From Gammaproteobacteria bacterium (GTDB taxonomy: Bacteria > Pseudomonadota > Gammaproteobacteria > Steroidobacterales > Rariloculaceae): a DNA stretch of 64,000 nucleotides. The notes beneath the pieces are model-generated. The model saw only the letters and a program-made list of their open reading frames with translations, ran no database searches and was not told the DNA's origin. A program made the position numbers and the translations under genes. This document shows positions 1 to 64,000 of the stretch, piece after piece (within the stretch, counting starts at the first letter, position 1; the number at the start of each line of letters is the position of its first letter). The stretch lies in assembly GCA_022819855.1 (NCBI GenBank), contig JAJEGN010000014.1, forward strand, positions 188,501-252,500. The letters are read 5' to 3'.

Positions 1-596
1 ACCGCGGCCCGAGCTCGATCAACTGGCCGATCATCTGGGGCGAGACCGAGACGGGGCTCTCGATCTTCTGGCCCGATGACGGTCTCGACGAGGGTCCGAT
101 CCTGCTGCAGAAGACCATCGCGATCGGCGACGACGACACGCTCGGCTCGCTCTACTTCAATCACCTGTACCCGATGGGGGTTGCAGCGATGCTCGAGGGC
201 GTCGACCTCGTCCGTGACGGCAATGCGCCGCGCATCGAGCAGGACCACAGTCAGGCCACCTACGAAGGCTGGTGCCGCCGCGATCTCGTCAGGATCAACT
301 GGCACATGCCGCAGCAGGCGGTCTGGAACCTCTTGCGCGGAGCGAACCCGCAGCCCGGCGCCTGGTCGACGTTCGAAGGTGAACCCGTCAGCATCTACGA
401 TGCAGTCAAGGTGCCCGAGGCGCTGAGCGTCCAGCCCGGCCAGGTGACGGCCGTGGACGATGACTCGGTGACGGTTGCGACGGCCGACGGCCAGCTTCGC
501 TTGCTCAAGGTCCGGCCGGCCGGCAGCGGCAAGATCGGCGCCGGCGAATGGGCCGCCGCTGCCGGCATCAGGAAGGGGGCGCGACTCGGCGTGTGA
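1..596 (+). CDS. Formyltransferase-family protein, C-terminal part (5' end outside window)
   Basis: The frame is open from the left edge (first full codon at base 3) and stops at TGA 594-596. The visible residues contain the conserved formyltransferase segment S-S-I-N-W-x-I-I-W-G-E-T-E-T-G, then a Formyl_trans_C-like domain (NWHMPQQAVWNLLRG, PGAWSTFEG). The family uses 10-formyltetrahydrofolate, in methionyl-tRNA formyltransferase or 10-formyl-THF hydrolase/dehydrogenase. The wording around FWPDDGLDEGPILLQK and NHLYPMGV recalls the hydrolase domain of 10-formyl-THF dehydrogenases more than bacterial Fmt. That is recall, not an alignment. The N-terminal half and start codon are not visible, so the exact reaction stays open. 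Confidence 0.75.
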   Translation, partial: RGPSSINWPIIWGETETGLSIFWPDDGLDEGPILLQKTIAIGDDDTLGSLYFNHLYPMGVAAMLEGVDLVRDGNAPRIEQDHSQATYEGWCRRDLVRINWHMPQQAVWNLLRGANPQPGAWSTFEGEPVSIYDAVKVPEALSVQPGQVTAVDDDSVTVATADGQLRLLKVRPAGSGKIGAGEWAAAAGIRKGARLGV

Positions 597-769
597 GGGT
601 CCCTGGACGATAGCGTCGCGATATTTCGCGGCGGACGGCCATGTAACGGCGCTGTCTCCGGAGCACGCACACAACGGCCATGTCCATGGGCGGGTAGGGC
701 GCCTTGGGAGTGCGTGCGGCAGAACCCTTCGACATTAAACGGTTCGACAAGCGCCGAACGTCGCGCCGC

Positions 770-2314
770 TTACGCGCCGCCGTTCTCGGCCCGCATGAGA
801 ATCTCCACGACCGCGTCCGACACTTCGTCGACCCGCCCGTCGATCCCTTCAAGCGCGGTGTCGAGCGGCGACCTGCCGAGTGCGTCGACGATGTCGACTT
901 CGGCGCCTTGCTCGATCAGGTACTCGACGACGCGTGGCCAGCCGAAGCGAATGGCGCCGTAGAGCGCCGTCTGCGCTTCGCGGTCCGTCATCGAGTTTCT
1001 GCGGGCGATGCGCGCGGTACGGCTATGGATGTCGGTGACCCTCGAGTTGATGTCTGCGCCTGCGGCGAGCAGGACCTCGAGTGTTGCGATCACGCGCGAT
1101 TCGACGTCACCGCGAAAATTGATCCGCCGGTCACTGCGCGAGACGCCCATGCCCGCGGCGGCCATGAGCGGCGTGACGCCCATCACGTTCGGCAGGTCCA
1201 CGAGCGCGCCGTGATCGAGCAGCGCGCGCACGGTTTCGGTGTCGTGGCCGCTCGCGGCGCGCAGCAGCGGCGTCGCCCCCGTCGTCAGGAGGTTGTCCCT
1301 GAAGCGGCTGCTGTTGCCGCCGCGGCCCGGGCGCAGCATGTTGAGCTGGGGATTGGGATCGACGCCCGCCTCGAGCAACATGCGGACGATGTCCCGGGGC
1401 GTCGTCTCGCCGGTGATCACGGGCATGGCAGGGCCCGTGTTCGCACCGCTATACGAACTCATGTCGACGGCCGCGTAGAGCGGTGTGCGTCCCCACCAGT
1501 CCCAGACATTGGGGTTCGCGCCGTTCTCGAGCAGGAGCCTCGCCGTGTCGTAGCTGAAGTTGTCGAAGGCCACGAGCACGGGCGTCACCCCGTCAGGGTT
1601 CGGCTGGTTCACGTCGGCGCCCGCCGCGACGATGGCCGCGGCGCAGGCCGTGCAGCGCGACCGTGCCGCATACAGCAACGCTGTGAGCCCGCCGGTCGGC
1701 CGGTACTGCGCGCGCGGTTCGGAGGTGATCTGCGTAGACCAGTCGTGCGCCAGCGCCTGTACGTTGACGTCCGCGCCGTGGTTGACGAGGAACTCGACGA
1801 TGTCCGGTGCGGGCGTATCCGCGGCCCACATGAGCGCCGTCTGGCCGCGCCACGTTTCGCGCGCGCTGACGTCGGCGCCGTGCCGGACGAGCAACTCGGC
1901 GATCTCGAGCGAGCCCGCGCGCGCGCTCAGCATCAGCGCCGTCTGCCCCTCCTGGTTGGGCGCCTCGACGTCGGCGCCGGCGTCCAGCAGCATTTCGACG
2001 AGTTCGACGTTCGCGGTCTTGACGGCCTCCGCCAGGGGACTTGAGCCGTAGCGGTTCGTGACGTCGGGCCGCGCCCCGTTTCCAAGCAGTGCTTCCACGA
2101 GTTCGGCATCGAGCCGGTAGACGGCCCAGTGCAGCGGTGTCGTGCCGTCGCCCTGAGCCTGGTTGACGTCCGCACCGTCCCGGATCGCCTCGAATGCAGC
2201 GTCCCGGTCGCCGCTCTGGATCAGCTCGGCGAGCGCTCCGCAGGCCACTGCGGGGCCCGCGGCGAGCAGAAGGCCGGTCAGCCAAAATACCGGGATTCTC
2301 GTTCGGATTGCCAT
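770..2314 (-). CDS. Secreted ankyrin-repeat protein (cassette 1)
   Basis: This 514-residue protein has an N-terminal signal peptide (hydrophobic FWLTGLLLAAGPAVA, cleavage near residue 24), then ankyrin repeats almost end to end. Typical repeat phrases are DGTTPLHWAVYRLDAELVEA, GADVNVQ and GATPLLRAA. Ankyrin repeats are protein-binding scaffolds, so a periplasmic binding or assembly role is inferred. A C-x-x-C (RCTAC) lies near residues 215-220 inside the array. It is the last gene of a minus-strand cassette after the DUF1592-type and DUF1552 genes, with 81 bases between it and the DUF1552 gene. A second ankyrin protein heads the related cassette at 16-21.5 kb. No specific partner can be named. 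Confidence 0.85.
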   Translation of the reverse strand: MAIRTRIPVFWLTGLLLAAGPAVACGALAELIQSGDRDAAFEAIRDGADVNQAQGDGTTPLHWAVYRLDAELVEALLGNGARPDVTNRYGSSPLAEAVKTANVELVEMLLDAGADVEAPNQEGQTALMLSARAGSLEIAELLVRHGADVSARETWRGQTALMWAADTPAPDIVEFLVNHGADVNVQALAHDWSTQITSEPRAQYRPTGGLTALLYAARSRCTACAAAIVAAGADVNQPNPDGVTPVLVAFDNFSYDTARLLLENGANPNVWDWWGRTPLYAAVDMSSYSGANTGPAMPVITGETTPRDIVRMLLEAGVDPNPQLNMLRPGRGGNSSRFRDNLLTTGATPLLRAASGHDTETVRALLDHGALVDLPNVMGVTPLMAAAGMGVSRSDRRINFRGDVESRVIATLEVLLAAGADINSRVTDIHSRTARIARRNSMTDREAQTALYGAIRFGWPRVVEYLIEQGAEVDIVDALGRSPLDTALEGIDGRVDEVSDAVVEILMRAENGGA

Positions 2315-2395
2315 CGCCTCAGCTCACCCCGTGAGACAACTGCCCGGGACCGCGACCAGGGTGCGCTGAACCGTCCTGCGCGATGCCCACACGCC

Positions 2396-3742
2396 TCAAA
2401 CGCCCGCGATCTCGCCCGTGCTGTCGGCGAAGCTCTGCATCTGGAGCCCGACCTTGTTGAGCACAGTGAGATGCAGGTTGGAAAGCGTCGTGCGTTCCGG
2501 CAGATCGATGTGCCGGCCGCCTGCGAGCGTGCCCGCGCCGCCGCCGACCAGGATCGTCGGCAACGGGTAGTTGTTGTGCCGGTCGCTGTTGCTCATGTTC
2601 GATCCGTACATGAGCAGCGAGTTGTCGAACAGCGTGCCCTCGCCGTCGGGAATCGAGTCAAGCTTCGCGACGAAGTCCGCAAAGCGCTCGACGTGGTAGC
2701 GTTGGATCAGGGCGAGCTTGCGCAGCCGGTCGACGTTGTTCGCATGGTGCGACAGCGGGTGGAACGCGTCGGAGACGCCAATGTGGTTGTAGGTCCGGTT
2801 CGTGCCTTCGGCAACCATGATGTACGACGCGACGCGCGTCAGGTCCGCCTGGTAGGCGAGCGCGATCAGGTCGAACATGAGCCTGACCTGCTCGTCGAAG
2901 GAATCGAGCTCGCCGATCGGCGCCTCGGGCACTTCGATACCGGAGAGATCCCGCTGCTCGGCAAACTCGACGCGCCGCTCGATCTCCCGCACGGTGTCCA
3001 GGTAGTCGCCGAGCAATGCGCGGTCGCTTGCGCTCAGGCGCCGCTGCAAGGCATGCGTGCGCTCGGAGATGAGATCAAGGATGCTCCGGGTCTGGCGCGC
3101 GATCGCCTCGCGTTCTTCGGGCGTATCGCCTTCGCCGAATAGCTGCGCGAACACCTTGCGCGGATTGAATTCCATCGGCAGGGGCGTCGAGGCGTTGCGG
3201 AACGACAGGGTCGAACTGTAGTAGCAGGCGCCGCCGCCCGAGCAGGCCGCCACCTGGATCGTGGTTTCCGACGCGACCTCGAGCGAGGGCAGTGCGGTGT
3301 CCTGGCCGATGTGCCCGGCGATGATCTGGTCGATGGTCGGCGCCATGCTCGCGCCGCGCTGGCCCTGGTCCGGCGCGATGCCGCTGAGCCAGGTGGCCGG
3401 CGTCGTGGTATGCACGGTGTTCCGGGCGGCCTTGTTCTCGAGGTAGCCGAACGACGTCAGCTTGTGCTTGTAGTCCTCGAGCGGCTCGAGGATCGGGCTC
3501 AGCGTGAAGTCGGCGCCCGACCCGCTCGGCGTCCAGTGATCGAGTTCCGCCCCATGAGCCGTGTTCCACATGATTGCGCCATGCGGGATGTAGAAGAAGC
3601 CTGCGCGCAGCTTCGGCGCGGCGGCCGTCTGGGCCAGGGCGGTCGCTGCCGGGATCATCGCGTCGAGCAGCGGCAGCCCGACCGAGACGCCGGCGCCCTT
3701 GAGCAGCGTTCTTCGGGACAGGTGTTTCTTCGTGAGATACAT
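2396..3742 (-). CDS. DUF1552 domain protein, Tat-exported (cassette 1)
   Basis: The 448-residue product begins with a twin-arginine type signal (SRRTLLKGAGVSVGLPLLDA, AATALAQ). The rest matches the DUF1552 family: GFFYIPHGAIMW near the start, a central helical part, and a C-terminal LMYGSNMSNSDRHNNYPLP region. The start has a purine-rich site (GGGGGAAGG) just upstream. The protein should be folded in the cytoplasm and exported, consistent with a cofactor- or metal-dependent enzyme, but no activity is established for the family. It lies 14 bases downstream of the haem-containing DUF1592-type gene, and the pairing recurs at 16083-19858. This supports a joint function. Confidence 0.88.
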   Translation of the reverse strand: MYLTKKHLSRRTLLKGAGVSVGLPLLDAMIPAATALAQTAAAPKLRAGFFYIPHGAIMWNTAHGAELDHWTPSGSGADFTLSPILEPLEDYKHKLTSFGYLENKAARNTVHTTTPATWLSGIAPDQGQRGASMAPTIDQIIAGHIGQDTALPSLEVASETTIQVAACSGGGACYYSSTLSFRNASTPLPMEFNPRKVFAQLFGEGDTPEEREAIARQTRSILDLISERTHALQRRLSASDRALLGDYLDTVREIERRVEFAEQRDLSGIEVPEAPIGELDSFDEQVRLMFDLIALAYQADLTRVASYIMVAEGTNRTYNHIGVSDAFHPLSHHANNVDRLRKLALIQRYHVERFADFVAKLDSIPDGEGTLFDNSLLMYGSNMSNSDRHNNYPLPTILVGGGAGTLAGGRHIDLPERTTLSNLHLTVLNKVGLQMQSFADSTGEIAGV

Positions 3743-3756
3743 GAACCTTCCCCCTG

Positions 3757-6246
3757 TCAGTTGAGCCGCGCGGCGCCGCTTTGCGGTGCGGCGGCGGCCC
3801 GCAGTGCGTCCGCTTCGGCCTCGTCGGCCGGCGCCTGCATGCGGAAAGCGTCGCTCGCGACGATTCCGGTCACGATCGCCGACAGGCGGTAATCCTGCTC
3901 GGCGGCGGCGCGCACGACGGCGCGTACCTGTGGCATGTCATGATACTCAAGCTCGCGCCCGAGCGCGTACATCATGAGTTTCTCGGTCAGGGCCTGCACG
4001 AACTGGTCGGACCGGCCGAGCAGGGCCTCGCGAAGTTCGACGGGACCATCCACGGCGATGCCCCCGGGCAGATTCGTGCTCGCATCGATCGGCGCATCGG
4101 CGAGTTCGTCGAAGTCGCGCCACCGGCCGGTCACGGTGAAGTTCTCGAGCGCCAGGCCGTACGGATCGATCACGCCGTGGCAGCCGTCGCAGTTCGGCGC
4201 CTCGCGGTGCTGCTCCAGGCGCACGCGGATCGTCTTCGGCTGCTCGCCCTCGGGTGTCGTTAGGTCCGTTTCGACGTTGGGGGGCGGCGGCGCGGGCGGT
4301 GTGCCCATGAGCTTTTCGAGTACCCAGGCGCCGCGCAGCACGGGAGACGTGCGGTCGCCGTAGGACGTGCGCAGCAGCACGGCCGCCTTGCCGAGCAACC
4401 CGCGGCGGTAGTCGTCCTCGAGCACGACGCGCCGGAATTGTGGGCCGCGCACCGAATCGATGCCGTAATGCTCCGCGAGCCGGTCGTTGAGGAAAGTGTG
4501 ATCGGCCGTAAGCAGCATACGGACGTTACGCTCCTCGAGCAGCACGCTGGCGATGAAAAGTTCAAGCTCGGTCGCGAAGTCCGCGCGCAGTTCGTCGCTG
4601 AAATCCGGGAACAGCCGCTCGTCCGGTTCGACGTCCTCGAGTTCGTCGAGGTTGAGCCAGCGCAGCGCGAAGCCTGTGACGAGCGATTCGGCGCGCGGGT
4701 CGGCGAGCATGCGCCTGACCTGCGTTTCGATGACTCCCGGGTCCCCGAGGGCGCCGGAACTTGCAAGGTCGAGGAGTTCGTCGTCCGGACCCTGGCTCCA
4801 GAGGAAGAACGACAGCCGTGTCGCGAGCTCGAGTTCGCTGAGCGCGTGGAGGCCTTCGCTGTCGTGGTCCTCTGGAGGAGCGATCGCGCGATACAGGAAT
4901 TCGGGGCTTGCGAGGACGGCCGTCAGGAGTTGCTCGACGCCCGCGTCGAACGCGCCCTCCGCGCCGGCGACGGATTCGCGGCCCGCTTCGTAGAACGGCA
5001 TGAGCCGATCGATGTCGTCCTGGTCGACCGGTCGGCGGAACGCGCGCCGGGCGAGATTGGCGGCGATGCGTTCGGCACAGCCCCGTTCCCGTTCCCGAAC
5101 CTCGGGTTCGCAGATGAAGACCTTCTCGCGGCTCGCGGTGCGCGAGACGCCCGTCGAATCGAACGGTCCGACGATCTCGATGCCGCCGATCACGCGCGGC
5201 ACGCGCATCTGGCCGGAGAAACTGAAGCCGCCGTAGGGGGTGAAGCCGTAGATCGTGCCATCGGTCGCCGCTTGCGAGCGTTCGATGAAGGTGACGACGA
5301 TCTCGTGCACGCCGGCCGTGACGGTTACGGGGATATCGGCAAACCGCTGCATGAGGTCCGCCCGGGCCGGTGCGCCGAAGCGGTTGACGAACTCGAGATC
5401 CTCGATACCGCCGAGCCGGGCGCGGAATACCTCGGTTCGATCGACGAGGACGACGAGCGTGTGCTCGGTTTCGAGCGACCGCGGGTAGAGCCCCACGTCG
5501 AGGTCGGTGATGTTGAACCGGTACTCGCCATCGGACGGGAACACGTGCGTGAACATGGTCCCGCCGCGCGTGCCGAGCGGCATGCCGTCGACGTAGCCGT
5601 CCTGATCTCCGCCCGGTGGCGGGAAGTAAACGCTCGCAAGCTTGGGTCGGGTTTCGCCGACGGCAAGCCGTGCCACGGTTCGCGCCGTGCTGACGTATTG
5701 CTCGAGGAAGGCGGGCGAAACGCTCAGTGCAGCCGCGATGTTGCTGAAGCCGTCGACCTCGATGTCGGTGGGCAGGTATTCGGCGGGATCGATCTCGACG
5801 CCGAGCAGGTCCCTGACCGCCGTGGCATATTCGGTGCGGTTCAGCCTCTGAACGGGCACGTGCCCCGCCACCGGCGCCTCGCTGCCCGTATCGATCGTCC
5901 GTTCGAGCCAGCCGACGAAACTGTCGATGCGCGATTCTTCCGGCCGCGCATTGCCGGGCGGCGGCATGAGGCGGCCGCGCAGCTTGCGCACGGCCGCTTC
6001 GAAGATTTCGGCGTGCTCCGGGACGGCGTCCGGCGTCAGCCCTTCGAACACGATGCCGCCCGCAAACTCGGCTTCGTTGTGGCACTCCGTGCAATAGGAC
6101 TCGAGCAGGCTCCAGTGCTGCGCGGGCCGGTCGGCAAACGGCGCAAGCAGATAGACGCCGATCGCGCCCGCAACGACCGCTCCGGACATGCCGACCGTAA
6201 TCAGAACCTTGCGTGTTTGCCTGCTTGCGGGCATCCGATCAAGCAT
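3757..6246 (-). CDS. Membrane-anchored DUF1587/1595/1592/1588/1585 protein with two c-type haem motifs (cassette 1)
   Basis: The chosen start (829 residues) is the ATG at 6246, preceded by GGGG at good spacing. The frame is open further upstream but without a signal-like sequence. Residues about 14-36 form one membrane anchor. A C-T-E-C-H haem-binding motif follows at 52-56 and a second, C-D-G-C-H, at 686-690. Between and after them come the PSD-type domains usually seen together, DUF1587, DUF1595, DUF1592, DUF1588 and DUF1585. This layout is best known from planctomycetes. A periplasmic electron-transfer or oxidoreductase role is inferred from the two haems. It is first in its cassette, directly before the DUF1552 gene. 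Confidence 0.87.
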   Translation of the reverse strand: MLDRMPASRQTRKVLITVGMSGAVVAGAIGVYLLAPFADRPAQHWSLLESYCTECHNEAEFAGGIVFEGLTPDAVPEHAEIFEAAVRKLRGRLMPPPGNARPEESRIDSFVGWLERTIDTGSEAPVAGHVPVQRLNRTEYATAVRDLLGVEIDPAEYLPTDIEVDGFSNIAAALSVSPAFLEQYVSTARTVARLAVGETRPKLASVYFPPPGGDQDGYVDGMPLGTRGGTMFTHVFPSDGEYRFNITDLDVGLYPRSLETEHTLVVLVDRTEVFRARLGGIEDLEFVNRFGAPARADLMQRFADIPVTVTAGVHEIVVTFIERSQAATDGTIYGFTPYGGFSFSGQMRVPRVIGGIEIVGPFDSTGVSRTASREKVFICEPEVRERERGCAERIAANLARRAFRRPVDQDDIDRLMPFYEAGRESVAGAEGAFDAGVEQLLTAVLASPEFLYRAIAPPEDHDSEGLHALSELELATRLSFFLWSQGPDDELLDLASSGALGDPGVIETQVRRMLADPRAESLVTGFALRWLNLDELEDVEPDERLFPDFSDELRADFATELELFIASVLLEERNVRMLLTADHTFLNDRLAEHYGIDSVRGPQFRRVVLEDDYRRGLLGKAAVLLRTSYGDRTSPVLRGAWVLEKLMGTPPAPPPPNVETDLTTPEGEQPKTIRVRLEQHREAPNCDGCHGVIDPYGLALENFTVTGRWRDFDELADAPIDASTNLPGGIAVDGPVELREALLGRSDQFVQALTEKLMMYALGRELEYHDMPQVRAVVRAAAEQDYRLSAIVTGIVASDAFRMQAPADEAEADALRAAAAPQSGAARLN

Positions 6247-6289
6247 AGAACCCCGCATCGATCCAGTCCAGATTGACTGACAACTACAA

Positions 6290-6323
6290 CCCCCAATCTG
6301 CTGCAAGCCAAAGGGAGGTGCGC
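6290..6323 (-). repeat. Truncated copy of the 110-bp palindromic repeat: flank plus first bases of one arm
   Basis: The sequence AAGCCAAAGGGAGGTGCGC, preceded by CCCCCAATC, matches the conserved flank and arm start of the full copy at 6400 (ACAAGCCAAGGGGAGGCGC). It breaks off after about 13 bases of arm, so this looks like a relic or a partial element. With the full copy it fills most of the 397-base gap between the DUF1592-type gene and the methyltransferase gene. I see no gene in that gap. Confidence 0.55.
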
Positions 6324-6399
6324 GCGGAGTTCTCGATCCTATCCACGCAATCGCGTCGCGCATTCCCGATCCTCCGATCCCCCATCCGCGACAAGCCAA

Positions 6400-6509
6400 G
6401 GGGAGGCGCATTACGGGCTGCTCGAAACCCTCGCGCGCAGGGATGCGCGCGCGGAGCCTCCAGGGACGGATTCACGGCGTGTTTCAAGCAGCCCGTAATG
6501 CGCCTCCCC
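6400..6509 (-). repeat. 110-bp palindromic repeat, copy 1
   Basis: The left arm (6400-6428) and right arm (6481-6509) are inverted repeats of 29 bases with one mismatch. The left arm begins GGGGAGGCGCATTACGGGCT. The 52-base centre is asymmetric, contains CGCGCGCAGGGATGCGCGCG (itself able to form a small hairpin), and ends in CACGGCGT. Compared with copies 2-4 the centre is on the opposite strand. The outer flank ACAAGCCAA is conserved with other copies. Confidence 0.93.
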
Positions 6510-6643
6510 GCACCCTCGCGCCAACGCTCACCCGGCGCGTTTAAAGCACCCGGTGGCGTGATTCGTCGAACCTGCCGTCCCCGATTGACACGACAGGCGC
6601 TTCTCTTCATCGTGTGAGCCCGCTTCACCGGGGCGTTGAGAGT

Positions 6644-8008
6644 ATGAGTGGACGATTCGAGCTGGTCAGCGTGCTTGCCTGCCCGCGCTGCGACCACGCG
6701 CCGTTGACCGCAGCCGACGGCCGGCACCGTTGCGACGCGTGCCGGATCGATTTCCCGACTCTGGACGGGATCCCGTGGCTTTTCGCCGAACCTTCCGCGT
6801 CGCTCGGCGAGTGGCGGAGTCGCGCCGACTTCACGATGCAGACCCTTGCGCACGAGCAGCGGCGCCTGCAGGCGGCCGCTTCCGCGGGCGACGTCAGCGA
6901 CCTCACGCGCCGGCGGCTCACGAAGCATGCCGAGGCGACCCGGGCGCACGCCGAGCATCTCGGTACGCTGCTCGCGCCGCTCAAACTCGAGCCGCTGACG
7001 GCGAGCTTCGCGACCAACCTCGCGTTCAGAACGCGCGTGCCGTCCGATCAGGGCCTGATGAAGTACGCCTACAACATCCATCGGGACTGGTCGTGGGGCA
7101 AGGACGAGAACGAAGCCTCGTTCGCGATCGTGCGAGAGGCGCTCGCCGGTGCATCGCCGGGCAAGACCCTCGTGCTCGGCGCGGGCGCCGGGAGGCTCGC
7201 CTACGACGTGCACACGCGCACGGACTCCGAAGCCACCGTCGTGGTCGATTTCAATCCGTTCCTGCTGTTCCTCGCGCGACGCATCACGACCGGGGAGACG
7301 GTCGAACTCTACGAGTTCCCACTCGCGCCAAGATCAATCGACGACCATGCGGTGCTGCGCACGCTCGAGGCGGAACAGCCCTGCCGCGACGGCCTGCATT
7401 ACGTGCTCGCCGACGCACACCGTCCGCCGTTCGTCAAGGGCGGTTTCGATACCGTGCTGACACCCTGGCTCGTCGACATTTTGCCCGAACGCTTCGGGAC
7501 GCTGTGCAAGCGCATCAACGCGCTGCTGTCGGACGGCGGCCGCTGGATCAATTTCGGATCGCTGAGCTTTCATGTCGGCGACCCGGCTTTGCAGTACTCG
7601 AAAGAGGAGTGCGCCGAGATCATCGCCGAAACGGGTTTCGACGCGCCTGTGTTTTCGGAAACGTCGATGCCGTACCTGTGCTCGCCGGCGAGCCGGCACG
7701 GGCGTCACGAACAGGTGCTCGGCTGGACCGCGGACAAGCAGCGGGATGTGCCGAAGGCGCCGCGTCACAAGGCGCTGCCCGACTGGCTGGTGCTCGGCAA
7801 GGATCCGGTGCCGCTGCTCGATTCCTTCCACCTGACGGCCGAATCGACGCGCGTTCGCGCCTACATCCTGTCGCTGATCGACGGGCGCCGTTCGCTCGAT
7901 GACATCGTTGCCGTGTTCGATCAGCAGAAGCTCATGACGCACGAGGAAGCCGAGGCGACGATTCGCGAACTCCTGATCAGGCTCTACGAGTCGAGCCGAC
8001 GCAGGTAG
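6644..8008 (+). CDS. N2227-like SAM-dependent methyltransferase with Zn-ribbon and PqqD-like tail
   Basis: The predicted 454-residue protein starts at ATG 6644; a GTG at 6614 is in frame but less convincing. It opens with a Trm112-like zinc ribbon (C-P-R-C ... C-D-A-C). The methyltransferase core has a SAM-binding loop (LVLGAGAGRLAYDVH), an acidic VVDFNPF, and LADAHRPPF / LTPWLVDIL. This resembles the N2227 family that includes carnosine N-methyltransferase. The last ~65 residues (TRVRAYILSLIDGRRSLDDI) look like a PqqD-type peptide-binding domain. The protein is cytoplasmic with no signal peptide. The substrate is unknown; the domain set would suit a peptide or small amine. It is transcribed alone, away from its neighbours. 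Confidence 0.7.
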   Translation: MSGRFELVSVLACPRCDHAPLTAADGRHRCDACRIDFPTLDGIPWLFAEPSASLGEWRSRADFTMQTLAHEQRRLQAAASAGDVSDLTRRRLTKHAEATRAHAEHLGTLLAPLKLEPLTASFATNLAFRTRVPSDQGLMKYAYNIHRDWSWGKDENEASFAIVREALAGASPGKTLVLGAGAGRLAYDVHTRTDSEATVVVDFNPFLLFLARRITTGETVELYEFPLAPRSIDDHAVLRTLEAEQPCRDGLHYVLADAHRPPFVKGGFDTVLTPWLVDILPERFGTLCKRINALLSDGGRWINFGSLSFHVGDPALQYSKEECAEIIAETGFDAPVFSETSMPYLCSPASRHGRHEQVLGWTADKQRDVPKAPRHKALPDWLVLGKDPVPLLDSFHLTAESTRVRAYILSLIDGRRSLDDIVAVFDQQKLMTHEEAEATIRELLIRLYESSRRR

Positions 8009-8055
8009 CGCGGGCGACGGCTTTCGCCCGGCCCGATCCTCTGCCGTAGCCCCCC

Positions 8056-8937
8056 TCAGGCAAGCCCCGAGGCGCGTGCCTGCTCGAGCGCAAGCACGGC
8101 CTGATCGCGGTCGCCGTCGCCGTGGGCGACGGCCTCGATCAGACGGTCGCGATAGACGTTGTGGCTCGGCATCGGCACGCTCGCCAGATCGGCCGTCGCC
8201 GCGATGAGGTTGGCGTCCTTGAGTCCGACCGTAATGGGCGAACCGACCTCGTCGTAGGTCTCGTCCACCATCTTTTGACCGTAAATCCTGTAGGCCGGGG
8301 CCGAGAAGAGCCCTTCGGTCATGACGTCCTGAAAGACCTGCGGCTCCACGCCGTACTTGCGCACGAGCGAGAAGCCTTCGGCCATCGCGATCATGGCGCA
8401 GCCGAGCACGGCGTTGTTGGCGAGCTTGATCGCACTTGCGGATTCAGGCTTCGTCCCGGCGAGAAAGGCGCGGCGACCCATCGCCTCGAGCAGCCCGCCG
8501 CAGCGGCGGACGGCCTCGTCGGGACCGGCGACGACGATGCCGAGTTGTCCTGCGGCCGCGAGGTCGGGCCGGCCGAGGACGGGCGCCGCGACGAGCGTCT
8601 GTCCGGCCGCGGCATGCCCGGCTTCAAGCTCGCGGATCGTGGCGACGCCATGCGTGCCCATGACGAGGTGGATGCCGCCGGCGCCGAGGGTTTCGCAGAG
8701 GCCGCCCGGTCCCAACGCGACTTCGGAGACGACGGTATCGGCGACGAGCATGGTCACGACGACCTCGCCCGCGGCGCCGACCTCGGCGACCGACGACGCT
8801 GCCTGTGCGCCGGCGGCGGTCAGCGGGGCCGCCTGCGCGGCGACGACATCGTACACGGCGAGATCATGTCCGGCGGCGAGTATTCGCCCGGCCATGCCTT
8901 GCCCCATTCGGCCAAGACCGATGAAGCCTGCGTTCAT
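8056..8937 (-). CDS. NAD(P)-dependent beta-hydroxyacid dehydrogenase (3-hydroxyisobutyrate dehydrogenase family)
   Basis: The start is ATG 8937, with GAGG upstream, giving 293 residues, the usual family length. The N-terminus shows the Rossmann dinucleotide loop GFIGLGRMGQGMAGRIL. The C-terminal helical domain contains SASAIKLANNAVLGCAM, where the lysine matches the family's catalytic Lys before the conserved N-N. Family members oxidise 3-hydroxyisobutyrate, tartronate semialdehyde, 6-phosphogluconate and related acids. The substrate loop does not decide which. It sits alone, convergent with the preceding methyltransferase gene. Confidence 0.85.
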   Translation of the reverse strand: MNAGFIGLGRMGQGMAGRILAAGHDLAVYDVVAAQAAPLTAAGAQAASSVAEVGAAGEVVVTMLVADTVVSEVALGPGGLCETLGAGGIHLVMGTHGVATIRELEAGHAAAGQTLVAAPVLGRPDLAAAGQLGIVVAGPDEAVRRCGGLLEAMGRRAFLAGTKPESASAIKLANNAVLGCAMIAMAEGFSLVRKYGVEPQVFQDVMTEGLFSAPAYRIYGQKMVDETYDEVGSPITVGLKDANLIAATADLASVPMPSHNVYRDRLIEAVAHGDGDRDQAVLALEQARASGLA

Positions 8938-9164
8938 GATGGACCTCGGGTTGTGGATCGGTGCGGGTGACTTTCCGGCGGGACATTCTAGCAGCGGACC
9001 GGCTGCGCAAGACCGTGTGAACCGGCGCTCCCCTGTAGCCATGACACCATGGCCGGACGATCGATCGAGGTCACCGCATCCGTTGCGAACGTCTCCGGAG
9101 GCGGCTCGATCAGGACCGGCGTGTGTGGGATACTGACTGATCGACAGGCAAACACTCCACGACG

Positions 9165-10241
9165 TTGAGCGCAGAAAGCAGGCAGGCAGTAACTGACGCA
9201 CTGGGCCTGGCCGACCGACACGATGCGGCGGGGCGCCACGAGGATGCGGTCAATGCCCTGGCGAGGGCGAGCGCCCAGGGCGATCTCGAGGCGACGACCG
9301 CGCTCGGCAAGCGTCTGATCATCGGCGATCGCGCGCCGTACATGCCCAAGGACGGCGCGAAGCTCCTGTCCGATGCCGCACGTGCCGGCAACGTCGACGC
9401 TTCGCTCCGGCTCGCCTGCATGACCGCCCTCGGCGCGCACGTGCCGCAGAGCTGGGAGGGTGCGCTCGGGCTGCTCGTGCACGCGGCGACTCTGGGTTCG
9501 AAATCGGCGCGCGGGCAGCTACGCGTGCTGGCCGGACGAGACGCCGCGTCGGACACGGACGAGGATTGGGCGGACCTCGCCCGGTCGATCGACCTCGCCG
9601 CGTGGCTCGCGCCGGTGCCCGGCGAAACCCTGCACGAAGGCCCGCTGGTCCGGTACTTCCCGACATTCCTCAACGACGCGGCCTGCGTCTGGATACGGGA
9701 CCACATGCGCGATTATCTGAAGCCCGCGCAGATCTACAGCGGCGACAAGCTGCGCCACGTCCAGGACGAGATGCGCACGAACAGCGTCGGCGCCATGCAC
9801 CTGGCATGCATCGATGTCGTGAACGTGGTCGTCCAGTATCGAATCTCCGCGGTATGCGGAATGCCGGTCGACAACTTCGACGGACCGACGGCGCTGCACT
9901 ACGATATCGGCGAGGAAATCAAGGATCACTGCGACTATATCCACCCGAAGATCCCGAACTACGAGCAGGAACTCGCCACGCACGGCGAGCGGCTCATCAC
10001 GTTTCTGCTTTATCTCAACGGCGACTTCGAGGGCGGCGAGACCGCGTTCCCCTTGATGGGCTTGAGCCACAAGGGGATCGGCGGCGATGGCATTTTCTTC
10101 GTGAACGTGAAGCAGGACGGCACGCCGGACGGCCGCTCGCTGCACGCAGGACGCCCTCCGACCGGCGGCGAGAAGTGGCTGCTGTCGCAGTTCGTTCGCG
10201 CGCGCCCCGTGTACAACACGCCGGCGGAGACGCTCTACTGA
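9165..10241 (+). CDS. Prolyl-4-hydroxylase-like 2-oxoglutarate/Fe(II) oxygenase with N-terminal Sel1-type repeats
   Basis: The 358-residue frame begins at TTG 9165. There is no strong ribosome site or in-frame ATG nearby, so the exact start is uncertain. Residues ~15-130 look like Sel1/TPR helical repeats (ARASAQGDLEATTALGKRL, DGAKLLSDAARAGNVDASLR). The C-terminal half is a P4H-type jelly roll. Iron ligands would be H255 and D257 in KDHCDY and H327 in SLHAGRPP, with K337 binding 2-oxoglutarate. All are present, so the enzyme looks competent. Known relatives hydroxylate proline or other residues on proteins. The repeats may hold a protein substrate. Another oxygenase gene starts 19 bases downstream. 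Confidence 0.82.
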   Translation: MSAESRQAVTDALGLADRHDAAGRHEDAVNALARASAQGDLEATTALGKRLIIGDRAPYMPKDGAKLLSDAARAGNVDASLRLACMTALGAHVPQSWEGALGLLVHAATLGSKSARGQLRVLAGRDAASDTDEDWADLARSIDLAAWLAPVPGETLHEGPLVRYFPTFLNDAACVWIRDHMRDYLKPAQIYSGDKLRHVQDEMRTNSVGAMHLACIDVVNVVVQYRISAVCGMPVDNFDGPTALHYDIGEEIKDHCDYIHPKIPNYEQELATHGERLITFLLYLNGDFEGGETAFPLMGLSHKGIGGDGIFFVNVKQDGTPDGRSLHAGRPPTGGEKWLLSQFVRARPVYNTPAETLY

Positions 10242-10260
10242 GCGGTACGCCGCGCTGAAG

Positions 10261-11520
10261 ATGTCCGGCCAGGACACGGGCCGCTTTCCGGGCCAGACTC
10301 GCGATGGCGCCATGGGTGACTTCGAGCGCGCGGTCCTGCGCTCCAACGAGTGCCTTGAACTTCAACGCTTCGATGAGGCCGAGCGGGAGCTCGAACGGGC
10401 GGTCGCACTGAAACCGTCCGACACCGCAGCACAGTTCGGGCTCGCGAAGCTCCGTTACATGCGCGGCGACCCGGCCTTTGCGCGTGACCTGTCTCGCGCG
10501 GCCGCAAGCAGGCGCGACGACGACGACCTCCGCATGCAGTTCGCCGAAGTGCTGCGCATGACGGGTGATCTTGCCGGCGCGGAGCTGCTGTGGCGCGAAC
10601 TGATCGCGCGCAGAGGTTCTCGCGCGGAATTCCGGGCAGGGCTCGCAATCGCGCTTCACGAAGCCGGTCGCGTCGATGAAGCCCTTGAGGTGGCGCTGGC
10701 CCGCGAGACAGCTCAGCCTGCAGACCTCGTACCGGCAGAGACGGTCACCGCGATCCTGCTGTCGCTCGGCCGCGCCGACGAGTCCATGCCGCTGATCCGC
10801 GCCGAGCGCGAGCGCGCGCCGCTCGACCAGGTCTGGATCGCCCACGAGGCGACGGCTGCGCGCCTTCTGGACGATCCGGCTTACGAGAAACTCTACGACT
10901 ACGATCGCGTCGTCCGTGTCTATGACATCGAGGCGCCGCCGGGCTTCGCTTCGGTGGACGAACTCAATGCCGCGCTCGCCGAGACCCTTTCCGCACGGCA
11001 TGGACTCGTTCGCCCGCCGTTCAACCAGAGCATGCGGTTCGGCACGCAGACGACCGGCAATCTCGTCGCGGCAACCGACCCCGCGATCCGCGCGGCGCTC
11101 GCCGCGTTTCTCGACCCGATCGCCGACTATCGCTCCAGTATCGGCGCAGCCGTCGACCATCCCCTGTCGGTCCGCAACCGTGGCGAGGCGGACTACAGGG
11201 GTTGCTGGTCGGTGCGGCTCAAGGCGCAGGGATTCCACGTCAATCACCTGCACCCGGAGGGTTGGCTGAGTTCCGCCTACTATGTGTCCGCGCCGGACGA
11301 GACGGCCGATACGGCGAAACAATCCGGCTGGCTCAAGTTCGGCGAACCGGCCCAACCCGTGCCGGGCGCGGGACCCGCGAGGACGATTCAGCCGAGACCG
11401 GGCCGCCTCGTGCTCTTCCCGTCGTACATGTGGCACGGCACGACGGCCATCCACGGCGACGAGCCGCGCCTGACGATGGCGTTCGACGTCGTCACGCGAG
11501 ACCGGGAGCCCGCGCCGTAG
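10261..11520 (+). CDS. TPR-repeat protein with C-terminal 2OG-Fe(II) oxygenase domain (2OG-FeII_Oxy_5 type)
   Basis: The 419-residue protein has TPR-like helices in its first ~200 residues (LQRFDEAERELERAVALKPS, TAAQFGLAKLRYMRGD). The C-terminal domain has the phrases of putative 2OG-Fe(II) oxygenases: FHVNHLHPEGWLSSAYYVS, GWLKFGEP, GRLVLFPSYMWHGTTAI and RLTMAFDV. The first His cluster and the later WHGTT histidine are the likely metal ligands. It follows the P4H-like gene by 19 bases and is probably co-transcribed. Both pair a repeat scaffold with a hydroxylase domain, suggesting protein substrates. An in-frame ATG at 10312 is an alternative start. Confidence 0.8.
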   Translation: MSGQDTGRFPGQTRDGAMGDFERAVLRSNECLELQRFDEAERELERAVALKPSDTAAQFGLAKLRYMRGDPAFARDLSRAAASRRDDDDLRMQFAEVLRMTGDLAGAELLWRELIARRGSRAEFRAGLAIALHEAGRVDEALEVALARETAQPADLVPAETVTAILLSLGRADESMPLIRAERERAPLDQVWIAHEATAARLLDDPAYEKLYDYDRVVRVYDIEAPPGFASVDELNAALAETLSARHGLVRPPFNQSMRFGTQTTGNLVAATDPAIRAALAAFLDPIADYRSSIGAAVDHPLSVRNRGEADYRGCWSVRLKAQGFHVNHLHPEGWLSSAYYVSAPDETADTAKQSGWLKFGEPAQPVPGAGPARTIQPRPGRLVLFPSYMWHGTTAIHGDEPRLTMAFDVVTRDREPAP

Positions 11521-11673
11521 AAAGCTGGCTTGAGTATCTGCGCCTTCCAGTTATCGTTTCGCGAACTGGCGCGGGAGAGCTTCCCGGTCACACGGCGGCA
11601 GTCGCCGTGCAGGGTACGCGCCGCTCCGGCAGCGTCAGGCACGCTGTCCGTCAGCACATCCCTCCAAATGAAA

Positions 11674-11695
11674 GCGGCGGGCCGAAGCCCGCCGC
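11674..11695 (-). terminator. Rho-independent terminator of the TonB receptor gene
   Basis: GCGGCGGGC and GCCCGCCGC form a perfect 9-bp stem around CGAA. On the minus strand the hairpin is followed by TTTCATTT. It lies 25 bases beyond the receptor stop codon and is convergent with the upstream plus-strand oxygenase gene. Confidence 0.85.
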
Positions 11696-11719
11696 CAGGT
11701 TGGTTTCGCCTCAGGGCGA

Positions 11720-14700
11720 TCAGAACGTCATCTTCAGGCCCACGTAGTACCGCCGCCCGAGCGGGTCGTAATAACCGGGCTCGGTATTGCCGAGGTTGTG
11801 GTCGGGATTGATGCCTCGGGAGGGATCTCCCGGATCAAGTCCCACCACCGGCGGATCCTCGTCGAACAGGTTGTCGATTCCGGCGCGCAGTTCCATTCGA
11901 TCGTTGATCGAATAGCGCGCGAACAGGTTCAACAGGTTGTACGAGTCGACGGGCCGGACGCGCGTCGTGGGATCCCTGGCCGCCGTCTCGTCCTTGATCG
12001 ACGGGAAGTGCCGCCACTGGACGCCCACCGACGCGTTCGAGAACGCATAGCTGAACGTCGACACGAGTCGGTAATCGAACTGACCGCCGTTCTCGAAGGT
12101 CCCGATCGCATCGAATACCGGTGCGGCGGGATTGTCCTGCGTCTCGAATCGATCGACTATCGTGGCAACCGTGTTGATGTTGAAGTTGCCGGGGCCCATG
12201 TCCCGTCCCCAGTTGACCGACATGTCGATGCCCGTCGTCTCGAGCACGCCCGAGTTGAAGAACGGCGCCTGCACGCGTGAGCGCAAACCGCTCGACGGGC
12301 TGCGCGTGATCAAGGCGCACCAGCCGCCGGGGTCATCGATCGAGAGGCTCGGGTTCGTGTCGCCGTCGTTGCCGGTCGGCGTGCCGTTGAAGCACTGCTG
12401 GTAGACGAACACCGAATCGAGCGGCGAGATTGCGCCCGCGATCTCGATATTGTAGAGGTCGAACGAAGCCACGAGATTGTCCAGGCCGCCGGGGCCGTTG
12501 AGCACGACGCCGAGCGTCCAGGTTTCAGCTTCCTCGGGCTGCAGGTCTTCGTTGCCCTGGATGATCTCGATCTCGAGCGGGAAGAACGGCGCGCCCGGCC
12601 GGGCGTGGAAGTCCGGACCGCCCGGACCCGTATCGAAGTCCGAGGTGTTGTTGCCGATGATCGCCCGACAGAGCGCCTGCACCTCGAGCCGCCGCGGGTT
12701 GTCCGCACGGTTGCCCCAGGGCGCCAGCGTCGTGTAGGCGCAGGGATCGCTCGGCGGGAACGAGACGACGTCGACGGCAGGTCCCGTGTAGAGCTCCGAC
12801 ACGTTCGGCGAGCGCGTTGCGAACTGGAAGCCGCCGCGCAGGCGAACGGCATCGGTCGCGTTCCAACTGAACAGCGCCTTCCATGTCTCCGCACTGCCCG
12901 TGATGTCCGAATCGGAGAAACGCAGACCGAGTTCGAGCTCGAGGTTTTCCATCACCGGCATCAGGAACTCGCCGTAGATCTCGGTCATGGTCTGGGCGCC
13001 CTCGACCTGGTTCGAGGCGAAGAGCCCCTGGACCTGCACTTCGGTATTGACGTCGTCGTTGACCTCGGACGGCTGGAACAGGAAGTTGTTCTTGCGCTGC
13101 GTGCCGCCGACGGCGAAACGCATCTCGCCGACCCAGTTCTCGCCGGCGCTGCCCTCCATGTTCACCGTCGCGATGTCCTGAGTGATCTGCGTGAGCTGCT
13201 TCATCTTCGACTCGATGGATTCCTTGCAGTCAGGCGAGATCGGCAGCGACACGATGCCCTGGGCCGCGAAGATCGGCACGCCGGATTCGCAGGACTGGCG
13301 ATAGCTCGTGCTTCTCACGGTAGTGGGACTCGTCGGCTGATTCAGCACGTTGTTGCCGGCCCGGCCCCAGTCCGGTGCGGCAACGATCGACTGATAGCGC
13401 TGCAGCGAACCGTTGTTGGCGCCGAGATACCAGTTGGAAGTGCGGCCGGTCGAGACGTAGGCTTCCCAGCTCCCGTCGATCGCATCGATTCCGCCTTCGA
13501 CGCCGGCCATGATCTGGTAGACGTCGGACTGGTTGCGCGCCCTTTCCGGGCCCATGAAGTCGAGGCCGCGGAACACGGTCCAGGCTTCATCCGGATTGGC
13601 GCGCGAGGCGAGCAGCGTCGCGAGGTCCTCGGGGATCTCGCGGCCGTCGACCGGCACGTAGGCCTGCCAGACGGTGATCGCCGGTACGTAGCTCGAGACC
13701 TGCTGGACGTCGACGCCGCTGTAGTTGGCCTGCACGAACGCCGTGATGTCGTCGCTCATGTCGAGGGTCGCGCGTCCGAAGGCGGAACGCCGCTCGAGCG
13801 GCGATGACAGGTTACGTTCCATGTAGACCTGCTGGAGCTGGCCGTTCGGCTCGAAGCGGACGCCCGAGTAACCCAGCCCGTCGATTTCCGTCTTGTGCAG
13901 CGGTCCCTTGTAGTTGTAACCGCCCGGAACGCCACGGCCACCGAGCAGGAAGATCGAGCCGTCCGGGTTGAAGTAGAACTCGCTGTTGCGCGGCACCGTG
14001 CCGTCCACGTAGTTCGGGTCGTAGCTCCGGAAGAGCGCGTCGACGGCTTCCTGGCTCGGCGAATTGCGGTTAGCCCTATAGCCCGGCGTCTGCAGGAATC
14101 CGCCGGAGTCCGAGTTCGGGTCGAACCAGCCGGCTGTCGCCCAGTCGCGGTCTCTGACCCTGACTTCATCGCGCCGCGTCCATTCGACTCCGAGCAGGAC
14201 GTTGCCGCGCCCATTGGCCGCGTTCATGCCGATCACGCTGCTGAACTTCGTTTCCGCGCCGTCGCCCTGAGACGCTTGGCCAGACTGGAAGTCCATCTCG
14301 ACGCCTTCGAAATCCTCCTTGAGGATGAAGTTCACGACGCCGGCCAGCGCATCCGGTCCGTACACGGCCGAAGCGCCGCCCGTGATCGTTTCGACACGCT
14401 CGATGGCCGCCGACGGAATCGTGTTGACGTCGACGATGAGCAGAGCGTTCGCGGGCTGCGCCCGTCGGCCGTCGAGCAGCACGAGGTTACGGTTGGGACC
14501 GAGGCCCCGCATGTTGACGCTCGCGACGCCGGGTGTGACGAAACCCGACGGTTCCGTCTGGCCGGTCGTGAACTGCGTGGTCTCCGGAACGAAGTGCGGC
14601 ATGGCGTTCAGCACGCTTTCGACCGCGAGCGTGCTCGATTGCTCGAACTGCTCGGTCTCGATCGACACGATCGGACTCGCCGAAGTCAGGTCGCGGCGCA

Positions 14701-14857
14701 CGATGCGCGATCCTGTGACCGTCACTTCTTCCAGCACATCCTCCTGGCCCATGGCCGGACTCACCGCGGCCGTGCCGAGCACGGCTGAGATCGCAGATGC
14801 GAGCACGGTGAGATTGGTTGGGCCGGAAGGTGCTGGTCTGACATTTCTTATTGTCAT
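11720..14857 (-). CDS. TonB-dependent outer-membrane receptor
   Basis: The chosen start is ATG 14857 with GGAGGG upstream (1045 residues). The longer frame adds 37 residues with no signal. A signal peptide ends near AVSPAMGQ. A plug domain follows, with VTVTGSRIVRRDLTSASPI, IERVETITGGASAVYGPDAL and a TonB-box-like start DVLEEVTV. The rest is a long beta-barrel, ending in the outer-membrane signature RRYYVGLKMTF with terminal Phe. Such receptors import iron chelates, cobalamin or complex organic molecules with energy from TonB. Substrate specificity cannot be read here, and no partner transporter is adjacent. A possible -10 (TAGACT on the minus strand near 14978-14983) lies upstream. Confidence 0.93.
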   Translation of the reverse strand: MTIRNVRPAPSGPTNLTVLASAISAVLGTAAVSPAMGQEDVLEEVTVTGSRIVRRDLTSASPIVSIETEQFEQSSTLAVESVLNAMPHFVPETTQFTTGQTEPSGFVTPGVASVNMRGLGPNRNLVLLDGRRAQPANALLIVDVNTIPSAAIERVETITGGASAVYGPDALAGVVNFILKEDFEGVEMDFQSGQASQGDGAETKFSSVIGMNAANGRGNVLLGVEWTRRDEVRVRDRDWATAGWFDPNSDSGGFLQTPGYRANRNSPSQEAVDALFRSYDPNYVDGTVPRNSEFYFNPDGSIFLLGGRGVPGGYNYKGPLHKTEIDGLGYSGVRFEPNGQLQQVYMERNLSSPLERRSAFGRATLDMSDDITAFVQANYSGVDVQQVSSYVPAITVWQAYVPVDGREIPEDLATLLASRANPDEAWTVFRGLDFMGPERARNQSDVYQIMAGVEGGIDAIDGSWEAYVSTGRTSNWYLGANNGSLQRYQSIVAAPDWGRAGNNVLNQPTSPTTVRSTSYRQSCESGVPIFAAQGIVSLPISPDCKESIESKMKQLTQITQDIATVNMEGSAGENWVGEMRFAVGGTQRKNNFLFQPSEVNDDVNTEVQVQGLFASNQVEGAQTMTEIYGEFLMPVMENLELELGLRFSDSDITGSAETWKALFSWNATDAVRLRGGFQFATRSPNVSELYTGPAVDVVSFPPSDPCAYTTLAPWGNRADNPRRLEVQALCRAIIGNNTSDFDTGPGGPDFHARPGAPFFPLEIEIIQGNEDLQPEEAETWTLGVVLNGPGGLDNLVASFDLYNIEIAGAISPLDSVFVYQQCFNGTPTGNDGDTNPSLSIDDPGGWCALITRSPSSGLRSRVQAPFFNSGVLETTGIDMSVNWGRDMGPGNFNINTVATIVDRFETQDNPAAPVFDAIGTFENGGQFDYRLVSTFSYAFSNASVGVQWRHFPSIKDETAARDPTTRVRPVDSYNLLNLFARYSINDRMELRAGIDNLFDEDPPVVGLDPGDPSRGINPDHNLGNTEPGYYDPLGRRYYVGLKMTF

Positions 14858-15142
14858 GACAGATAGCCCTCCATCTTTTTCTTGTATTGCGCAGATACAA
14901 CAATTCAAGGAAATTCGAAAGCAACAAGCTTCGAATCCCTTGTAGGACGACAGCAACAGTTGCGTCATCCCGGTAGCAGTCTAGCGCAGAAAACCGAGAA
15001 ATTGACAATTAATCAGACAAAATGATGACTGCGCTTCCGGTGGTCCCGTGTGACGCGTTTGCGCTGTTGTATGCTTGACGGAGGGTTCGTATTGCTGCCG
15101 ATCTGAAGCAGTCCGGATCGAGTTCGAGGGGGAAAGTCGACA

Positions 15143-15985
15143 ATGAACAGAGCACGGCGCCGTGCAACGTTGGTACCCGGTTTCGCGGCTGCCCTGGGAG
15201 CCGCCGTCGCATTTCCGTTGCCTCAACCGGGTTTCGCCCAGACCGATGACGCCGCGACCCTCGCGGATTTTCGCGCCTGCGGCGCACTCCAGCGCGACAG
15301 TGCGCGCCTGGCCTGCTTCGATGGGGTACTCGCCGCGGACCGCGAAGGCGGTGGCATCGACGAGGTCGCCGCGTCCGTCCCGGTCACCGAGACGGTCGCG
15401 CCGGAGCCGTCGCCTGTGGCGGCCGAACCGACGGAAACGCCTGTCGTGCGTTCCGAGGAGCCGGAACCGGCCGAATCTCCCGTCGCGGCCGCTCCGCAGC
15501 CGGAACCTCCGGAAGCGGTGGCTGCGAGCATCGCGCAGAGCGACCCGCCGGAAGCACCGCCTGCAGGCGGCCCCCCGGCGCAGCCTTCAACCGCAACTGC
15601 CGAGCGAACCGCGGCCGCAAGCGCAGGCGGCGAGGAGGCCGCAATAGCGACATCGAACTCGAACGCGTCCCGAGGCCGGTCGGCCGAGCCAGCGCCCGCA
15701 AGCGAAACTCGCGCCGCAGCGGATCGCACGCAAGTCGCGGTCGCGGCAGGCTCCGAACGCGCCGAAGCGTCGGCATTCACGATCGTGGAAATGACTACCC
15801 GGATACCGGGCGCCGCGCGTTTCATCACCGACGACGGGCGCGTCTTCGTTCAGACGAGCGGCGGCAGCAACTACCGGAACTTCCCCGACGCGCCGTTTCC
15901 GGCCACGCTCGAGGACGGCGCGCTGGGTTCGAGCTTCCTGCGGCTCGGTCCGCGCTTGCGCGTGCGAGTCCGCGCTGTCGAGTAA
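15143..15985 (+). CDS. Secreted protein of unknown function with low-complexity linker
   Basis: The 280-residue product has a signal peptide (cleavage near PGFAQ) and a strong GAGGGGGAAAG ribosome site. After the signal comes DFRACGALQRDSARLACFD, a C-x(n)-R-L-A-C-[FY]-D pattern found at the start of several small periplasmic proteins, where the two cysteines could form a disulphide. Residues ~75-205 are a Pro/Ala/Glu/Ser-rich, probably disordered linker. The last ~70 residues (FTIVEMTTRIPGAARFITDD, RVFVQTSGG, RLGPRLRVRVRAVE) look like a small beta-domain. It is divergent from the TonB receptor across a 285-base intergenic region. I do not recognise a function. Confidence 0.7.
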   Translation: MNRARRRATLVPGFAAALGAAVAFPLPQPGFAQTDDAATLADFRACGALQRDSARLACFDGVLAADREGGGIDEVAASVPVTETVAPEPSPVAAEPTETPVVRSEEPEPAESPVAAAPQPEPPEAVAASIAQSDPPEAPPAGGPPAQPSTATAERTAAASAGGEEAAIATSNSNASRGRSAEPAPASETRAAADRTQVAVAAGSERAEASAFTIVEMTTRIPGAARFITDDGRVFVQTSGGSNYRNFPDAPFPATLEDGALGSSFLRLGPRLRVRVRAVE

Positions 15986-16024
15986 GCTCCGCCCGCCGCC
16001 GCCGAAACAGCAGCCCAAACGAAA

Positions 16025-16046
16025 GGCGGGGGCTTTCGCCCCCGCC
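16025..16046 (-). terminator. Rho-independent terminator after the second cassette
   Basis: GGCGGGGGC and GCCCCCGCC pair perfectly (9 bp) around TTTC. On the minus strand the stem is followed by TTTCGTTT. It lies 36 bases past the stop of the DUF1552 gene at 16083 and marks the end of the three-gene cassette. Confidence 0.85.
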
Positions 16047-16082
16047 GTATTGGGTGCCGTCGTAGCGGCGCGCGATGCGCTG

Positions 16083-17417
16083 CTAGATTTCCATGCGGCC
16101 CGTGCTGTGGCCGACCGACTCGATCTCCGAGCCCAGCATGTCGGCCATCGCGAGCAGCAGGTTGGCCGTAGGCAGATCCTTCTCGGCCGCGATGTGGCGG
16201 TTGCCCTCGAGGCGGCCGCCGGCGCGTCCGAGCAGCACGGCCGGGACGTTGTGGCGGTCGTGCACCGGACCGTTGCTCATGCCCGAGCCGAAGTAGATCA
16301 GCGAGGAATCGAGCAGCGTGCCGTCGCCGTCAGGCGTCGACTCGAGCTTGCCGAGGAACTCGGCGAGCTTGACCATCTGGTAGGAGTTGATCCGCGCGTA
16401 CTGGTCGAGCGACTCTTCGGTGTCCTTGTGATGCGAGGTGGTGTGGTGCGGCTCCGTGACGCCGAGGAAGGCGTAGCTGCGGCCGCTGGCCTCGTGACCC
16501 GTCATGAACGTGAAGACGCGCGAAATGTCGCCCTGGAACGCCAGGTGCAGCAGGTCGTACGTGACCGTCATGTGCGTGTCGAAGTCCTCGGGGATGCCGA
16601 CCGGGCCGTCCGGCGCGTTGGCAACCACATCGGAGCGCATTTCCATCTTCTGGAGCTGCTCCTCGACGCGGCGGATGTTGGTCAGGTACTCGTCGAGAAT
16701 CGCGTTGTCGCTGGCGCCGATCACGCGTTGCAGGCGCTTCGTCTCGTCGAGGACGGAGTCGAGCATGCTCTGCTTCCTGCGCATCCTCGCCAGGCGCTGC
16801 TCCGGAGTGCCGGGCTCGCCGTACATGCGCTCGAACGTGACCTGCGGGTTGATCGCGACCGGCGACGGGCTCTCGTCGTCGAGCCAGGACAGCGTGTTGA
16901 AGAAGACGCAGGGATAGCCGTCGCAGGCGCCCGCCGACGTGCCCATGTCTTCGGTGCCGAGTTCGAGTGAACGCAGCGGCGTATCGTCCGCGATCACGTC
17001 GGCAATGTACTGGTCGACGGTCTTCTTCGAACGGACGATGTTGAAGTCGCCGTTGTTGCTGAGCGGCCCGGTGCCGTTCAGGAACGCGGCGCTGGCGCCC
17101 ATGTGGATGCCGCCCATGTCCTTGCTGCCGTCCGGCGCCTTCATCTGGCTGATCGTCGTCAGGTACTGGCGGAACGGCTCCAGCGGCTGCATGATCTGGT
17201 TGAACGCGAAGTCCTTGCCGACCTGCTCCGGGTGCCACATCTGCGGATAGATGCCGTTGGGCACGTAAACCGCGCCGAACCGCAGCCGCTCGCCGGCGGC
17301 AGTCAGGCTCTGGGCGGTTGCGGCAGGTACCATCGAATCGAGCAGCGGCAGGGCAACGGCGGCGCCTGCGCCTCGCAGGAACATTCGACGATCCAGATGC
17401 TTCTTGGTGATGAACAT
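16083..17417 (-). CDS. DUF1552 domain protein, Tat-exported (cassette 2)
   Basis: This 444-residue paralogue of the protein at 2396-3742 has the same build. It starts with a twin-arginine-like signal (HLDRRMFLRGAGAAVALPLL, AATAQS), then FGAVYVPNGIYPQMW, and ends with IYFGSGMSNGPVHDRHNVPA. The export route implies it is folded before crossing the membrane. The gene begins 5 bases after the haem-protein stop and is the last gene of its operon, followed by a clear terminator. Function is unknown. Repeated linkage to the DUF1592-type protein suggests the two form one enzyme system. Confidence 0.88.
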   Translation of the reverse strand: MFITKKHLDRRMFLRGAGAAVALPLLDSMVPAATAQSLTAAGERLRFGAVYVPNGIYPQMWHPEQVGKDFAFNQIMQPLEPFRQYLTTISQMKAPDGSKDMGGIHMGASAAFLNGTGPLSNNGDFNIVRSKKTVDQYIADVIADDTPLRSLELGTEDMGTSAGACDGYPCVFFNTLSWLDDESPSPVAINPQVTFERMYGEPGTPEQRLARMRRKQSMLDSVLDETKRLQRVIGASDNAILDEYLTNIRRVEEQLQKMEMRSDVVANAPDGPVGIPEDFDTHMTVTYDLLHLAFQGDISRVFTFMTGHEASGRSYAFLGVTEPHHTTSHHKDTEESLDQYARINSYQMVKLAEFLGKLESTPDGDGTLLDSSLIYFGSGMSNGPVHDRHNVPAVLLGRAGGRLEGNRHIAAEKDLPTANLLLAMADMLGSEIESVGHSTGRMEI

Positions 17418-17422
17418 GGTGA

Positions 17423-19858
17423 CTACTCCCCGCTGGTAGCGATTGTGACAGTCCCGTCGCCCTCAGGAAGGTTGCGGCGCATCTGAAACGGGTAACTGTC
17501 GATAATTCCCAAAAGTATAGCTTCCAGACTGTAATTTTGCACGGCTGAATTTCTTACGATCTGCCTGATGACCGGCAGGTCGGCCGGCTCGAGCCCTCGG
17601 CCGAGCGCATAGATCATGAGCTTCTCGGTGACGGTGCTCGCAAAAAGCTCCGGATCCGCGAGAAGCGCTTCTCGAAGCTCGGCCGGGCCGTTGACGACGG
17701 TACCGTCGGCGAGTATGCCCGCCGAGTCGATCTCAAGTCCCTGGCGGTCGACCACTCGCCACTGTCCGACCGCGTTGAAGTTCTCAAGCGCGAACCCCAC
17801 CGGATCGATGTTGTCATGGCACGCGGCGCAGGCCGGATTGGCGCGATGCAACTCGAGCTGTTCGCGCACCGTGCTCGGCCGGCCCTCCGGAGCGCTCTCC
17901 TCGAGGTCCGGCACTTCGTCGGGCGGCGCCGGCGGCGGGTTGTTCCAGAACTCCGAGACGAGAAACTTGCCGCGGACGATCGGCGAGGTCCGCGTACCCT
18001 GCGACGTCAGCGACAGGATGCTGCCGTGGCCGAACAGGCCCCAGCGATTCGGGTCCTCGAGTTCGACGCGGCGGAAGCGCTGCCCGTAGACGCCGTCGAT
18101 GCCGTAGTGACGCGCCAGGCGCTCGTTGAGGAAGGTGTAGCTTGCGGTCATGAGTTCGTGCACGGGCAGGTCGTCCCTGAGCACGTGCGCGAACAGCGAT
18201 TCGGTCTCGCGGCGCATCGCCTGCCTGAGATTGTCGTCGAAATCCGGGAACAGCAGCAGGTTCGGCCGGACCCGCGAGTCGAGATTCCGGAGCTGCAGCC
18301 ACTGGCCCGTGAAGTTGTCGACGAGTGCATCGGAACGGCTGTCGGCAATCATTCGCCTGACCTGCGCCCCGAGCACGGCGGGTTCCCTGAGTCGGCCCTG
18401 TTCGGCCACTTCGAGCAACTCCTCGTCCGGAATGCTCGACCAGAGGAAGAACGACAGCCGGGATGCAAGCTCGACATCGCTGATCGAGTGTGCGGAGCCG
18501 GGCGGCACGTCGGGCGATTCGGTCTCTGAGCGGAACAGGAACCAGGGGCTTACAAGAACGCGTGAGACGGCGGCATGGATGCCGGCGTGGAAGTCGCCGC
18601 CGAACGCGCGTTCGTCCTCGTAGAAAGCGAGCGGCGACGCGATGTCCTCGGCAGTGACCGGCCGCCGGAAGGCGCGGCGGGCCAGCGTCGCGACGATTTC
18701 CTCGGCACAGGCCGCCTCGTCGGCTGCCGATGCGGGCTCGCAGACGAAGATTCGATCGCGGGTCGGCGTGTCGCTGACACCCGTGACATCGAACGGCCCT
18801 TCGAGATAGGCAAACTCGATTCTCGGCATGCCGGAGGGGTTGTGGATTTCGAGTGACGCCCGGTCGACCCGCTCCCAGACGCTCTGGTCGACGCCCGTGC
18901 GTTCTCGCCAGGTCATCGCGATCGTGTGCGGACCGGCGGTCACGGAGACCGGGGGCGAGGTGAGCCTCGGGTCGATGTCGAACTGCAGCGTGTTGAAACC
19001 TTCGTCGAGCGAAACCTGATGATCTTCGGGACCGCCGATCAGCGCCGTGTGAACGACCTCGTCGTCGAGCAGCACGAGGAATTCGTGCGGCCGGTCGTGG
19101 CCTTCGACCCCGAACAGGCCCTCCTCGACGCCCCGCATGAGCCGTCCGCCGAACACGTACTGACCGTCCGCGGGGAAGTAATGCGTGACCTCGATTCCCC
19201 CGCGCGTGCCGAGCGGCAGGCCTGCGAGGTGGTAGTCCTGGGTCGTGTCGAAGGGGATGTTGTAGGTGGCGCGGGCCGGTTGTGCCTCCGGGTTGCCCAT
19301 GGCCATGTCGGTGACCTGCAGGGCCACGGCCAGATAGCGCTCCAGAAGCAGCGGCGAGGTGGTCAGGAGGTCCGCGATGTTGTCGAAACCGAAGTCGCCG
19401 CCGTCGCTCGGCAGCAGCGCCGTCAGGTCGGCCTCGATTCCGAACAGGTCGCGGATCGCGTTCGCGTATTCGGCGCGATTGAGGCGATGGACCTTCGTTG
19501 AACTCGCATACGGCTGCGCAAAGGCCGCAGCGTCGAGCGTCTGCGTGAGCGCGTTGACGAACTCGACCCGGACCTCGGCATCCGGTTGCGGCCCGTCGCG
19601 CGGCGGCATGACGCCGAGCATGAGCCTGCGGCGGATTTCCTCGAACAACGCGGCATTCGCGTGAACGTCATCGAGCGAAATGCCTTCGAGCGACATGCCG
19701 CCCGTGAACTCGGTGTCGTTGTGGCACTCGACGCAGTAGGCGTCGAGCATCTGCCAGTTGCGCGCGAGCACGGCCTCGGGCTGGCGGCTCGTCCAGGTAT
19801 AGGCCGCGATTGCGCCGACGATGACGACGGCGCCGGCCGTGTAGTACCAGCGTCTCAC
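17423..19858 (-). CDS. Membrane-anchored DUF1587/1595/1592/1588/1585 protein with two c-type haem motifs (cassette 2)
   Basis: The 811-residue protein starts at GTG 19858, which shares one base with the upstream stop (TAGTG), so translation is probably coupled to the ankyrin gene. One membrane segment covers residues ~7-22. Haem-binding motifs are C-V-E-C-H (42-46) and C-A-A-C-H (677-681). The intervening phrases RLNRAEYANAIRDLFG, RLSFFLWSSIPDEELL, HYGIDGVYG and NIDPVGFALENF mark the PSD-type domain series. It is a diverged paralogue of the 3757-6246 protein. It should face the periplasm, where c-haems are attached. Its electron partner and substrate are unknown. Confidence 0.87.
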   Translation of the reverse strand: MRRWYYTAGAVVIVGAIAAYTWTSRQPEAVLARNWQMLDAYCVECHNDTEFTGGMSLEGISLDDVHANAALFEEIRRRLMLGVMPPRDGPQPDAEVRVEFVNALTQTLDAAAFAQPYASSTKVHRLNRAEYANAIRDLFGIEADLTALLPSDGGDFGFDNIADLLTTSPLLLERYLAVALQVTDMAMGNPEAQPARATYNIPFDTTQDYHLAGLPLGTRGGIEVTHYFPADGQYVFGGRLMRGVEEGLFGVEGHDRPHEFLVLLDDEVVHTALIGGPEDHQVSLDEGFNTLQFDIDPRLTSPPVSVTAGPHTIAMTWRERTGVDQSVWERVDRASLEIHNPSGMPRIEFAYLEGPFDVTGVSDTPTRDRIFVCEPASAADEAACAEEIVATLARRAFRRPVTAEDIASPLAFYEDERAFGGDFHAGIHAAVSRVLVSPWFLFRSETESPDVPPGSAHSISDVELASRLSFFLWSSIPDEELLEVAEQGRLREPAVLGAQVRRMIADSRSDALVDNFTGQWLQLRNLDSRVRPNLLLFPDFDDNLRQAMRRETESLFAHVLRDDLPVHELMTASYTFLNERLARHYGIDGVYGQRFRRVELEDPNRWGLFGHGSILSLTSQGTRTSPIVRGKFLVSEFWNNPPPAPPDEVPDLEESAPEGRPSTVREQLELHRANPACAACHDNIDPVGFALENFNAVGQWRVVDRQGLEIDSAGILADGTVVNGPAELREALLADPELFASTVTEKLMIYALGRGLEPADLPVIRQIVRNSAVQNYSLEAILLGIIDSYPFQMRRNLPEGDGTVTIATSGE

Positions 19859-21483
19859 TATTCGGTGACCTCTTCGGGCGCAGGCTCGAGCCCCATGAGC
19901 TCACGCAGAACTACGGCGACCTCAGCCGGTTGCGCGCCCTGGGGCCGGCCGGCCTGTGCGCCCGTCAGCGGCGGCGGCTCCCTGGGCTCCATCGCCTCCA
20001 CGATCTCAAGCGCGGTCTTGCCTTCGCCGTCGGCCAGATCCAGCGTCGCGCCGTTTTCGGCGAGCGCGCGAACGATGTCGAGCTTGCCGGCTTTCGCGGC
20101 CTGGTGAAGCGCGGACTCCCCGTCCGGGGTCACCGCATCCGGATCGGCGCCGGCGCCAAGCAGGAGATTGACCGCATCGAGCGGTTCCCGATTGGCTTCC
20201 TCGCGGAACGGAGGTGCGCGCCCCTCGCGAATGTCGCCGGGGCCGCCGGCCATGCCGACGCCACGCCCGCCGTTCATCGCGACCATGAGCGGCGTCTTGC
20301 CGATGTTGCCGGGGCCGAAGCCGCCACCGCCCGACTCTCCGTCCGGCTCTTCGGGCGACCACTCGATGTCGCCGCCGTGTTCGATGAGCAGTTCGAGTGC
20401 TTCAACGTCGGCGGCAACGGCCGCGCGATACAGCGGCGTCGCGTTTTCCTTCGTGTCGCAGCACATGGAGGTCGAATGCAACTGGCCGATGAACGGCTTG
20501 TTGGGATCCGCGCCGGCTTCAAGCAGTGCGCGCGTGAGGTCGAGCGCTGTCAGTTGGTTCGGATGATCGGCCCGCCATTGCGTTCCGTCCTTGGCGAGCC
20601 AGTCGGTCGTCGCGTCGTGCATCAGGACGGCCTGGTAGAGCGAGCCGTCGTTCGGGTCGGCGCCGAGTTCGAGCAGCATCGCGGCGAAATCGAAGCGGTC
20701 GTTGACGACCGCGATCATCATCGCAGTCGCGCCGTCGGCATTCGTCAGGTTGATGTCCGCTCCGCCTTCGAGAAGGCGGCGAACGACTGCCTCGTCGGCA
20801 TTGCGCGCGGCGAACATCAGGGCCGTGAATCCGCCGCTCGGAAAATCGGTACGCGTCGTGCGCCGCTCGAGTTCGGACACGCGCGCCTGCATGTTCGGGT
20901 CGGCGCCTGCGTTCAGCAGGATATCGACAACGTGCGTGTGACCTTCGACCGCTGCCCACATGAGCGCGGTCTGCTCCCACAGGGACTCCATGGCGTTCGG
21001 GTCGCTGCCGCGCTCGAGCAGAAGGGAAACGGCGTCGGCGCTGCCCGTGCGGGCCGCCGCCATCAATGCGGTTTCGCCGTTCGGCGAGGTCAATGCGATA
21101 TCGGCGCCGGCGTCGAGCAGCGTGCGGATGACGGCCGCGTCGCCGATGCGGCTCGCCTGCAGCAACGGCGTGATGCCGAACTCGTTGGCGGCGTTGGGGT
21201 CGGCGCCTGCTTCGATCAGCGCCGCCACCATCTCGGGGTTGGACTCGTAGGCTGCCCAGAGCAGCGCCGTCGAGCCGTCCGGCTGCGAGATGTTGACGTC
21301 TTGCCCGCCGGCGATCAGTGCGTTGACCTGATCGAGGTCGCCCACGCTCGCAGCGTCCGCGACGGGGCTCGCCGCCCCCGCGGCCTGCCAGGCCCCCGCG
21401 GCGAGCGCCGCAACGCTCCACCATCCCAGCTTCTTCATGGTTGCGGGCTTGCCCCGTTGGCTGTCGATGCGGCTCGGACTCAT
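19858..21483 (-). CDS. Secreted ankyrin-repeat protein (cassette 2)
   Basis: The 541-residue product begins at ATG 21483, which has GGGAGAAG upstream; an internal ATG at 21438 (MKKLGWW) would give a more standard signal peptide. Ankyrin repeats run through most of it (DGSTALLWAAYESNPEMVAA, GETALMAAARTGSADAVSLL, GESALHQAAKAGKLDIVRAL). A C-C pair occurs in the middle (HSTSMCCDTKEN). It heads cassette 2, whereas the ankyrin gene closes cassette 1. An exported ankyrin scaffold next to two exported redox-type proteins suggests it binds them or their substrate. This is inference. Confidence 0.85.
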   Translation of the reverse strand: MSPSRIDSQRGKPATMKKLGWWSVAALAAGAWQAAGAASPVADAASVGDLDQVNALIAGGQDVNISQPDGSTALLWAAYESNPEMVAALIEAGADPNAANEFGITPLLQASRIGDAAVIRTLLDAGADIALTSPNGETALMAAARTGSADAVSLLLERGSDPNAMESLWEQTALMWAAVEGHTHVVDILLNAGADPNMQARVSELERRTTRTDFPSGGFTALMFAARNADEAVVRRLLEGGADINLTNADGATAMMIAVVNDRFDFAAMLLELGADPNDGSLYQAVLMHDATTDWLAKDGTQWRADHPNQLTALDLTRALLEAGADPNKPFIGQLHSTSMCCDTKENATPLYRAAVAADVEALELLIEHGGDIEWSPEEPDGESGGGGFGPGNIGKTPLMVAMNGGRGVGMAGGPGDIREGRAPPFREEANREPLDAVNLLLGAGADPDAVTPDGESALHQAAKAGKLDIVRALAENGATLDLADGEGKTALEIVEAMEPREPPPLTGAQAGRPQGAQPAEVAVVLRELMGLEPAPEEVTE

Positions 21484-21646
21484 AACGTCTTCTCCCGTTC
21501 GTTCGGATACGAGTCAAATAGCAGAAAGCAGCGTGCACGGCCAAGCTGCCGCACGCTGCGTAAGATTGTCAACAAGCATACTGGTTTCACCGTAGAATTT
21601 CAGTACCGCCGACCACCACAGCAGGGCCTCGGTGAGGGTGCTGACC

Positions 21647-22540
21647 ATGCCTTATATCCATACTGCAGCGAGTCCATTTGCCGGACTGACCCGCCGCGCC
21701 GCCGTCGGAGGTCTCGCCGCGTTCGCGGCAGCGGGGTTCGCGCCGCGGGCGTTCGCCCAGACGGCCGAAACCGCGCCGCTCGATCTGCCGCTCGCGATCG
21801 AATCGCTCATCAACCACATCGGCGTGTCGGCGCCGGACGTGATCGCCTCCGCCACGTTTCACGGCCGGCTCTTCGGCGGTACGAACCCAAGAGGGGAGCA
21901 GGAGCCGTTCCTGCGCTACTTCATCAGGCTCAACCCCGGCAGCGTCGCCATCGGCCCGATCGGCACCTTTCCGGCAAGCAGCCTGACGGTACCGCACATC
22001 GATCACTACTGCGTCACCGCCGCGCCGTTCGACGCCGTAGCCTGGCAGCGGCGGCTCGAAGCGGAGAATCTGGACTATCTCGGCCAGGGCGTCTTCGCCG
22101 ATCCGGACGGGATCGCGATCCAGGTCGCCGGCGGGCAGGGCGGCGAGAGCCTCGCGGCCGGATCGATCACGGCGCTCGAACCGCTTTACGAGGGTGAGCC
22201 GCTCGTCGCGCCGCGCGGTTTCGATCACCTCCTGCTGCGCGTTTCGAGCCTCGATGCGACTGCGGCGTTCCATGAGCGCATGTTCGGTCTTGAAGTCTCC
22301 GCAAGCGATGCGGGAACGATCTGGATCAGCGACGGCGATCTGAGGCTCGCGTTCCGCGAGACTCGGGACGACGAAGTCCCCGGCATCGCGAGCTATGCCG
22401 TTCGAACGGAGCCGTTCGATGCCGCCGAAGTCGCGGACGGGATCGCGGCGATGGGCGGCGAAGCAGATCCTGCCGACGACGGCAACGCGCTGAGAGTTCT
22501 GGATCCCGACGGGATCGAACTCGAACTCAGGCCGTATTGA
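21647..22540 (+). CDS. Tat-exported VOC (glyoxalase/dioxygenase fold) protein with two VOC modules
   Basis: From ATG 21647 the protein has 297 residues. It starts with a Tat-like signal (LTRRAAVGGLAAFAAAGFAP, AFAQ). Two beta-alpha-beta-beta-beta modules follow. The first has LINHIGVSAPDVIASATFHG and HIDHYCVTAAPFDA, closing with FADPDGIAIQVAG. The second has FDHLLLRVSSLDATAAFHER and RVLDPDGIELELRPY. His and Glu at the usual VOC metal positions are only partly present, so catalysis is uncertain. The gene is divergent from cassette 2 and precedes a secreted methyltransferase-like gene. Exported VOC proteins recur at 27538-28005. Confidence 0.75.
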   Translation: MPYIHTAASPFAGLTRRAAVGGLAAFAAAGFAPRAFAQTAETAPLDLPLAIESLINHIGVSAPDVIASATFHGRLFGGTNPRGEQEPFLRYFIRLNPGSVAIGPIGTFPASSLTVPHIDHYCVTAAPFDAVAWQRRLEAENLDYLGQGVFADPDGIAIQVAGGQGGESLAAGSITALEPLYEGEPLVAPRGFDHLLLRVSSLDATAAFHERMFGLEVSASDAGTIWISDGDLRLAFRETRDDEVPGIASYAVRTEPFDAAEVADGIAAMGGEADPADDGNALRVLDPDGIELELRPY

Positions 22541-22697
22541 CGAGCGGGACGGTCCGCGTGCGCGTGCAATCTTCGACAGGGTCATGCCAGTGTTCGGCGG
22601 CGCGATCGACGTGACGGTCCGGGCGCGCGCAAGCGTCGACGCCGCCCGTCGCGGACCGGGCGGCCCTGCTGTCGTAACGGTCCGTGCGCAAGTTTCG

Positions 22698-23558
22698 ATG
22701 CGGGAGCATTGCCGCAGCCTGCCTGCGCTGCGGACCCTCGCTGCAGGCGGATTGCTGCTGGCGGCGTCTGCCCAGGCGCAGAACGACGAATTCGTCGCTC
22801 CCTACGTGCCTACCGTGGAGGAGGATGTCGAGCTCATGCTCGATGTCGCAGGCGTTCGCCCCGACGATTACGTCATCGATCTCGGTTCGGGCGACGGACG
22901 CATCGCCATCGCGGCAGCGCGCCGCGGTGCGCTGGCTCACGGGGTCGAACTCGATCCGGAACTCGTTGAACTGGCACGGGCCAACGCGGCGGAATCCGGC
23001 GTGTCGGAGCGGGTGGCGTTTCTGCAGGGCGACATTTTCGAGGCCGACATCGGCCGCGCCACGGTCGTGACGCTATACCTCTTTCCCGACGCGAACCTCA
23101 TGCTGCGGCCGAAGCTGCTCGCGGAGCTTCGGCCCGGCACGCGCGTCGTCTCGAACAGTTTCCACATGGGCGAATGGCAGCCCGATGTCCACGACATGAG
23201 CGCACGTTCGAGCGGCGGCGTGCTGCTGTGGATCGTGCCCGCGCGGATCGCGGGAGAGTGGTCGGTCGAGATTGACGACGGCGCGTTCTCGCTCGTCGTA
23301 CAGCAGCAGTTTCAGGAAATCGATGTCGACATCGGTATCGAAAGCGACGTCGCGGGCGTATGGTCCGGGCTCGCCGCTGGCACCGCAACGCTCACGGGCG
23401 ACCGGATCCGGTTCGACGCCGAATCGGACACCGTGCGGTTGAGCTTCGACGGGCGGATCGGCGACGGCGTCATGGAGGGCTACGTGCAGACGGTGCACGA
23501 GCAACGGTTCTTCGTCGGTCGATGGCGTGCGCTGCCTGCCGCAGCCTCCTCCCGGTAG
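22698..23558 (+). CDS. Class I SAM-dependent methyltransferase with apparent signal peptide
   Basis: The start is placed at ATG 22698 because it yields a clear signal peptide (LRTLAAGGLLLAASAQAQ). The frame is open from 22584 but without coding-like sequence. The SAM-binding motif YVIDLGSGDGRIAIAAARRG, the acidic GVELDPELVELA and QGDIFEADIG are intact. The last ~120 residues form an extra beta-rich domain. A SAM-binding fold behind an export signal is odd, since SAM is not known to be available in the periplasm. Either the signal is a misread N-terminus or the domain has another role. The ribosome site is weak. Confidence 0.65.
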   Translation: MREHCRSLPALRTLAAGGLLLAASAQAQNDEFVAPYVPTVEEDVELMLDVAGVRPDDYVIDLGSGDGRIAIAAARRGALAHGVELDPELVELARANAAESGVSERVAFLQGDIFEADIGRATVVTLYLFPDANLMLRPKLLAELRPGTRVVSNSFHMGEWQPDVHDMSARSSGGVLLWIVPARIAGEWSVEIDDGAFSLVVQQQFQEIDVDIGIESDVAGVWSGLAAGTATLTGDRIRFDAESDTVRLSFDGRIGDGVMEGYVQTVHEQRFFVGRWRALPAAASSR

Positions 23559-23638
23559 CCGAAAGGCAACCCAAAGTATGCGATCATTGCGCGCTTTCTC
23601 GACCGCCTGAATGTAATGCTGACGCTTCCGGAGGAAGG

Positions 23639-25045
23639 ATGACCCAGGAAAACCTGAGTGCCGTACTCAAGGCACATGGAGATACAGTCAAGCTGCTGCG
23701 CGATTCAAGGATCGGCATGTACATCTACCCGATCGTCGCCGCGGAATTCACGAACTGGCGGAGCGAGCAGGCGGCGTGGCGCGAGTCGGCCGTGCTGTTC
23801 GACCAGACGCATCACATGGACGAACTCATCGTCGAGGGGCCGGACGCGGCGGGCTTCCTCGAGAACATCGGAATCAACAGCTTCGCGAATTTCGACCTGA
23901 ACCGCGCCAAGCACTTCGTGCCCGTGACGCCCGCGGGTCACGTGGTCGGCGACATGATCATTTTTCGCGAGCGCGCCGACAAGTTCATACTCGTCGGCCG
24001 GGCGCCGACGGCCAACTGGGTCAAGTTCCATCAGGCGATCGGCGACAGCAAGGTGCGCCTGATCCACGACCCGCGTTCCGACGGCCGCCCCGACGGCAAG
24101 GCCGTGTACCGCACCCATTACCGCTTCCAGATCCAGGGTCCGGACGCCGCAAAGATCTTCGACCGGATCAACGGCGGCCCGGTACCGCAGGTCAGGTTTT
24201 TCCATGTCGACTGGATCAACGTGGGCTCGCGGCGCGTACAGGCGCTCAGGCACGGCATGGCCGGCGCGCCGGGCCTGGAAATCTGGGGGCCCTATGCCGA
24301 CAAGCACTACATACAGACGACGATCATAGAGGCCGCCCGCGACGTCGGCGTCGACCTCCACCTCGTCGGCAGCCGCGCCTATTCGACGAACACGCTCGAA
24401 TCGGGCTGGATCCCGTCTCCTCTTCCCGGAATCTACACCGGCGGCGGCATGCTCGAGGAGTATCGCGACTGGCTTGGCGCGGACAGCTACGAAGCCGTCG
24501 GTTCCATCGGCGGCAGCTTCGTCAGCGACAACATCGAGGACTATTACGTCAACCCCTTCGAGCTCGGTTACGGCTTCTACATCGGCTGGAAGACCGACTT
24601 CATCGGCAAGGATGCGCTTGCGAAGCTCAAGGAGCGCAACAACCGCAAGAAAGTCACGCTCGAATGGAACCGCGACGATGTGCTCAAGGTCATAGCATCA
24701 TCGTTCGAGGATGGAACGCCGTACAAATGGATCGATTTCCCGCAGCCCAACTACGCGTCGACCAGTGCCGACGCGCTCATGGACGGTGATCGCATGGCGG
24801 GCATGTCGATGTTCAGCGGCTACTCGTACAACGAGCGTTGCATGCTGTCGCTCGGTGTGGTCGACAGCGATGTCGAGATCGGCGACCAGCTCACGCTGAT
24901 CTGGGGCGAGCCGGAGTCCACGGGCAAGACCTCCACGGAGCGCCACAGGCAGGCGGAAATCCGGGTCAGGGTCGCGCCGACGCCCTACGCGAGGGAAGCG
25001 CGCGAGAACTATGCGGACAGTTGGCGGACTAAGACTGATACATGA
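23639..25045 (+). CDS. ligM: LigM-type aromatic O-demethylase (GcvT/aminomethyltransferase fold)
   Basis: The ATG at 23639 follows an excellent GGAGGAAGG site and gives 468 residues, the length of LigM/DesA-type demethylases. The phrases FDQTHHMDELIVEGPDA, RHGMAGAPGLEIWGPYADK, TLESGWIPSPLPGIYTG, GSFVSDNIEDYYVNPFELGY and MSMFSGYSYNE agree closely with vanillate / 3-O-methylgallate demethylases of sphingomonads as I remember them. These enzymes move the methoxyl methyl group to tetrahydrofolate in the cytoplasm. Substrate choice cannot be fixed from sequence alone. DMSP demethylase DmdA is a shorter relative and less likely. Nearby HpaB-like and decarboxylase-like genes fit methoxy-aromatic use. 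Confidence 0.72.
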   Translation: MTQENLSAVLKAHGDTVKLLRDSRIGMYIYPIVAAEFTNWRSEQAAWRESAVLFDQTHHMDELIVEGPDAAGFLENIGINSFANFDLNRAKHFVPVTPAGHVVGDMIIFRERADKFILVGRAPTANWVKFHQAIGDSKVRLIHDPRSDGRPDGKAVYRTHYRFQIQGPDAAKIFDRINGGPVPQVRFFHVDWINVGSRRVQALRHGMAGAPGLEIWGPYADKHYIQTTIIEAARDVGVDLHLVGSRAYSTNTLESGWIPSPLPGIYTGGGMLEEYRDWLGADSYEAVGSIGGSFVSDNIEDYYVNPFELGYGFYIGWKTDFIGKDALAKLKERNNRKKVTLEWNRDDVLKVIASSFEDGTPYKWIDFPQPNYASTSADALMDGDRMAGMSMFSGYSYNERCMLSLGVVDSDVEIGDQLTLIWGEPESTGKTSTERHRQAEIRVRVAPTPYAREARENYADSWRTKTDT

Positions 25046-25116
25046 AGCGGATTCGCGGCGCCGGAATCGGGGGCGGGTGAGACCGCAATAACCGGGACCG
25101 CCGGGGGAGAAATCGA

Positions 25117-27372
25117 TTGAACCGTAGCGCAGCTCCGGTTGTCCTGATCGTCAGTTTGCTCATCGCGGCAACCGGCGTCCGGGCGCAGGACTCGAATGAG
25201 GCCGCCAACGGTGACAAGAGCGCCGCCATTGTGCGTGTCGATTCGGAACCGGAGATCGACGGCGTGCTCGACGACGAGATCTGGTCGCGGGCGACGTTGA
25301 TCGAAGACCTGCATCAGCTCAATCCGGTCGAATACGCCGAACCGTCCCAGCCGACGGAGATCCGCCTCGCCTACGACGAAAACGCCCTGTACGTTTCCGC
25401 ACGGCTCTATGACAGCGACCCGGAAGGGATCACGGCGCAGGTCCTGCGCCAGGGCGAGGGGCTCAGCGACGAGGACCGGTTCGCGATCATTCTCGACCCG
25501 TATCTCGACAGGCGCAGCGGTTATCGCTTCCAGCTCAACCCCAACGGCGTGCGCTGGGATGCGCTTTACCAGGACACCTCCGATATCGAGTCGAACTGGG
25601 AAGGGATCTGGCAGGGCGCATCGACGCGCGACGACGGCGGCTGGACCGCGGAAATGGCGATCCCGTTCAAGACGCTGTCGTTCAATCCCGCCAACGACAC
25701 CTGGGGCGTGAACTTCGAGCGCACGATTCAGCGCAATGACGAGTCCCTGGGCTGGGTCTCGCGCAACCGCCAGCTCAACCCGGGCGTCGCGGGCACGATT
25801 TCAGGTTTCGAGGGCCTGGAGCAGGGCCGCGGGCTGGATATCGTGCCGTCTCTGAGCGTCGTCGAACACAACCACTTCGATGGAGGGGGCCGATCGGGGC
25901 TCGATTGGGAGCCCTCGCTCGATGTCTTCTACAAGATCACGCCGCTGCTCAATGCAGCGCTGACGATCAACACGGACTTCTCCTCGACCGAGGTCGATGA
26001 CCGGCAGGTCAACCTCACCCGGTTCGGGCTGTTCTTCCCCGAGAAGCGCGACTTCTTCCTGCAGGATGCCGACATCTTCGAGTTCGGCCGCATCGGCGGC
26101 GGCGGTGGAGGCGGCTTCGGCGGCGGCGGTGGAGGCGGCGGCTTCGGCGGCGGCTTCGGTCAGAACGGCCGGCCGTTCTTTTCCCGCACGATCGGTCTCA
26201 GCAGGACGGGGCAGCCGGTCGACATCGATTACGGCGGCAAGCTCAGCGGCCGCGCCGGGCGCTTCAATCTCGGCGCACTGGCGGTACGGCAGGCGGAATT
26301 CGGGGACGTCGGCGAGACCGACCTCTTTGTCGGGCGGGCGTCGGCGAACGTGCTCGCCGAATCGACCGTCGGATTCATAGTCACCGACGGCGATCCGCAC
26401 TCGAACCTCAACAGCTCGACCGTGGGCGCCGACTTCAGGTACCGGAACACGCGCTTGCCCGGCGGCCGGGTCCTCGAGGGCGAGGCCTGGTATCAGCAGA
26501 GCGATACCCAGGGCATCGGCGGCACGGACAACGCGTCCTACGGCTTCGGGATCTCCTCGCCGAATTCCACGGGCCTGCGCGGCAGCTTCAGCACGCGCTA
26601 CATCGAGGAGAATTTCGATCCGGCGATGGGCTTCGTCAACGAGACCGGAATCCGCGGCTACAGCGGAGAAGTCGGATATCGGCACCGGTTTCGCGATCGC
26701 TACCTCAGGCAGTTCGGCGGGAGCGTGCGAGCGTTTCGCGTCGAGCGCCTCGACACGGGCGCGCTAGACCGTGAGGACGTGTCGGCCGGAATCGAGATGA
26801 GCAACAACACCGCGGACCGGCTGTTTTCCCGCGTCAACCTGAATCGGGAAGTCATCCCCTTCGACTTCCCGATCTATCGGCCTTCCGACGGTTCCGCGCC
26901 CGTCATCCTTCCGGCCGGAGACTACACCTGGACCTCGGCCTTCGTCGGGTTGAGAACCGGTGAACATCGCCCGGTCGCGTTCTTCACGGGCGTGGGCACG
27001 GGCGAATACTACGACGGCGAGAATACCCAGATTCGGGCGAACGCCACCTGGCGGCCGTCGCCGACCATCGGTTTCAACCTCGGCTATCAGGTCAACAATG
27101 TCTCGCTGCCCGGCGGCGACTTCGTCGTGCGGCTGTCCTCGATGACGCTTCAGTACGTGTTCTCATCGACGCTGTCCTGGGTCAACCTGATCCAGTACGA
27201 CAACTTCTCCGAGACCATCGGCTTCAACAGCCGCCTGCACTGGATTCCCGAAGCCGGCCGGGAAGGGTTCATCGTCCTGAACCACGCCCTCGCCGACCGC
27301 GACAAGAACGACTCGTTCCATTCCACGGGCGCCGATGTCGCCGTCAAGTTCAACTACACTTGGCGGTTCTAG
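25117..27372 (+). CDS. DUF5916 outer-membrane barrel protein with N-terminal CBM9-like domain
   Basis: The 751-residue protein starts at TTG 25117, seven bases after GGGGGAG. A signal peptide ends at GVRAQ. Residues ~35-225 resemble a family-9 carbohydrate-binding-like beta-sandwich (EIDGVLDDEIWSRATLI, YDENALYVSARLYDS, FQLNPNGVRWDALYQD). The DUF5916 barrel then begins around NTDFSSTEVDDRQVNLTRFG and FFPEKRDFFLQDADIFEFG. A glycine-rich loop (R-I-G7-F-G9-F-G-G-G) occupies residues ~327-349. The C-terminus ends FNYTWRF, as expected for an outer-membrane barrel. Function is unknown; possibly uptake or surface binding of an organic substrate. Confidence 0.82.
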   Translation: MNRSAAPVVLIVSLLIAATGVRAQDSNEAANGDKSAAIVRVDSEPEIDGVLDDEIWSRATLIEDLHQLNPVEYAEPSQPTEIRLAYDENALYVSARLYDSDPEGITAQVLRQGEGLSDEDRFAIILDPYLDRRSGYRFQLNPNGVRWDALYQDTSDIESNWEGIWQGASTRDDGGWTAEMAIPFKTLSFNPANDTWGVNFERTIQRNDESLGWVSRNRQLNPGVAGTISGFEGLEQGRGLDIVPSLSVVEHNHFDGGGRSGLDWEPSLDVFYKITPLLNAALTINTDFSSTEVDDRQVNLTRFGLFFPEKRDFFLQDADIFEFGRIGGGGGGGFGGGGGGGGFGGGFGQNGRPFFSRTIGLSRTGQPVDIDYGGKLSGRAGRFNLGALAVRQAEFGDVGETDLFVGRASANVLAESTVGFIVTDGDPHSNLNSSTVGADFRYRNTRLPGGRVLEGEAWYQQSDTQGIGGTDNASYGFGISSPNSTGLRGSFSTRYIEENFDPAMGFVNETGIRGYSGEVGYRHRFRDRYLRQFGGSVRAFRVERLDTGALDREDVSAGIEMSNNTADRLFSRVNLNREVIPFDFPIYRPSDGSAPVILPAGDYTWTSAFVGLRTGEHRPVAFFTGVGTGEYYDGENTQIRANATWRPSPTIGFNLGYQVNNVSLPGGDFVVRLSSMTLQYVFSSTLSWVNLIQYDNFSETIGFNSRLHWIPEAGREGFIVLNHALADRDKNDSFHSTGADVAVKFNYTWRF

Positions 27373-27537
27373 CCGGGCGCACCCCAGGTCCCCACCGCAT
27401 CTGGCGCGGCGCCGCGCAGCGGCAGCCTGTCGCGGGCGCCCGGTGCGGAGTTCTCCTGCAGCCGGACGTTCGCGCTTGTTGTGAGCCGCCGCATCCGGAC
27501 TGTAGACTCTCGAACCGGCCCTGCTTTGGTACGTACC

Positions 27538-28005
27538 ATGGAAACAGTCATTTCCGATCTCGTCGAGCGCTTCGAACGCGGCAAGCTGTCGCGTCGGCAA
27601 CTGATCGGCGGCCTCACGGCCCTGGCCGGTACGGCTGCGGCGACGCGCGCCGGCGCCCAGCAAACGCCGTTCAGTTCGACCCGGATCGATCATGTCAGCA
27701 TCCAGGTCACCGATATGCCGCGCTCGATCGCCTTCTACCGCGACGTCTTCGGTCTGGAGATACTGAACGAGGACGTGGAGAACCGGATCGTCCGCATGGG
27801 CACGACCAGCGTTCTCGTCTCGCTGCACGCAAAGGAACCCACAGGCATCGTCGACCACTTCGCGATCTCGATCGAGAATTTCGACCAGGAGGCCGTCACC
27901 CGGACGCTGCTCGAGGAGCACGGCCTGACCGCGCAGCAGAACCTCGACTACGGCTTTTACGTGCGCGATCCTGAAGGCATCCCCGTGCAGATCATGAGAA
28001 CCTGA
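27538..28005 (+). CDS. Tat-exported single-domain VOC protein
   Basis: ATG 27538 gives 155 residues; the frame is open back to 27481. The N-terminus carries a Tat-type signal (KLSRRQLIGGLTALAGTAAA, RAGAQ). A single VOC module follows, with RIDHVSIQVTDMPRSIAFYR, VFGLEILNED, GIVDHFAISIENFD and YVRDPEGIPVQIMRT. The first His, the middle His (VDHFAI) and a distal residue could bind a divalent metal after dimerisation. Glyoxalase- or dioxygenase-like chemistry on a small molecule is plausible but unassigned. A DUF6152 gene follows. Confidence 0.8.
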   Translation: METVISDLVERFERGKLSRRQLIGGLTALAGTAAATRAGAQQTPFSSTRIDHVSIQVTDMPRSIAFYRDVFGLEILNEDVENRIVRMGTTSVLVSLHAKEPTGIVDHFAISIENFDQEAVTRTLLEEHGLTAQQNLDYGFYVRDPEGIPVQIMRT

Positions 28006-28103
28006 ACCGGCGCTCGCGAGACCTGACTCGATGGGATGAACATTGTCGGGTTTACGGGCCGCCGGCCCGGCCCGGTACACGACCAGAAACGGGAAAGTAT
28101 CCG

Positions 28104-28583
28104 ATGAAGACAACGATTGCAGTATTGGCGGCAACGATCTCGGGCGGCGTCGCGCTGGTCGCGGGATCCGCACTGGCGCACCACTCCTTTGCCATGTTCG
28201 ATCTGTCCCGGCACATGCTGGTTGAAGGTACGATCACCGACTGGCACTTCAACAATCCCCATAGCTGGCTGTACATCGACGCACCCGACGCGGACGGCGA
28301 AGTGCAGCAGTGGGGATTCGAGGGCGCGGCCCGCGTGCACGCGATACGCCAGGGGGTCAACGGGAACACGTTCCGGCAGGGCGAGTTCGTCAGGGTCGTC
28401 ATGAGCCCGCTGCGCGACGGCCGGCTCGCCGGCGCGATCTGTTTCGTCGTCAAGGAAGACGAGTCCATCGTCCAGCCGAACGACGGTGTCTGCAATGCGC
28501 CTCAGACCATAGAGCGCTGGGAATCGAACGGCTGGCTCGAGAACGCGGCCAACCTCGATACGCATCCGGCAACGGACGAATAG
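28104..28583 (+). CDS. DUF6152 family periplasmic protein (paralogue 1)
   Basis: The 159-residue protein has a signal peptide ending S-A-L-A followed by H-H-S-F. A single small beta-domain follows: EGTITDWHFNNPHSWLYIDA, EVQQWGFEG, NTFRQGEFVRVVMSPLRDG, and AGAICFV. The middle phrase N-P-H-S-W-L-Y is shared with the paralogue at 33142, and N-P-H-V-W-F-Y occurs in the one at 41525. If the signal is cut at A-L-A, the mature chain starts with two histidines. Relative to its paralogues it has a ~25-residue C-terminal extension with one Cys (GVCNAPQTIE). Function unknown. Confidence 0.85.
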   Translation: MKTTIAVLAATISGGVALVAGSALAHHSFAMFDLSRHMLVEGTITDWHFNNPHSWLYIDAPDADGEVQQWGFEGAARVHAIRQGVNGNTFRQGEFVRVVMSPLRDGRLAGAICFVVKEDESIVQPNDGVCNAPQTIERWESNGWLENAANLDTHPATDE

Positions 28584-28613
28584 CCGCTGCGTCTGCGCGT
28601 CGCCGCGCGGGCG

Positions 28614-30236
28614 TCAGGAAAACCCGATCCAGGCCGCCGCGACGAGCGCGAGCACGAGCGCGCTCAATGCGAGATCTGCGCCCCGATTGACGTCGGCCTG
28701 ACGGTCGGGGCTCCCGCTCGCGAGCGTAAGTGGTGCGACCCGGTCGCGATCCGGCGCCTGCGTCCATACGCTCACGAGCACGAGGATCGCGATCGAGACA
28801 AGGAACAGCACGACCGCAAAGTGCAGGAAGTTCATCGTCGCGAACGTCTCGAGCCAGCCGCCGAGCGACGTTCGGTTGAGTTCGGCGATCAGGCGCGCGA
28901 GGCCGACGACGAGGCCCGCACCGAGTGCCGCGAGCGCGCCCTTCGAGTTGGCGCGCGGCCACAGGATTCCGACGAGAAAGACCGCCGCGATGGGCGGAGA
29001 GATGTACGACTGCACGCTCTGCAAATAGACGTAGAGCTGGGTCGAAATCACGTCCATGAACGGGATCCAGGCGAGCCCGAACCCGACCATGCCGAGCGTC
29101 GCGACCTGCCCGACGGCGACGAGGCGGCGTTCGGAGTGGTGCGGCGCGAGTTTCTTGTAGACATCCATGGTGATCAGCGTCGCACAGGAGTTGAACACCG
29201 ATGACAGGGAACTCATGAGCGCGGCGAGCAGTCCCGCGACGACCAGGCCCTTGATGCCGGCCGGCAGCAGCGCGCCGATCAGGGCAGGCAGCGCCTGGTC
29301 CGCGTCGCCGAGTTCGAGCGCGCCCTGTTCGGCGAGCGTGTAGGCGATGACGCCCGGCAGCACGAAGACGAAGAGCGGCAACTGCTTGAGAAACGCGGCG
29401 AAAATTGTCGCGCGTCGCGCGGCCGCGATCGACGCGGCGGACAGCGTCCGCTGCACGATGAACTGATCGGTGCACCAGTACCAGACGGCGAGTATCGGTG
29501 CGCCGAAGATGATGCCGGTCCACGGGAAGTCCGGGTCCGAGCTTGCGCGCCAGAGATCGAGGAACTCAGGCCCCGCCGTCGAGCGCACGCTCTCCCAGCC
29601 GCCGGCGCGGTCGAGCCCGATCAGCGTGACCGCGGCGGCTCCGCCGATCATGACGATGAACTGCATCATGTCGGCGTAGAGCACGGCCCGCATGCCGCCG
29701 ATCACCGTATAGACCCCGGTCGCGACGACGATGATCACGGCCCCGGTCCAGAAATCGATGCCCATCAGGGCTTCGAAGACGAGCCCTCCGGCCGCGATCG
29801 TCACGGAGATCTTCGTGAGCACGTAGGCGAGGATCGAAATCGCCGCGAGATAGTAGCGGGCGCCGGCCGAGTAGCGCCGTTCGAGAAACTCCGGCATCGT
29901 AAAGACGCCCGAACGGATGTAGAACGGCACGAAGAGCCAGCCGAGCAGCAGCAGGGCGAACGCTGCGAGCAATTCGAACTGCGCCGCGGGAAAGGCGCCC
30001 GCCGCGCCGCTGCCGGCGAGACCGATCAGGTGTTCGGAGCCGATGTTCGAGGCGAAAATCGACGCCCCGACGATGAACCAGCCCGCGTTTCTTCCAGCCA
30101 GGAAGAACTCGGTCGAGTTCGCCCTGTTCGTCTTTCCATGCCAGAAGACGACCGCGTAGGTCGCACAGAAATAGAGCGCGATGACGGTCCAGTCGATGAG
30201 CTGAAGCTGGTTCACGGCGGCCGGAGTATGGGCCAT
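28614..30236 (-). CDS. Sodium/solute symporter, SSS family (SGLT-type)
   Basis: The start is set at ATG 30236 ([20 protein letters not shown]), giving 540 residues. The longer upstream frame lacks coding character. The protein is a string of about 14 hydrophobic helices. The SSS/SGLT signature region is clear: [53 protein letters not shown], and [19 protein letters not shown]. Family members use the sodium gradient to take up sugars, amino acids, carboxylates or vitamins. The wording is closest to the glucose/galactose branch. It is convergent with the DUF6152 gene and divergent from the HpaB-like gene. Confidence 0.88.
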
Positions 30237-30380
30237 CGGGCGTGCAGTGCTCAAGGTCGCGCGGTGGGTCACGAATGCTGCGGATTTGCGGTATAGTCGC
30301 CGTGCCTCGCTGCCTGCCGGCTCCACGTTCGTCGGTTCCGCCGTCGCGTCCCGTGACCGCAGGCCGGGTTTCGGCCCTGT

Positions 30381-30406
30381 AGCCCTTAGTGACAGGGCTG
30401 TTTTTT
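30381..30406 (+). terminator. Terminator-like hairpin in the leader of the HpaB-family gene
   Basis: AGCCCT (30381-30386) and AGGGCT (30394-30399) form a 6-bp GC-rich stem, extendable by two G-U pairs, followed by G and TTTTTT (30401-30406). It ends 20 bases before the ATG and overlaps the approach to the AAGGAGA ribosome site. CCCTG at 30375-30379 can pair instead with CAGGG at 30393-30397, a possible antiterminator. This could be an attenuator or simply a terminator blocking upstream transcription. Confidence 0.65.
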
Positions 30407-30426
30407 CAAGGAGAAAGAGAGCAACT

Positions 30427-31995
30427 ATGGCCACCACGCAGGAAGTCGCCCAGACTGCCGACCACAGCACACGCAGCAAACCCTTTACGTCGGACGAATA
30501 TCTCGAAAGCCTCCGCGACGGCCGCGAGATCTGGATTTACGGCGAACGGGTCAAGGATGTCACGACGCATCCGGCTTTCAGGAACACCGTCAGGATGCTC
30601 GCGCGGCTCTACGACGCGTTGCACGACGAACGCAAGGACATCCTCTGCACCGATACCGACACGGGTAACGGCGGCTACACCCACAAGTTCTTCAAGGCGC
30701 CGACGAGCGCCGAGGACATGGTCGGCGGGCGCGATGCGATCGCCGAGTGGGCGCGCGTGACCTATGGCTGGATGGGCCGGTCGCCGGACTACAAGGCCGC
30801 GTTTCTCGCAACGCTCGGCGCGAACGAGAGCTTCTACGAGCCCTTCGACGCCAACGCGCGCTACTGGTACGAGAAGGTCAACAACGAGGTCACCTTCGTC
30901 AACCATGCCATCGTCAACCCGCCCGTGGACCGCGACAAGGAACTGGCCGAAGTGCGCGACGTGTTCATGCACGTCGAGAAGGAGACCGACGGCGGTCTGA
31001 TCGTGAGCGGCGCGAAGGTCGTGGCGACGACGTCGACGCTGACGCACTACAACTTCATCGCGAACAATGGTCTCCTGCCGATCAAGACGAAGGACTTCGC
31101 CTTCGTCTGCATCGTTCCCACCAACGCGCCGGGCGTGAAGCTCTACTGCCGCCCGTCGTACGAGATGACGGCGTCGGCGATGGGCAGCCCGTTCGACTAT
31201 CCGCTGTCGAGCCGGCTCGACGAGAATGACTCCATCATCGTCTTCGACAAGGTGTTCGTGCCGTACGAGAACGTCTTCGCCTACGGCGACATCGACAAGG
31301 TCAACAACTTCTTCCCGCGCTCGGGCTTCCTGCCGCGGTTCATGTTCCACGGCTGCACGCGCTTCGCCGTGAAGCTCGATTTCATCGCGGGGCTCATGCT
31401 CAAGAGCACCGAGGCCACGGGCGTCAAGGATTTCCGCGGGGTCAAGGCGCAGGTCGGCGAGGTGCTCGCCTACCGCAACCTGTTCTGGGGCCTGACCGAC
31501 GCGATGGCGCGCACGGTCACACCGTGGACCGAAGGCCACGTCTCACCGAACATCGAGTACGGGCTCGCCTACCGCGTCATGTCGAACATCGTCTGGACGA
31601 AGATCCGGGAGATCGCCGAGAACGTGCTGGCGAGCGCGCTGATCTACCTGCCCTCGCACAGCAATGACCTCAAGGTGCCCGAAGTGCGCAAGTTCCTCGA
31701 CCCGTACGTGCGCGGTTCGAACAACTACGGTGCGGAGGAGCGCATCAAGCTCATGAAGCTCGTCTGGGATGCGCTCGGCACGGAGTTCGGCGGCCGCCAC
31801 GCGCTATACGAGCGCAACTACTTCGGCAACCACGAGAACATCCGCACGGAAGTCGTCATGCTCGCCGAGGCCATGGGACAGGCGGACAAGTACAAGGGTT
31901 TCGCCGAACAGTGCATGGACGAATACAACCTCGACGGCTGGACCGTGCCCGATCTCATCGATCCCGACGACATCAGCGTCGTCCTGAAGAAGTAG
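30427..31995 (+). CDS. HpaB-family flavin-dependent aromatic hydroxylase (4-hydroxyphenylacetate 3-monooxygenase-like)
   Basis: ATG 30427 follows AAGGAGAAAGAGAGC and gives 522 residues, a typical size. N-terminal domain phrases are [40 protein letters not shown] and [15 protein letters not shown]. The flavin-binding middle domain has [33 protein letters not shown] and [12 protein letters not shown]. The iron-sulphur cysteines of the related 4-hydroxybutyryl-CoA dehydratase are missing, so a monooxygenase using FADH2 from a separate reductase is more likely. No reductase (HpaC) gene is adjacent. Hydroxylation of a phenol is expected; the exact substrate is not known. A hairpin in its leader may regulate it. 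Confidence 0.8.
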
Positions 31996-32053
31996 CAAGA
32001 GCAGCGGCGGCAGCGTCCGCATCCTCTGGCGCGGCGCAGGATACGAATCTGAT

Positions 32054-32096
32054 CCGCCGGGCGAACCGGGCGTCTCCTGGCGCCCGCGCCCGGCGG
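32054..32096. terminator. Strong inverted repeat downstream of the HpaB-like gene, possible terminator
   Basis: CCGCCGGGCG (32054-32063) pairs perfectly with CGCCCGGCGG (32087-32096), and an inner CGGGCG/CGCCCG pair extends the structure. There is no T-run, so intrinsic termination is doubtful. It may stabilise the 3' end of the message. Confidence 0.4.
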
Positions 32097-32149
32097 CTCG
32101 TTCCCGGTCCGTCGCGCTAGAATCCGGAGAACCGGGAAGGAGGCGCGAG

Positions 32150-32869
32150 ATGGTCACGGGAGTTCTGCCGAGAGCCCGATCCGGCTGGTCGATCTATCTG
32201 GGCCTCAGCCTGCTCTTCGTGCTCATCGTCGCGGTGGGCTTCTGGCCGAGCTATTTCGGGGCGTTGACCACGGGCGACGTCGACCGGCCCTGGTTCATCC
32301 ACTTCCATGCCGTCGTCTATGTCGGCTGGCTCGGGCTCTTCGTCGCCCAGACGGCGCTCGCGGCGCAAGGGAAGCTTCGCCAGCATATGCGGCTCGGCAA
32401 TTTCCTGATCGGCTACGGCGTCGTCGTGATCCTCGTGGGGCTCCTGGCGGCATTCGGCATGTTCTGGGTCCGGGTGCAGGCCGGCGCCGTCGCCGAGGCG
32501 CAGGCGGGGCTCGTCAGCCCGCTGACCGACATGATCGTGTTCACCCCGTTCTTCGCCGCGGCCGTGTACTTCCGCCGCGTGCCCGATGTGCACAAGCGCC
32601 TGATGATCGTGGCGACGACCGTGCTGCTGATCGCCGCGGTTGCGAGGATGCGCTTCCTGGGAGGCGACGTGTTGCTCGTCTACGTGGTGTGGGTTTCCCC
32701 GATATGGATCGCGATGATCCGCGACTGGCTGAGCCGCCGGCTGCTGCACCCGGTCTACGTCGTGGGCCTCATCGCCATTGCGCTCGAGGGGACGCCGACG
32801 CGCCGGTTCATCCGTGAGACCGACGTCTGGCTTGACATGACCGGACGGCTCGCGCAGGTCATCGCATAG
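32150..32869 (+). CDS. Integral membrane protein of unknown function
   Basis: ATG 32150 has a good GGAAGGAGG site. The 239 residues contain about six hydrophobic segments (LGLSLLFVLIVAVGFWPSYF, AVVYVGWLGLFVAQTALAA, GVVVILVGLLAAFGMFW, MIVFTPFFAAAVYF, LMIVATTVLLIAAVARM, LLVYVVWVSPIWIAMI). Possible ligand residues are the histidines in WFIHFHAVVY, KLRQHMRLG and VPDVHKRLM. These recur at helix ends and could coordinate haem or a metal; this is a guess. No family name is certain. The first palindromic-repeat composite begins 4 bases after its stop codon. Confidence 0.75.
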   Translation: MVTGVLPRARSGWSIYLGLSLLFVLIVAVGFWPSYFGALTTGDVDRPWFIHFHAVVYVGWLGLFVAQTALAAQGKLRQHMRLGNFLIGYGVVVILVGLLAAFGMFWVRVQAGAVAEAQAGLVSPLTDMIVFTPFFAAAVYFRRVPDVHKRLMIVATTVLLIAAVARMRFLGGDVLLVYVVWVSPIWIAMIRDWLSRRLLHPVYVVGLIAIALEGTPTRRFIRETDVWLDMTGRLAQVIA

Positions 32870-32873
32870 TTGC

Positions 32874-32983
32874 GGGGATGTGCACTACGGGCCGCTTGAA
32901 ACACGCCGCGAATACATCCATGCAGGCTCCGCGCGCGCGTCCCTGCGCGCGAGGGTTTCAAGCGGCCCGTAGTGCACATCCCC
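32874..32983 (+). repeat. 110-bp palindromic repeat, copy 2 (part of a 193-bp composite)
   Basis: Arms 32874-32902 and 32955-32983 are perfect 29-base inverted repeats, beginning GGGGATGTGCACTACGGGCC. The 52-base centre holds GGCTCCGCGCGCGCG and CGCGCGAGG. The right flank TTGGCTTGTC is shared with other copies on the same side. With the single arm at 33038-33066 it forms a 193-bp unit whose spacer matches that of copy 5 in reverse. Confidence 0.93.
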
Positions 32984-33037
32984 TTGGCTTGTCCAGGATT
33001 GTGGTCAGGTACTTGTGACCCGAGTGCCGCGGTGAGG

Positions 33038-33066
33038 GTCTCAAGCGACCGGTAGTGCGACTCCCC
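33038..33066 (+). repeat. Single 29-base arm completing composite copy 2
   Basis: Read on the minus strand it begins GGGGAGTCGCACTACCGG and ends CGCTTGAGAC, the same length and layout as a palindrome arm but with GAGAC instead of GAAAC. It lies 54 bases beyond copy 2. The spacer TACTTGTGAC..GAGTGCCG is shared, in reverse, with the spacer of copy 5. Confidence 0.85.
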
Positions 33067-33141
33067 GCGACACCGCTCAACCGCAGCGCGACTTCCGAAC
33101 CGTACACGCGAGCACGTTGCCCGCGGGTAGTGAATCCCGGC

Positions 33142-33555
33142 TCAGTCGGCTCCCGGAGCGGTCAGGCCAGCCGCATTGCCGTAGGTGGTGCCCTCGGCGT
33201 TGATCGCGCCGCGCAGGTTGCCGGCGGGCCGGCCGTCCTTGAGCGGATTGGTCTTGATCGTCACCGCGTCGCCGGGCCGCCAGAAGTTCGGTGAGATGCC
33301 GGAGCGGCGCAGCCGGGGCGGCGCGCCGAGTTCGAATCCCCATTCGGTATACGTGCCGTCGTCGTTCGCGACGTTGACGTAGAGCCAGGAGTGCGGATTC
33401 AGATAGTCGAAGCGCGTGACCTCGCCGGTCAGCGTGAGTTCGACCTGGTCGTCGAACATCGCGGCCGAGTGGTGGGCCAGCGCGGGCGTCAGTAGCAGCG
33501 AGGCGGCCAGCGCAGCGCCGGCACAGGCTGTCGTTGCGGCAATCGTTCGTTTCAT
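33142..33555 (-). CDS. DUF6152 family periplasmic protein (paralogue 2)
   Basis: The 137-residue protein has a signal peptide (ACAGAALAASLLLTPALA) immediately followed by H-H-S-A. The body carries the family phrases LTGEVTRFDYLNPHSWLYVN, TYTEWGFELG, FWRPGDAVTIKTNPLKDGRP and AGNLRGAI. GGAG upstream of ATG 33555 supports the start. As in the other two copies, cleavage after A-L-A would expose two N-terminal histidines. It lies beside a carboxylesterase gene on the same strand but 89 bases downstream of it, so co-transcription is possible. Confidence 0.85.
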   Translation of the reverse strand: MKRTIAATTACAGAALAASLLLTPALAHHSAAMFDDQVELTLTGEVTRFDYLNPHSWLYVNVANDDGTYTEWGFELGAPPRLRRSGISPNFWRPGDAVTIKTNPLKDGRPAGNLRGAINAEGTTYGNAAGLTAPGAD

Positions 33556-33644
33556 GGTCTCAAGTCTCCTTCCAGAGTCTCCATAGTGGCAGTTTAGCGG
33601 TCATTGGCGCTGGCGTCAGCGGATTTCCCGTTGCGCGTCCCCGT

Positions 33645-35297
33645 TCAGCTTGCGGCGCCGCGAATCGCGGCGAGCGCGAGCCGCTCTTCGCGGTTCGGAT
33701 CGTTGGCGACCCGGACCTCGTCGCCGAACATCATCGTCGGCAGCTCGGTCGGGTTGAACGCCGGCCAGTGCGGCATGTCCGGATGATCCGGGTTGCCGTT
33801 GCGTGCGAACGCGGCCCAGGCGGCGCTCATGATGTGGCCGAGCTCGTAACGCGCCTGCGACGAGCCCGTCATGGATGCGCCGATATCCATGTTGTAGAAC
33901 ACGAACGGGATATCGAGCGTATGGTAGGCGCCCATCCGGTTGTTGTGCACGGGCGAGTACCAGTCGAAGAAGTACAGGTAGCTCGGTGCGCCGCCCTGTT
34001 CGTGCTTGAGCCGATTGAGCGTCTGCGAGTTCCAGCGCCGCGTGTTGTCGGATTCGGCGGTGAGCCAGAGCATCTGGTTGCGTTTTTCCGGATGCAGCCG
34101 CTTGTAGAGATCGAGGAGCTTTTGGCCTTCCTCCTCGTCGTTGTTCGCAAGCTCGGTGACGAAATTGCGCAGCATGTCCTCGTCGGAAAGCTCGTATGGC
34201 GGCGGGCCGACCCAGCCGTCCTCGGTCTCGGTCGAGCCCATCATGAACGGGACGTTGGCCGACCAGGGCGGGGCGGTCGGATCCCACTGGTTGCGCGGCA
34301 GGATCTTGCCGTCGACGACGGGGCCGTTGCCGAGGCCGGCGATCCTGGGTTCGCTGTAGAAGGCGTCCTGGATCTGTTCGATCGTCATCGTCTGCAGGCG
34401 GTCGAGCTGATCGTTACCGATCCCGAGCTTGCCGAGGAAGCGTTCGGCCGCGTCGCTCGCGTCGGACGCGGACATACCGCGCGAACGCGAGCCGCTCTGT
34501 GCGATCGAGCGGTGGAACAGGCCTTCGGCAGACGGCATGGCCATGAGCGTCGTCGTCTTTCCGCCGCCGCCGGACTGGCCGAAGATCGTCACGCGGTCGG
34601 GATCGCCGCCGAAGTTCTCGATGTTGTCGCGAATCCATTCGAGCGTCGCGACGAGATCCTGAACGCCGACGTTCGTCGACTGCGCCCACTTCTCGCCGCC
34701 GATGTCCGCCAGGTGCAGGAAGCCGAAGATGTTGAGCCGGTGGTTGACCACGACGACGACGACATCTTCCTTCTTGGCCAGATTCGTGCCGTCGTAGAGC
34801 AGGTAGTTGCCTGAACCGGCCGAGAACCCGCCGCCGTGCATCCAGACCATGACAGGCCGCGCGGCGTTGTCGAGCGCGGGCGTGAAGACGTTGACCGTGA
34901 GGCAGTCCTCGCCCTGGGCGCTCAATCGGTTCAGCGCCGTGACGACCGGCGCCGGCTCCTGTGCGCCGGGTGCGATAACCGCGTTGTTGCTGATCTGGAA
35001 GTGGTCGCGTACGCCGCTCCAGGATTCGGGCGATTGCGGCGGCATGAAGCGGTTCGCGCCGGCCGTCGATGCGCCGTAGGGCACGCCCCAGAATTGCTGC
35101 ACACCGTCCTTGATGAGCCCGCGAACCCGGCCGTGGCGGGTCAGCGCGACATCGCCGACCGTCGTGAGGCGCATGTCCTGGGCAAGGGCGCGCGTTGCCG
35201 CACCGCCGACGAGGAGACCGGCCGTTGCCAGTCCGCCCGTCTCGAGAAAGATTCGCCGGTTCATCCCGGATTGCTTGTCAAACGGAACTCGGTACAT
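33645..35297 (-). CDS. Type-B carboxylesterase, exported
   Basis: The 550-residue protein starts at ATG 35297, behind GGGGAGAAGAG; an inner ATG at 35264 is possible. The N-terminus (NRRIFLETGGLATAGLLVGG, TRALAQ) is a Tat-type signal. The esterase core is complete: QFWGVPYGAS, ARPVMVWMHGGGFSAGSGN (oxyanion hole), nucleophile S242 in GQSGGG, and H459 in AYHTLDIPFVFYN. The nucleophile elbow reads G-Q-S-G rather than the common G-E-S-A-G, a tolerated variation. Such enzymes hydrolyse carboxylic esters, including aromatic ones. Neighbouring aromatic-type genes would fit release of phenolic acids, but that is inference. Confidence 0.88.
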   Translation of the reverse strand: MYRVPFDKQSGMNRRIFLETGGLATAGLLVGGAATRALAQDMRLTTVGDVALTRHGRVRGLIKDGVQQFWGVPYGASTAGANRFMPPQSPESWSGVRDHFQISNNAVIAPGAQEPAPVVTALNRLSAQGEDCLTVNVFTPALDNAARPVMVWMHGGGFSAGSGNYLLYDGTNLAKKEDVVVVVVNHRLNIFGFLHLADIGGEKWAQSTNVGVQDLVATLEWIRDNIENFGGDPDRVTIFGQSGGGGKTTTLMAMPSAEGLFHRSIAQSGSRSRGMSASDASDAAERFLGKLGIGNDQLDRLQTMTIEQIQDAFYSEPRIAGLGNGPVVDGKILPRNQWDPTAPPWSANVPFMMGSTETEDGWVGPPPYELSDEDMLRNFVTELANNDEEEGQKLLDLYKRLHPEKRNQMLWLTAESDNTRRWNSQTLNRLKHEQGGAPSYLYFFDWYSPVHNNRMGAYHTLDIPFVFYNMDIGASMTGSSQARYELGHIMSAAWAAFARNGNPDHPDMPHWPAFNPTELPTMMFGDEVRVANDPNREERLALAAIRGAAS

Positions 35298-35405
35298 GCT
35301 CTTCTCCCCGGTGGTTTCGCCTCGCCTCGAAGCATGGGTTCGTCGTGCTCCGGTGGGCCGCCAACTATAACGCTTTTTGCCGTCGCTACCGGTGCATGCG
35401 CCTGG

Positions 35406-36284
35406 TCAATGCGTCATCGCATAGATGACGTAGTTGATGCCGAAGCGATAGGCGGTCGCCGTCATCGGCGCCGGGTAGTGCGCATCGTCGGCATGTTCCC
35501 AGGCATCGCCCATGTCGATGTTGTGATTGATCGCGACCATGAGGCGCCCGTGATCGTCGTAGATTCCGCGCCAGTGCGGCGGGCCTTCCATGCGCTGCCA
35601 GCCCAGGTGCCGCTCGCCGGGAATCTGGGTGCGCTCGTCGAGTTCGAACAGGATGCGCAGCAGCATGTCGTTCTCGGGGATATCGACGATCGCCCGGCCC
35701 GGCAGCACGTTCGCCATCACGGCCTGCAGCACGCTCCAGTCGTACTCGCCGTGGAAGTCGTCGACGACGAGAAAGCCGCCGCGCAACAGGTATTCGCGCA
35801 GCCGCTCGGTCTCCTCGATCGACGGGTTCCAGTTGCCCTGTCCGATCTGCTGCACGAAGAGCCAGGGGTAATCGAAGATGCTGTCGTCGAAGGCCTGCAC
35901 GTGGGCGCTGTCCTCGGACGTCTCGATGCGGGTCATGCGCGTCACGGCCGGCAGAAAGTGAATCTCCGCATACGGATAGTCGATCGCCCACCAGGTATTG
36001 CAGAAGCCGCGCGAGCCCGCGCAGCCGCGCGTGTTGTAGGCGAGCCTGGCCATGTGGAACTCGGCCTCGGGCAGGCTGACGGGATTCGGCTGCGCCTGGC
36101 GGAACCTGCCGCCGCGGCCGCCGAACTGGCCGTAGACGGTGCTCGCGATCAGCGCGCCGACGATCGCGATCGACATGGCCGCGACGATGCCCGCGGAACG
36201 GGCTCGCGTCGAGCGGAGAATCCTGCGGCTGGCGGTATCCAGATTCACGCGGTAACTGTACTTCGGCCGCGCCCGGCGCCGCAA
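35406..36284 (-). CDS. DUF4159 domain protein, exported or membrane-tethered
   Basis: The frame has 292 residues from TTG 36284; GTG 36248 is an alternative. One hydrophobic stretch (AGIVAAMSIAIVGALIAS) acts as signal or anchor. The DUF4159 domain follows: EFHMARLAYNTRGCAGSRGF, IDYPYAEIHFLPAVTRMTRI, LREYLLRGGFLVVDDFHGEY and LMVAINHNIDMGDAWEHAD. The fold is glutamine-amidotransferase-like in known relatives, with no established activity. Two cysteines (GCAGSRGFC) lie close together. It begins 6 bases after the decarboxylase-like gene and is probably co-transcribed. Confidence 0.78.
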   Translation of the reverse strand: MRRRARPKYSYRVNLDTASRRILRSTRARSAGIVAAMSIAIVGALIASTVYGQFGGRGGRFRQAQPNPVSLPEAEFHMARLAYNTRGCAGSRGFCNTWWAIDYPYAEIHFLPAVTRMTRIETSEDSAHVQAFDDSIFDYPWLFVQQIGQGNWNPSIEETERLREYLLRGGFLVVDDFHGEYDWSVLQAVMANVLPGRAIVDIPENDMLLRILFELDERTQIPGERHLGWQRMEGPPHWRGIYDDHGRLMVAINHNIDMGDAWEHADDAHYPAPMTATAYRFGINYVIYAMTH

Positions 36285-36290
36285 TGCGCC

Positions 36291-37274
36291 TTAGTCGAGA
36301 TCGAGCTTGAACAGGCGGATTGCGTTGGAGCGGCCGAACTTGAGGCGCTGCTCGTCGGTGATGACGTCGGTCGAGTCGTACCAATCGGCCGCGTCCTGCA
36401 TGCGCTCGAAGGGATAGTCGGCGCTGAAGTGGATCTTGTCGTGGTCGATGGTGTCGAGCGTGCAGCGGAAAGCCGCATCGTCGAAGTTGCCGCTCGTCGT
36501 CAGGTGGAAGTGCTCGCGGAAATAGTCGCCGAGCGGCCGAGCGCCGCGGTAGCCCCGGCGCGAGAAGGCCATGCGGGCGTCGATCCTCCAGAGGCCGAAC
36601 GGGATGTTCTCGCCGAGGTGACCGAGGCAGATGCGCAGATTCGGATAATCGTCGAACAGGCCCGAGCCGCACAGGCGAAGCGCGTGCGTCGAGGTCTCGA
36701 CGGCGAAGCCCCACGGCGAGCTCATGAGCCAGGGATGGCCTTCGTAGATCGACGCACGCGAGGGAATCTGCATGCGTGGGTGCAGGTAGAACGGTACGTC
36801 AAGTTCCGCGACCGTCGCCCAGAAGCTGCGGTATTCCGGCAGGTCGTAATACTTGACGTTGTCAGGTTCGCCGACCTGCTGAAACCCGTTGATCAAGCAA
36901 CCCTTGAGCCCGAGTTCCCTGACGCAGCGCACAAGTTCCAGGGAGGCGGCGTCGGGGTCGTGCATGGGCAGTGCCGCGAGCGCCGCATAGCGGTCCGGAT
37001 GTTCGGCCACCGCGTCGGCCATGCGGTCGTTGCCCATTCTTGCGACCGCCATGGCCTCGTCCGCGTCGAGGATCTTCTGCACACCGGGCGCGTTGAGCGA
37101 CAGGATCGCAAACTCGATACCGGTCCTGTCCATGTGTTCGAGGCGTTCGTTCCCGAGGTCAAGAATTCGCCGCGCGAAGTCGTCCCATTGGCCCGAATCG
37201 CCGGCGAAGGCGCGCGTTTGCTCGAGCGTTTCCTCGATCGCAAAGTGCTCTTCGAAAGCTATTTTCCCTTGCAT
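36291..37274 (-). CDS. Amidohydrolase-family decarboxylase, gamma-resorcylate decarboxylase-like
   Basis: The 327-residue length matches 2,6-dihydroxybenzoate (gamma-resorcylate) decarboxylases. The N-terminus MQGKIAFEEHFAIEETL supplies E8 and H10 of the metal site. H165 (FYLHPR) and D286 (HFSADYPFE) supply the other expected ligands. Further agreement is seen in ILSLNAPGVQ, YYDLPEYRSFWATV, ALRLCGSGLFDDYPNL and SNAIRLFKLDLD. Known members reversibly decarboxylate hydroxybenzoates in the cytoplasm using Mn or Zn. The precise substrate is not provable. It is first in an apparent two-gene unit with the DUF4159 gene and is divergent from the selenoprotein gene. Confidence 0.8.
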   Translation of the reverse strand: MQGKIAFEEHFAIEETLEQTRAFAGDSGQWDDFARRILDLGNERLEHMDRTGIEFAILSLNAPGVQKILDADEAMAVARMGNDRMADAVAEHPDRYAALAALPMHDPDAASLELVRCVRELGLKGCLINGFQQVGEPDNVKYYDLPEYRSFWATVAELDVPFYLHPRMQIPSRASIYEGHPWLMSSPWGFAVETSTHALRLCGSGLFDDYPNLRICLGHLGENIPFGLWRIDARMAFSRRGYRGARPLGDYFREHFHLTTSGNFDDAAFRCTLDTIDHDKIHFSADYPFERMQDAADWYDSTDVITDEQRLKFGRSNAIRLFKLDLD

Positions 37275-37498
37275 CGTCCCCTTGGTCTCCCCTGATTTCG
37301 CGCCATGATTGCGCGGTTGGCGCGCCGGACGCGGAGACCGCGTTGCAGCGTCGCCGGTCGCAAACGGCGCGTAACATTATCACGCTTGCGGGCCAGCGTC
37401 GCCGCACCTTTGGCACTCGCGGCCGGGTACCGGTTTTCGCTATCCTTCCGCCTCCGCATCACTGGTCGCGCCGCTCGCGATCGAAGGGACAAAGCATC

Positions 37499-39130
37499 AT
37501 GAATCTCAAGCTCGCCGTTCACGACCCGCGCGGCTACCCGCCGAAGGTCACGGGCAAGCGCCTCGCTCCGCGTCTGGAAAGCCTGCACGGCAAGGTCGTC
37601 TACCTCGTCGATTGCCTCTTCGACAATTCCGAGGTGTTCATCACGCAACTCGGCAACTGGCTCGGCGAACGTTTCGCGTCTGCCGACCTCAGGCTCATCA
37701 AGCCGCGCGAGAGCTGGGTCGACGACCCGGACATGCGCGCCCGCATCGAGGCCGACGGCGACGCCGCGATCCTCGGCGTCGGGCTTTGAAGCACCTGCAG
37801 CCCGACGGTCGTCGGGCTTGCGATGGCACTGGAGCAGGGCGGCGTTCCGACCGTTGCCGTGCACACGAACGTCTTCGCGCGGCTCGCGCAATCGGTCGCG
37901 CGCGCCAACGGGATGCCGACGACGCGCCAGGCGTTCGTCCCGCAGCCGGTCGTCGGCAAGTCCGCGGCGGAGCTTCGCGCCTATATCGACGGCCAGGATC
38001 CGGTGAGCGGGAGGCCGTTCGCGCAGGAACTCATCGCCGGACTCACGGACCCGCTCGACGATGCGGATCTGGCGGGACTCTCCTTCGAACGCTCGACGCC
38101 CCGCCTGCTCGAGCCTGACAGCGAAGACAAGCTGCATGCGCTTTTTGCAGAGAACGGCTGGACCGACCATCAGCCGATCGTGCTGCCGACGGAAGAACGC
38201 GTCGCGGCGATGCTCGCGGGCACGAGCCGCGCGGCCGATGAGACCGTCGGACGCCTTCGGCCGACCTACTATCGCGAGTTCTGGGAGTCCACGGTCGAGA
38301 AGGTGGCGGTCAACGCGGTGATGGGCGGGGCTCGGCCGGAGTACCTCCCCGTGATACTCGCGATGGCGGCGAGCGGCCTGTCGGGCCGCTCGAGCTCCAC
38401 GACATCGCAGGCGACCGTGGCGCTCGTCAACGGTCCGATCCGCGACGAGATCGGCATGAACTATGGCATCGGCGCCATGGGCCCCTACAGCCACGCCAAC
38501 GCGACGATCGGCCGCGCCTACGGCCTGCTGTCGCAGAACCTGCAGGGCGGTTCGGTGCCGCACGAGTCCTACATGGGATCGCAGGGCAATTTCCTGAGCT
38601 ACAACGCGACCTTCGCCGAGAACGAAGCGGCGAGTCCCTGGGAACCGTTTCACGTCCAGCACGGCCATGCCCCTGACGAGAGCACGGTGAGCCTGTTCCT
38701 CGGCGGCTGGTACACGATGTTCGGCGGCGGGCCGCGGGAGACCTGGGAGCAGAAGTTCACGCGCTCCCTGCAGGCCTGCGACCCCTACACCGGGCCGATC
38801 ATCGCGCTCGACCCGATCGTCGCGAGAGATTTTGTCAAGCTCGGCTTCGACAGCAAGCAGAAACTCATCGACTGGTGCGTCGAGAATGCCCGCCTGCCGG
38901 CCCGGGAGTTCTGGGACAATCAATGGGTGCAGACGCTGCTGCATCCGCGCGCGGTCGCCGGCATCGAGCCTTACGCGACGATGCTCGCGGCCGACCCGGA
39001 TGAGGAGATCCGCATATTCAGGCCCGAGGACATCCACATTGTCGTGGTCGGCGGCGAGACGGGCGCCGTATGGAAGATGCTCGGCAGCGGACCACGCCGC
39101 ACGACCGTGACCGTGGACGACTGGCGTTAG
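37499..39130 (+). CDS. Putative selenoprotein of the UGSC family, in-frame TGA read as selenocysteine at residue 97
   Basis: The ATG at 37499 has AAGGGAC upstream. The frame runs to TGA 37787-37789 and, in the same frame with no gap, continues to a stop at 39128-39130 (543 residues). The sequence around the TGA reads AAILGVGL-U-STCSPTVVGLA, a U-S-T-C motif after a beta-strand, as in the UGSC (seleno)protein family. Upstream HGKVVYLVDCLFDNSEVF and downstream MALEQGGVPTVAVHTNVFAR match that family's N-terminal domain as I recall it. A hairpin with a GGTC loop starts 10 bases past the TGA. The C-terminal ~350 residues (GSQGNFLSYNATFAENEAAS) have no function I recognise. A cytoplasmic redox role is inferred. 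It would normally be mis-annotated as two ORFs. Confidence 0.85.
37799..37818 (+). promoter_or_regulatory. Bacterial SECIS hairpin inside the selenoprotein gene
   Basis: AGCCCGAC (37799-37806) and GTCGGGCT (37811-37818) pair perfectly around the loop GGTC (37807-37810). The loop lies 18-21 bases after the TGA. In E. coli fdhF, from memory, the SelB-binding loop also contains GGUC at about 19-22 bases after the UGA. Position, loop sequence and stem strength all fit a SelB-dependent recoding element. Confidence 0.82.
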
Positions 39131-39180
39131 CGTCTGCGCATTCGCTTCAACTGCACGGATGAGCGCACGTAGGGAAACAC

Positions 39181-41406
39181 ATGAGCAAGGCGAAGATCGT
39201 ATACACGCTGACGGATGAGGCGCCGCTGCTTGCGACGTATTCGCTCCTGCCGATCATCGAAGCGTTCACGCGGCCCGCAGGCATCGCCGTCGAAACGCGG
39301 GACATTTCACTTGCGGGGCGGATTCTCGCGGCTTTCCCGGGCCATCTCGGGCCCGAACAGTCCCGCGCCGACGATCTTGCGGAACTCGGCGAACTCGTCA
39401 CGACGCCCGAAGCCAACATCATCAAGCTGCCGAACATCAGCGCGTCGGTGCCGCAACTGACGGCCGCCGTCGCGGAACTTCAGGGCAAGGGCTACGCGGT
39501 CCCGGACTATCCCGAGGAGCCGCGCAACGACGAGGAGACGAAAATCCGCGCCCGCTACGCGAAGGTGCTTGGCAGCGCCGTAAATCCGGTGCTGCGCGAA
39601 GGTAATTCCGACCGCCGCGTCGCCGCGCCCGTCAAGGCGTACGCGAAGGCGCACTCGCACTCGATGGGCGCCTGGAGCCCGGACTCGAAGACCGATGTCG
39701 CGCACATGAACGAAGGCGATTTCTACGCGAGCGAGCAGTCATGCGTGATGGCCGGGGCCGGCAGCCTCAGGATCGAACTTGTCGAAGCCGACGGTACCCG
39801 GCGGGTGCTCAGGGAATCCGTCGAAGTGCTCGAAGGGGAGGTCGTCGACGCGGCCGTGATGAGCTGCCGCGCACTATCGAAGTTTTTCGAGGCTCAAACG
39901 GCAGCCGCCCGCGACCAGGACGTGCTGCTCTCGCTGCACGTCAAGGCCACGATGATGAAGGTCTCCGATCCCATCATCTTCGGGCACGCGGTGCGCGTGT
40001 ACTACGCGGACGCGTTCGCGAAGCATGCCGCCCTGTTCGAGGAACTCGGCGTGGATGCGGACAACGGGATCGGCGACGTGTACGCGAAGATCGCGACGCT
40101 GCCGACTGATCAGCGCGCCGGGATCGAGGCCGACATCGACGCCGTCTACGCGACGCGGCCGAGGCTCGCGATGGTCGATTCCGACCGGGGCATCACGAAC
40201 CTGCACGTGCCGAGCAATGTGATCATCGACGCGTCAATGCCCGCGGCGATCCGCGCTTCCGGAAAGATGTGGGGACCGGACGGCAGACTCGACGACACCC
40301 GGGCGATGATTCCCGACCGCTGTTACGCAGGCATCTACGCGGAAGTCGTCGCGGACTGCAAGCGGCACGGCGCGTTCGACGTGCCGACGATGGGCAACGT
40401 CTGCAACGTCGGCCTCATGGCGCAGAAGGCCGAGGAATACGGCTCGCACGACAAGACGTTCAGGTTACCGGCAAGCGGGACCGTACGCGTGACCGGCGCT
40501 GACGGGCGCACACTTCTGGAGCACGAAGCCGAGGCCGGGGACATCTGGCGCATGTGCCAGACGAAGGATCTGCCGATCAGGGACTGGGTCAGGCTCGCGG
40601 TCGAGCGCGCCCGCGCGACCGGAGCCGCGGCGATCTTCTGGCTCGACGCGGCGCGCGCCCACGATCGCAATCTCATCGACAAGGTCAGGCTGTATCTCGG
40701 CGATCACGACACTGCCGGCCTCGACATCCGCATCCTGGCGCCGGTCGAGGCCATGCGCGCGACGCTCGAGCGCGTCCGCGCAGGCAGCGACACGATTTCG
40801 GTGACCGGCAACGTGCTGCGCGACTACCTGACGGACCTCTTTCCGATTCTCGAACTCGGCACGAGCGCGAAGATGCTGTCGATCGTGCCCCTGCTTGCCG
40901 GCGGCGGGCTCTACGAGACGGGTGCCGGCGGTTCCGCGCCGAAGCACGTGCAGCAGTTCGTTGTCGAAGGGCACCTGCGCTGGGATTCGCTCGGCGAGTT
41001 CCTCGCGCTCGCGGTCTCGATCGAGGATCTCGCGAGACAGACCGACAACCCCAGGGCGGCCGTCGTCGCGCGCTCGCTCGAACGAGCGAACGGCAAGTTC
41101 CTTGAGAACAACCGGTCGCCGTCGCGAAAGGTCATGGAACTCGACAACCGCGGCAGCCACTTCTATCTCGCGCTTTACTGGGCGCAGGCACTGGCCGCGC
41201 AGACCGACGACGAAACCTTGCGCGAGCGCTTCGGACCGGTCGCCCGAGAGCTTGCGCTCAACGAGGACAGGATCATCGCCGAACTCAACGCCGCGCAGGG
41301 GCGGCCCGTCGACATTGGCGGGTATTACCACCCGGACCCCGACCTCACTTCGCAAGCGATGCGCCCGAGCCCGACGTTCAACGCCGTGCTCGAGTCGCTC
41401 GCCTGA
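39181..41406 (+). CDS. icd: Monomeric NADP-dependent isocitrate dehydrogenase
   Basis: The 741-residue length and sequence are those of the monomeric IDH class, unrelated in size to the ~420-residue dimeric enzyme. Diagnostic stretches are [76 protein letters not shown] and [19 protein letters not shown]. It decarboxylates isocitrate to 2-oxoglutarate in the TCA cycle and makes NADPH with Mg or Mn. ATG 39181 lies 50 bases after the selenoprotein stop on the same strand, so co-transcription is possible. NADPH from this enzyme could serve a thiol/selenol redox protein, but that link is speculative. Confidence 0.95.
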
Positions 41407-41524
41407 TCAGTCGCTTGCAGGTCGCGCGAGCCTGCGCGGCGACGGCTATCCGAACGCACCGGCGCGCGCTATGATCGACGGTCGATGGCGAGCGGCAGGC
41501 TCGCCCGGAGATGGAGTGAACCGC

Positions 41525-41920
41525 ATGAATGCCAGGTATCCCGCTCGCGTTGGAATCGCCGTAACCTCCCTCGTCCTGCTCGCCGCTACGTCGGCGTCAG
41601 CCCACCACTCGTTCTCCGGCCAGTTCAACGCCGACGATCCCGTTTCCTTCGAAGGCGTGGTGACGCGGATCGAGTGGCAGAATCCGCACGTCTGGTTCTA
41701 CGTGGACGCGGTCGACGAGGACGGCAACGTCGTGCACTGGGAGGCCGAGACCACAAACCCGAATACGCTGCTCAGGCGCGGCTGGAAGCCCGACGATCTC
41801 AAGGTCGGCGATCGCGTCACGGTCGAGGGCGCGCGCGCGTTCTGTTGCGAGAACGTCATGAACGCCCGCAATGTCACGCTGCCCGACGGGCGCCGCGTCT
41901 TCTCCCGCGATGCGCGCTAG
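41525..41920 (+). CDS. DUF6152 family periplasmic protein (paralogue 3)
   Basis: ATG 41525 has GGAG eight bases upstream and gives 131 residues. The signal peptide (IAVTSLVLLAATSASA) is followed at once by H-H-S-F. Family phrases are FEGVVTRIEWQNPHVWFYVD, VVHWEAETTNPNTLLRRGWK, LKVGDRVTVEG and ARAFCCENVMNARNVTLPDG. A C-C pair is special to this copy and could bind metal. The downstream gene overlaps its end by 11 bases, indicating translational coupling. Confidence 0.85.
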   Translation: MNARYPARVGIAVTSLVLLAATSASAHHSFSGQFNADDPVSFEGVVTRIEWQNPHVWFYVDAVDEDGNVVHWEAETTNPNTLLRRGWKPDDLKVGDRVTVEGARAFCCENVMNARNVTLPDGRRVFSRDAR

Positions 41921-42638
41921 CAGGAGCGGGCGGCGCTGCGCCGTCGCGGTGGCCGCCGTAGCGACGCTCGCGGCTGCGGCAGCGAGCGGCCAGGCGCCGC
42001 GCCAGCTCGCAGCACCCCCGCCTGCGGACCCCGGCCCGGAAGGTCTTCCGGATTTCAACGGCGTCTGGGCCGTCGAATACATCCCGAACGTCGAACAGCG
42101 CATCGGGGGGCCGGTACCGTACACCGAAGTCGGCCAGGAAGCCTGGGACAACCGCGTCATGGGCGAGGATCCGACGGGCTATTGCCAGCCGAGCGGGCCG
42201 TCGCGCGTATTCCATACACCGTTTCCCGTGCAGATCATCCAGACCGAGAGCCAGGTCAGCTTCCTGTTCGAGATGCTGCACATGTATCACCGCGTCTTCA
42301 CCGACGGCCGCGACCACCCGAATCCCGTCGACAAGACCTGGTGGGGGCACTCGATCGGCCGCTACGAGGGCAACAGCCTCATCGTCGACACGGTCGGGCT
42401 CAACGATCGCACCTGGCTCTACACGAGCGGCGTACAGCACAGCGACCAGTTGCAGCTGACCCAGGTCTTCGAGAAGACGGACCCGGACACGATCCGCTAC
42501 ACGGTGACCTACGACGACCCCGTGTTCTTCACTGAGCCCTGGAGCGTCACGTCGGAATTCACGCGCTCCGAGTACGACCTGCTCGAGTTCATCTGCACCG
42601 AGAACAACCGCGACATCGCGCACTTCATCACGGAGTGA
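41910..42638 (+). CDS. Exported protein of unknown function, coupled to DUF6152
   Basis: The likely start ATG 41910 lies inside the end of the DUF6152 gene and gives 242 residues. An Ala-rich signal sequence (RRCAVAVAAVATLAAAAASG) is followed by a Pro/Ala linker. A beta-rich domain follows: DFNGVWAVEYIPNVEQRI, PTGYCQPSGPSRVFHTPFPV, IIQTESQVSFLFEMLHMYHR, IGRYEGNSLIVDTVGLNDRT and WSVTSEFTRSEYDLLEFICT. Similar domains often accompany DUF6152 proteins in environmental proteobacteria. The overlap suggests the two are made in equal amounts. No enzymatic motif is evident. Confidence 0.75.
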   Translation: MRASRSGRRCAVAVAAVATLAAAAASGQAPRQLAAPPPADPGPEGLPDFNGVWAVEYIPNVEQRIGGPVPYTEVGQEAWDNRVMGEDPTGYCQPSGPSRVFHTPFPVQIIQTESQVSFLFEMLHMYHRVFTDGRDHPNPVDKTWWGHSIGRYEGNSLIVDTVGLNDRTWLYTSGVQHSDQLQLTQVFEKTDPDTIRYTVTYDDPVFFTEPWSVTSEFTRSEYDLLEFICTENNRDIAHFITE

Positions 42639-42680
42639 GCGCGCTGCTGCGCCGAAGGGCCGGGTCGCGGCCGTTCACGT

Positions 42681-44192
42681 TCAGTCGAGTCCGACGATCT
42701 CCCGCGCCGCGCCCGTCAGTTCCACGATGTGCAGCCCCGTGTTCGCCCGGTCGACGGCGTAGATGTAGCCGCGGTCGTCGACGTTGACGTTGTTCGTCTG
42801 AATCGCCTGCCTGCAGGTCTCGACACCTGCTTCGGTGACGCAGAATTCGGCGGTCGCGTCGGTAATCCCGGGCACGAAGTAGCCGACCTCGACCGGCCTG
42901 AACGGGTTCCTGATGTCGACGGCCCGAACGCCGGCATTGAAGTACGAGACCACCATGAGCCTGCGGTCGAAGTTCGGGTGGAACGCGTCCTCCATGGAGT
43001 GCGGCCCGAACCGCCCGCCGCGCTCGCAGAAGCCGCCGGGCTCCGGCGGCACTTCCCAGGACGAGACGGGCCAGGGCTTGTCCTCCTCCGTGATGTCGAG
43101 GAGGAAGACGACGTCGAAGACATCGCGGCATAGCTCGGACGCCGGGCCCGACTCCGACGCGACGATCAGGAAGTCGCGGACGGCGCCGTCGTCCACGTGT
43201 CCCGGCACCTCGACGTCGAGCATCGGCTTGGCCGTGTGCACGCCCCAGTAGCGCGGCATGTCGAGCCTTGCGATCTGCGGATAGAGCAGGTTGTCGCGCG
43301 TCGGCAGCATGGGATCGTCGGAATTCGGATCGCCTTGCAGCAAGCTCTCGACATCGATGATCTGCAGCGTGCCGTCGTTGCCGCTGCCGTAACCGAGGTA
43401 AAGCCTGTCGCCGTGGGCGAATGCCTGGTGGAGGCCCGAGATCGAGTTCGCCGGCATCGGTCCCTGGGCGGTCGGTTCCCAGCCGACGAGGCCGAAGTCG
43501 CGGATGTGCCGGGGTTCGGCGGGATTGCCGAGGTCGAAGACCTGCAGCACGCGCGTCACCCGCCAGCCCTCGGGCGTGCCGTTGAAATACCCGATACCGC
43601 TCGCGCACTCCCACTGCAGCTTGTGGGTCTCGCGAGTACCGCGCGACGATTCGCGCCGCGACGATTCACCGGTCTCGGCGATCGTCGCCAGGAAGGCGGG
43701 CGCCGCCGGGTCGCTGACGTCCCAAAGCTCGTAGCTCAACTGGCCGTTCGTGCGCACGAGGTAGGTGATGGCCGGATCGCCGTTCGGCAGGTCCGCGCCG
43801 GCGCAGACCTGCACATGCTGCGTGCCGTTCGCGTCGAGTCCGGAGGGCGGTACGTGGACGAGCAGTTCCGGTGCGGCGGGATCCGTGACATCGAGGATCG
43901 ACATGCCATTACGTTCCGTGACGCCGGTCGCCGGGTTGACCGCCTCGCCGGCGTGATGGCCGACGAAGAGGATGTGGCGGCCGGCGTAGTTGTGAACGAC
44001 GGGTTGGTAGGCCGAGCGCCCCTGCAGGTCGTGCAGGCCCGCGAGCCGCATGTTCAGCGCTTCCGGCGTATCGGCGGCCCCGGCAGACGTCCGGCCGCCG
44101 GGGTCGGCGCCGCAGGCCGCCAGCGCCATGGCCGCACCGGCGCCGAGCAGGCGCCGCATGAGCTTGGGGAAAGAATCGGCTGATGTTCGCAT
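42681..44192 (-). CDS. LVIVD-repeat lipoprotein
   Basis: ATG 44192 follows GGAG and gives 503 residues. A lipoprotein signal is present (RRLLGAGAAMALAAC), so the protein is probably anchored in a membrane. Several LVIVD-type repeats are visible: MSILDVTDPAAPELLVHV, LQVFDLGNPAEPRHIRDF, LQIIDVESLLQGD and VRAVDIRNPFRPVEVGYF. These make a beta-propeller-like structure. Three Cys in the distal part (FCERGG, FCVTEAGVETCRQ) may form disulphides. Activity is unknown; binding or surface roles are typical for such propellers. It is divergent from the NIPSNAP gene. Confidence 0.82.
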   Translation of the reverse strand: MRTSADSFPKLMRRLLGAGAAMALAACGADPGGRTSAGAADTPEALNMRLAGLHDLQGRSAYQPVVHNYAGRHILFVGHHAGEAVNPATGVTERNGMSILDVTDPAAPELLVHVPPSGLDANGTQHVQVCAGADLPNGDPAITYLVRTNGQLSYELWDVSDPAAPAFLATIAETGESSRRESSRGTRETHKLQWECASGIGYFNGTPEGWRVTRVLQVFDLGNPAEPRHIRDFGLVGWEPTAQGPMPANSISGLHQAFAHGDRLYLGYGSGNDGTLQIIDVESLLQGDPNSDDPMLPTRDNLLYPQIARLDMPRYWGVHTAKPMLDVEVPGHVDDGAVRDFLIVASESGPASELCRDVFDVVFLLDITEEDKPWPVSSWEVPPEPGGFCERGGRFGPHSMEDAFHPNFDRRLMVVSYFNAGVRAVDIRNPFRPVEVGYFVPGITDATAEFCVTEAGVETCRQAIQTNNVNVDDRGYIYAVDRANTGLHIVELTGAAREIVGLD

Positions 44193-44428
44193 CGGGCGTT
44201 TCTCCACCGCGTCGGGCGCGGACGATTCCCATCCGGACTGTAGCACTTTTGCCGGACCGCCCGATCGGGACAACGTCGCGTCGCGAGTGGAAGACAGTCG
44301 CGACACGGCGCATTCCAGGAGATGTGCCGCGGGAAGTTGTGAAAGCGATTTGCAACGCTGAATTCCGATGGCGTAGGCTGCGGAATCGTCACTTCGTACA
44401 GGCTGTCATGAATCCGGGGGGAGAACGC

Positions 44429-44953
44429 ATGAAACAGTCGCTATCGCAGGCGCGTATCGGGCTGACAACATCGGGATTCGTTGTTCTGGCGCTGGCTGTC
44501 GCCCACCTGGGCACAAGCCGGGTCGATGCCCAGGAGCAGCCGGCCCCACCTGCGCCCTGCGGTTCCGCCGGGGACCTGCCGGACGAACTCGGCGGCAACG
44601 TTGCGGCCGACTCGCGCTGCTTCGAACTGCGCATGTACACCGTGGACACCGAAAGGGTCGGCGTCGGCGACTTCAACGGCGGCATCGACGAACTGCACCA
44701 ACGCTTCCGCGAGAAAGAGGTCGAGATCTTCGAGAAGCACGGCGCCGAGATCATCGGCTCATGGCAGAACCTCGGCAACCCCAACATGATGATCTGGATG
44801 CTCGCCTATCGGGACCGGGCACACCGCGAACAGGTCTGGGCGGATTTCGCTGCCGATCCCGAGTGGACCGAGCTTCGGGCGAAGTACTTCGTGCCCCTCG
44901 AGCCGCCGAACGTGTTCATGATGAGCGCGACCGACTGGTCGGCGCTCAAGTAG
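44429..44953 (+). CDS. Exported NIPSNAP-family protein
   Basis: ATG 44429 sits behind CCGGGGGGAGAA and gives 174 residues; an upstream ATG at 44408 is possible. A signal peptide (TTSGFVVLALAVAHLGTS, RVDAQ) precedes a single NIPSNAP module (FELRMYTVDTERVGVGDFNG, FREKEVEIFEKHGAEIIGSW, MMIWMLAYRDRAHREQVWAD). NIPSNAP domains have a dimeric alpha/beta-barrel fold and unclear function. Bacterial ones often sit near aromatic-degradation genes. The export signal is unusual for the fold. Confidence 0.82.
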   Translation: MKQSLSQARIGLTTSGFVVLALAVAHLGTSRVDAQEQPAPPAPCGSAGDLPDELGGNVAADSRCFELRMYTVDTERVGVGDFNGGIDELHQRFREKEVEIFEKHGAEIIGSWQNLGNPNMMIWMLAYRDRAHREQVWADFAADPEWTELRAKYFVPLEPPNVFMMSATDWSALK

Positions 44954-45080
44954 CGCCGCGGAGCCCCCAGACGCACGATCGAGAGTCTCGAGCGCCACAG
45001 CGCACGGAGACGACCGCTCGGTCGCGCCCCCGACCGCCACGGAGCACGGCAAAGCGCCGCAAGGCGCCCCGCGAGGTCGG

Positions 45081-46769
45081 TCAATCCGTCGCCGACCAGA
45101 CGACTGCGCCGCCGACGACGGTCATCACCGCGCTGAGATCCTTGATCTCGTCCTCCGGCACGCTCATGTAGTCGCGGTCGAGCACCACGAAGTCGGCGAG
45201 CTTGCCGGCTTCGATGCTGCCGAGATCGTCTTCGCGGAAGAGCAGCCACGCGTTGGTTCGCGTGTGGGCCGTCAACGCGGCTTCGCGCCGCACTGTTTCG
45301 CTGAGGATGGGTTCGCCGGCCGGCGACAGGCCGCTCACGACCCAGCCGATGTTGTGAAACGGGTTGGGGCTTGCCACCGTCGTTGCGTCCGAACCGAGCC
45401 CCCAGGTGCCGCCTGACTCGTGGATGGTCCGAAACGGCGGAGTGCTCGCGCCACGGGCGATGGCCTCGGGTGTCGCGAGCCGGCTGGAACTGTGCGTCGC
45501 GAAGACCACGCCGAGCGCAATGGCGCGCTCGATGGATTCCGCCGACATGCCGTTCGTGTGGGCGATCGTCCAGCGCAGCTCGCCGATCGGGCGGACCTCG
45601 TCGACGGCCTCGAAGACATCAAGCAGTGCACGGACCTTGACGTCCCGCAGCGAGTGCTCGTGCAACTGCCAGCCGTGTACGGCGGCGGCAAGCGCGATGG
45701 CCTCGTAATTTGCAAGCTCTTCGGCGGAGATCTGCCACGGTGTGGCTCGCATCGGTGGGTAGGTGGTCTCCCCCCAGCCGAACTGCGCAAAGCGTAGTCC
45801 CGCGAGGTCCGGCGTGCGGGAGCTCAGCGCCGCGACGATCTCGTCGGCCGACGAGCCGATGCCGTGCTGGCCGTTGAGGCTGTAGAACACGCGCATCGTC
45901 AGGTCGCCGGACTCGGCCGCCCGCCCGAGCGCATCGTAGTAAGCGGGAGTGACGCCGTTGCCGCCGACGTCGTAGACGCTCGTGAGCCCCATGGCGTGCA
46001 TGTCGGCGATGGCTGCGCGGAGGCTCGCATCCCGGACATCGGCGGGCACGTCCGCAATGACGGCCGTGACGAGATTCATCGCGGGGCCCGCGAGTTCGCC
46101 GGTCGGGTTCCCCGAAGCATCCCTGACGAGCGTGCCGGGGCCGTCGTAAGCCGAGCCGGCGGCGATGCCGGCCGCGCCAAGCGCTGCGGAGTTCGCAAAG
46201 CCCCTTCGGTAGCTCTCCTGAATATAGAGCGGACGGTCCGGAAGCGTGCGGTCGAGTTCGGCGAGCGTGAACGGCGAGTTGTCGGCCCCGAACTGGGCGA
46301 AGTTCCAGCCGCCGATCACGAGCACCCACTCGCCGTCGGGCAGTACGCTCGCCCGTTCGGCGATGAGCGCAAGTGCGTCGTCGCGCGACGTGACGCCGTC
46401 GAGGCGCACATGCCGGTACCAGTCGCGCGTCGCACGGGCGAAATGCATGTGGTTGTCGATGAGACCCGGCACGACCGTCCTGCCGGCGAGGTCGATCGTC
46501 CCGGTCGCCGGTCCCGCGAGCGCGAGGATGTCGGTAGCGCTTCCGACTGCGAGTATGCGCTCCCCGGCAACGGCGATCGCCTCGGCCACACTGAATTCGG
46601 CGTCAACGGTCAGCACCCTGCCGTTGGTGAAGATGGAGTCGGGAACAGCCGCGCCCGGGCTCGAAGCATCTTGTGCCTGCGCAACATTGCCATGCCCGGC
46701 GTACGGACCGGAGAAGACGAAAAGAGCAGCAGCCAGCAGCGTCAGGACGGGGAAGCGATGGGATTTCAC
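45081..46769 (-). CDS. Exported YtcJ-like amidohydrolase (Amidohydro_3)
   Basis: The 562-residue protein has a signal peptide (FPVLTLLAAALFVFSGPYAG, NVAQAQ). The amidohydrolase fold follows. The first strand carries the N-H-M-H-F metal motif (VPGLIDNHMHFARA), the N-terminal beta-sandwich has FTNGRVLTVDAEFSVAEAIA, and the C-terminus IEAGKLADFVVLDRDY is classic. Relatives hydrolyse amide or imine bonds in small molecules, often formamide-type or modified amino acids. Localisation outside the cytoplasm suggests processing of an imported compound. It is divergent from the methyltransferase gene at 46888. Confidence 0.87.
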   Translation of the reverse strand: MKSHRFPVLTLLAAALFVFSGPYAGHGNVAQAQDASSPGAAVPDSIFTNGRVLTVDAEFSVAEAIAVAGERILAVGSATDILALAGPATGTIDLAGRTVVPGLIDNHMHFARATRDWYRHVRLDGVTSRDDALALIAERASVLPDGEWVLVIGGWNFAQFGADNSPFTLAELDRTLPDRPLYIQESYRRGFANSAALGAAGIAAGSAYDGPGTLVRDASGNPTGELAGPAMNLVTAVIADVPADVRDASLRAAIADMHAMGLTSVYDVGGNGVTPAYYDALGRAAESGDLTMRVFYSLNGQHGIGSSADEIVAALSSRTPDLAGLRFAQFGWGETTYPPMRATPWQISAEELANYEAIALAAAVHGWQLHEHSLRDVKVRALLDVFEAVDEVRPIGELRWTIAHTNGMSAESIERAIALGVVFATHSSSRLATPEAIARGASTPPFRTIHESGGTWGLGSDATTVASPNPFHNIGWVVSGLSPAGEPILSETVRREAALTAHTRTNAWLLFREDDLGSIEAGKLADFVVLDRDYMSVPEDEIKDLSAVMTVVGGAVVWSATD

Positions 46770-46887
46770 GGCAGGACCTCCACTTGCAGGGGCGCTCGTC
46801 CGGAAGCGTTTGCGCGCCGTCTCGCAAGCCTACCGAGCCCGCTGTGCCTGCGCTACCATAGCGCCAGAAAAAACACGGGAGAACAGA

Positions 46888-47658
46888 ATGCGCCCAGTCA
46901 CGAGTCTTGCAACGATCGCCATGTGCGCGCTCGGCCTGTCACAGGCCGGGGCACAGGATTCCGGCGACTACATGATCCCCGCCGATACTCCGGCCAACAT
47001 CCGCGGCGCCGTCGAGTCGGACACCCGCACCGACGATCAGCGTGCGCGCGACGCCGGCCGCAAGCCCGCCGAAGTCATGACGCTCGCCGGGATCGACGAG
47101 GGCGACACCGTCGTCGAGCTTGCGGCTTTCGGTCACTACTACACCACGATGCTCGTCGAGGCCGTCGGCTCCGACGGTCACGTCCACATGGTCGACATGC
47201 CCTGGACGGGGCCCTTCGGCGGCGAGTCCGGGATGGCCGTCGATGCCGCGAACGACAACGCGACCTACCACCAGGTGCACTACAACGAAATGGAGCTGCC
47301 GAGCGACGTCGACACGGTAATGTGCGTGCTGTTCTACCATGACCTGCACCGCGACAACGAGGCGGACACGGTCGACACGGCCGACATGAACGCCCGCATC
47401 TTCGCTGCGCTCAGCTCCGGCGGCACCTATCTCATCGTCGACCACAATGCCGAAGACGGTTCGGGCTGGCGCGACGGCACGACGCTGCATCGCATCGACC
47501 CCGCGACGATTCGCGAGGAGGTCGAGGCGGCCGGTTTCGAGCTCGTCGAGGACAGCGACCTGCTGGCGAACCCCGACGACGACCGCACGCTCGGCATGCG
47601 CGATCCGGCCATTCGCGGCAACACGGATCGCGCGGTACTCGTGTTCCGCAAGCCCTGA
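46888..47658 (+). CDS. Methyltransferase-like protein with signal peptide and degenerate SAM loop
   Basis: ATG 46888 follows CGGGAGAA and gives 256 residues. A signal peptide (TSLATIAMCALGLSQAGAQ) is clear. The fold is class I methyltransferase, but motif I reads VVELAAFGHYYTTMLVEAV, where the usual E/D-x-G-x-G-x-G glycines are mostly missing. Later strands are intact (HVHMVDMPW, TYLIVDHNAEDGSGW, REEVEAAGFELVEDSD). SAM binding is therefore doubtful. It could be an exported pseudo-methyltransferase. With the gene at 22698 it is the second exported methyltransferase-fold protein in this window. Confidence 0.75.
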   Translation: MRPVTSLATIAMCALGLSQAGAQDSGDYMIPADTPANIRGAVESDTRTDDQRARDAGRKPAEVMTLAGIDEGDTVVELAAFGHYYTTMLVEAVGSDGHVHMVDMPWTGPFGGESGMAVDAANDNATYHQVHYNEMELPSDVDTVMCVLFYHDLHRDNEADTVDTADMNARIFAALSSGGTYLIVDHNAEDGSGWRDGTTLHRIDPATIREEVEAAGFELVEDSDLLANPDDDRTLGMRDPAIRGNTDRAVLVFRKP

Positions 47659-47740
47659 GCGGCAGGTCGCGGGGGGTGCGTGACGGCACCCCGCCGCCCG
47701 CGTCCCGCGTCATTTCTATCCGCGCCAGTTCCTGACAAGC

Positions 47741-47769
47741 GGAGGGGTGCATTGCCGGTCGCTTGAGAC
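47741..47769. repeat. Single 29-base arm associated with palindromic repeat copy 3
   Basis: It reads GGAGGGGTGCATTGCCGG and ends CGCTTGAGAC, matching the single arms at 33038-33066 and 56558-56586. It is 59 bases from copy 3. Here it lies on the opposite side of the palindrome's centre compared with composites 2 and 5, and the spacer sequence is different. With copy 3 it occupies the 334-base convergent gap before ychF, where I see no gene. Confidence 0.8.
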
Positions 47770-47828
47770 AGGCTGGGAATTCGTTTTTCGTTCGTGCAGG
47801 CTCGATGTGAGCGTCGTCTCGATGTGGC

Positions 47829-47938
47829 GGGGAGTCACACTACGGGCCGCTTGAAACACGCCGTGAATCCATCCATGGAGGCTCCGCGCGCGCGTCCATG
47901 CGCGCGAGGGTTTCAAGCGGCCCGTAGTGCGACTCCCC
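47829..47938 (+). repeat. 110-bp palindromic repeat, copy 3
   Basis: Arms 47829-47857 and 47910-47938 pair over 29 bases with one mismatch at arm position 9. The left arm begins GGGGAGTCACACTACGGGCC. The centre includes CCATCCATGGAGG and CGCGCGTCCATGCGCGCG. The right flank TTGGGTCGTC resembles the TTGGCTTGTC of copy 2. Confidence 0.93.
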
Positions 47939-47992
47939 TTGGGTCGTCACGAGTTCGGACTCCCTTGAATGATGCTGGGCTTGTGGTGACGC

Positions 47993-49087
47993 TCAGAGGT
48001 TGAAACGGAAGTGGATCACGTCGCCTTCTCTGACGACGTAGGATTTCCCTTCGAGGCGCAATTCGCCAGCCTCGCGAGCGGCCTGCTCGCCGCCGTGTCG
48101 GACGAATGCGTCACAGTCGATGGCCTCGGCTCGGATGAATCCCCTTTGGAAGTCGGTATGGATGACGCCCGCCGCATCGAACGCGGTCGCGCCCCGCGGC
48201 ACGGTCCACGCCCTGAGCTCCTTTTCGCCGGTCGTCGTATAGAAGGTAACGAGATCGAGTAGCCGGTATGCGGCGGCGATCACGCGTTGGAGGCCGGATT
48301 CGGCGAGACCGAGTTCCGCCATGAATTCCTCGGCCTCGTCCTTCGGTAGTTCGGCGAGCTCGGCTTCGATAGCCGCGGAGACGACGACGGTCTCGGCGCC
48401 GTTGCGGCGTGCGTGATTCAGGACGCGCTTGGTAGACGCGTTTCCGTGCGGCTCATTGTCCGCGACGTTGGCGACGAAGAGGACTGGCTTCGCCGTGATC
48501 AGGTGCAGCTCGCGCAGCATTGCGCGCTCGGGCGCCGTGAGAGAGACCTCGCGCAGCGCTTGCCCGGCACCTAGCGCGTCGGCGATCGTCAGCAGCAGGT
48601 CGCGCCGCGCGACGTCTTGCGCGAGGTTCGTCCTCGCGGTGCGCTCGGCCTTCTCGAGACTCTTCTCCACGGTCTGCAGGTCTGCGAGCAGCAGTTCCGT
48701 GTCGATGAGTTCGATGTCCGCGGTCGGGTCGATGCGCCCGGAGACGTGGGCGATGTCGTCGTTCTCGAAGCAGCGCACCAGGTGCACGATGGCATCGGTC
48801 TCGCGCACGTGGGCCAGGAACCGGTTGCCGAGGCCTTCGCCCTGCGATGCGCCCCTGACGAGCCCGGCGACGTCAACGAACTCGATGACGCTCGGTACGA
48901 CCCTTTCGGGCCGGACGAGCCCGGCGAGCGCGTCGAGCTTCGGGTCCGGGACCGCGACGACGCCGACGTTCGGATCGATCGTGCAGAACGGGTAGTTCTC
49001 GGCCGGGACCTGCGCGGCCGTCAGCGCATTGAAGAGCGTGGACTTGCCGACGTTGGGCAGGCCGACGATGCCGCACTTGATGCCCAT
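47993..49087 (-). CDS. ychF: Redox-regulated ATPase YchF (Obg family)
   Basis: The 364-residue protein is full length. The P-loop is GIVGLPNVGKSTLFNALTAA. The G4 motif is N-V-A-D-N-E, the N-x-x-E form that gives YchF its ATP preference. A TGS-type C-terminus ends YVVREGDVIHFRFNL. YchF binds ribosomes and responds to oxidative stress. It is the last gene of the prs-rplY-pth-ychF series, starting 9 bases after pth. Confidence 0.97.
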   Translation of the reverse strand: MGIKCGIVGLPNVGKSTLFNALTAAQVPAENYPFCTIDPNVGVVAVPDPKLDALAGLVRPERVVPSVIEFVDVAGLVRGASQGEGLGNRFLAHVRETDAIVHLVRCFENDDIAHVSGRIDPTADIELIDTELLLADLQTVEKSLEKAERTARTNLAQDVARRDLLLTIADALGAGQALREVSLTAPERAMLRELHLITAKPVLFVANVADNEPHGNASTKRVLNHARRNGAETVVVSAAIEAELAELPKDEAEEFMAELGLAESGLQRVIAAAYRLLDLVTFYTTTGEKELRAWTVPRGATAFDAAGVIHTDFQRGFIRAEAIDCDAFVRHGGEQAAREAGELRLEGKSYVVREGDVIHFRFNL

Positions 49088-49096
49088 GGCGCCCGG

Positions 49097-49732
49097 TCAG
49101 TCGGTGGAACTGCCATCGCCGTCGGCCTCGCCCTCGCCGTTCGGGTCCGGCCGCGGCGCGTGCAGGCGGTTCCTGGCGATCTGCGCGCCGTTTTCGATGA
49201 GCACGGGCAGCACGTCGAGCGCCTCGGCGATGGTGTCGAGGATGAGTTGCTCCTCGTCGCTCGAGGCGCGACGCAGCACGTGACCGAGCACGCTCTCGCG
49301 GCGGCCGGGCCCCGGATGGCCGACGCCCAGCCGCAGCCGCCAGAACGTCGGTCCGATGTGCTCGATGACGCTTCGGATGCCCTTGTGTCCCGCATCGCCG
49401 CCGGCGAACTTGAGTTTCGCGCGTCCGGGCGGAAGATCGAGTTCATCGTAGGCGATGAGGACGTGCTCGGCGGGAATCCTGTAGTAGTGCATGGCCGCGG
49501 ACACGGCACGGCCGCTTTCGTTCATCCAGGTCTGCGGTTTGATGAGCCGGATGCGTTGTCCGGAGATCTCGATGTCCGCCGTATCCGCCTGGAATTTCCG
49601 TTGGCGCGCGAACGCCGCGCCGCATTGCCGGGCCAGGAGGTCCGCGAACCAGAAACCGGCGTTGTGGCGCGTGCTCAGATACTCCGGCGCAGGATTGCCG
49701 AGCCCGACAATGAGGTCGATTTGCTGTCCCAT
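49097..49732 (-). CDS. pth: Peptidyl-tRNA hydrolase
   Basis: The 211 residues include the usual ~190-residue enzyme plus a short acidic C-terminal tail. The N-terminus LIVGLGNPAPEYLSTRHNAG contains the catalytic His and substrate-binding Asn residues. LIKPQTWMNESGRAV, YDELDLPPG and GHKGIRSVIEHIG are the other family motifs. It frees tRNA from stalled peptidyl-tRNA in the cytoplasm. It lies between rplY and ychF, the usual order in gammaproteobacteria. Confidence 0.97.
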   Translation of the reverse strand: MGQQIDLIVGLGNPAPEYLSTRHNAGFWFADLLARQCGAAFARQRKFQADTADIEISGQRIRLIKPQTWMNESGRAVSAAMHYYRIPAEHVLIAYDELDLPPGRAKLKFAGGDAGHKGIRSVIEHIGPTFWRLRLGVGHPGPGRRESVLGHVLRRASSDEEQLILDTIAEALDVLPVLIENGAQIARNRLHAPRPDPNGEGEADGDGSSTD

Positions 49733-49833
49733 CGCAGCACCATCAGGCCTTGCGAGGCGGTCTTCCGCCCCAACTGACTAGCGCGCCGCCGGCGAAGCCC
49801 GCGGGCCGCCGCGGGCGCGGCTTGGACCGATCG

Positions 49834-50517
49834 TCAGGCCTCGTCGGGTGCGTCGCCGCCGGTCTCGTCTTCGTCGCCGGCCTCGGCGTCCTCGGTCGGG
49901 ATCTCGTCGCCCTCGAGCTCTTCCTCGACCTCCACTTCGTCGACTTCTTCGCGGCGCGGCATGGTGATCCCCACGACCGGCTGGTCCTGCCCATGGTCGA
50001 GCGCTACGCAGGAGACGCCTTCCGGCAGAACGATATCGGACAATTGCAGGAGCTGATTCATCTCGAGCGCCGAGATGTCGATCTCGAGATACTCCGGCAG
50101 GTGGCGCGGCAGGCACGAGATTTCGACATCGGTCAGGAGGCGTTGCACGACCCCGCCTTCCTTGATGCCCACAGCCTCGTCTTCGCCGACGACGTTGACC
50201 GGAACGTTCAGCGTGATCGCCTGGTCGGCAACGATTCGCTGAAAGTCCAGATGCAGGATCTGGGGCCTCGAGGGATGCCGCTGCACGGCCTTGACGACGA
50301 CCGACTGGCTCGCCTTGCCGACCTTGAGCGTCAGGATGCTCGTATGGAACCCGTCGCGGCCCATTTCGTGGGCCAGTTCGTTCTGCCCGAGGGAAACCGC
50401 CAGAGGTTCTTCGCCGCCGCCGTAGACGATCGCGGGAATGCGCCCGCTCCTGCGCAGCCGCCGGCTGCCGCGGCGGCCCAGGTCGCTGCGCGCCTCACCT
50501 GTGAGTTGGAATTCCAC
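49834..50517 (-). CDS. rplY: 50S ribosomal protein L25, long (Ctc/TL5) form
   Basis: The 227-residue protein combines the 5S-rRNA-binding N-terminal domain (RSDLGRRGSRRLRRSGRIPA, VYGGG) with the C-terminal domain of the Ctc/TL5 type (PVNVVGEDEAVGIKEGGVVQ). The last ~30 residues are very acidic. It binds 5S rRNA in the large subunit. It lies 86 bases downstream of prs and upstream of pth. Confidence 0.95.
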   Translation of the reverse strand: MEFQLTGEARSDLGRRGSRRLRRSGRIPAIVYGGGEEPLAVSLGQNELAHEMGRDGFHTSILTLKVGKASQSVVVKAVQRHPSRPQILHLDFQRIVADQAITLNVPVNVVGEDEAVGIKEGGVVQRLLTDVEISCLPRHLPEYLEIDISALEMNQLLQLSDIVLPEGVSCVALDHGQDQPVVGITMPRREEVDEVEVEEELEGDEIPTEDAEAGDEDETGGDAPDEA

Positions 50518-50603
50518 GGCCGTTGCCCTCCTGAGGGGCGCGCATCATAGCAGGGCGGTCGGCATATTTCACCACGCGCCGCAGCGCTTCCGGCCGCGGG
50601 CCG

Positions 50604-51557
50604 CTAATCGATATAGAGCGAGCTGACCGAATCGCCCTGACTGATTCTGCGCAGCGTCTCCGCGAGCAATTCGGTGACGCTGAGCTGGCGGATGCGGCTG
50701 CAGGCGGCCGCCGCCTCGGTCAGCGGAATCGTGTCCGAAACCACCATTTCGTCGAGTTCGGACGCCTCGATGCGCTCGACCGCGGGACCGGAGAGCACCG
50801 GATGGGTGATGTAGGCGACGACCTTTACGGCCCCGCGCTCCTTGAGGGCGACCGCGGCATGGCAGAGCGTGCCGGCCGTATCGACGAGGTCGTCGACGAG
50901 GATGCAGGTCTTGCCCCCGACCTCGCCGATGATGTTCATGACCTCGGACATGTTCGCCTGCGGCCGGCGCTTGTCGATGATCGCGAGGTCCGTGTTGTCG
51001 AGCCGCCTCGCAAATGCGCGGGCGCGAACGACGCCGCCGACATCCGGAGACACGACGACCACATCGGGGTACTCCTGCTTCCAGATGTCGCCGAGCAACA
51101 CCGGCGAGGCGTAGACGTTGTCGAAGGGCATGTTGAAGAAGCCCTGGATCTGCTCGGCATGGACATCGACGGTGATGACGCGGTTGATCCCGGCCGTGCC
51201 CATGAGGTCCGCGACGAGCTTCGACGTGATCGGCACCCGGGCCGCCCGGGGCCGCCGGTCCTGGCGCGCGTAGCCGAGATAGGGCACGAGCGCCGTGATC
51301 CGGGTAGCCGACGCGCGCTTGCAGGCGTCGGCCATGACGAGCAGCTCCATGAGATGGTCGTTGGTCGGAGCGCTCGTCGGCTGGACGAGGATGACCTCGC
51401 GGCCGCGCACGTTTTCCATGATCTCGACGTTGATCTCCCCGTCGCTGAACCGGCCGACTACGAGGCGGCCGACGGGCACGGACAGGTGCCGGGCGATGCC
51501 GTGGGCGAGGTCCGGATGGGCGTTGCCGGAGAAGATCGTCGTGGTGTTTGCGTCCAA
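50604..51557 (-). CDS. prs: Ribose-phosphate pyrophosphokinase (PRPP synthetase)
   Basis: The 317 residues are full length for class I PRPP synthetase. Motifs include [18 protein letters not shown] at the start, [32 protein letters not shown], and the PRPP loop [17 protein letters not shown]. It makes PRPP from ribose 5-phosphate and ATP for nucleotide, His, Trp and NAD synthesis. It follows tRNA-Gln on the same strand. Confidence 0.97.
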
Positions 51558-51586
51558 GGCGGTTCCTTTGCGATACGGGCGGGCGT

Positions 51587-51661
51587 TGGCTGGGGTGGCA
51601 GGATTCGAACCTGCGTATCACGGGATCAAAACCCGTTGCCTTACCGCTTGGCTACACCCCA
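51587..51661 (-). tRNA. tRNA-Gln (anticodon UUG), CCA encoded
   Basis: On the minus strand the acceptor TGGGGTG pairs with CACCCCA, then discriminator G and an encoded CCA (51587-51589). The anticodon arm ACGGG-TTTTGAT-CCCGT has anticodon TTG, and the T-arm is GCAGG-TTCGAAT-CCTGC. The mature body is 72 bases plus CCA. Its place between lolB and prs is common in gammaproteobacteria. With gatCAB nearby, this tRNA may be charged through Glu-tRNA(Gln) amidation, though a GlnRS elsewhere cannot be excluded. Confidence 0.96.
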
Positions 51662-51704
51662 TCTGCAGCGCGAAGGGTATTGTGCGGTTCGAGCGCGGCT
51701 CACT

Positions 51705-52367
51705 TCAAGGCGTTGCCGCCGCCCCGATCGGGTTCCAGGCATCGACGGTCAGGCTGAGCCTGAGCGCGTCGTGGGACAACTGGATGCTGCGCGGGACGAG
51801 CACGCCTTCGGAAAGCTGGTAGGCGCCGTAATCGAGCCGCCACAGCCGTTGCTCGAGCGCGACGAGCTGTCCGTCGGGATCGAATTGCGGCCGGGCATCG
51901 AAGAGGCGGTCGGGAACGCCGACGAGCCAGGCCCCGAGGCTTCCGACCGGTACCCACCAGCCGACGAGATCCGAAAGCTCCGTTTCAGGATCCACAAGCG
52001 TCCAGCTCTCGCCGCGCGCGCGCAGTGTCATCGCCTCGGGCGAGCCTGCGATCTCGAAGCTGCCGGCGCCGAACGGGCCGCGCACGGAGAGCGCAAGCTG
52101 GTCGCGATCCTGGCGCCATGCGAAGCGCCCCTGAAACGCGCGCTCGCCCGTATCGACGGCGAGCCTGCCGCGCATCTCCCAGCCGGAAAGCGATTCGAGC
52201 AATTCGCGGCGCTCGTCGTAGCCGCGGCCGTCGTCGGCGACCGGCAGGCGTGTGCAGGCGCCAAGCACGAGCGCTGCGCCGAGGAGAGGCAGCACCGCCG
52301 TCCGCGGCAGAATACCGCGTCGCGGCTGATCGCGGCGCGACAGCCTCCGCGGGCTGCGGTATCTCAT
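51705..52367 (-). CDS. lolB: Outer-membrane lipoprotein insertion factor LolB
   Basis: The 220-residue protein has a lipobox (LLGAALVLGAC, Cys38). The LolB domain shows LESLSGWEMRGRLAVDTGER, AFQGRFAWRQDRDQLALSVR and GPFGAGSFEIAG. It accepts lipoproteins from LolA and inserts them in the outer membrane. Its start overlaps the upstream TPR gene by four bases (ATGA). The usual next gene, ispE, is absent; tRNA-Gln follows directly. Confidence 0.92.
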   Translation of the reverse strand: MRYRSPRRLSRRDQPRRGILPRTAVLPLLGAALVLGACTRLPVADDGRGYDERRELLESLSGWEMRGRLAVDTGERAFQGRFAWRQDRDQLALSVRGPFGAGSFEIAGSPEAMTLRARGESWTLVDPETELSDLVGWWVPVGSLGAWLVGVPDRLFDARPQFDPDGQLVALEQRLWRLDYGAYQLSEGVLVPRSIQLSHDALRLSLTVDAWNPIGAAATP

Positions 52368-54142
52368 TGATCGAGCCGGCGGCTCACGTCCCTGAGATGC
52401 TGATCGTCGGGGTGCTCCTCGAGCGAGCTCTCGAGAAACTCCAGCGCCGCTTCGCGCTCGCCGAGCGCCCAGCGCACGTCGACGAGATGGGCGGCGATCT
52501 CCGGGTCCTGCTCGAGCCGCCAGGCCCGCTCGAGATATTCGAGCGCCGCGTCGTAGTCGCCGAGCTTGAACAGCACCCAGCCCATGCTGTCGATGATGGC
52601 CGCGCTGTCGGGGTTCATCGCGAGCGCGCGCTGAATGTAGCCGCGCGCCTCGTCGTGCCGGTGGTCGAACTGGTCGGTCAGCAGATACCCGAGCGCGTTG
52701 AGCAGCGAGGCGTCGTTCGGATTCTCCGCGACCAGCGCCTCGAGCACATCGACGGACCTGCGGTGGCGTCCCTGTTCCTGAAGCAGCAGCGCGCGCGAAT
52801 AGCGCAGCGAGATGTTGCCGGGATAACGGTCGAGCCCTTCGTCGATCGACGTCTCGGCCGCATCGTAGTCCGCCTGCTCCATGGCGTCCTGAGCGAGGAT
52901 GACGTAGAGGCGCACGTGGGCGGCGTGCAGCGCCGGATCCGCCGAATCCTCGGCCAGCGCCGCGTCGAAGAGCCTCACCGCCTGTTCCGGTTCGCGCATC
53001 TGCAGCAGCAACTGGGAGCGGGCGAGCAGCATCTCCGAGCTGAAGCGCGGATTCGCGTTGCCGAACTCCTCCAGGTGCCTGAGCGCGCCTTCGGGGTCGT
53101 CCATCTCGAGCCTCAGGATCGACGCGACGCGCACCTGCGCCTCGACCACGTGGCTGCCGTCGATCACGCGCGAGTACGAGCGCGTGGCGCGCAGGTATTC
53201 CTCCTGTCGTTCGGCGATCCGGCCGAGATAGAAGAACGACTCGTTCTGGTAGCGGGGGTCGGACCTCAGTTCGTTGAACCGCTCCGCCGCCCCGTCGAAG
53301 TCTTCGCTGGTGAGCGCGTGAAACGCCAGTGCCCGGACGGCCTCGGGCATCCCCGGGTTGTCGGCGAGGATCTCGGTGAGGATGACTGCGGCGTCATCGC
53401 CGCGGCCCGCCGACAGCAACAGTTCCGCGTACTGCAGGCGCACCTCCGGATCGTCGTGCTCGTCGGCGAGTTCCGCCGCGAGCGCAAGGCCCTCATCCGT
53501 CCGGCCGGCGCCGAGCAGCGTGCGCGCGTACAGAAGCTGGATCTCGAGCCAGTCCGGCGCGAGTTCGCTGGCCGCGGCCGCATTCTCCAGCGCAAGGTCG
53601 AAGTTGCCCGAGCGCAGCGCGAGGGTCGCCACCCCGTAATGCCCCTCCGCGGTGCCCGGGAACGCTTCGTTGAGCGCGGAGATGATCACCGTTCCCGCCG
53701 CGCTGTCGGGTTCCGCGGTGAGCGCGTCGATCACGAGCGCAAGCCCCGCTCCGGGATCGTCAAGTCGGTCGATCAGCGTCGTGAAGTCGTCGATCGCCCG
53801 CCCGAGCCTTCTCGAGCGCGTCTCGAAGATTGCGGAAAACCAGTAGCTGCGCTCGTCGCCGGGCGCAATCTCGCGCCAGCGTTCGACGGCGGCAAGCCCG
53901 AGATCGGTCAGGCCGAGGCGGTGAGCCATGCGCGTGGCGCGCTCGGCCACGGCGGCGTCGTCGGACACCAGGGCGGCGTTGAGATAATGCCCCGTGGCTT
54001 CTTCGGGTTGCTGCTGTTCGAGGGCGACCTGACCGAGCAGCACGTACGAGTCGACGGCGACGCGGCGGTCCTCGGGCGCCGTCGTGCGGGTCGCAGCACA
54101 GCCGGCCAGGCAGGCGAACAGCAGCAGGCGAACGTGCTTCAT
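52364..54142 (-). CDS. TPR-repeat lipoprotein upstream of lolB
   Basis: ATG 54142 gives a lipoprotein signal (MKHVRLLLFACLAGC, Cys15) and 592 residues; the in-frame ATG at 54160 is close to a possible TATAGT promoter box and less likely. The rest is TPR-type helices (LALRSGNFDLALENAAAASE, RFNELRSDPRYQNESFFYLG, DSMGWVLFKLGDYDAALEYL). Similar tetratricopeptide lipoproteins precede lolB in many gammaproteobacteria. A scaffold role in envelope protein or lipoprotein handling is inferred. Confidence 0.88.
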   Translation of the reverse strand: MKHVRLLLFACLAGCAATRTTAPEDRRVAVDSYVLLGQVALEQQQPEEATGHYLNAALVSDDAAVAERATRMAHRLGLTDLGLAAVERWREIAPGDERSYWFSAIFETRSRRLGRAIDDFTTLIDRLDDPGAGLALVIDALTAEPDSAAGTVIISALNEAFPGTAEGHYGVATLALRSGNFDLALENAAAASELAPDWLEIQLLYARTLLGAGRTDEGLALAAELADEHDDPEVRLQYAELLLSAGRGDDAAVILTEILADNPGMPEAVRALAFHALTSEDFDGAAERFNELRSDPRYQNESFFYLGRIAERQEEYLRATRSYSRVIDGSHVVEAQVRVASILRLEMDDPEGALRHLEEFGNANPRFSSEMLLARSQLLLQMREPEQAVRLFDAALAEDSADPALHAAHVRLYVILAQDAMEQADYDAAETSIDEGLDRYPGNISLRYSRALLLQEQGRHRRSVDVLEALVAENPNDASLLNALGYLLTDQFDHRHDEARGYIQRALAMNPDSAAIIDSMGWVLFKLGDYDAALEYLERAWRLEQDPEIAAHLVDVRWALGEREAALEFLESSLEEHPDDQHLRDVSRRLDQ

Positions 54143-54393
54143 CGCGGCGCTCGTGAACATGGCGTGAGACTATACCCCACAACGGGGCGGACCCGCCCGC
54201 CACTTGTGGACGTTTGTCGATTTGCCGACAATCTGCGCGCGTACCGGCGAATGACCGGGCGAATGCCCGCTTGCTGCCGCCTGTCAGGGGCGGCTGGCGC
54301 GCCGGACGAGATCGCGCCGGGGCCGGCGGTTGGCGTTGGCGCCGACGGCTCGAGGCCCGCAAGTCGCAAGCGACGCGCACAGTCGGTGCAGCC

Positions 54394-55482
54394 GTGAAAG
54401 AGTCCATCCGCGAAAAACTCCAGCTCCTGACCGAGCGTTACGGGGACATCGAAACTCTCCTGAGCGATCCGGCGACGATCGCCGACCAGGAGCGGTTCCG
54501 TGAGTTGTCCCGCGAATACGCTCGTCTGGGCGCCGTGACCCGGGATTTCGAAGCCTGGCGCGCGATCGACCGGGACATCGGTGCGGCCGAGGAACTGAAG
54601 GCCAGCAGCGACCCGGAGCTCAAGGCCCTCGGCGAGGAGGAACTGGACACGCTCACCGAGCAGCAACTGGCGCTCGAGCACACGCTGTCAAAACACCTGA
54701 TCCCGGACGATCCTGACGACGAGGGCAATCTCTTTCTCGAGATTCGCGCGGGCACCGGCGGCGACGAGGCGGCGCTCTTTGCCGGCGACCTGTTTCGAAT
54801 GTACTGCCGTTACGCAGAGCAGCAGCGCTGGCAGGTCGAGGTGCTGAGTTCGAATGAGGGCGAGCACGGCGGATTCCGGGAAGTCATCAGCCGCCTGGAA
54901 GGCCGGGGCGCCTACGCGAAGCTCAAGTTCGAGTCGGGTGCGCACCGCGTGCAGCGCGTGCCCGAAACCGAGTCGCAGGGCAGGATTCACACGTCCGCAT
55001 GTACGGTTGCGGTGCTGCCGGAGCCCGCCGAACTCGACGAGATAGAAATCAGCGGCAAGGACCTCAGGATCGATACCTTCCGCGCCTCCGGCGCCGGCGG
55101 CCAGCACGTCAACAAGACCGACAGCGCCGTGCGCGTCACTCACCTGCCGAGCGGGATCGTCGTCGAATGCCAGGATGAACGCTCGCAGCTCAAGAACCGC
55201 ACGCGGGCACTGGGGCTCCTGCGTGCGCGCCTCAAGGATGCCGAGATCGCGAAGCGGGACTCGGAACAGGCCGCCAAGCGCCGCAGCCTCGTCGGCACGG
55301 GCGACCGCTCCGAACGCATTCGCACCTACAACTTCCCGCAGGGACGGGTCACCGATCACCGCATCAACCTGACGCTCTACCGGCTCGACGAGATTCTCGC
55401 CGGCGACCTCGACGGCGTCGTCGGTCCGCTGAGCGACGAGTTCCAGGCCGAGCAGCTCGCGGCGCTCGGTGTGGAGGATTGA
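54394..55482 (+). CDS. prfA: Peptide chain release factor 1
   Basis: GTG 54394 gives 362 residues, in line with other RF1 proteins. The G-G-Q motif lies at 235-237 ([15 protein letters not shown]). The stop-codon-recognising P-x-T motif is P-E-T at 190-192, and the following [14 protein letters not shown] is standard. RF1 releases the peptide at UAA and UAG. hemA, often just upstream, is not here; the 5' neighbour is the divergent TPR/lolB unit. prmC follows after repeat copy 4. Confidence 0.97.
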
Positions 55483-55515
55483 GTTGTCCGGCATGCGCGT
55501 TGTCGCGATGTTGGC

Positions 55516-55625
55516 GGGGAGGTGCACTACAGGCCGCTTGAAACACGCCGTGAATCCGTCCATGGAGGCTCCGCGCGCGCGTCCATGCGCGCGAGGGTTT
55601 CAAGCGGCCTGTAGTGCACCTCCCC
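55516..55625 (+). repeat. 110-bp palindromic repeat, copy 4, between prfA and prmC
   Basis: Arms 55516-55544 and 55597-55625 are perfect 29-base inverted repeats, beginning GGGGAGGTGCACTACAGGCC. The centre differs from copy 3 by only one base (CCGTCCATGG versus CCATCCATGG). It fills most of the 159-base gap between the two genes, 33 bases after the prfA stop and 16 before the prmC start, and could form a large hairpin in a shared transcript. Confidence 0.93.
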
Positions 55626-55641
55626 TTGCGTTGTCAGCTTC

Positions 55642-56532
55642 ATGAATGTCGACACAGTTCAAGCGGATGTCCAACGACCTGGAAATACCTTCGCCCTGGG
55701 TAGCCTGGTCGCCGATGCGGCGCGGGCGCTTGAAAATGTCAGTGCGACGCCGCGACTCGACGCCGAACTGTTGCTCGCTCATGCTGCGGGCGTCGGCCGC
55801 AGCAGCATCGTTGCCTTTCCCGAGCGCGAGGCGTCCGGCGAAGTCGAGGCACGGTTTCGCGCCTTGCTCACCCGGCGGCTCGACGGCGAACCGCTTGCCT
55901 ATATCAGGGGCCGCAAGGACTTTCACGCGATCTCGTTGCACGTGACGCGTGACGTGCTGATCCCGCGCCCGGAGACCGAATGCCTGGTCGACGAGGCGCT
56001 GGCGATGATCGGCGCGCGAACGGACTGCAGCGTCCTCGATCTCGGCACGGGCAGCGGCGCGATCGCGCTCGCGATCAAGCAGGCTCGGCCGGATGCGCTC
56101 GTCACGGCCGTCGACGCCAGTGCCGGCGCCGTGGCCGCCGCGTGCGCGAATACCGCATCGCTCGGTCTCGACATCCGCTGCCTCGAATCGGACTGGTTCG
56201 CCGGGCTCGGAGCGGAGCGATTCGATCTCGTCGTCTGCAATCCGCCGTACGTTCGCAGCGCCGATCCCGTCCTCGATCGAGCGCTGCGCCACGAGCCACG
56301 CGAGGCGCTGGACGGCGGCCGCGACGGGCTCGACGCGATCCGTACCGTATTGAACGAGGCGCCCGCCCACCTGGCGTCCGGCGGGGCATTGCTGATCGAG
56401 CACGGTCACGATCAACAGGCCGATGTCGTGGCGCTTGCGAGCGAACGTGGTTACGAAATCGTCACGGCGCGGCGCGATCTGAGCGGCCTGCCGCGCTTCG
56501 TGATGTTGCAGGTCCGCAAGCCTGAGTTGTAG
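55642..56532 (+). CDS. prmC: Release-factor glutamine N5-methyltransferase
   Basis: The 296-residue protein has the PrmC layout: an N-terminal helical domain (PRLDAELLLAHAAGV), FHAISLHVTRDVLIPRPETE, the SAM loop SVLDLGTGSGAIALAIK and the substrate motif N-P-P-Y (LVVCNPPYVRS). It methylates the Gln of the release-factor GGQ motif using SAM. Placement after prfA supports the call. Confidence 0.95.
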   Translation: MNVDTVQADVQRPGNTFALGSLVADAARALENVSATPRLDAELLLAHAAGVGRSSIVAFPEREASGEVEARFRALLTRRLDGEPLAYIRGRKDFHAISLHVTRDVLIPRPETECLVDEALAMIGARTDCSVLDLGTGSGAIALAIKQARPDALVTAVDASAGAVAAACANTASLGLDIRCLESDWFAGLGAERFDLVVCNPPYVRSADPVLDRALRHEPREALDGGRDGLDAIRTVLNEAPAHLASGGALLIEHGHDQQADVVALASERGYEIVTARRDLSGLPRFVMLQVRKPEL

Positions 56533-56557
56533 AAGATCCGGGCTCGCGCAGACGCCA

Positions 56558-56586
56558 GGGGGAGGCGCCTGCCGGTCGCATGAGAC
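56558..56586 (-). repeat. Single 29-base arm completing composite copy 5
   Basis: It reads GGGGGAGGCGCCTGCCGG and ends CGCATGAGAC. It lies 55 bases from copy 5. The unit 56558-56751 (194 bp) matches the composite at 32874-33066 in reverse orientation, including the spacer CGGCACTCAAGTCACAAGTA. Confidence 0.85.
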
Positions 56587-56641
56587 CCCCACCTCGGCAC
56601 TCAAGTCACAAGTAACCGCCCCCCAATCCGCGACAAGCAAA

Positions 56642-56751
56642 GGGGATGTGCGCTACGGACCGCTTGAAACCCTCGCGCGCATGGATGCGCGCGTGGAGCC
56701 TACATGGATGTATTAACGGCGTGTTTCAAGCGGTCCGTAGCGCACATCCCC
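56642..56751 (-). repeat. 110-bp palindromic repeat, copy 5 (part of a 194-bp composite)
   Basis: Arms 56642-56670 and 56723-56751 are perfect 29-base inverted repeats, beginning GGGGATGTGCGCTACGGACC. The centre is the most diverged (GTGGAGCCTACATGGATGTA, TTAACGGCGT). The left flank GCGACAAGCAAA matches the flank of copy 1. It lies in the convergent space between prmC and gatB, 28 bases beyond the gatB stop. Confidence 0.93.
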
Positions 56752-56779
56752 GCCACGCCGTGGGAACGCACGCGGAGCC

Positions 56780-58213
56780 TCAGCCGCCCAGCTTCGCCCT
56801 CAGGATCTCGTTGACCTGCCGCGGGTTCGCCCGCCCCTGCGAAGCCTTCATGACCTGACCCACGAAGAACCCGAGCACCTGCGTCTTGCCGTCCCGGTAC
56901 TGCTGCACCTGGGCCGGGTTCGCGGCGATGACCTCGTCGACGAGCGCTTCGAGGCTCGCGCTGTCGGAAATCTGCTTGAGCCCCCTGCGCTCGATGATCT
57001 CGTCGACCCCGCCCTCGCCGCTCCAGACCGCTTCAAAGACTTCCTTGGCGATCTTGCCGGAAATGGCGCCGCTCTCGATGCGGTCGAGCAGCGTGCCGAG
57101 TTCCGAGGCGCCGATGCGCGATTCGCCGATCTCGAGTCCCGCCCGGTTGAGCGCGGCGGTCAGGTCGCCGATGACCCAGTTGGCCGCGAGCTTCGCTGTG
57201 GCTTGCGTGTGTCCGACGCAGTCCTCGTAGTAGTCGGCGAGCGGCCGGCTCGCCGTCAGGATATCGGCGTCGTAGGCCGACAGTCCGTACTCGCTCATGA
57301 AGCGCTCGCGCTTGTCGGCCGGCAGTTCCGGCAGCGCGGCGCGAAGTTCCTCGACCAGCGCGCTGTCGATCGACACCGGCAGGAGATCGGGGTCCGGAAA
57401 GTAGCGGTAGTCCTCGGCTTCCTCCTTGCCGCGCATCGAGCGGGTCTCGCCGCGGTCCGCATCGTAGAGCCGGGTCTCCTGAACGACTTTGCCGCCGCCT
57501 TCGACAATGTCGATCTGGCGGTCGATCTCGATCTCGATCGCCTTCTCGACGAAACGGAAGGAGTTGAGGTTCTTCAGTTCCGTTCGCGTGCCGAGTTCCG
57601 TTGCGCCGCGCGGCCGGATCGAGACGTTCGCGTCGCAGCGGTACGAGCCTTCCTGCATGTTGCCGTCGGAGATGCCGAGGTAGCGCACGAGCGTGTGGAT
57701 CGTGCGCATGTACGCGCCGGCCTCGGCGGCCGAGCGCATGTCGGGTTCGGAAACGATCTCGAGCAGCGGCGTGCCGGCGCGGTTCAGGTCGATCCCCGAC
57801 ATGCCCTGGAAGTCCTCGTGAAGCGACTTGCCGGCATCCTCCTCGAGGTGCGCGCGCGTGATTCCGATGCGCTTGATCTCATCGTCGCAGATGACGTCGA
57901 TGTAGCCGCCGTGGACGATCGGCAGTTCGTACTGGCTGATCTGGTAGCCCTTCGGCAGGTCCGGATAGAAGTAGTTCTTGCGCGCGAACACGGAGCGTTC
58001 GGCGATCCGGCAATGCGTCGCGAGACCGAACCGGATGGCCATGAGCACGGCTTCGCGGTTGAGCACCGGCAGGACTCCGGGATAGCCGAGGTCGACGAGG
58101 CAGGCCTGGGAGTTGGGCTCGGCCCCGTATCGCGTCGCCGCGCCCGAGAAGATCTTGCTCTCAGTGGCGAGCTGCGTGTGGATCTCGAGTCCGATGACCG
58201 CTTCGAATTGCAT
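56780..58213 (-). CDS. gatB: Aspartyl/glutamyl-tRNA amidotransferase subunit B
   Basis: The 477-residue protein is full length. Signature stretches are [68 protein letters not shown] and the YqeY-like tail [20 protein letters not shown]. GatB binds the misacylated tRNA and phosphorylates its Glu or Asp before amidation. It is the last gene of gatC-gatA-gatB. Confidence 0.97.
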
Positions 58214-58295
58214 CGTTACCGTTTCACTTGTCCTGTTGATGTCGCTCGCAACGCGTCATGGCCTGCCGGCCGCTTCGAGTTCCGTCGTCAACGTT

Positions 58296-59756
58296 TCATC
58301 CGTAGCCGGCCGGCACGCGTGCGTGCCAGTCGCTTGCCTGCTGGAAGCGGTGCGCCGTCCGCAGCAGGCGCGCTTCGCTGAGGTGCGGTCCGATGAGCTG
58401 CAGGCCGACCGGCAGCCCACCGCTGAAGCCGCAGGGGACCGACATCGCCGGCAGGCCGGCGAGGTTCGCCCCGATCGTGTAGATGTCGTTGAGATACATC
58501 TGCACCGGATCCCCGGTCTTCTGCCCGAGCCCGAAGGCCGGCGTCGGCGTGGTGGGCCCGGCCACGATGTCGACCGCCTCGAACGCCTTCGCGAAATCGT
58601 TGCTGATCAACTGGCGCACCTTCTGCGCCTTCAGATAATAGGCATCGTAGTAGCCGGTCGAAAGCACCCAGGCGCCGATCAGGATGCGCCGCCTGACCTC
58701 GGCCCCAAAGCCTTCGCCCCGGTTGCGCCTGTAGAACCCGTTGAGGTCGTCGCCCATCGCTTCGGGCGAACGGTAGCCGTAGCGCACCCCGTCGAAGCGT
58801 GAAAGGTTCGAGGACGCTTCGGCGGGCGCCACGACATAGTAGGCGGGCACGGAGAGGTGCACGTTGTCCAGGCGAATGCTCTTTCGCCTGGCGCCGAGTT
58901 TCTCAAGTTCCCCGAGCGCCTCGTTCACCGCCGCCGCGTTCCCGGCATCGAGGCCTTCGTCGAAAAAGTTCTCGGGCACACCGATCGTGAGATCGGCCCA
59001 GGGTTCGTCGAGCGCCTTCGAGTACGCGGGCACGGGCTCGTCGAGCGACGTTGAATCGCGGCTGTCAAAGCCGGCCATCGCCTCCAGCAGCAGCGCCGCA
59101 TCCTCGGCGGTCTGCGTCAGCGTGCCGGCCTGATCGAGGCTCGATGCGAACGCGATCATGCCGTAGCGGGACACCCGGCCGTAGGTCGGCTTGAGTCCCG
59201 TGATGCCCGACAGCGCCGCGGGCTGGCGGATGGAGCCCCCCGTGTCGGTGCCCGTCGCGCCCGGGACGAGCCGGGCCGCGACGGCGGCCGCGGAGCCGCC
59301 CGAGGAGCCGCCCGGCACGGCGTCGTGGTCCCAGGGATTGAGCACCGCGCCGTAGTAGCTCGTCTCGTTCGACGAACCCATGGCGAACTCGTCCATGTTC
59401 GTCTTCCCGAGCATGACGGCGCCGGCTGCCCCGAGCCGTTCCACGACGGTTGCATCGTACGGGGCGATGAAATTGTCGAGCATGCGCGAACCGCAGGAGG
59501 TCCTGATCCCTGCCGTGCAGAAGATGTCCTTGTGAGCGATCGGGATGCCCGTGAGCGGGGTGGCGTTGCCCGCCGCGATGCGACGGTCCGCTTCGGCCGC
59601 CTGCTCGAGTGCGTGCTCCGCGGTGACGCTGACGAAGGCGTTGAGCGTGCCGTCGAAGCGGCCGATCCGTTCAAGGCAATGCTTCGTGAGCTCCAGCGAC
59701 GAGTAGTCGCCCGCCCGCAGTGCCCGTGCCGTCAATGCGAGCGTGTTGTCGTGCAT
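58296..59756 (-). CDS. gatA: Aspartyl/glutamyl-tRNA amidotransferase subunit A
   Basis: The 486-residue protein is an amidase-signature enzyme. The catalytic Ser-cisSer-Lys set is K76 ([10 protein letters not shown]), S151 (GGSSGGSAA) and S175 ([13 protein letters not shown]). It hydrolyses glutamine and passes ammonia to GatB. It lies between gatC (79 bases upstream) and gatB (82 bases downstream). Confidence 0.97.
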
Positions 59757-59835
59757 GGCTGCTGCGTTGCTCGGAGTGCGAATGGGAATGCGAAACCGCC
59801 GGAGATCGGCTGCCGCCCGGGCCGGATGGCTCGCG

Positions 59836-60123
59836 TCAATCGATCACCTTCGGGACGAGGTAGAGGCCGCGCTCGACGAGCGGCGCGTTCTCCTGGAAGA
59901 GCTCGCGTTCATCGGCCTCGGTCACAACGTCCGCCCTGAGCCGCTGGGAGCGGTCGAGCGGGTGCGCCATCGGCGGCACGCCGTCGGTATCTGCGCTCTG
60001 GAGCTGATCGACGAGCGCGACGATGTCGGAGAGCTTCGCCGAGACATCGGCGATCTCGTCGGGAAGGATCGCGAGCCTCGCGAGTTCGCAGAGCTTGTCG
60101 ATGTCTTTGGTATTCAGGGACAC
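59836..60123 (-). CDS. gatC: Aspartyl/glutamyl-tRNA amidotransferase subunit C
   Basis: The 95-residue size is normal. The sequence ([60 protein letters not shown]) fits GatC, the small belt that holds GatA and GatB together. It is first in the gatCAB unit and divergent from mreB across a 454-base gap that holds the mreB promoter and leader. Confidence 0.94.
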
Positions 60124-60365
60124 GGCTACGGTCAGCGGAGAACTCGCTGGTTTCCTGAAGCCGGATTGTTACACAGACGCGATGGGCTGAAGAAGTTGCT
60201 GCAGGCGTTGCGGACTCGCCGTCTCGCCGGGAGCGTCGAGATGGCGGGCCGCCCCGATCCGTTCGATCAAGCGGCCCGGGAGCCTGCGGCGCAGGCGTGC
60301 GATCGAGCCCGCGCATTCATGGCAGGCCGGCAGTCACGTATCTGAAAAAGATACCGATTTTTCGT

Positions 60366-60393
60366 TTGAGGCTCCCCATTTATCCTGTAGAAT
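60366..60393 (+). promoter_or_regulatory. Probable sigma-70 promoter of mreBCD
   Basis: TTGAGG (60366-60371) and TAGAAT (60388-60393) are separated by 16 bases. This is the best promoter match in the 454-base gatC-mreB gap, about 185 bases before the mreB ATG, leaving a long leader. No gene is seen in the rest of the gap. Confidence 0.6.
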
Positions 60394-60505
60394 CCTTTCA
60401 GGCACTCCACTGGTTTTTCACTTGCATGTATCTCTCGGGCGCAAGAGCGTTGGCCGCATTGGCACGCTTCAAGCCGGACAGTCGCGTGCCCGGCCAGGTT
60501 GCTGA

Positions 60506-61633
<1,128 letters not shown>

Positions 61634-61689
61634 ACCCCAACAAGAGGAGTATCGGCGTACAGGAGATCACGAGCAGAAACAGGCTGACA

Positions 61690-62580
61690 GTGAGTGCTCC
61701 AGGAAAAACGGGGGGCGGTACGGAGCGTAACGAGGTTGCGCTTGGTATCGGCTTCGTCGTGCTCGCGTTCGCCTGTATCGCGCTGATGGTGGTCGATCAT
61801 CGCGAGAGTCACCTGGAGCGCGTCCGCCAGGTGCTGTCAGTCGCCGTTCACCCGATCCGCGTCCTCGTGGACCTGCCGGTTGCCGCCTGGGAATCCGCGA
61901 GCCACTCACTGACCGCCCGGCGCGAGCTGCTCGAGGAGAACGAACGGCTCCGCCGCGAGCAGCTCAACGCGAACTTCCAGTTGCAGCGGCTGGCCACGCT
62001 CGAAACGGAGAACGCCCGCCTGCGCGAATTGCTCGATTCGCCCGCCGCGCTCGACCACCGCGTGCTCGTTGCCGAGATTCTCGCCGTCGACCTCGATCCC
62101 TACCGGCAACGGTTCAACCTCAATCGCGGTTTGGCCAACGGCGTCTTCGTCGGGCAGGCCCTGCTCGATGCCAACGGCGTCGTCGGGCAGATCGTCGAAG
62201 TCGGGCCGTTCACGGCCGAGGCCATGGCGATCACCGACGCCGATCATGCGCTGCCCGTGCGCGTGAACCGCAACGGGCTCAGGACCGTGGCCATCGGAAC
62301 CGGCGACAACAACCGCCTGCGCCTGCCCTACCTGACCAACAGCGCAGACATCGAGGTCGGCGACCTGCTCGTCTCGTCGGGCCTTGGGGGCGTGTTCCCG
62401 CTGGGTTATCCGGTGGCGCACGTTCTCGAAGTCCGCCTGAGGCCCGGTCAGTCGTTCGCTGACGTGATTGCCGAGCCGGTTTCCGCGCTCGATCGCGACC
62501 GGGAGGTGTTGCTCGTCTGGGATACGGCCACGGAGACCTCGGCGGTCGAGGATCCATCGCTCGTGTCGGAGCTTCAGTGA
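61690..62580 (+). CDS. mreC: Rod-shape-determining protein MreC
   Basis: GTG 61690 gives 296 residues. One membrane helix spans residues ~16-35. A coiled coil follows (ARRELLEENERLRREQLNAN, LETENARLRELL), then the beta-domains (VVGQIVEVGPFTAEAMAITD, RVNRNGLRTVAIGTG, GLGGVFPLGYPVAHVLEV). It links MreB to PBP2 in the periplasm. Its stop overlaps mreD (TGATG). Confidence 0.96.
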   Translation: MSAPGKTGGGTERNEVALGIGFVVLAFACIALMVVDHRESHLERVRQVLSVAVHPIRVLVDLPVAAWESASHSLTARRELLEENERLRREQLNANFQLQRLATLETENARLRELLDSPAALDHRVLVAEILAVDLDPYRQRFNLNRGLANGVFVGQALLDANGVVGQIVEVGPFTAEAMAITDADHALPVRVNRNGLRTVAIGTGDNNRLRLPYLTNSADIEVGDLLVSSGLGGVFPLGYPVAHVLEVRLRPGQSFADVIAEPVSALDRDREVLLVWDTATETSAVEDPSLVSELQ

Positions 62581-63068
62581 TGACGCTCGGCATGGGCAAC
62601 CGCATCATGCCGGCGCTGAGCCTGCTGGCCGCACTGATGCTGGCGGCCGCGCCGGTGCCGGGATGGTCCGCCTCGTTCCGGCCCGAATGGGTCCCGGTCG
62701 TGCTGCTGTTCTGGTCGCTCGTGGCGCCTGACCGGTTCGGAATGCTGACTGCAGCGGGGATGGGGCTGGCGCTCGATGTCCTGACCGGCGCCCTGCTCGG
62801 CCAGCACGCGCTCGCCCTCCTGCTGGTCGTCTACCTCTGTCAAAGGTTCCAGCCACGCATTCGCGTGATTCCCCTTGCCCAGCTCACACTCATGATCGTC
62901 GCGCTGCTCGCGCTCTATGAGTTCGTGCTGTTCTGGGTGGACGGCCTCGCGGGTCGGACGGTCCCGTTCGTCGACCGCTGGGCGCCGGTGCTCAGCAGCA
63001 CGGCCGTATGGTTGCTGGCGCTGGCCGTCCTCGATCGCTGGCGCCGCGTGGCGCACGCGCGCATCTGA
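62580..63068 (+). CDS. mreD: Rod-shape-determining protein MreD
   Basis: ATG 62580 shares one base with the mreC stop and gives 162 residues. About five membrane helices are visible (LSLLAALMLAAAPVPGW, VVLLFWSLVAP, GMGLALDVLTGALLGQHALA, LMIVALLALYEFVLFWVDG). The family phrase GLALDVLTGALLGQ is present. It is part of the elongasome with MreC and the PBP2 product. Confidence 0.93.
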   Translation: MTLGMGNRIMPALSLLAALMLAAAPVPGWSASFRPEWVPVVLLFWSLVAPDRFGMLTAAGMGLALDVLTGALLGQHALALLLVVYLCQRFQPRIRVIPLAQLTLMIVALLALYEFVLFWVDGLAGRTVPFVDRWAPVLSSTAVWLLALAVLDRWRRVAHARI

Positions 63069-63075
63069 GCCGATC

Positions 63076-64000
63076 ATGGAAAACGCAGAGCGGCCGTTCA
63101 AGGACCAGATGAGAGAGCAGAAGCTCTTTCAGTCACGGGTGATCGCCTGTGCCGTGGGCGTGCTGCTCCTGACGGCCATGCTCGTCGGCCGTCTCGTCCA
63201 ACTGCAGGTCGTCGATACCCAGCATTTCACGGAGCTTTCCGAGGGCAACCGCATCCGGACCGCGCCGCTGGCGCCGACGCGCGGCCTGATCTTCGACCGC
63301 AACGGCCTGCTCATCGCCGAGAATCTGCCGACATGGCAACTGGTTGCCGTTCCCGAGGAGATCGACGATCTCGACGGCACGCTGAACGCGCTCACACGAC
63401 TCGACCTGCTCACCGATGTCGACCTCGAGGAACTGGCCGGAAGCGTCCGTTCCCGCCTCGGCTTCGAACGCGTCACGCTCGGCAACCTCAGCGAGTCGCA
63501 GGCCGCGCGGTTCGCCGTGCGGCGGCATCGTTACCCCGGCGTCGACATTCAGGAAGGGCTCGTTCGCCACTACCCGTACGCGGGTGCGGGCGTCCACGCC
63601 GTGGGGTACGTCGGCAGCATCAGCAGCGATGATCTGGAACTCATCGACCGCGGCGAGTATGCCGCGACGTCGCAGATCGGCAAGACCGGTGTCGAGCGCA
63701 GCTACGAGAGCGTCCTGCATGGTCAGGTGGGCTACCGGCAGCAGGAGGTCAATGCCCAGGGCCGGGTTCTGCTCGATCCCGCCATGACCGAGGGCGGCGA
63801 GAACCAGCCAACCCTGCTGACGCGCTGGCCGACACCGGGCAGGCACCTGATCCTGTCGATCGACATGCGCCTGCAGCTTGCCGGCGCCCGGGCCATGGGG
63901 GTCCAGCGAGGCGCCGCAGTCGCGATCGACCCGCGCAACGGCGATCTGCTGGCGTTGATCAGCACGCCGGGGTTCGACCCGAACCGGTTCGCGGCGGGGC
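63076..64000 (+). CDS. mrdA: Penicillin-binding protein 2, N-terminal part (3' end outside window)
   Basis: ATG 63076 is 7 bases after mreD; 308 residues are visible and the frame is open to the right edge. One membrane anchor (VIACAVGVLLLTAMLVGRLV) is followed by the dimerisation domain (GNRIRTAPLAPTRGLIFDRN, RHYPYAGAGVHAVGYVGSIS, GKTGVERSYESVLHGQVGYR). The start of the transpeptidase domain (GAAVAIDPRNGDLLALISTP) is reached, but the S-x-x-K active site lies beyond the window. PBP2 cross-links peptidoglycan during elongation. Confidence 0.95.
   Translation, partial: MENAERPFKDQMREQKLFQSRVIACAVGVLLLTAMLVGRLVQLQVVDTQHFTELSEGNRIRTAPLAPTRGLIFDRNGLLIAENLPTWQLVAVPEEIDDLDGTLNALTRLDLLTDVDLEELAGSVRSRLGFERVTLGNLSESQAARFAVRRHRYPGVDIQEGLVRHYPYAGAGVHAVGYVGSISSDDLELIDRGEYAATSQIGKTGVERSYESVLHGQVGYRQQEVNAQGRVLLDPAMTEGGENQPTLLTRWPTPGRHLILSIDMRLQLAGARAMGVQRGAAVAIDPRNGDLLALISTPGFDPNRFAAG

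Follow-up and report, generated by a model that had tools for sequence, protein, structure and literature searches.

In the 64,000-nucleotide stretch of DNA analysed here (the window), a gene with an apparently broken reading frame is almost certainly intact and encodes a predicted selenium-containing redox enzyme, in which a UGSC domain is fused to a C-terminal partner domain (C-domain) of an unnamed family (Table 1). The gene forms one plus-strand frame of 543 residues from the ATG at 37499 to the TAG at 39128–39130, interrupted by a single TGA, and the sequence-only reading, which had joined two open reading frames across this codon and noted U-S-T-C from residue 97 on, was confirmed. The normal coding character that it had ascribed to both sides was also found, with dN/dS values against same-genus orthologues of 0.10–0.11 before the TGA and 0.08–0.09 after it in the same frame; selection on both parts of the frame is purifying. 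Homologues spanning residues 1–543, with 35–94% identity to the window protein, were recovered from Gamma-, Alpha- and Betaproteobacteria, Chloroflexi, Rokubacteria, Acidobacteria, Poribacteria and Latescibacteria, and AlphaFold modelled the whole 543-residue chain with a mean pLDDT of 90.8 and a pTM of 0.90. The window's genome carries three such fusion genes, namely the window copy, which is flanked by a divergent Amidohydro_2 gene and a monomeric isocitrate dehydrogenase gene, and two paralogues. An antisense ORF of 592 codons (37259–39037) was rejected as a gene: several GC-rich homologues lack stops in that frame, a consequence to be expected of GC-rich codon structure, and others have 1 to 13 stops in it.

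Table 1. Features of the fused gene and its neighbour, and selenocysteine machinery of the same genome (window positions, except where contig C16 is named).
Feature	Position	Strand	Basis
Fused UGSC/C-domain gene, predicted selenoprotein, 543 codons plus TAG	37499..39130	+	Frame, homologues, dN/dS
UGSC domain, residues 7–161	37517..37981	+	PF24696; predicted Rossmann-like alpha/beta fold
In-frame TGA, predicted to be read as Sec97, with Cys100 three residues later (U-x-x-C) as putative resolving residue	37787..37789	+	Homologue codons TGA/TGC; sel genes
Predicted bacterial SECIS hairpin, 8-bp stem, GGUC loop at 37807–37810	37799..37818	+	Fold, covariation, synonymous-site constraint at codons 103 and 104
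C-terminal partner domain, residues 199–543, unnamed family	38093..39127	+	Separate adjoining gene in other genomes; beside or fused to UGSC
ORF of 435 codons, expected to be annotated as a truncated gene by ordinary gene calling	37823..39130	+	ORF listing
Divergent neighbour, Amidohydro_2 family metal-dependent hydrolase	36291..37274	-	Place kept within the same genus only
tRNA-Sec	C16:78010-78098		77.3 bits, over curated cut-off
selB	C16:78332-80203		310.8 bits, over curated cut-off
selA	C16:80361-81449		468.4 bits, over curated cut-off
selD	C16:72959-73873		273.6 bits, over curated cut-off

The comparative evidence makes it very nearly certain that the gene specifies a selenoprotein. In a first survey, all 72 fused homologues covering column 97, from several phyla and with a few representing the same contig present in two collections, carried TGA at this position, as did four loci in which the two domains are encoded by separate genes (split forms). 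Fused homologues with Cys (TGC) instead were found in Neorhizobium galegae (C-S-T-C, ~54% identity), Variovorax boronicumulans (C-G-S-C) and one further locus (L129, C-G-L-C), and split forms with Cys at L094, L098, L171 and L177-L179. Thus, the question raised by the sequence-only reading, whether homologues carry Sec or Cys at residue 97, was answered without exception: among homologues that align, the column holds TGA or TGC and nothing else. The same reading had called for a search for selA, selB, selC and selD, and all of this machinery (selA, selB, selD and tRNA-Sec) was located on a single contig of the window's genome. On that contig, SelD forms part of a 788-codon open frame (625–2988 of L121) whose beginning is FAD/NAD-binding; this looks like an Ndh-SelD fusion, a type already reported from ocean metagenomes.

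Pseudogenes are typically recognised by a single stop within the frame, and the long ORF left downstream of the TGA would fit a formerly intact Cys or Sec gene truncated by mutation or by an assembly or sequencing error. This reading has a vanishingly small probability and is already refuted by the comparative evidence, since two other species of the genus have the identical TGA in their orthologues and it recurs in both paralogues of the window's genome as well as in the 72 fused homologues, while dN/dS stays at ~0.1 after the TGA and the genome holds the full Sec machinery. A sequencing error in particular, which the sequence-only reading had left to be excluded, can be dismissed because the TGA recurs across independent assemblies and in the two paralogues. 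In one relative, the gammaproteobacterial genome FW602_bin.35, nine UGSC fusion genes were detected (L127 and L131-L138), each with one TGA. At least two of these copies (L131 and L132) start with an apparent signal peptide, and some of the versions in this genome may be exported.

Inside the frame, directly downstream of the TGA, the bacterial-type SECIS hairpin proposed from sequence alone held up as described, with eight perfect pairs (37799–37806 with 37811–37818), a GGTC loop at +18 to +21 after the TGA and a predicted folding energy of −21.1 kcal/mol. By itself the hairpin is weak evidence, because 14 of 200 shuffled sequences folded as well (z −1.7) and 57 of the 1472 TGAs in the window (3.9%) have a stem of at least eight pairs at a permitted distance; no other TGA among the 1472, however, combines a stem of at least seven pairs with a GGTC loop. 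The case for a selenoprotein is carried by the comparative evidence, which lies far beyond chance. Stem pair 18–27 links two codons, 102 and 105, at their third bases, which are free at the protein level, and among 21 distinct sequences it occurs as GC (12), CG (6), AU (2) and UA (1). Ten cells were changed on both sides against 2.4 expected, a value reached by none of 500 shuffles, and the covariation was lost when the partner position was slid. Furthermore, codons 103 and 104, which form the GGUC loop, are the two lowest-entropy columns of the 197 fourfold-degenerate columns of the whole gene, with codons 105 and 102 ranking sixth and twelfth. Judged from these patterns, the stem is constrained at the RNA level. 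The Rokubacteria/Chloroflexi branch retains the GGUC loop and the four-pair upper stem but has a different lower stem. A search with Rfam SECIS_1 gave no match to the hairpin or to the controls and is uninformative for bacterial SECIS elements.

These observations also bear on two other readings: insertion of Trp or another amino acid at the UGA, and separate synthesis of the two halves, with the ATG at 37823 as a conceivable downstream start. We regard either possibility as very improbable: homologues lacking Sec have Cys at column 97 and never Trp, an internal start at 37823 would split the UGSC domain and lose the UxxC motif, and the covarying GGUC hairpin sits at a fixed distance that is that of a bacterial SECIS.

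Assignment to the UGSC family, as put forward in the sequence-only reading, stands at the level of the Pfam domain (PF24696; residues 7–161, 92.7 bits against a cut-off of 25), but not at that of the NCBI equivalog NF041046, to which the window protein scored 67.2 bits, under the cut-off of 125. As two of three split-form proteins exceed the latter cut-off (126.9–127.9 bits) with the third just short of it, the fused branch is best described from these scores as a divergent UGSC variant outside the exact equivalog. Both the window protein and the established family (PF24696, NF041046, PMC2398784) have a U-x-x-C motif following a beta strand and Sec with Cys replacements; the window protein differs in having U-S-T-C rather than U-G-S-C and in its fused partner domain of 345 residues. 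The literal U-G-S-C motif is thus absent from the window protein, as had been noticed, and UGSC or CGSC occurs mainly in split forms; the deviation is nevertheless not an oddity, because most members of the fused branch have U-S-T-C (USTC in 55 of the 72 loci, USSC in 8, UDGC in 4, UDSC in 4 and UPGC in 1). Only U/C97, C100 and P117 are invariant in the UGSC domain.

Global Ocean Sampling data had already yielded a UGSC/Unknown_1 fusion in a 2008 report (PMC2398784, Figure S1A), again a UGSC selenoprotein fused to a conserved domain without known function; the likeness rests on the description, and Unknown_1 may or may not correspond to the C-domain of the window protein. In its covered sections, that report makes no mention of obligate pairing in split genes, of a thioredoxin (Trx)/thioredoxin reductase (TrxR) linkage or of kinship with GrdB/PrdB, and the literature naming UGSC, as far as covered, gives no function. 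As far as checked, four points are new: UGSC has an obligate partner, this partner also occurs as a separate gene, the module is linked to Trx/TrxR, and the kinship of UGSC with GrdB/PrdB has been quantified.

Residues 199–543, described earlier as a large region of no known function, indeed matched nothing in Pfam, NCBIfam or the PDB; beyond that description, they constitute a separate family that always occurs beside or fused to UGSC. Every locus recovered with the UGSC profile has the C-domain and every one recovered with the C-domain profile has UGSC, as a fusion or in the adjacent gene, an arrangement that also holds on named plasmids of Halalkalicoccus, Arthrobacter, Paracoccus and Variovorax; among a few dozen independent loci, neither domain was seen alone. 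Because of this reciprocal pairing and the gene fusion, the two domains very probably form one obligate two-part complex. Two loci (L170 and L177) have two C-domain genes beside a single UGSC gene, which suggests a complex with two kinds of C-domain subunit.

The confident structure model (pLDDT 90.8) gave no credible structural match and no known fold for the C-domain, searches of PDB sequences with whole-protein, N-domain and C-domain profiles returned no relative, and comparison of the UGSC and C-domain profiles indicated no relation (2.1%). In the homologue alignment the C-domain has four invariant polar residues (T222, D223, R339 and E374) and no invariant Cys, and its role can only be guessed because of this lack of an invariant Cys and of a known fold match. 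With more invariant polar residues than the UGSC domain, the C-domain could itself be the real enzyme and UGSC only its regulator or redox switch; we consider this quite unlikely, since the obligate pairing, and the fact that the UGSC part has kept Sec despite its cost, suggest a central role for Sec chemistry.

Family members weakly match the GrdB, GrdF, GrdH and PrdB models at the Sec region. Profile–profile comparison with hhalign aligned UGSC with PrdB/GrdB at a probability of 96.6% when all UGSC sequences were used and at 95.9% over 119 columns with the fused branch alone, with the Sec/Cys columns superimposed, in contrast to values of at most 6.4% for 30 column shuffles and 2.1% for the C-domain control. 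Scores against the curated GrdB/PrdB models lay far under their cut-offs (TIGR04483, 10.9 bits against 300), and the UGSC domain is, on the evidence of the profiles, remotely related to the selenoprotein subunits of glycine and D-proline reductase. It shares with these proteins (TIGR01917, TIGR04483, PF07355) a U/C-x-x-C motif placed between aligned strands and helices; it differs in that its partner is another domain and not a pyruvoyl subunit of the GrdE/PrdA type. The C-domain showed no relation to GrdE (0.1%, compared with one GrdE fragment only), and because of this dissimilarity the pyruvoyl chemistry of GrdB-type enzymes is not carried over. A relative from the same family as the window's genome carries, on the minus strand of L139 (G077:C260), a glycine/betaine-reductase-like operon with GrdE, GrdB with U-G-T-C and a GrdA-like frame.

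The UGSC domain is predicted to alternate strands and helices in a Rossmann-like arrangement with Sec placed after the third strand. Foldseek searches with the whole model and with the UGSC domain returned generic Rossmann-like matches only and did not find a Trx-like fold. The predicted fold is thus Rossmann-like, contrary to the Trx-like fold suggested for UGSC in 2008 (PMC2398784).

At ~19 distinct loci, spread over Alpha-, Beta- and Gammaproteobacteria and Chloroflexi, the module has a neighbouring gene for a TrxR-like flavoprotein with a C-A-S/T-C motif (CxxC), in most cases immediately upstream and on the same strand. In the window's genome such a gene adjoins paralogue 2; none adjoins the window copy. 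An Arthrobacter plasmid has the order trxB-trxA-Cdomain-UGSC in one operon, and the C-domain is preceded by a fused Trx-like domain (C-E-T-C or C-P-T-C; Pfam match under the cut-off, E 0.04) in at least three proteobacterial genomes. At L122, L171 and L172 this fusion is followed by UGSC as the next gene, with Cys in two cases and TGA in one. In its CxxC flavoprotein matching TIGR01292 and its trxA and trxB in one operon, the module resembles a Trx/TrxR system; in contrast, the neighbouring flavoprotein scored 262.6 against an equivalog cut-off of 343.45, and UGSC itself is without a Trx fold. From these gene arrangements, a Trx-type reductant for the UGSC module appears reasonably likely.

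As a whole, we favour as the likely explanation that Sec97 is inserted under SECIS guidance into a single-chain, two-part redox enzyme recycled by a Trx-type system. SelB, guided by the hairpin just after the UGA, would insert selenocysteine at residue 97, giving a single-chain version of the two-part enzyme. Its N-terminal UGSC domain would present the reactive Sec97, with Cys100 as resolving thiol, and Sec97 would act as nucleophile or reductant in a substrate reduction carried out together with the C-domain, the obligate partner that probably binds or activates the substrate. After turnover, a Sec97-Cys100 selenenyl-sulfide would form and be re-reduced by NADPH through the TrxR-like flavoprotein, with or without thioredoxin. 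For the window copy, the flavoprotein beside paralogue 2 would serve in trans. We infer this direction of electron flow, together with a reaction that may be the reductive cleavage of an imported small organic acid.

That the reduction resembles that of GrdB/PrdB is a tentative proposal. Equally tentatively, UGSC and its partner could represent an unrecognised class of selenium-dependent substrate reductases, widespread in environmental bacteria with up to nine paralogues per genome, that would pair GrdB/PrdB-type Sec chemistry with a catalytic partner of a new kind, replacing the pyruvoyl subunit, and would be powered by NADPH via thioredoxin reductase. An alternative is a selenoprotein acting as thiol peroxidase, disulfide reductase or general redox-repair protein, which the Trx/TrxR linkage would fit too and which would agree with the Trx-like nature of many UxxC selenoproteins described in the covered part of PMC2398784. 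We consider this alternative unlikely, given the predicted Rossmann-like rather than Trx-like fold and given that the conserved partner domain, the solute-uptake neighbours and the nine copies in one genome suggest substrate-specific catabolism. Through its constant pairing with one partner domain, its kinship with GrdB/PrdB and its link to thioredoxin reductase, UGSC, an orphan until now, becomes an enzyme that can be tested, with both its complex and its electron donor defined.

Components of TRAP or tripartite tricarboxylate uptake systems, encoded next to several copies, weakly suggest small organic acids as substrates. The genes neighbouring the module vary between genomes, and therefore no substrate is pointed to by them. 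The divergent Amidohydro_2 gene occupies the same place in two other species of the genus, while elsewhere only remote Amidohydro_2 proteins in other arrangements were found; it is a possible functional neighbour and, with its place conserved solely within the genus, does not belong to the module.

UGSC selenoprotein genes are still annotated as fragments. On plasmid pFER4 of Paracoccus ferrooxidans (L180), the UGSC gene at 5360–5929, which lies directly before a C-domain gene and is followed by selB ~3.3 kb further on, is recorded as two small hypothetical proteins split at the TGA.
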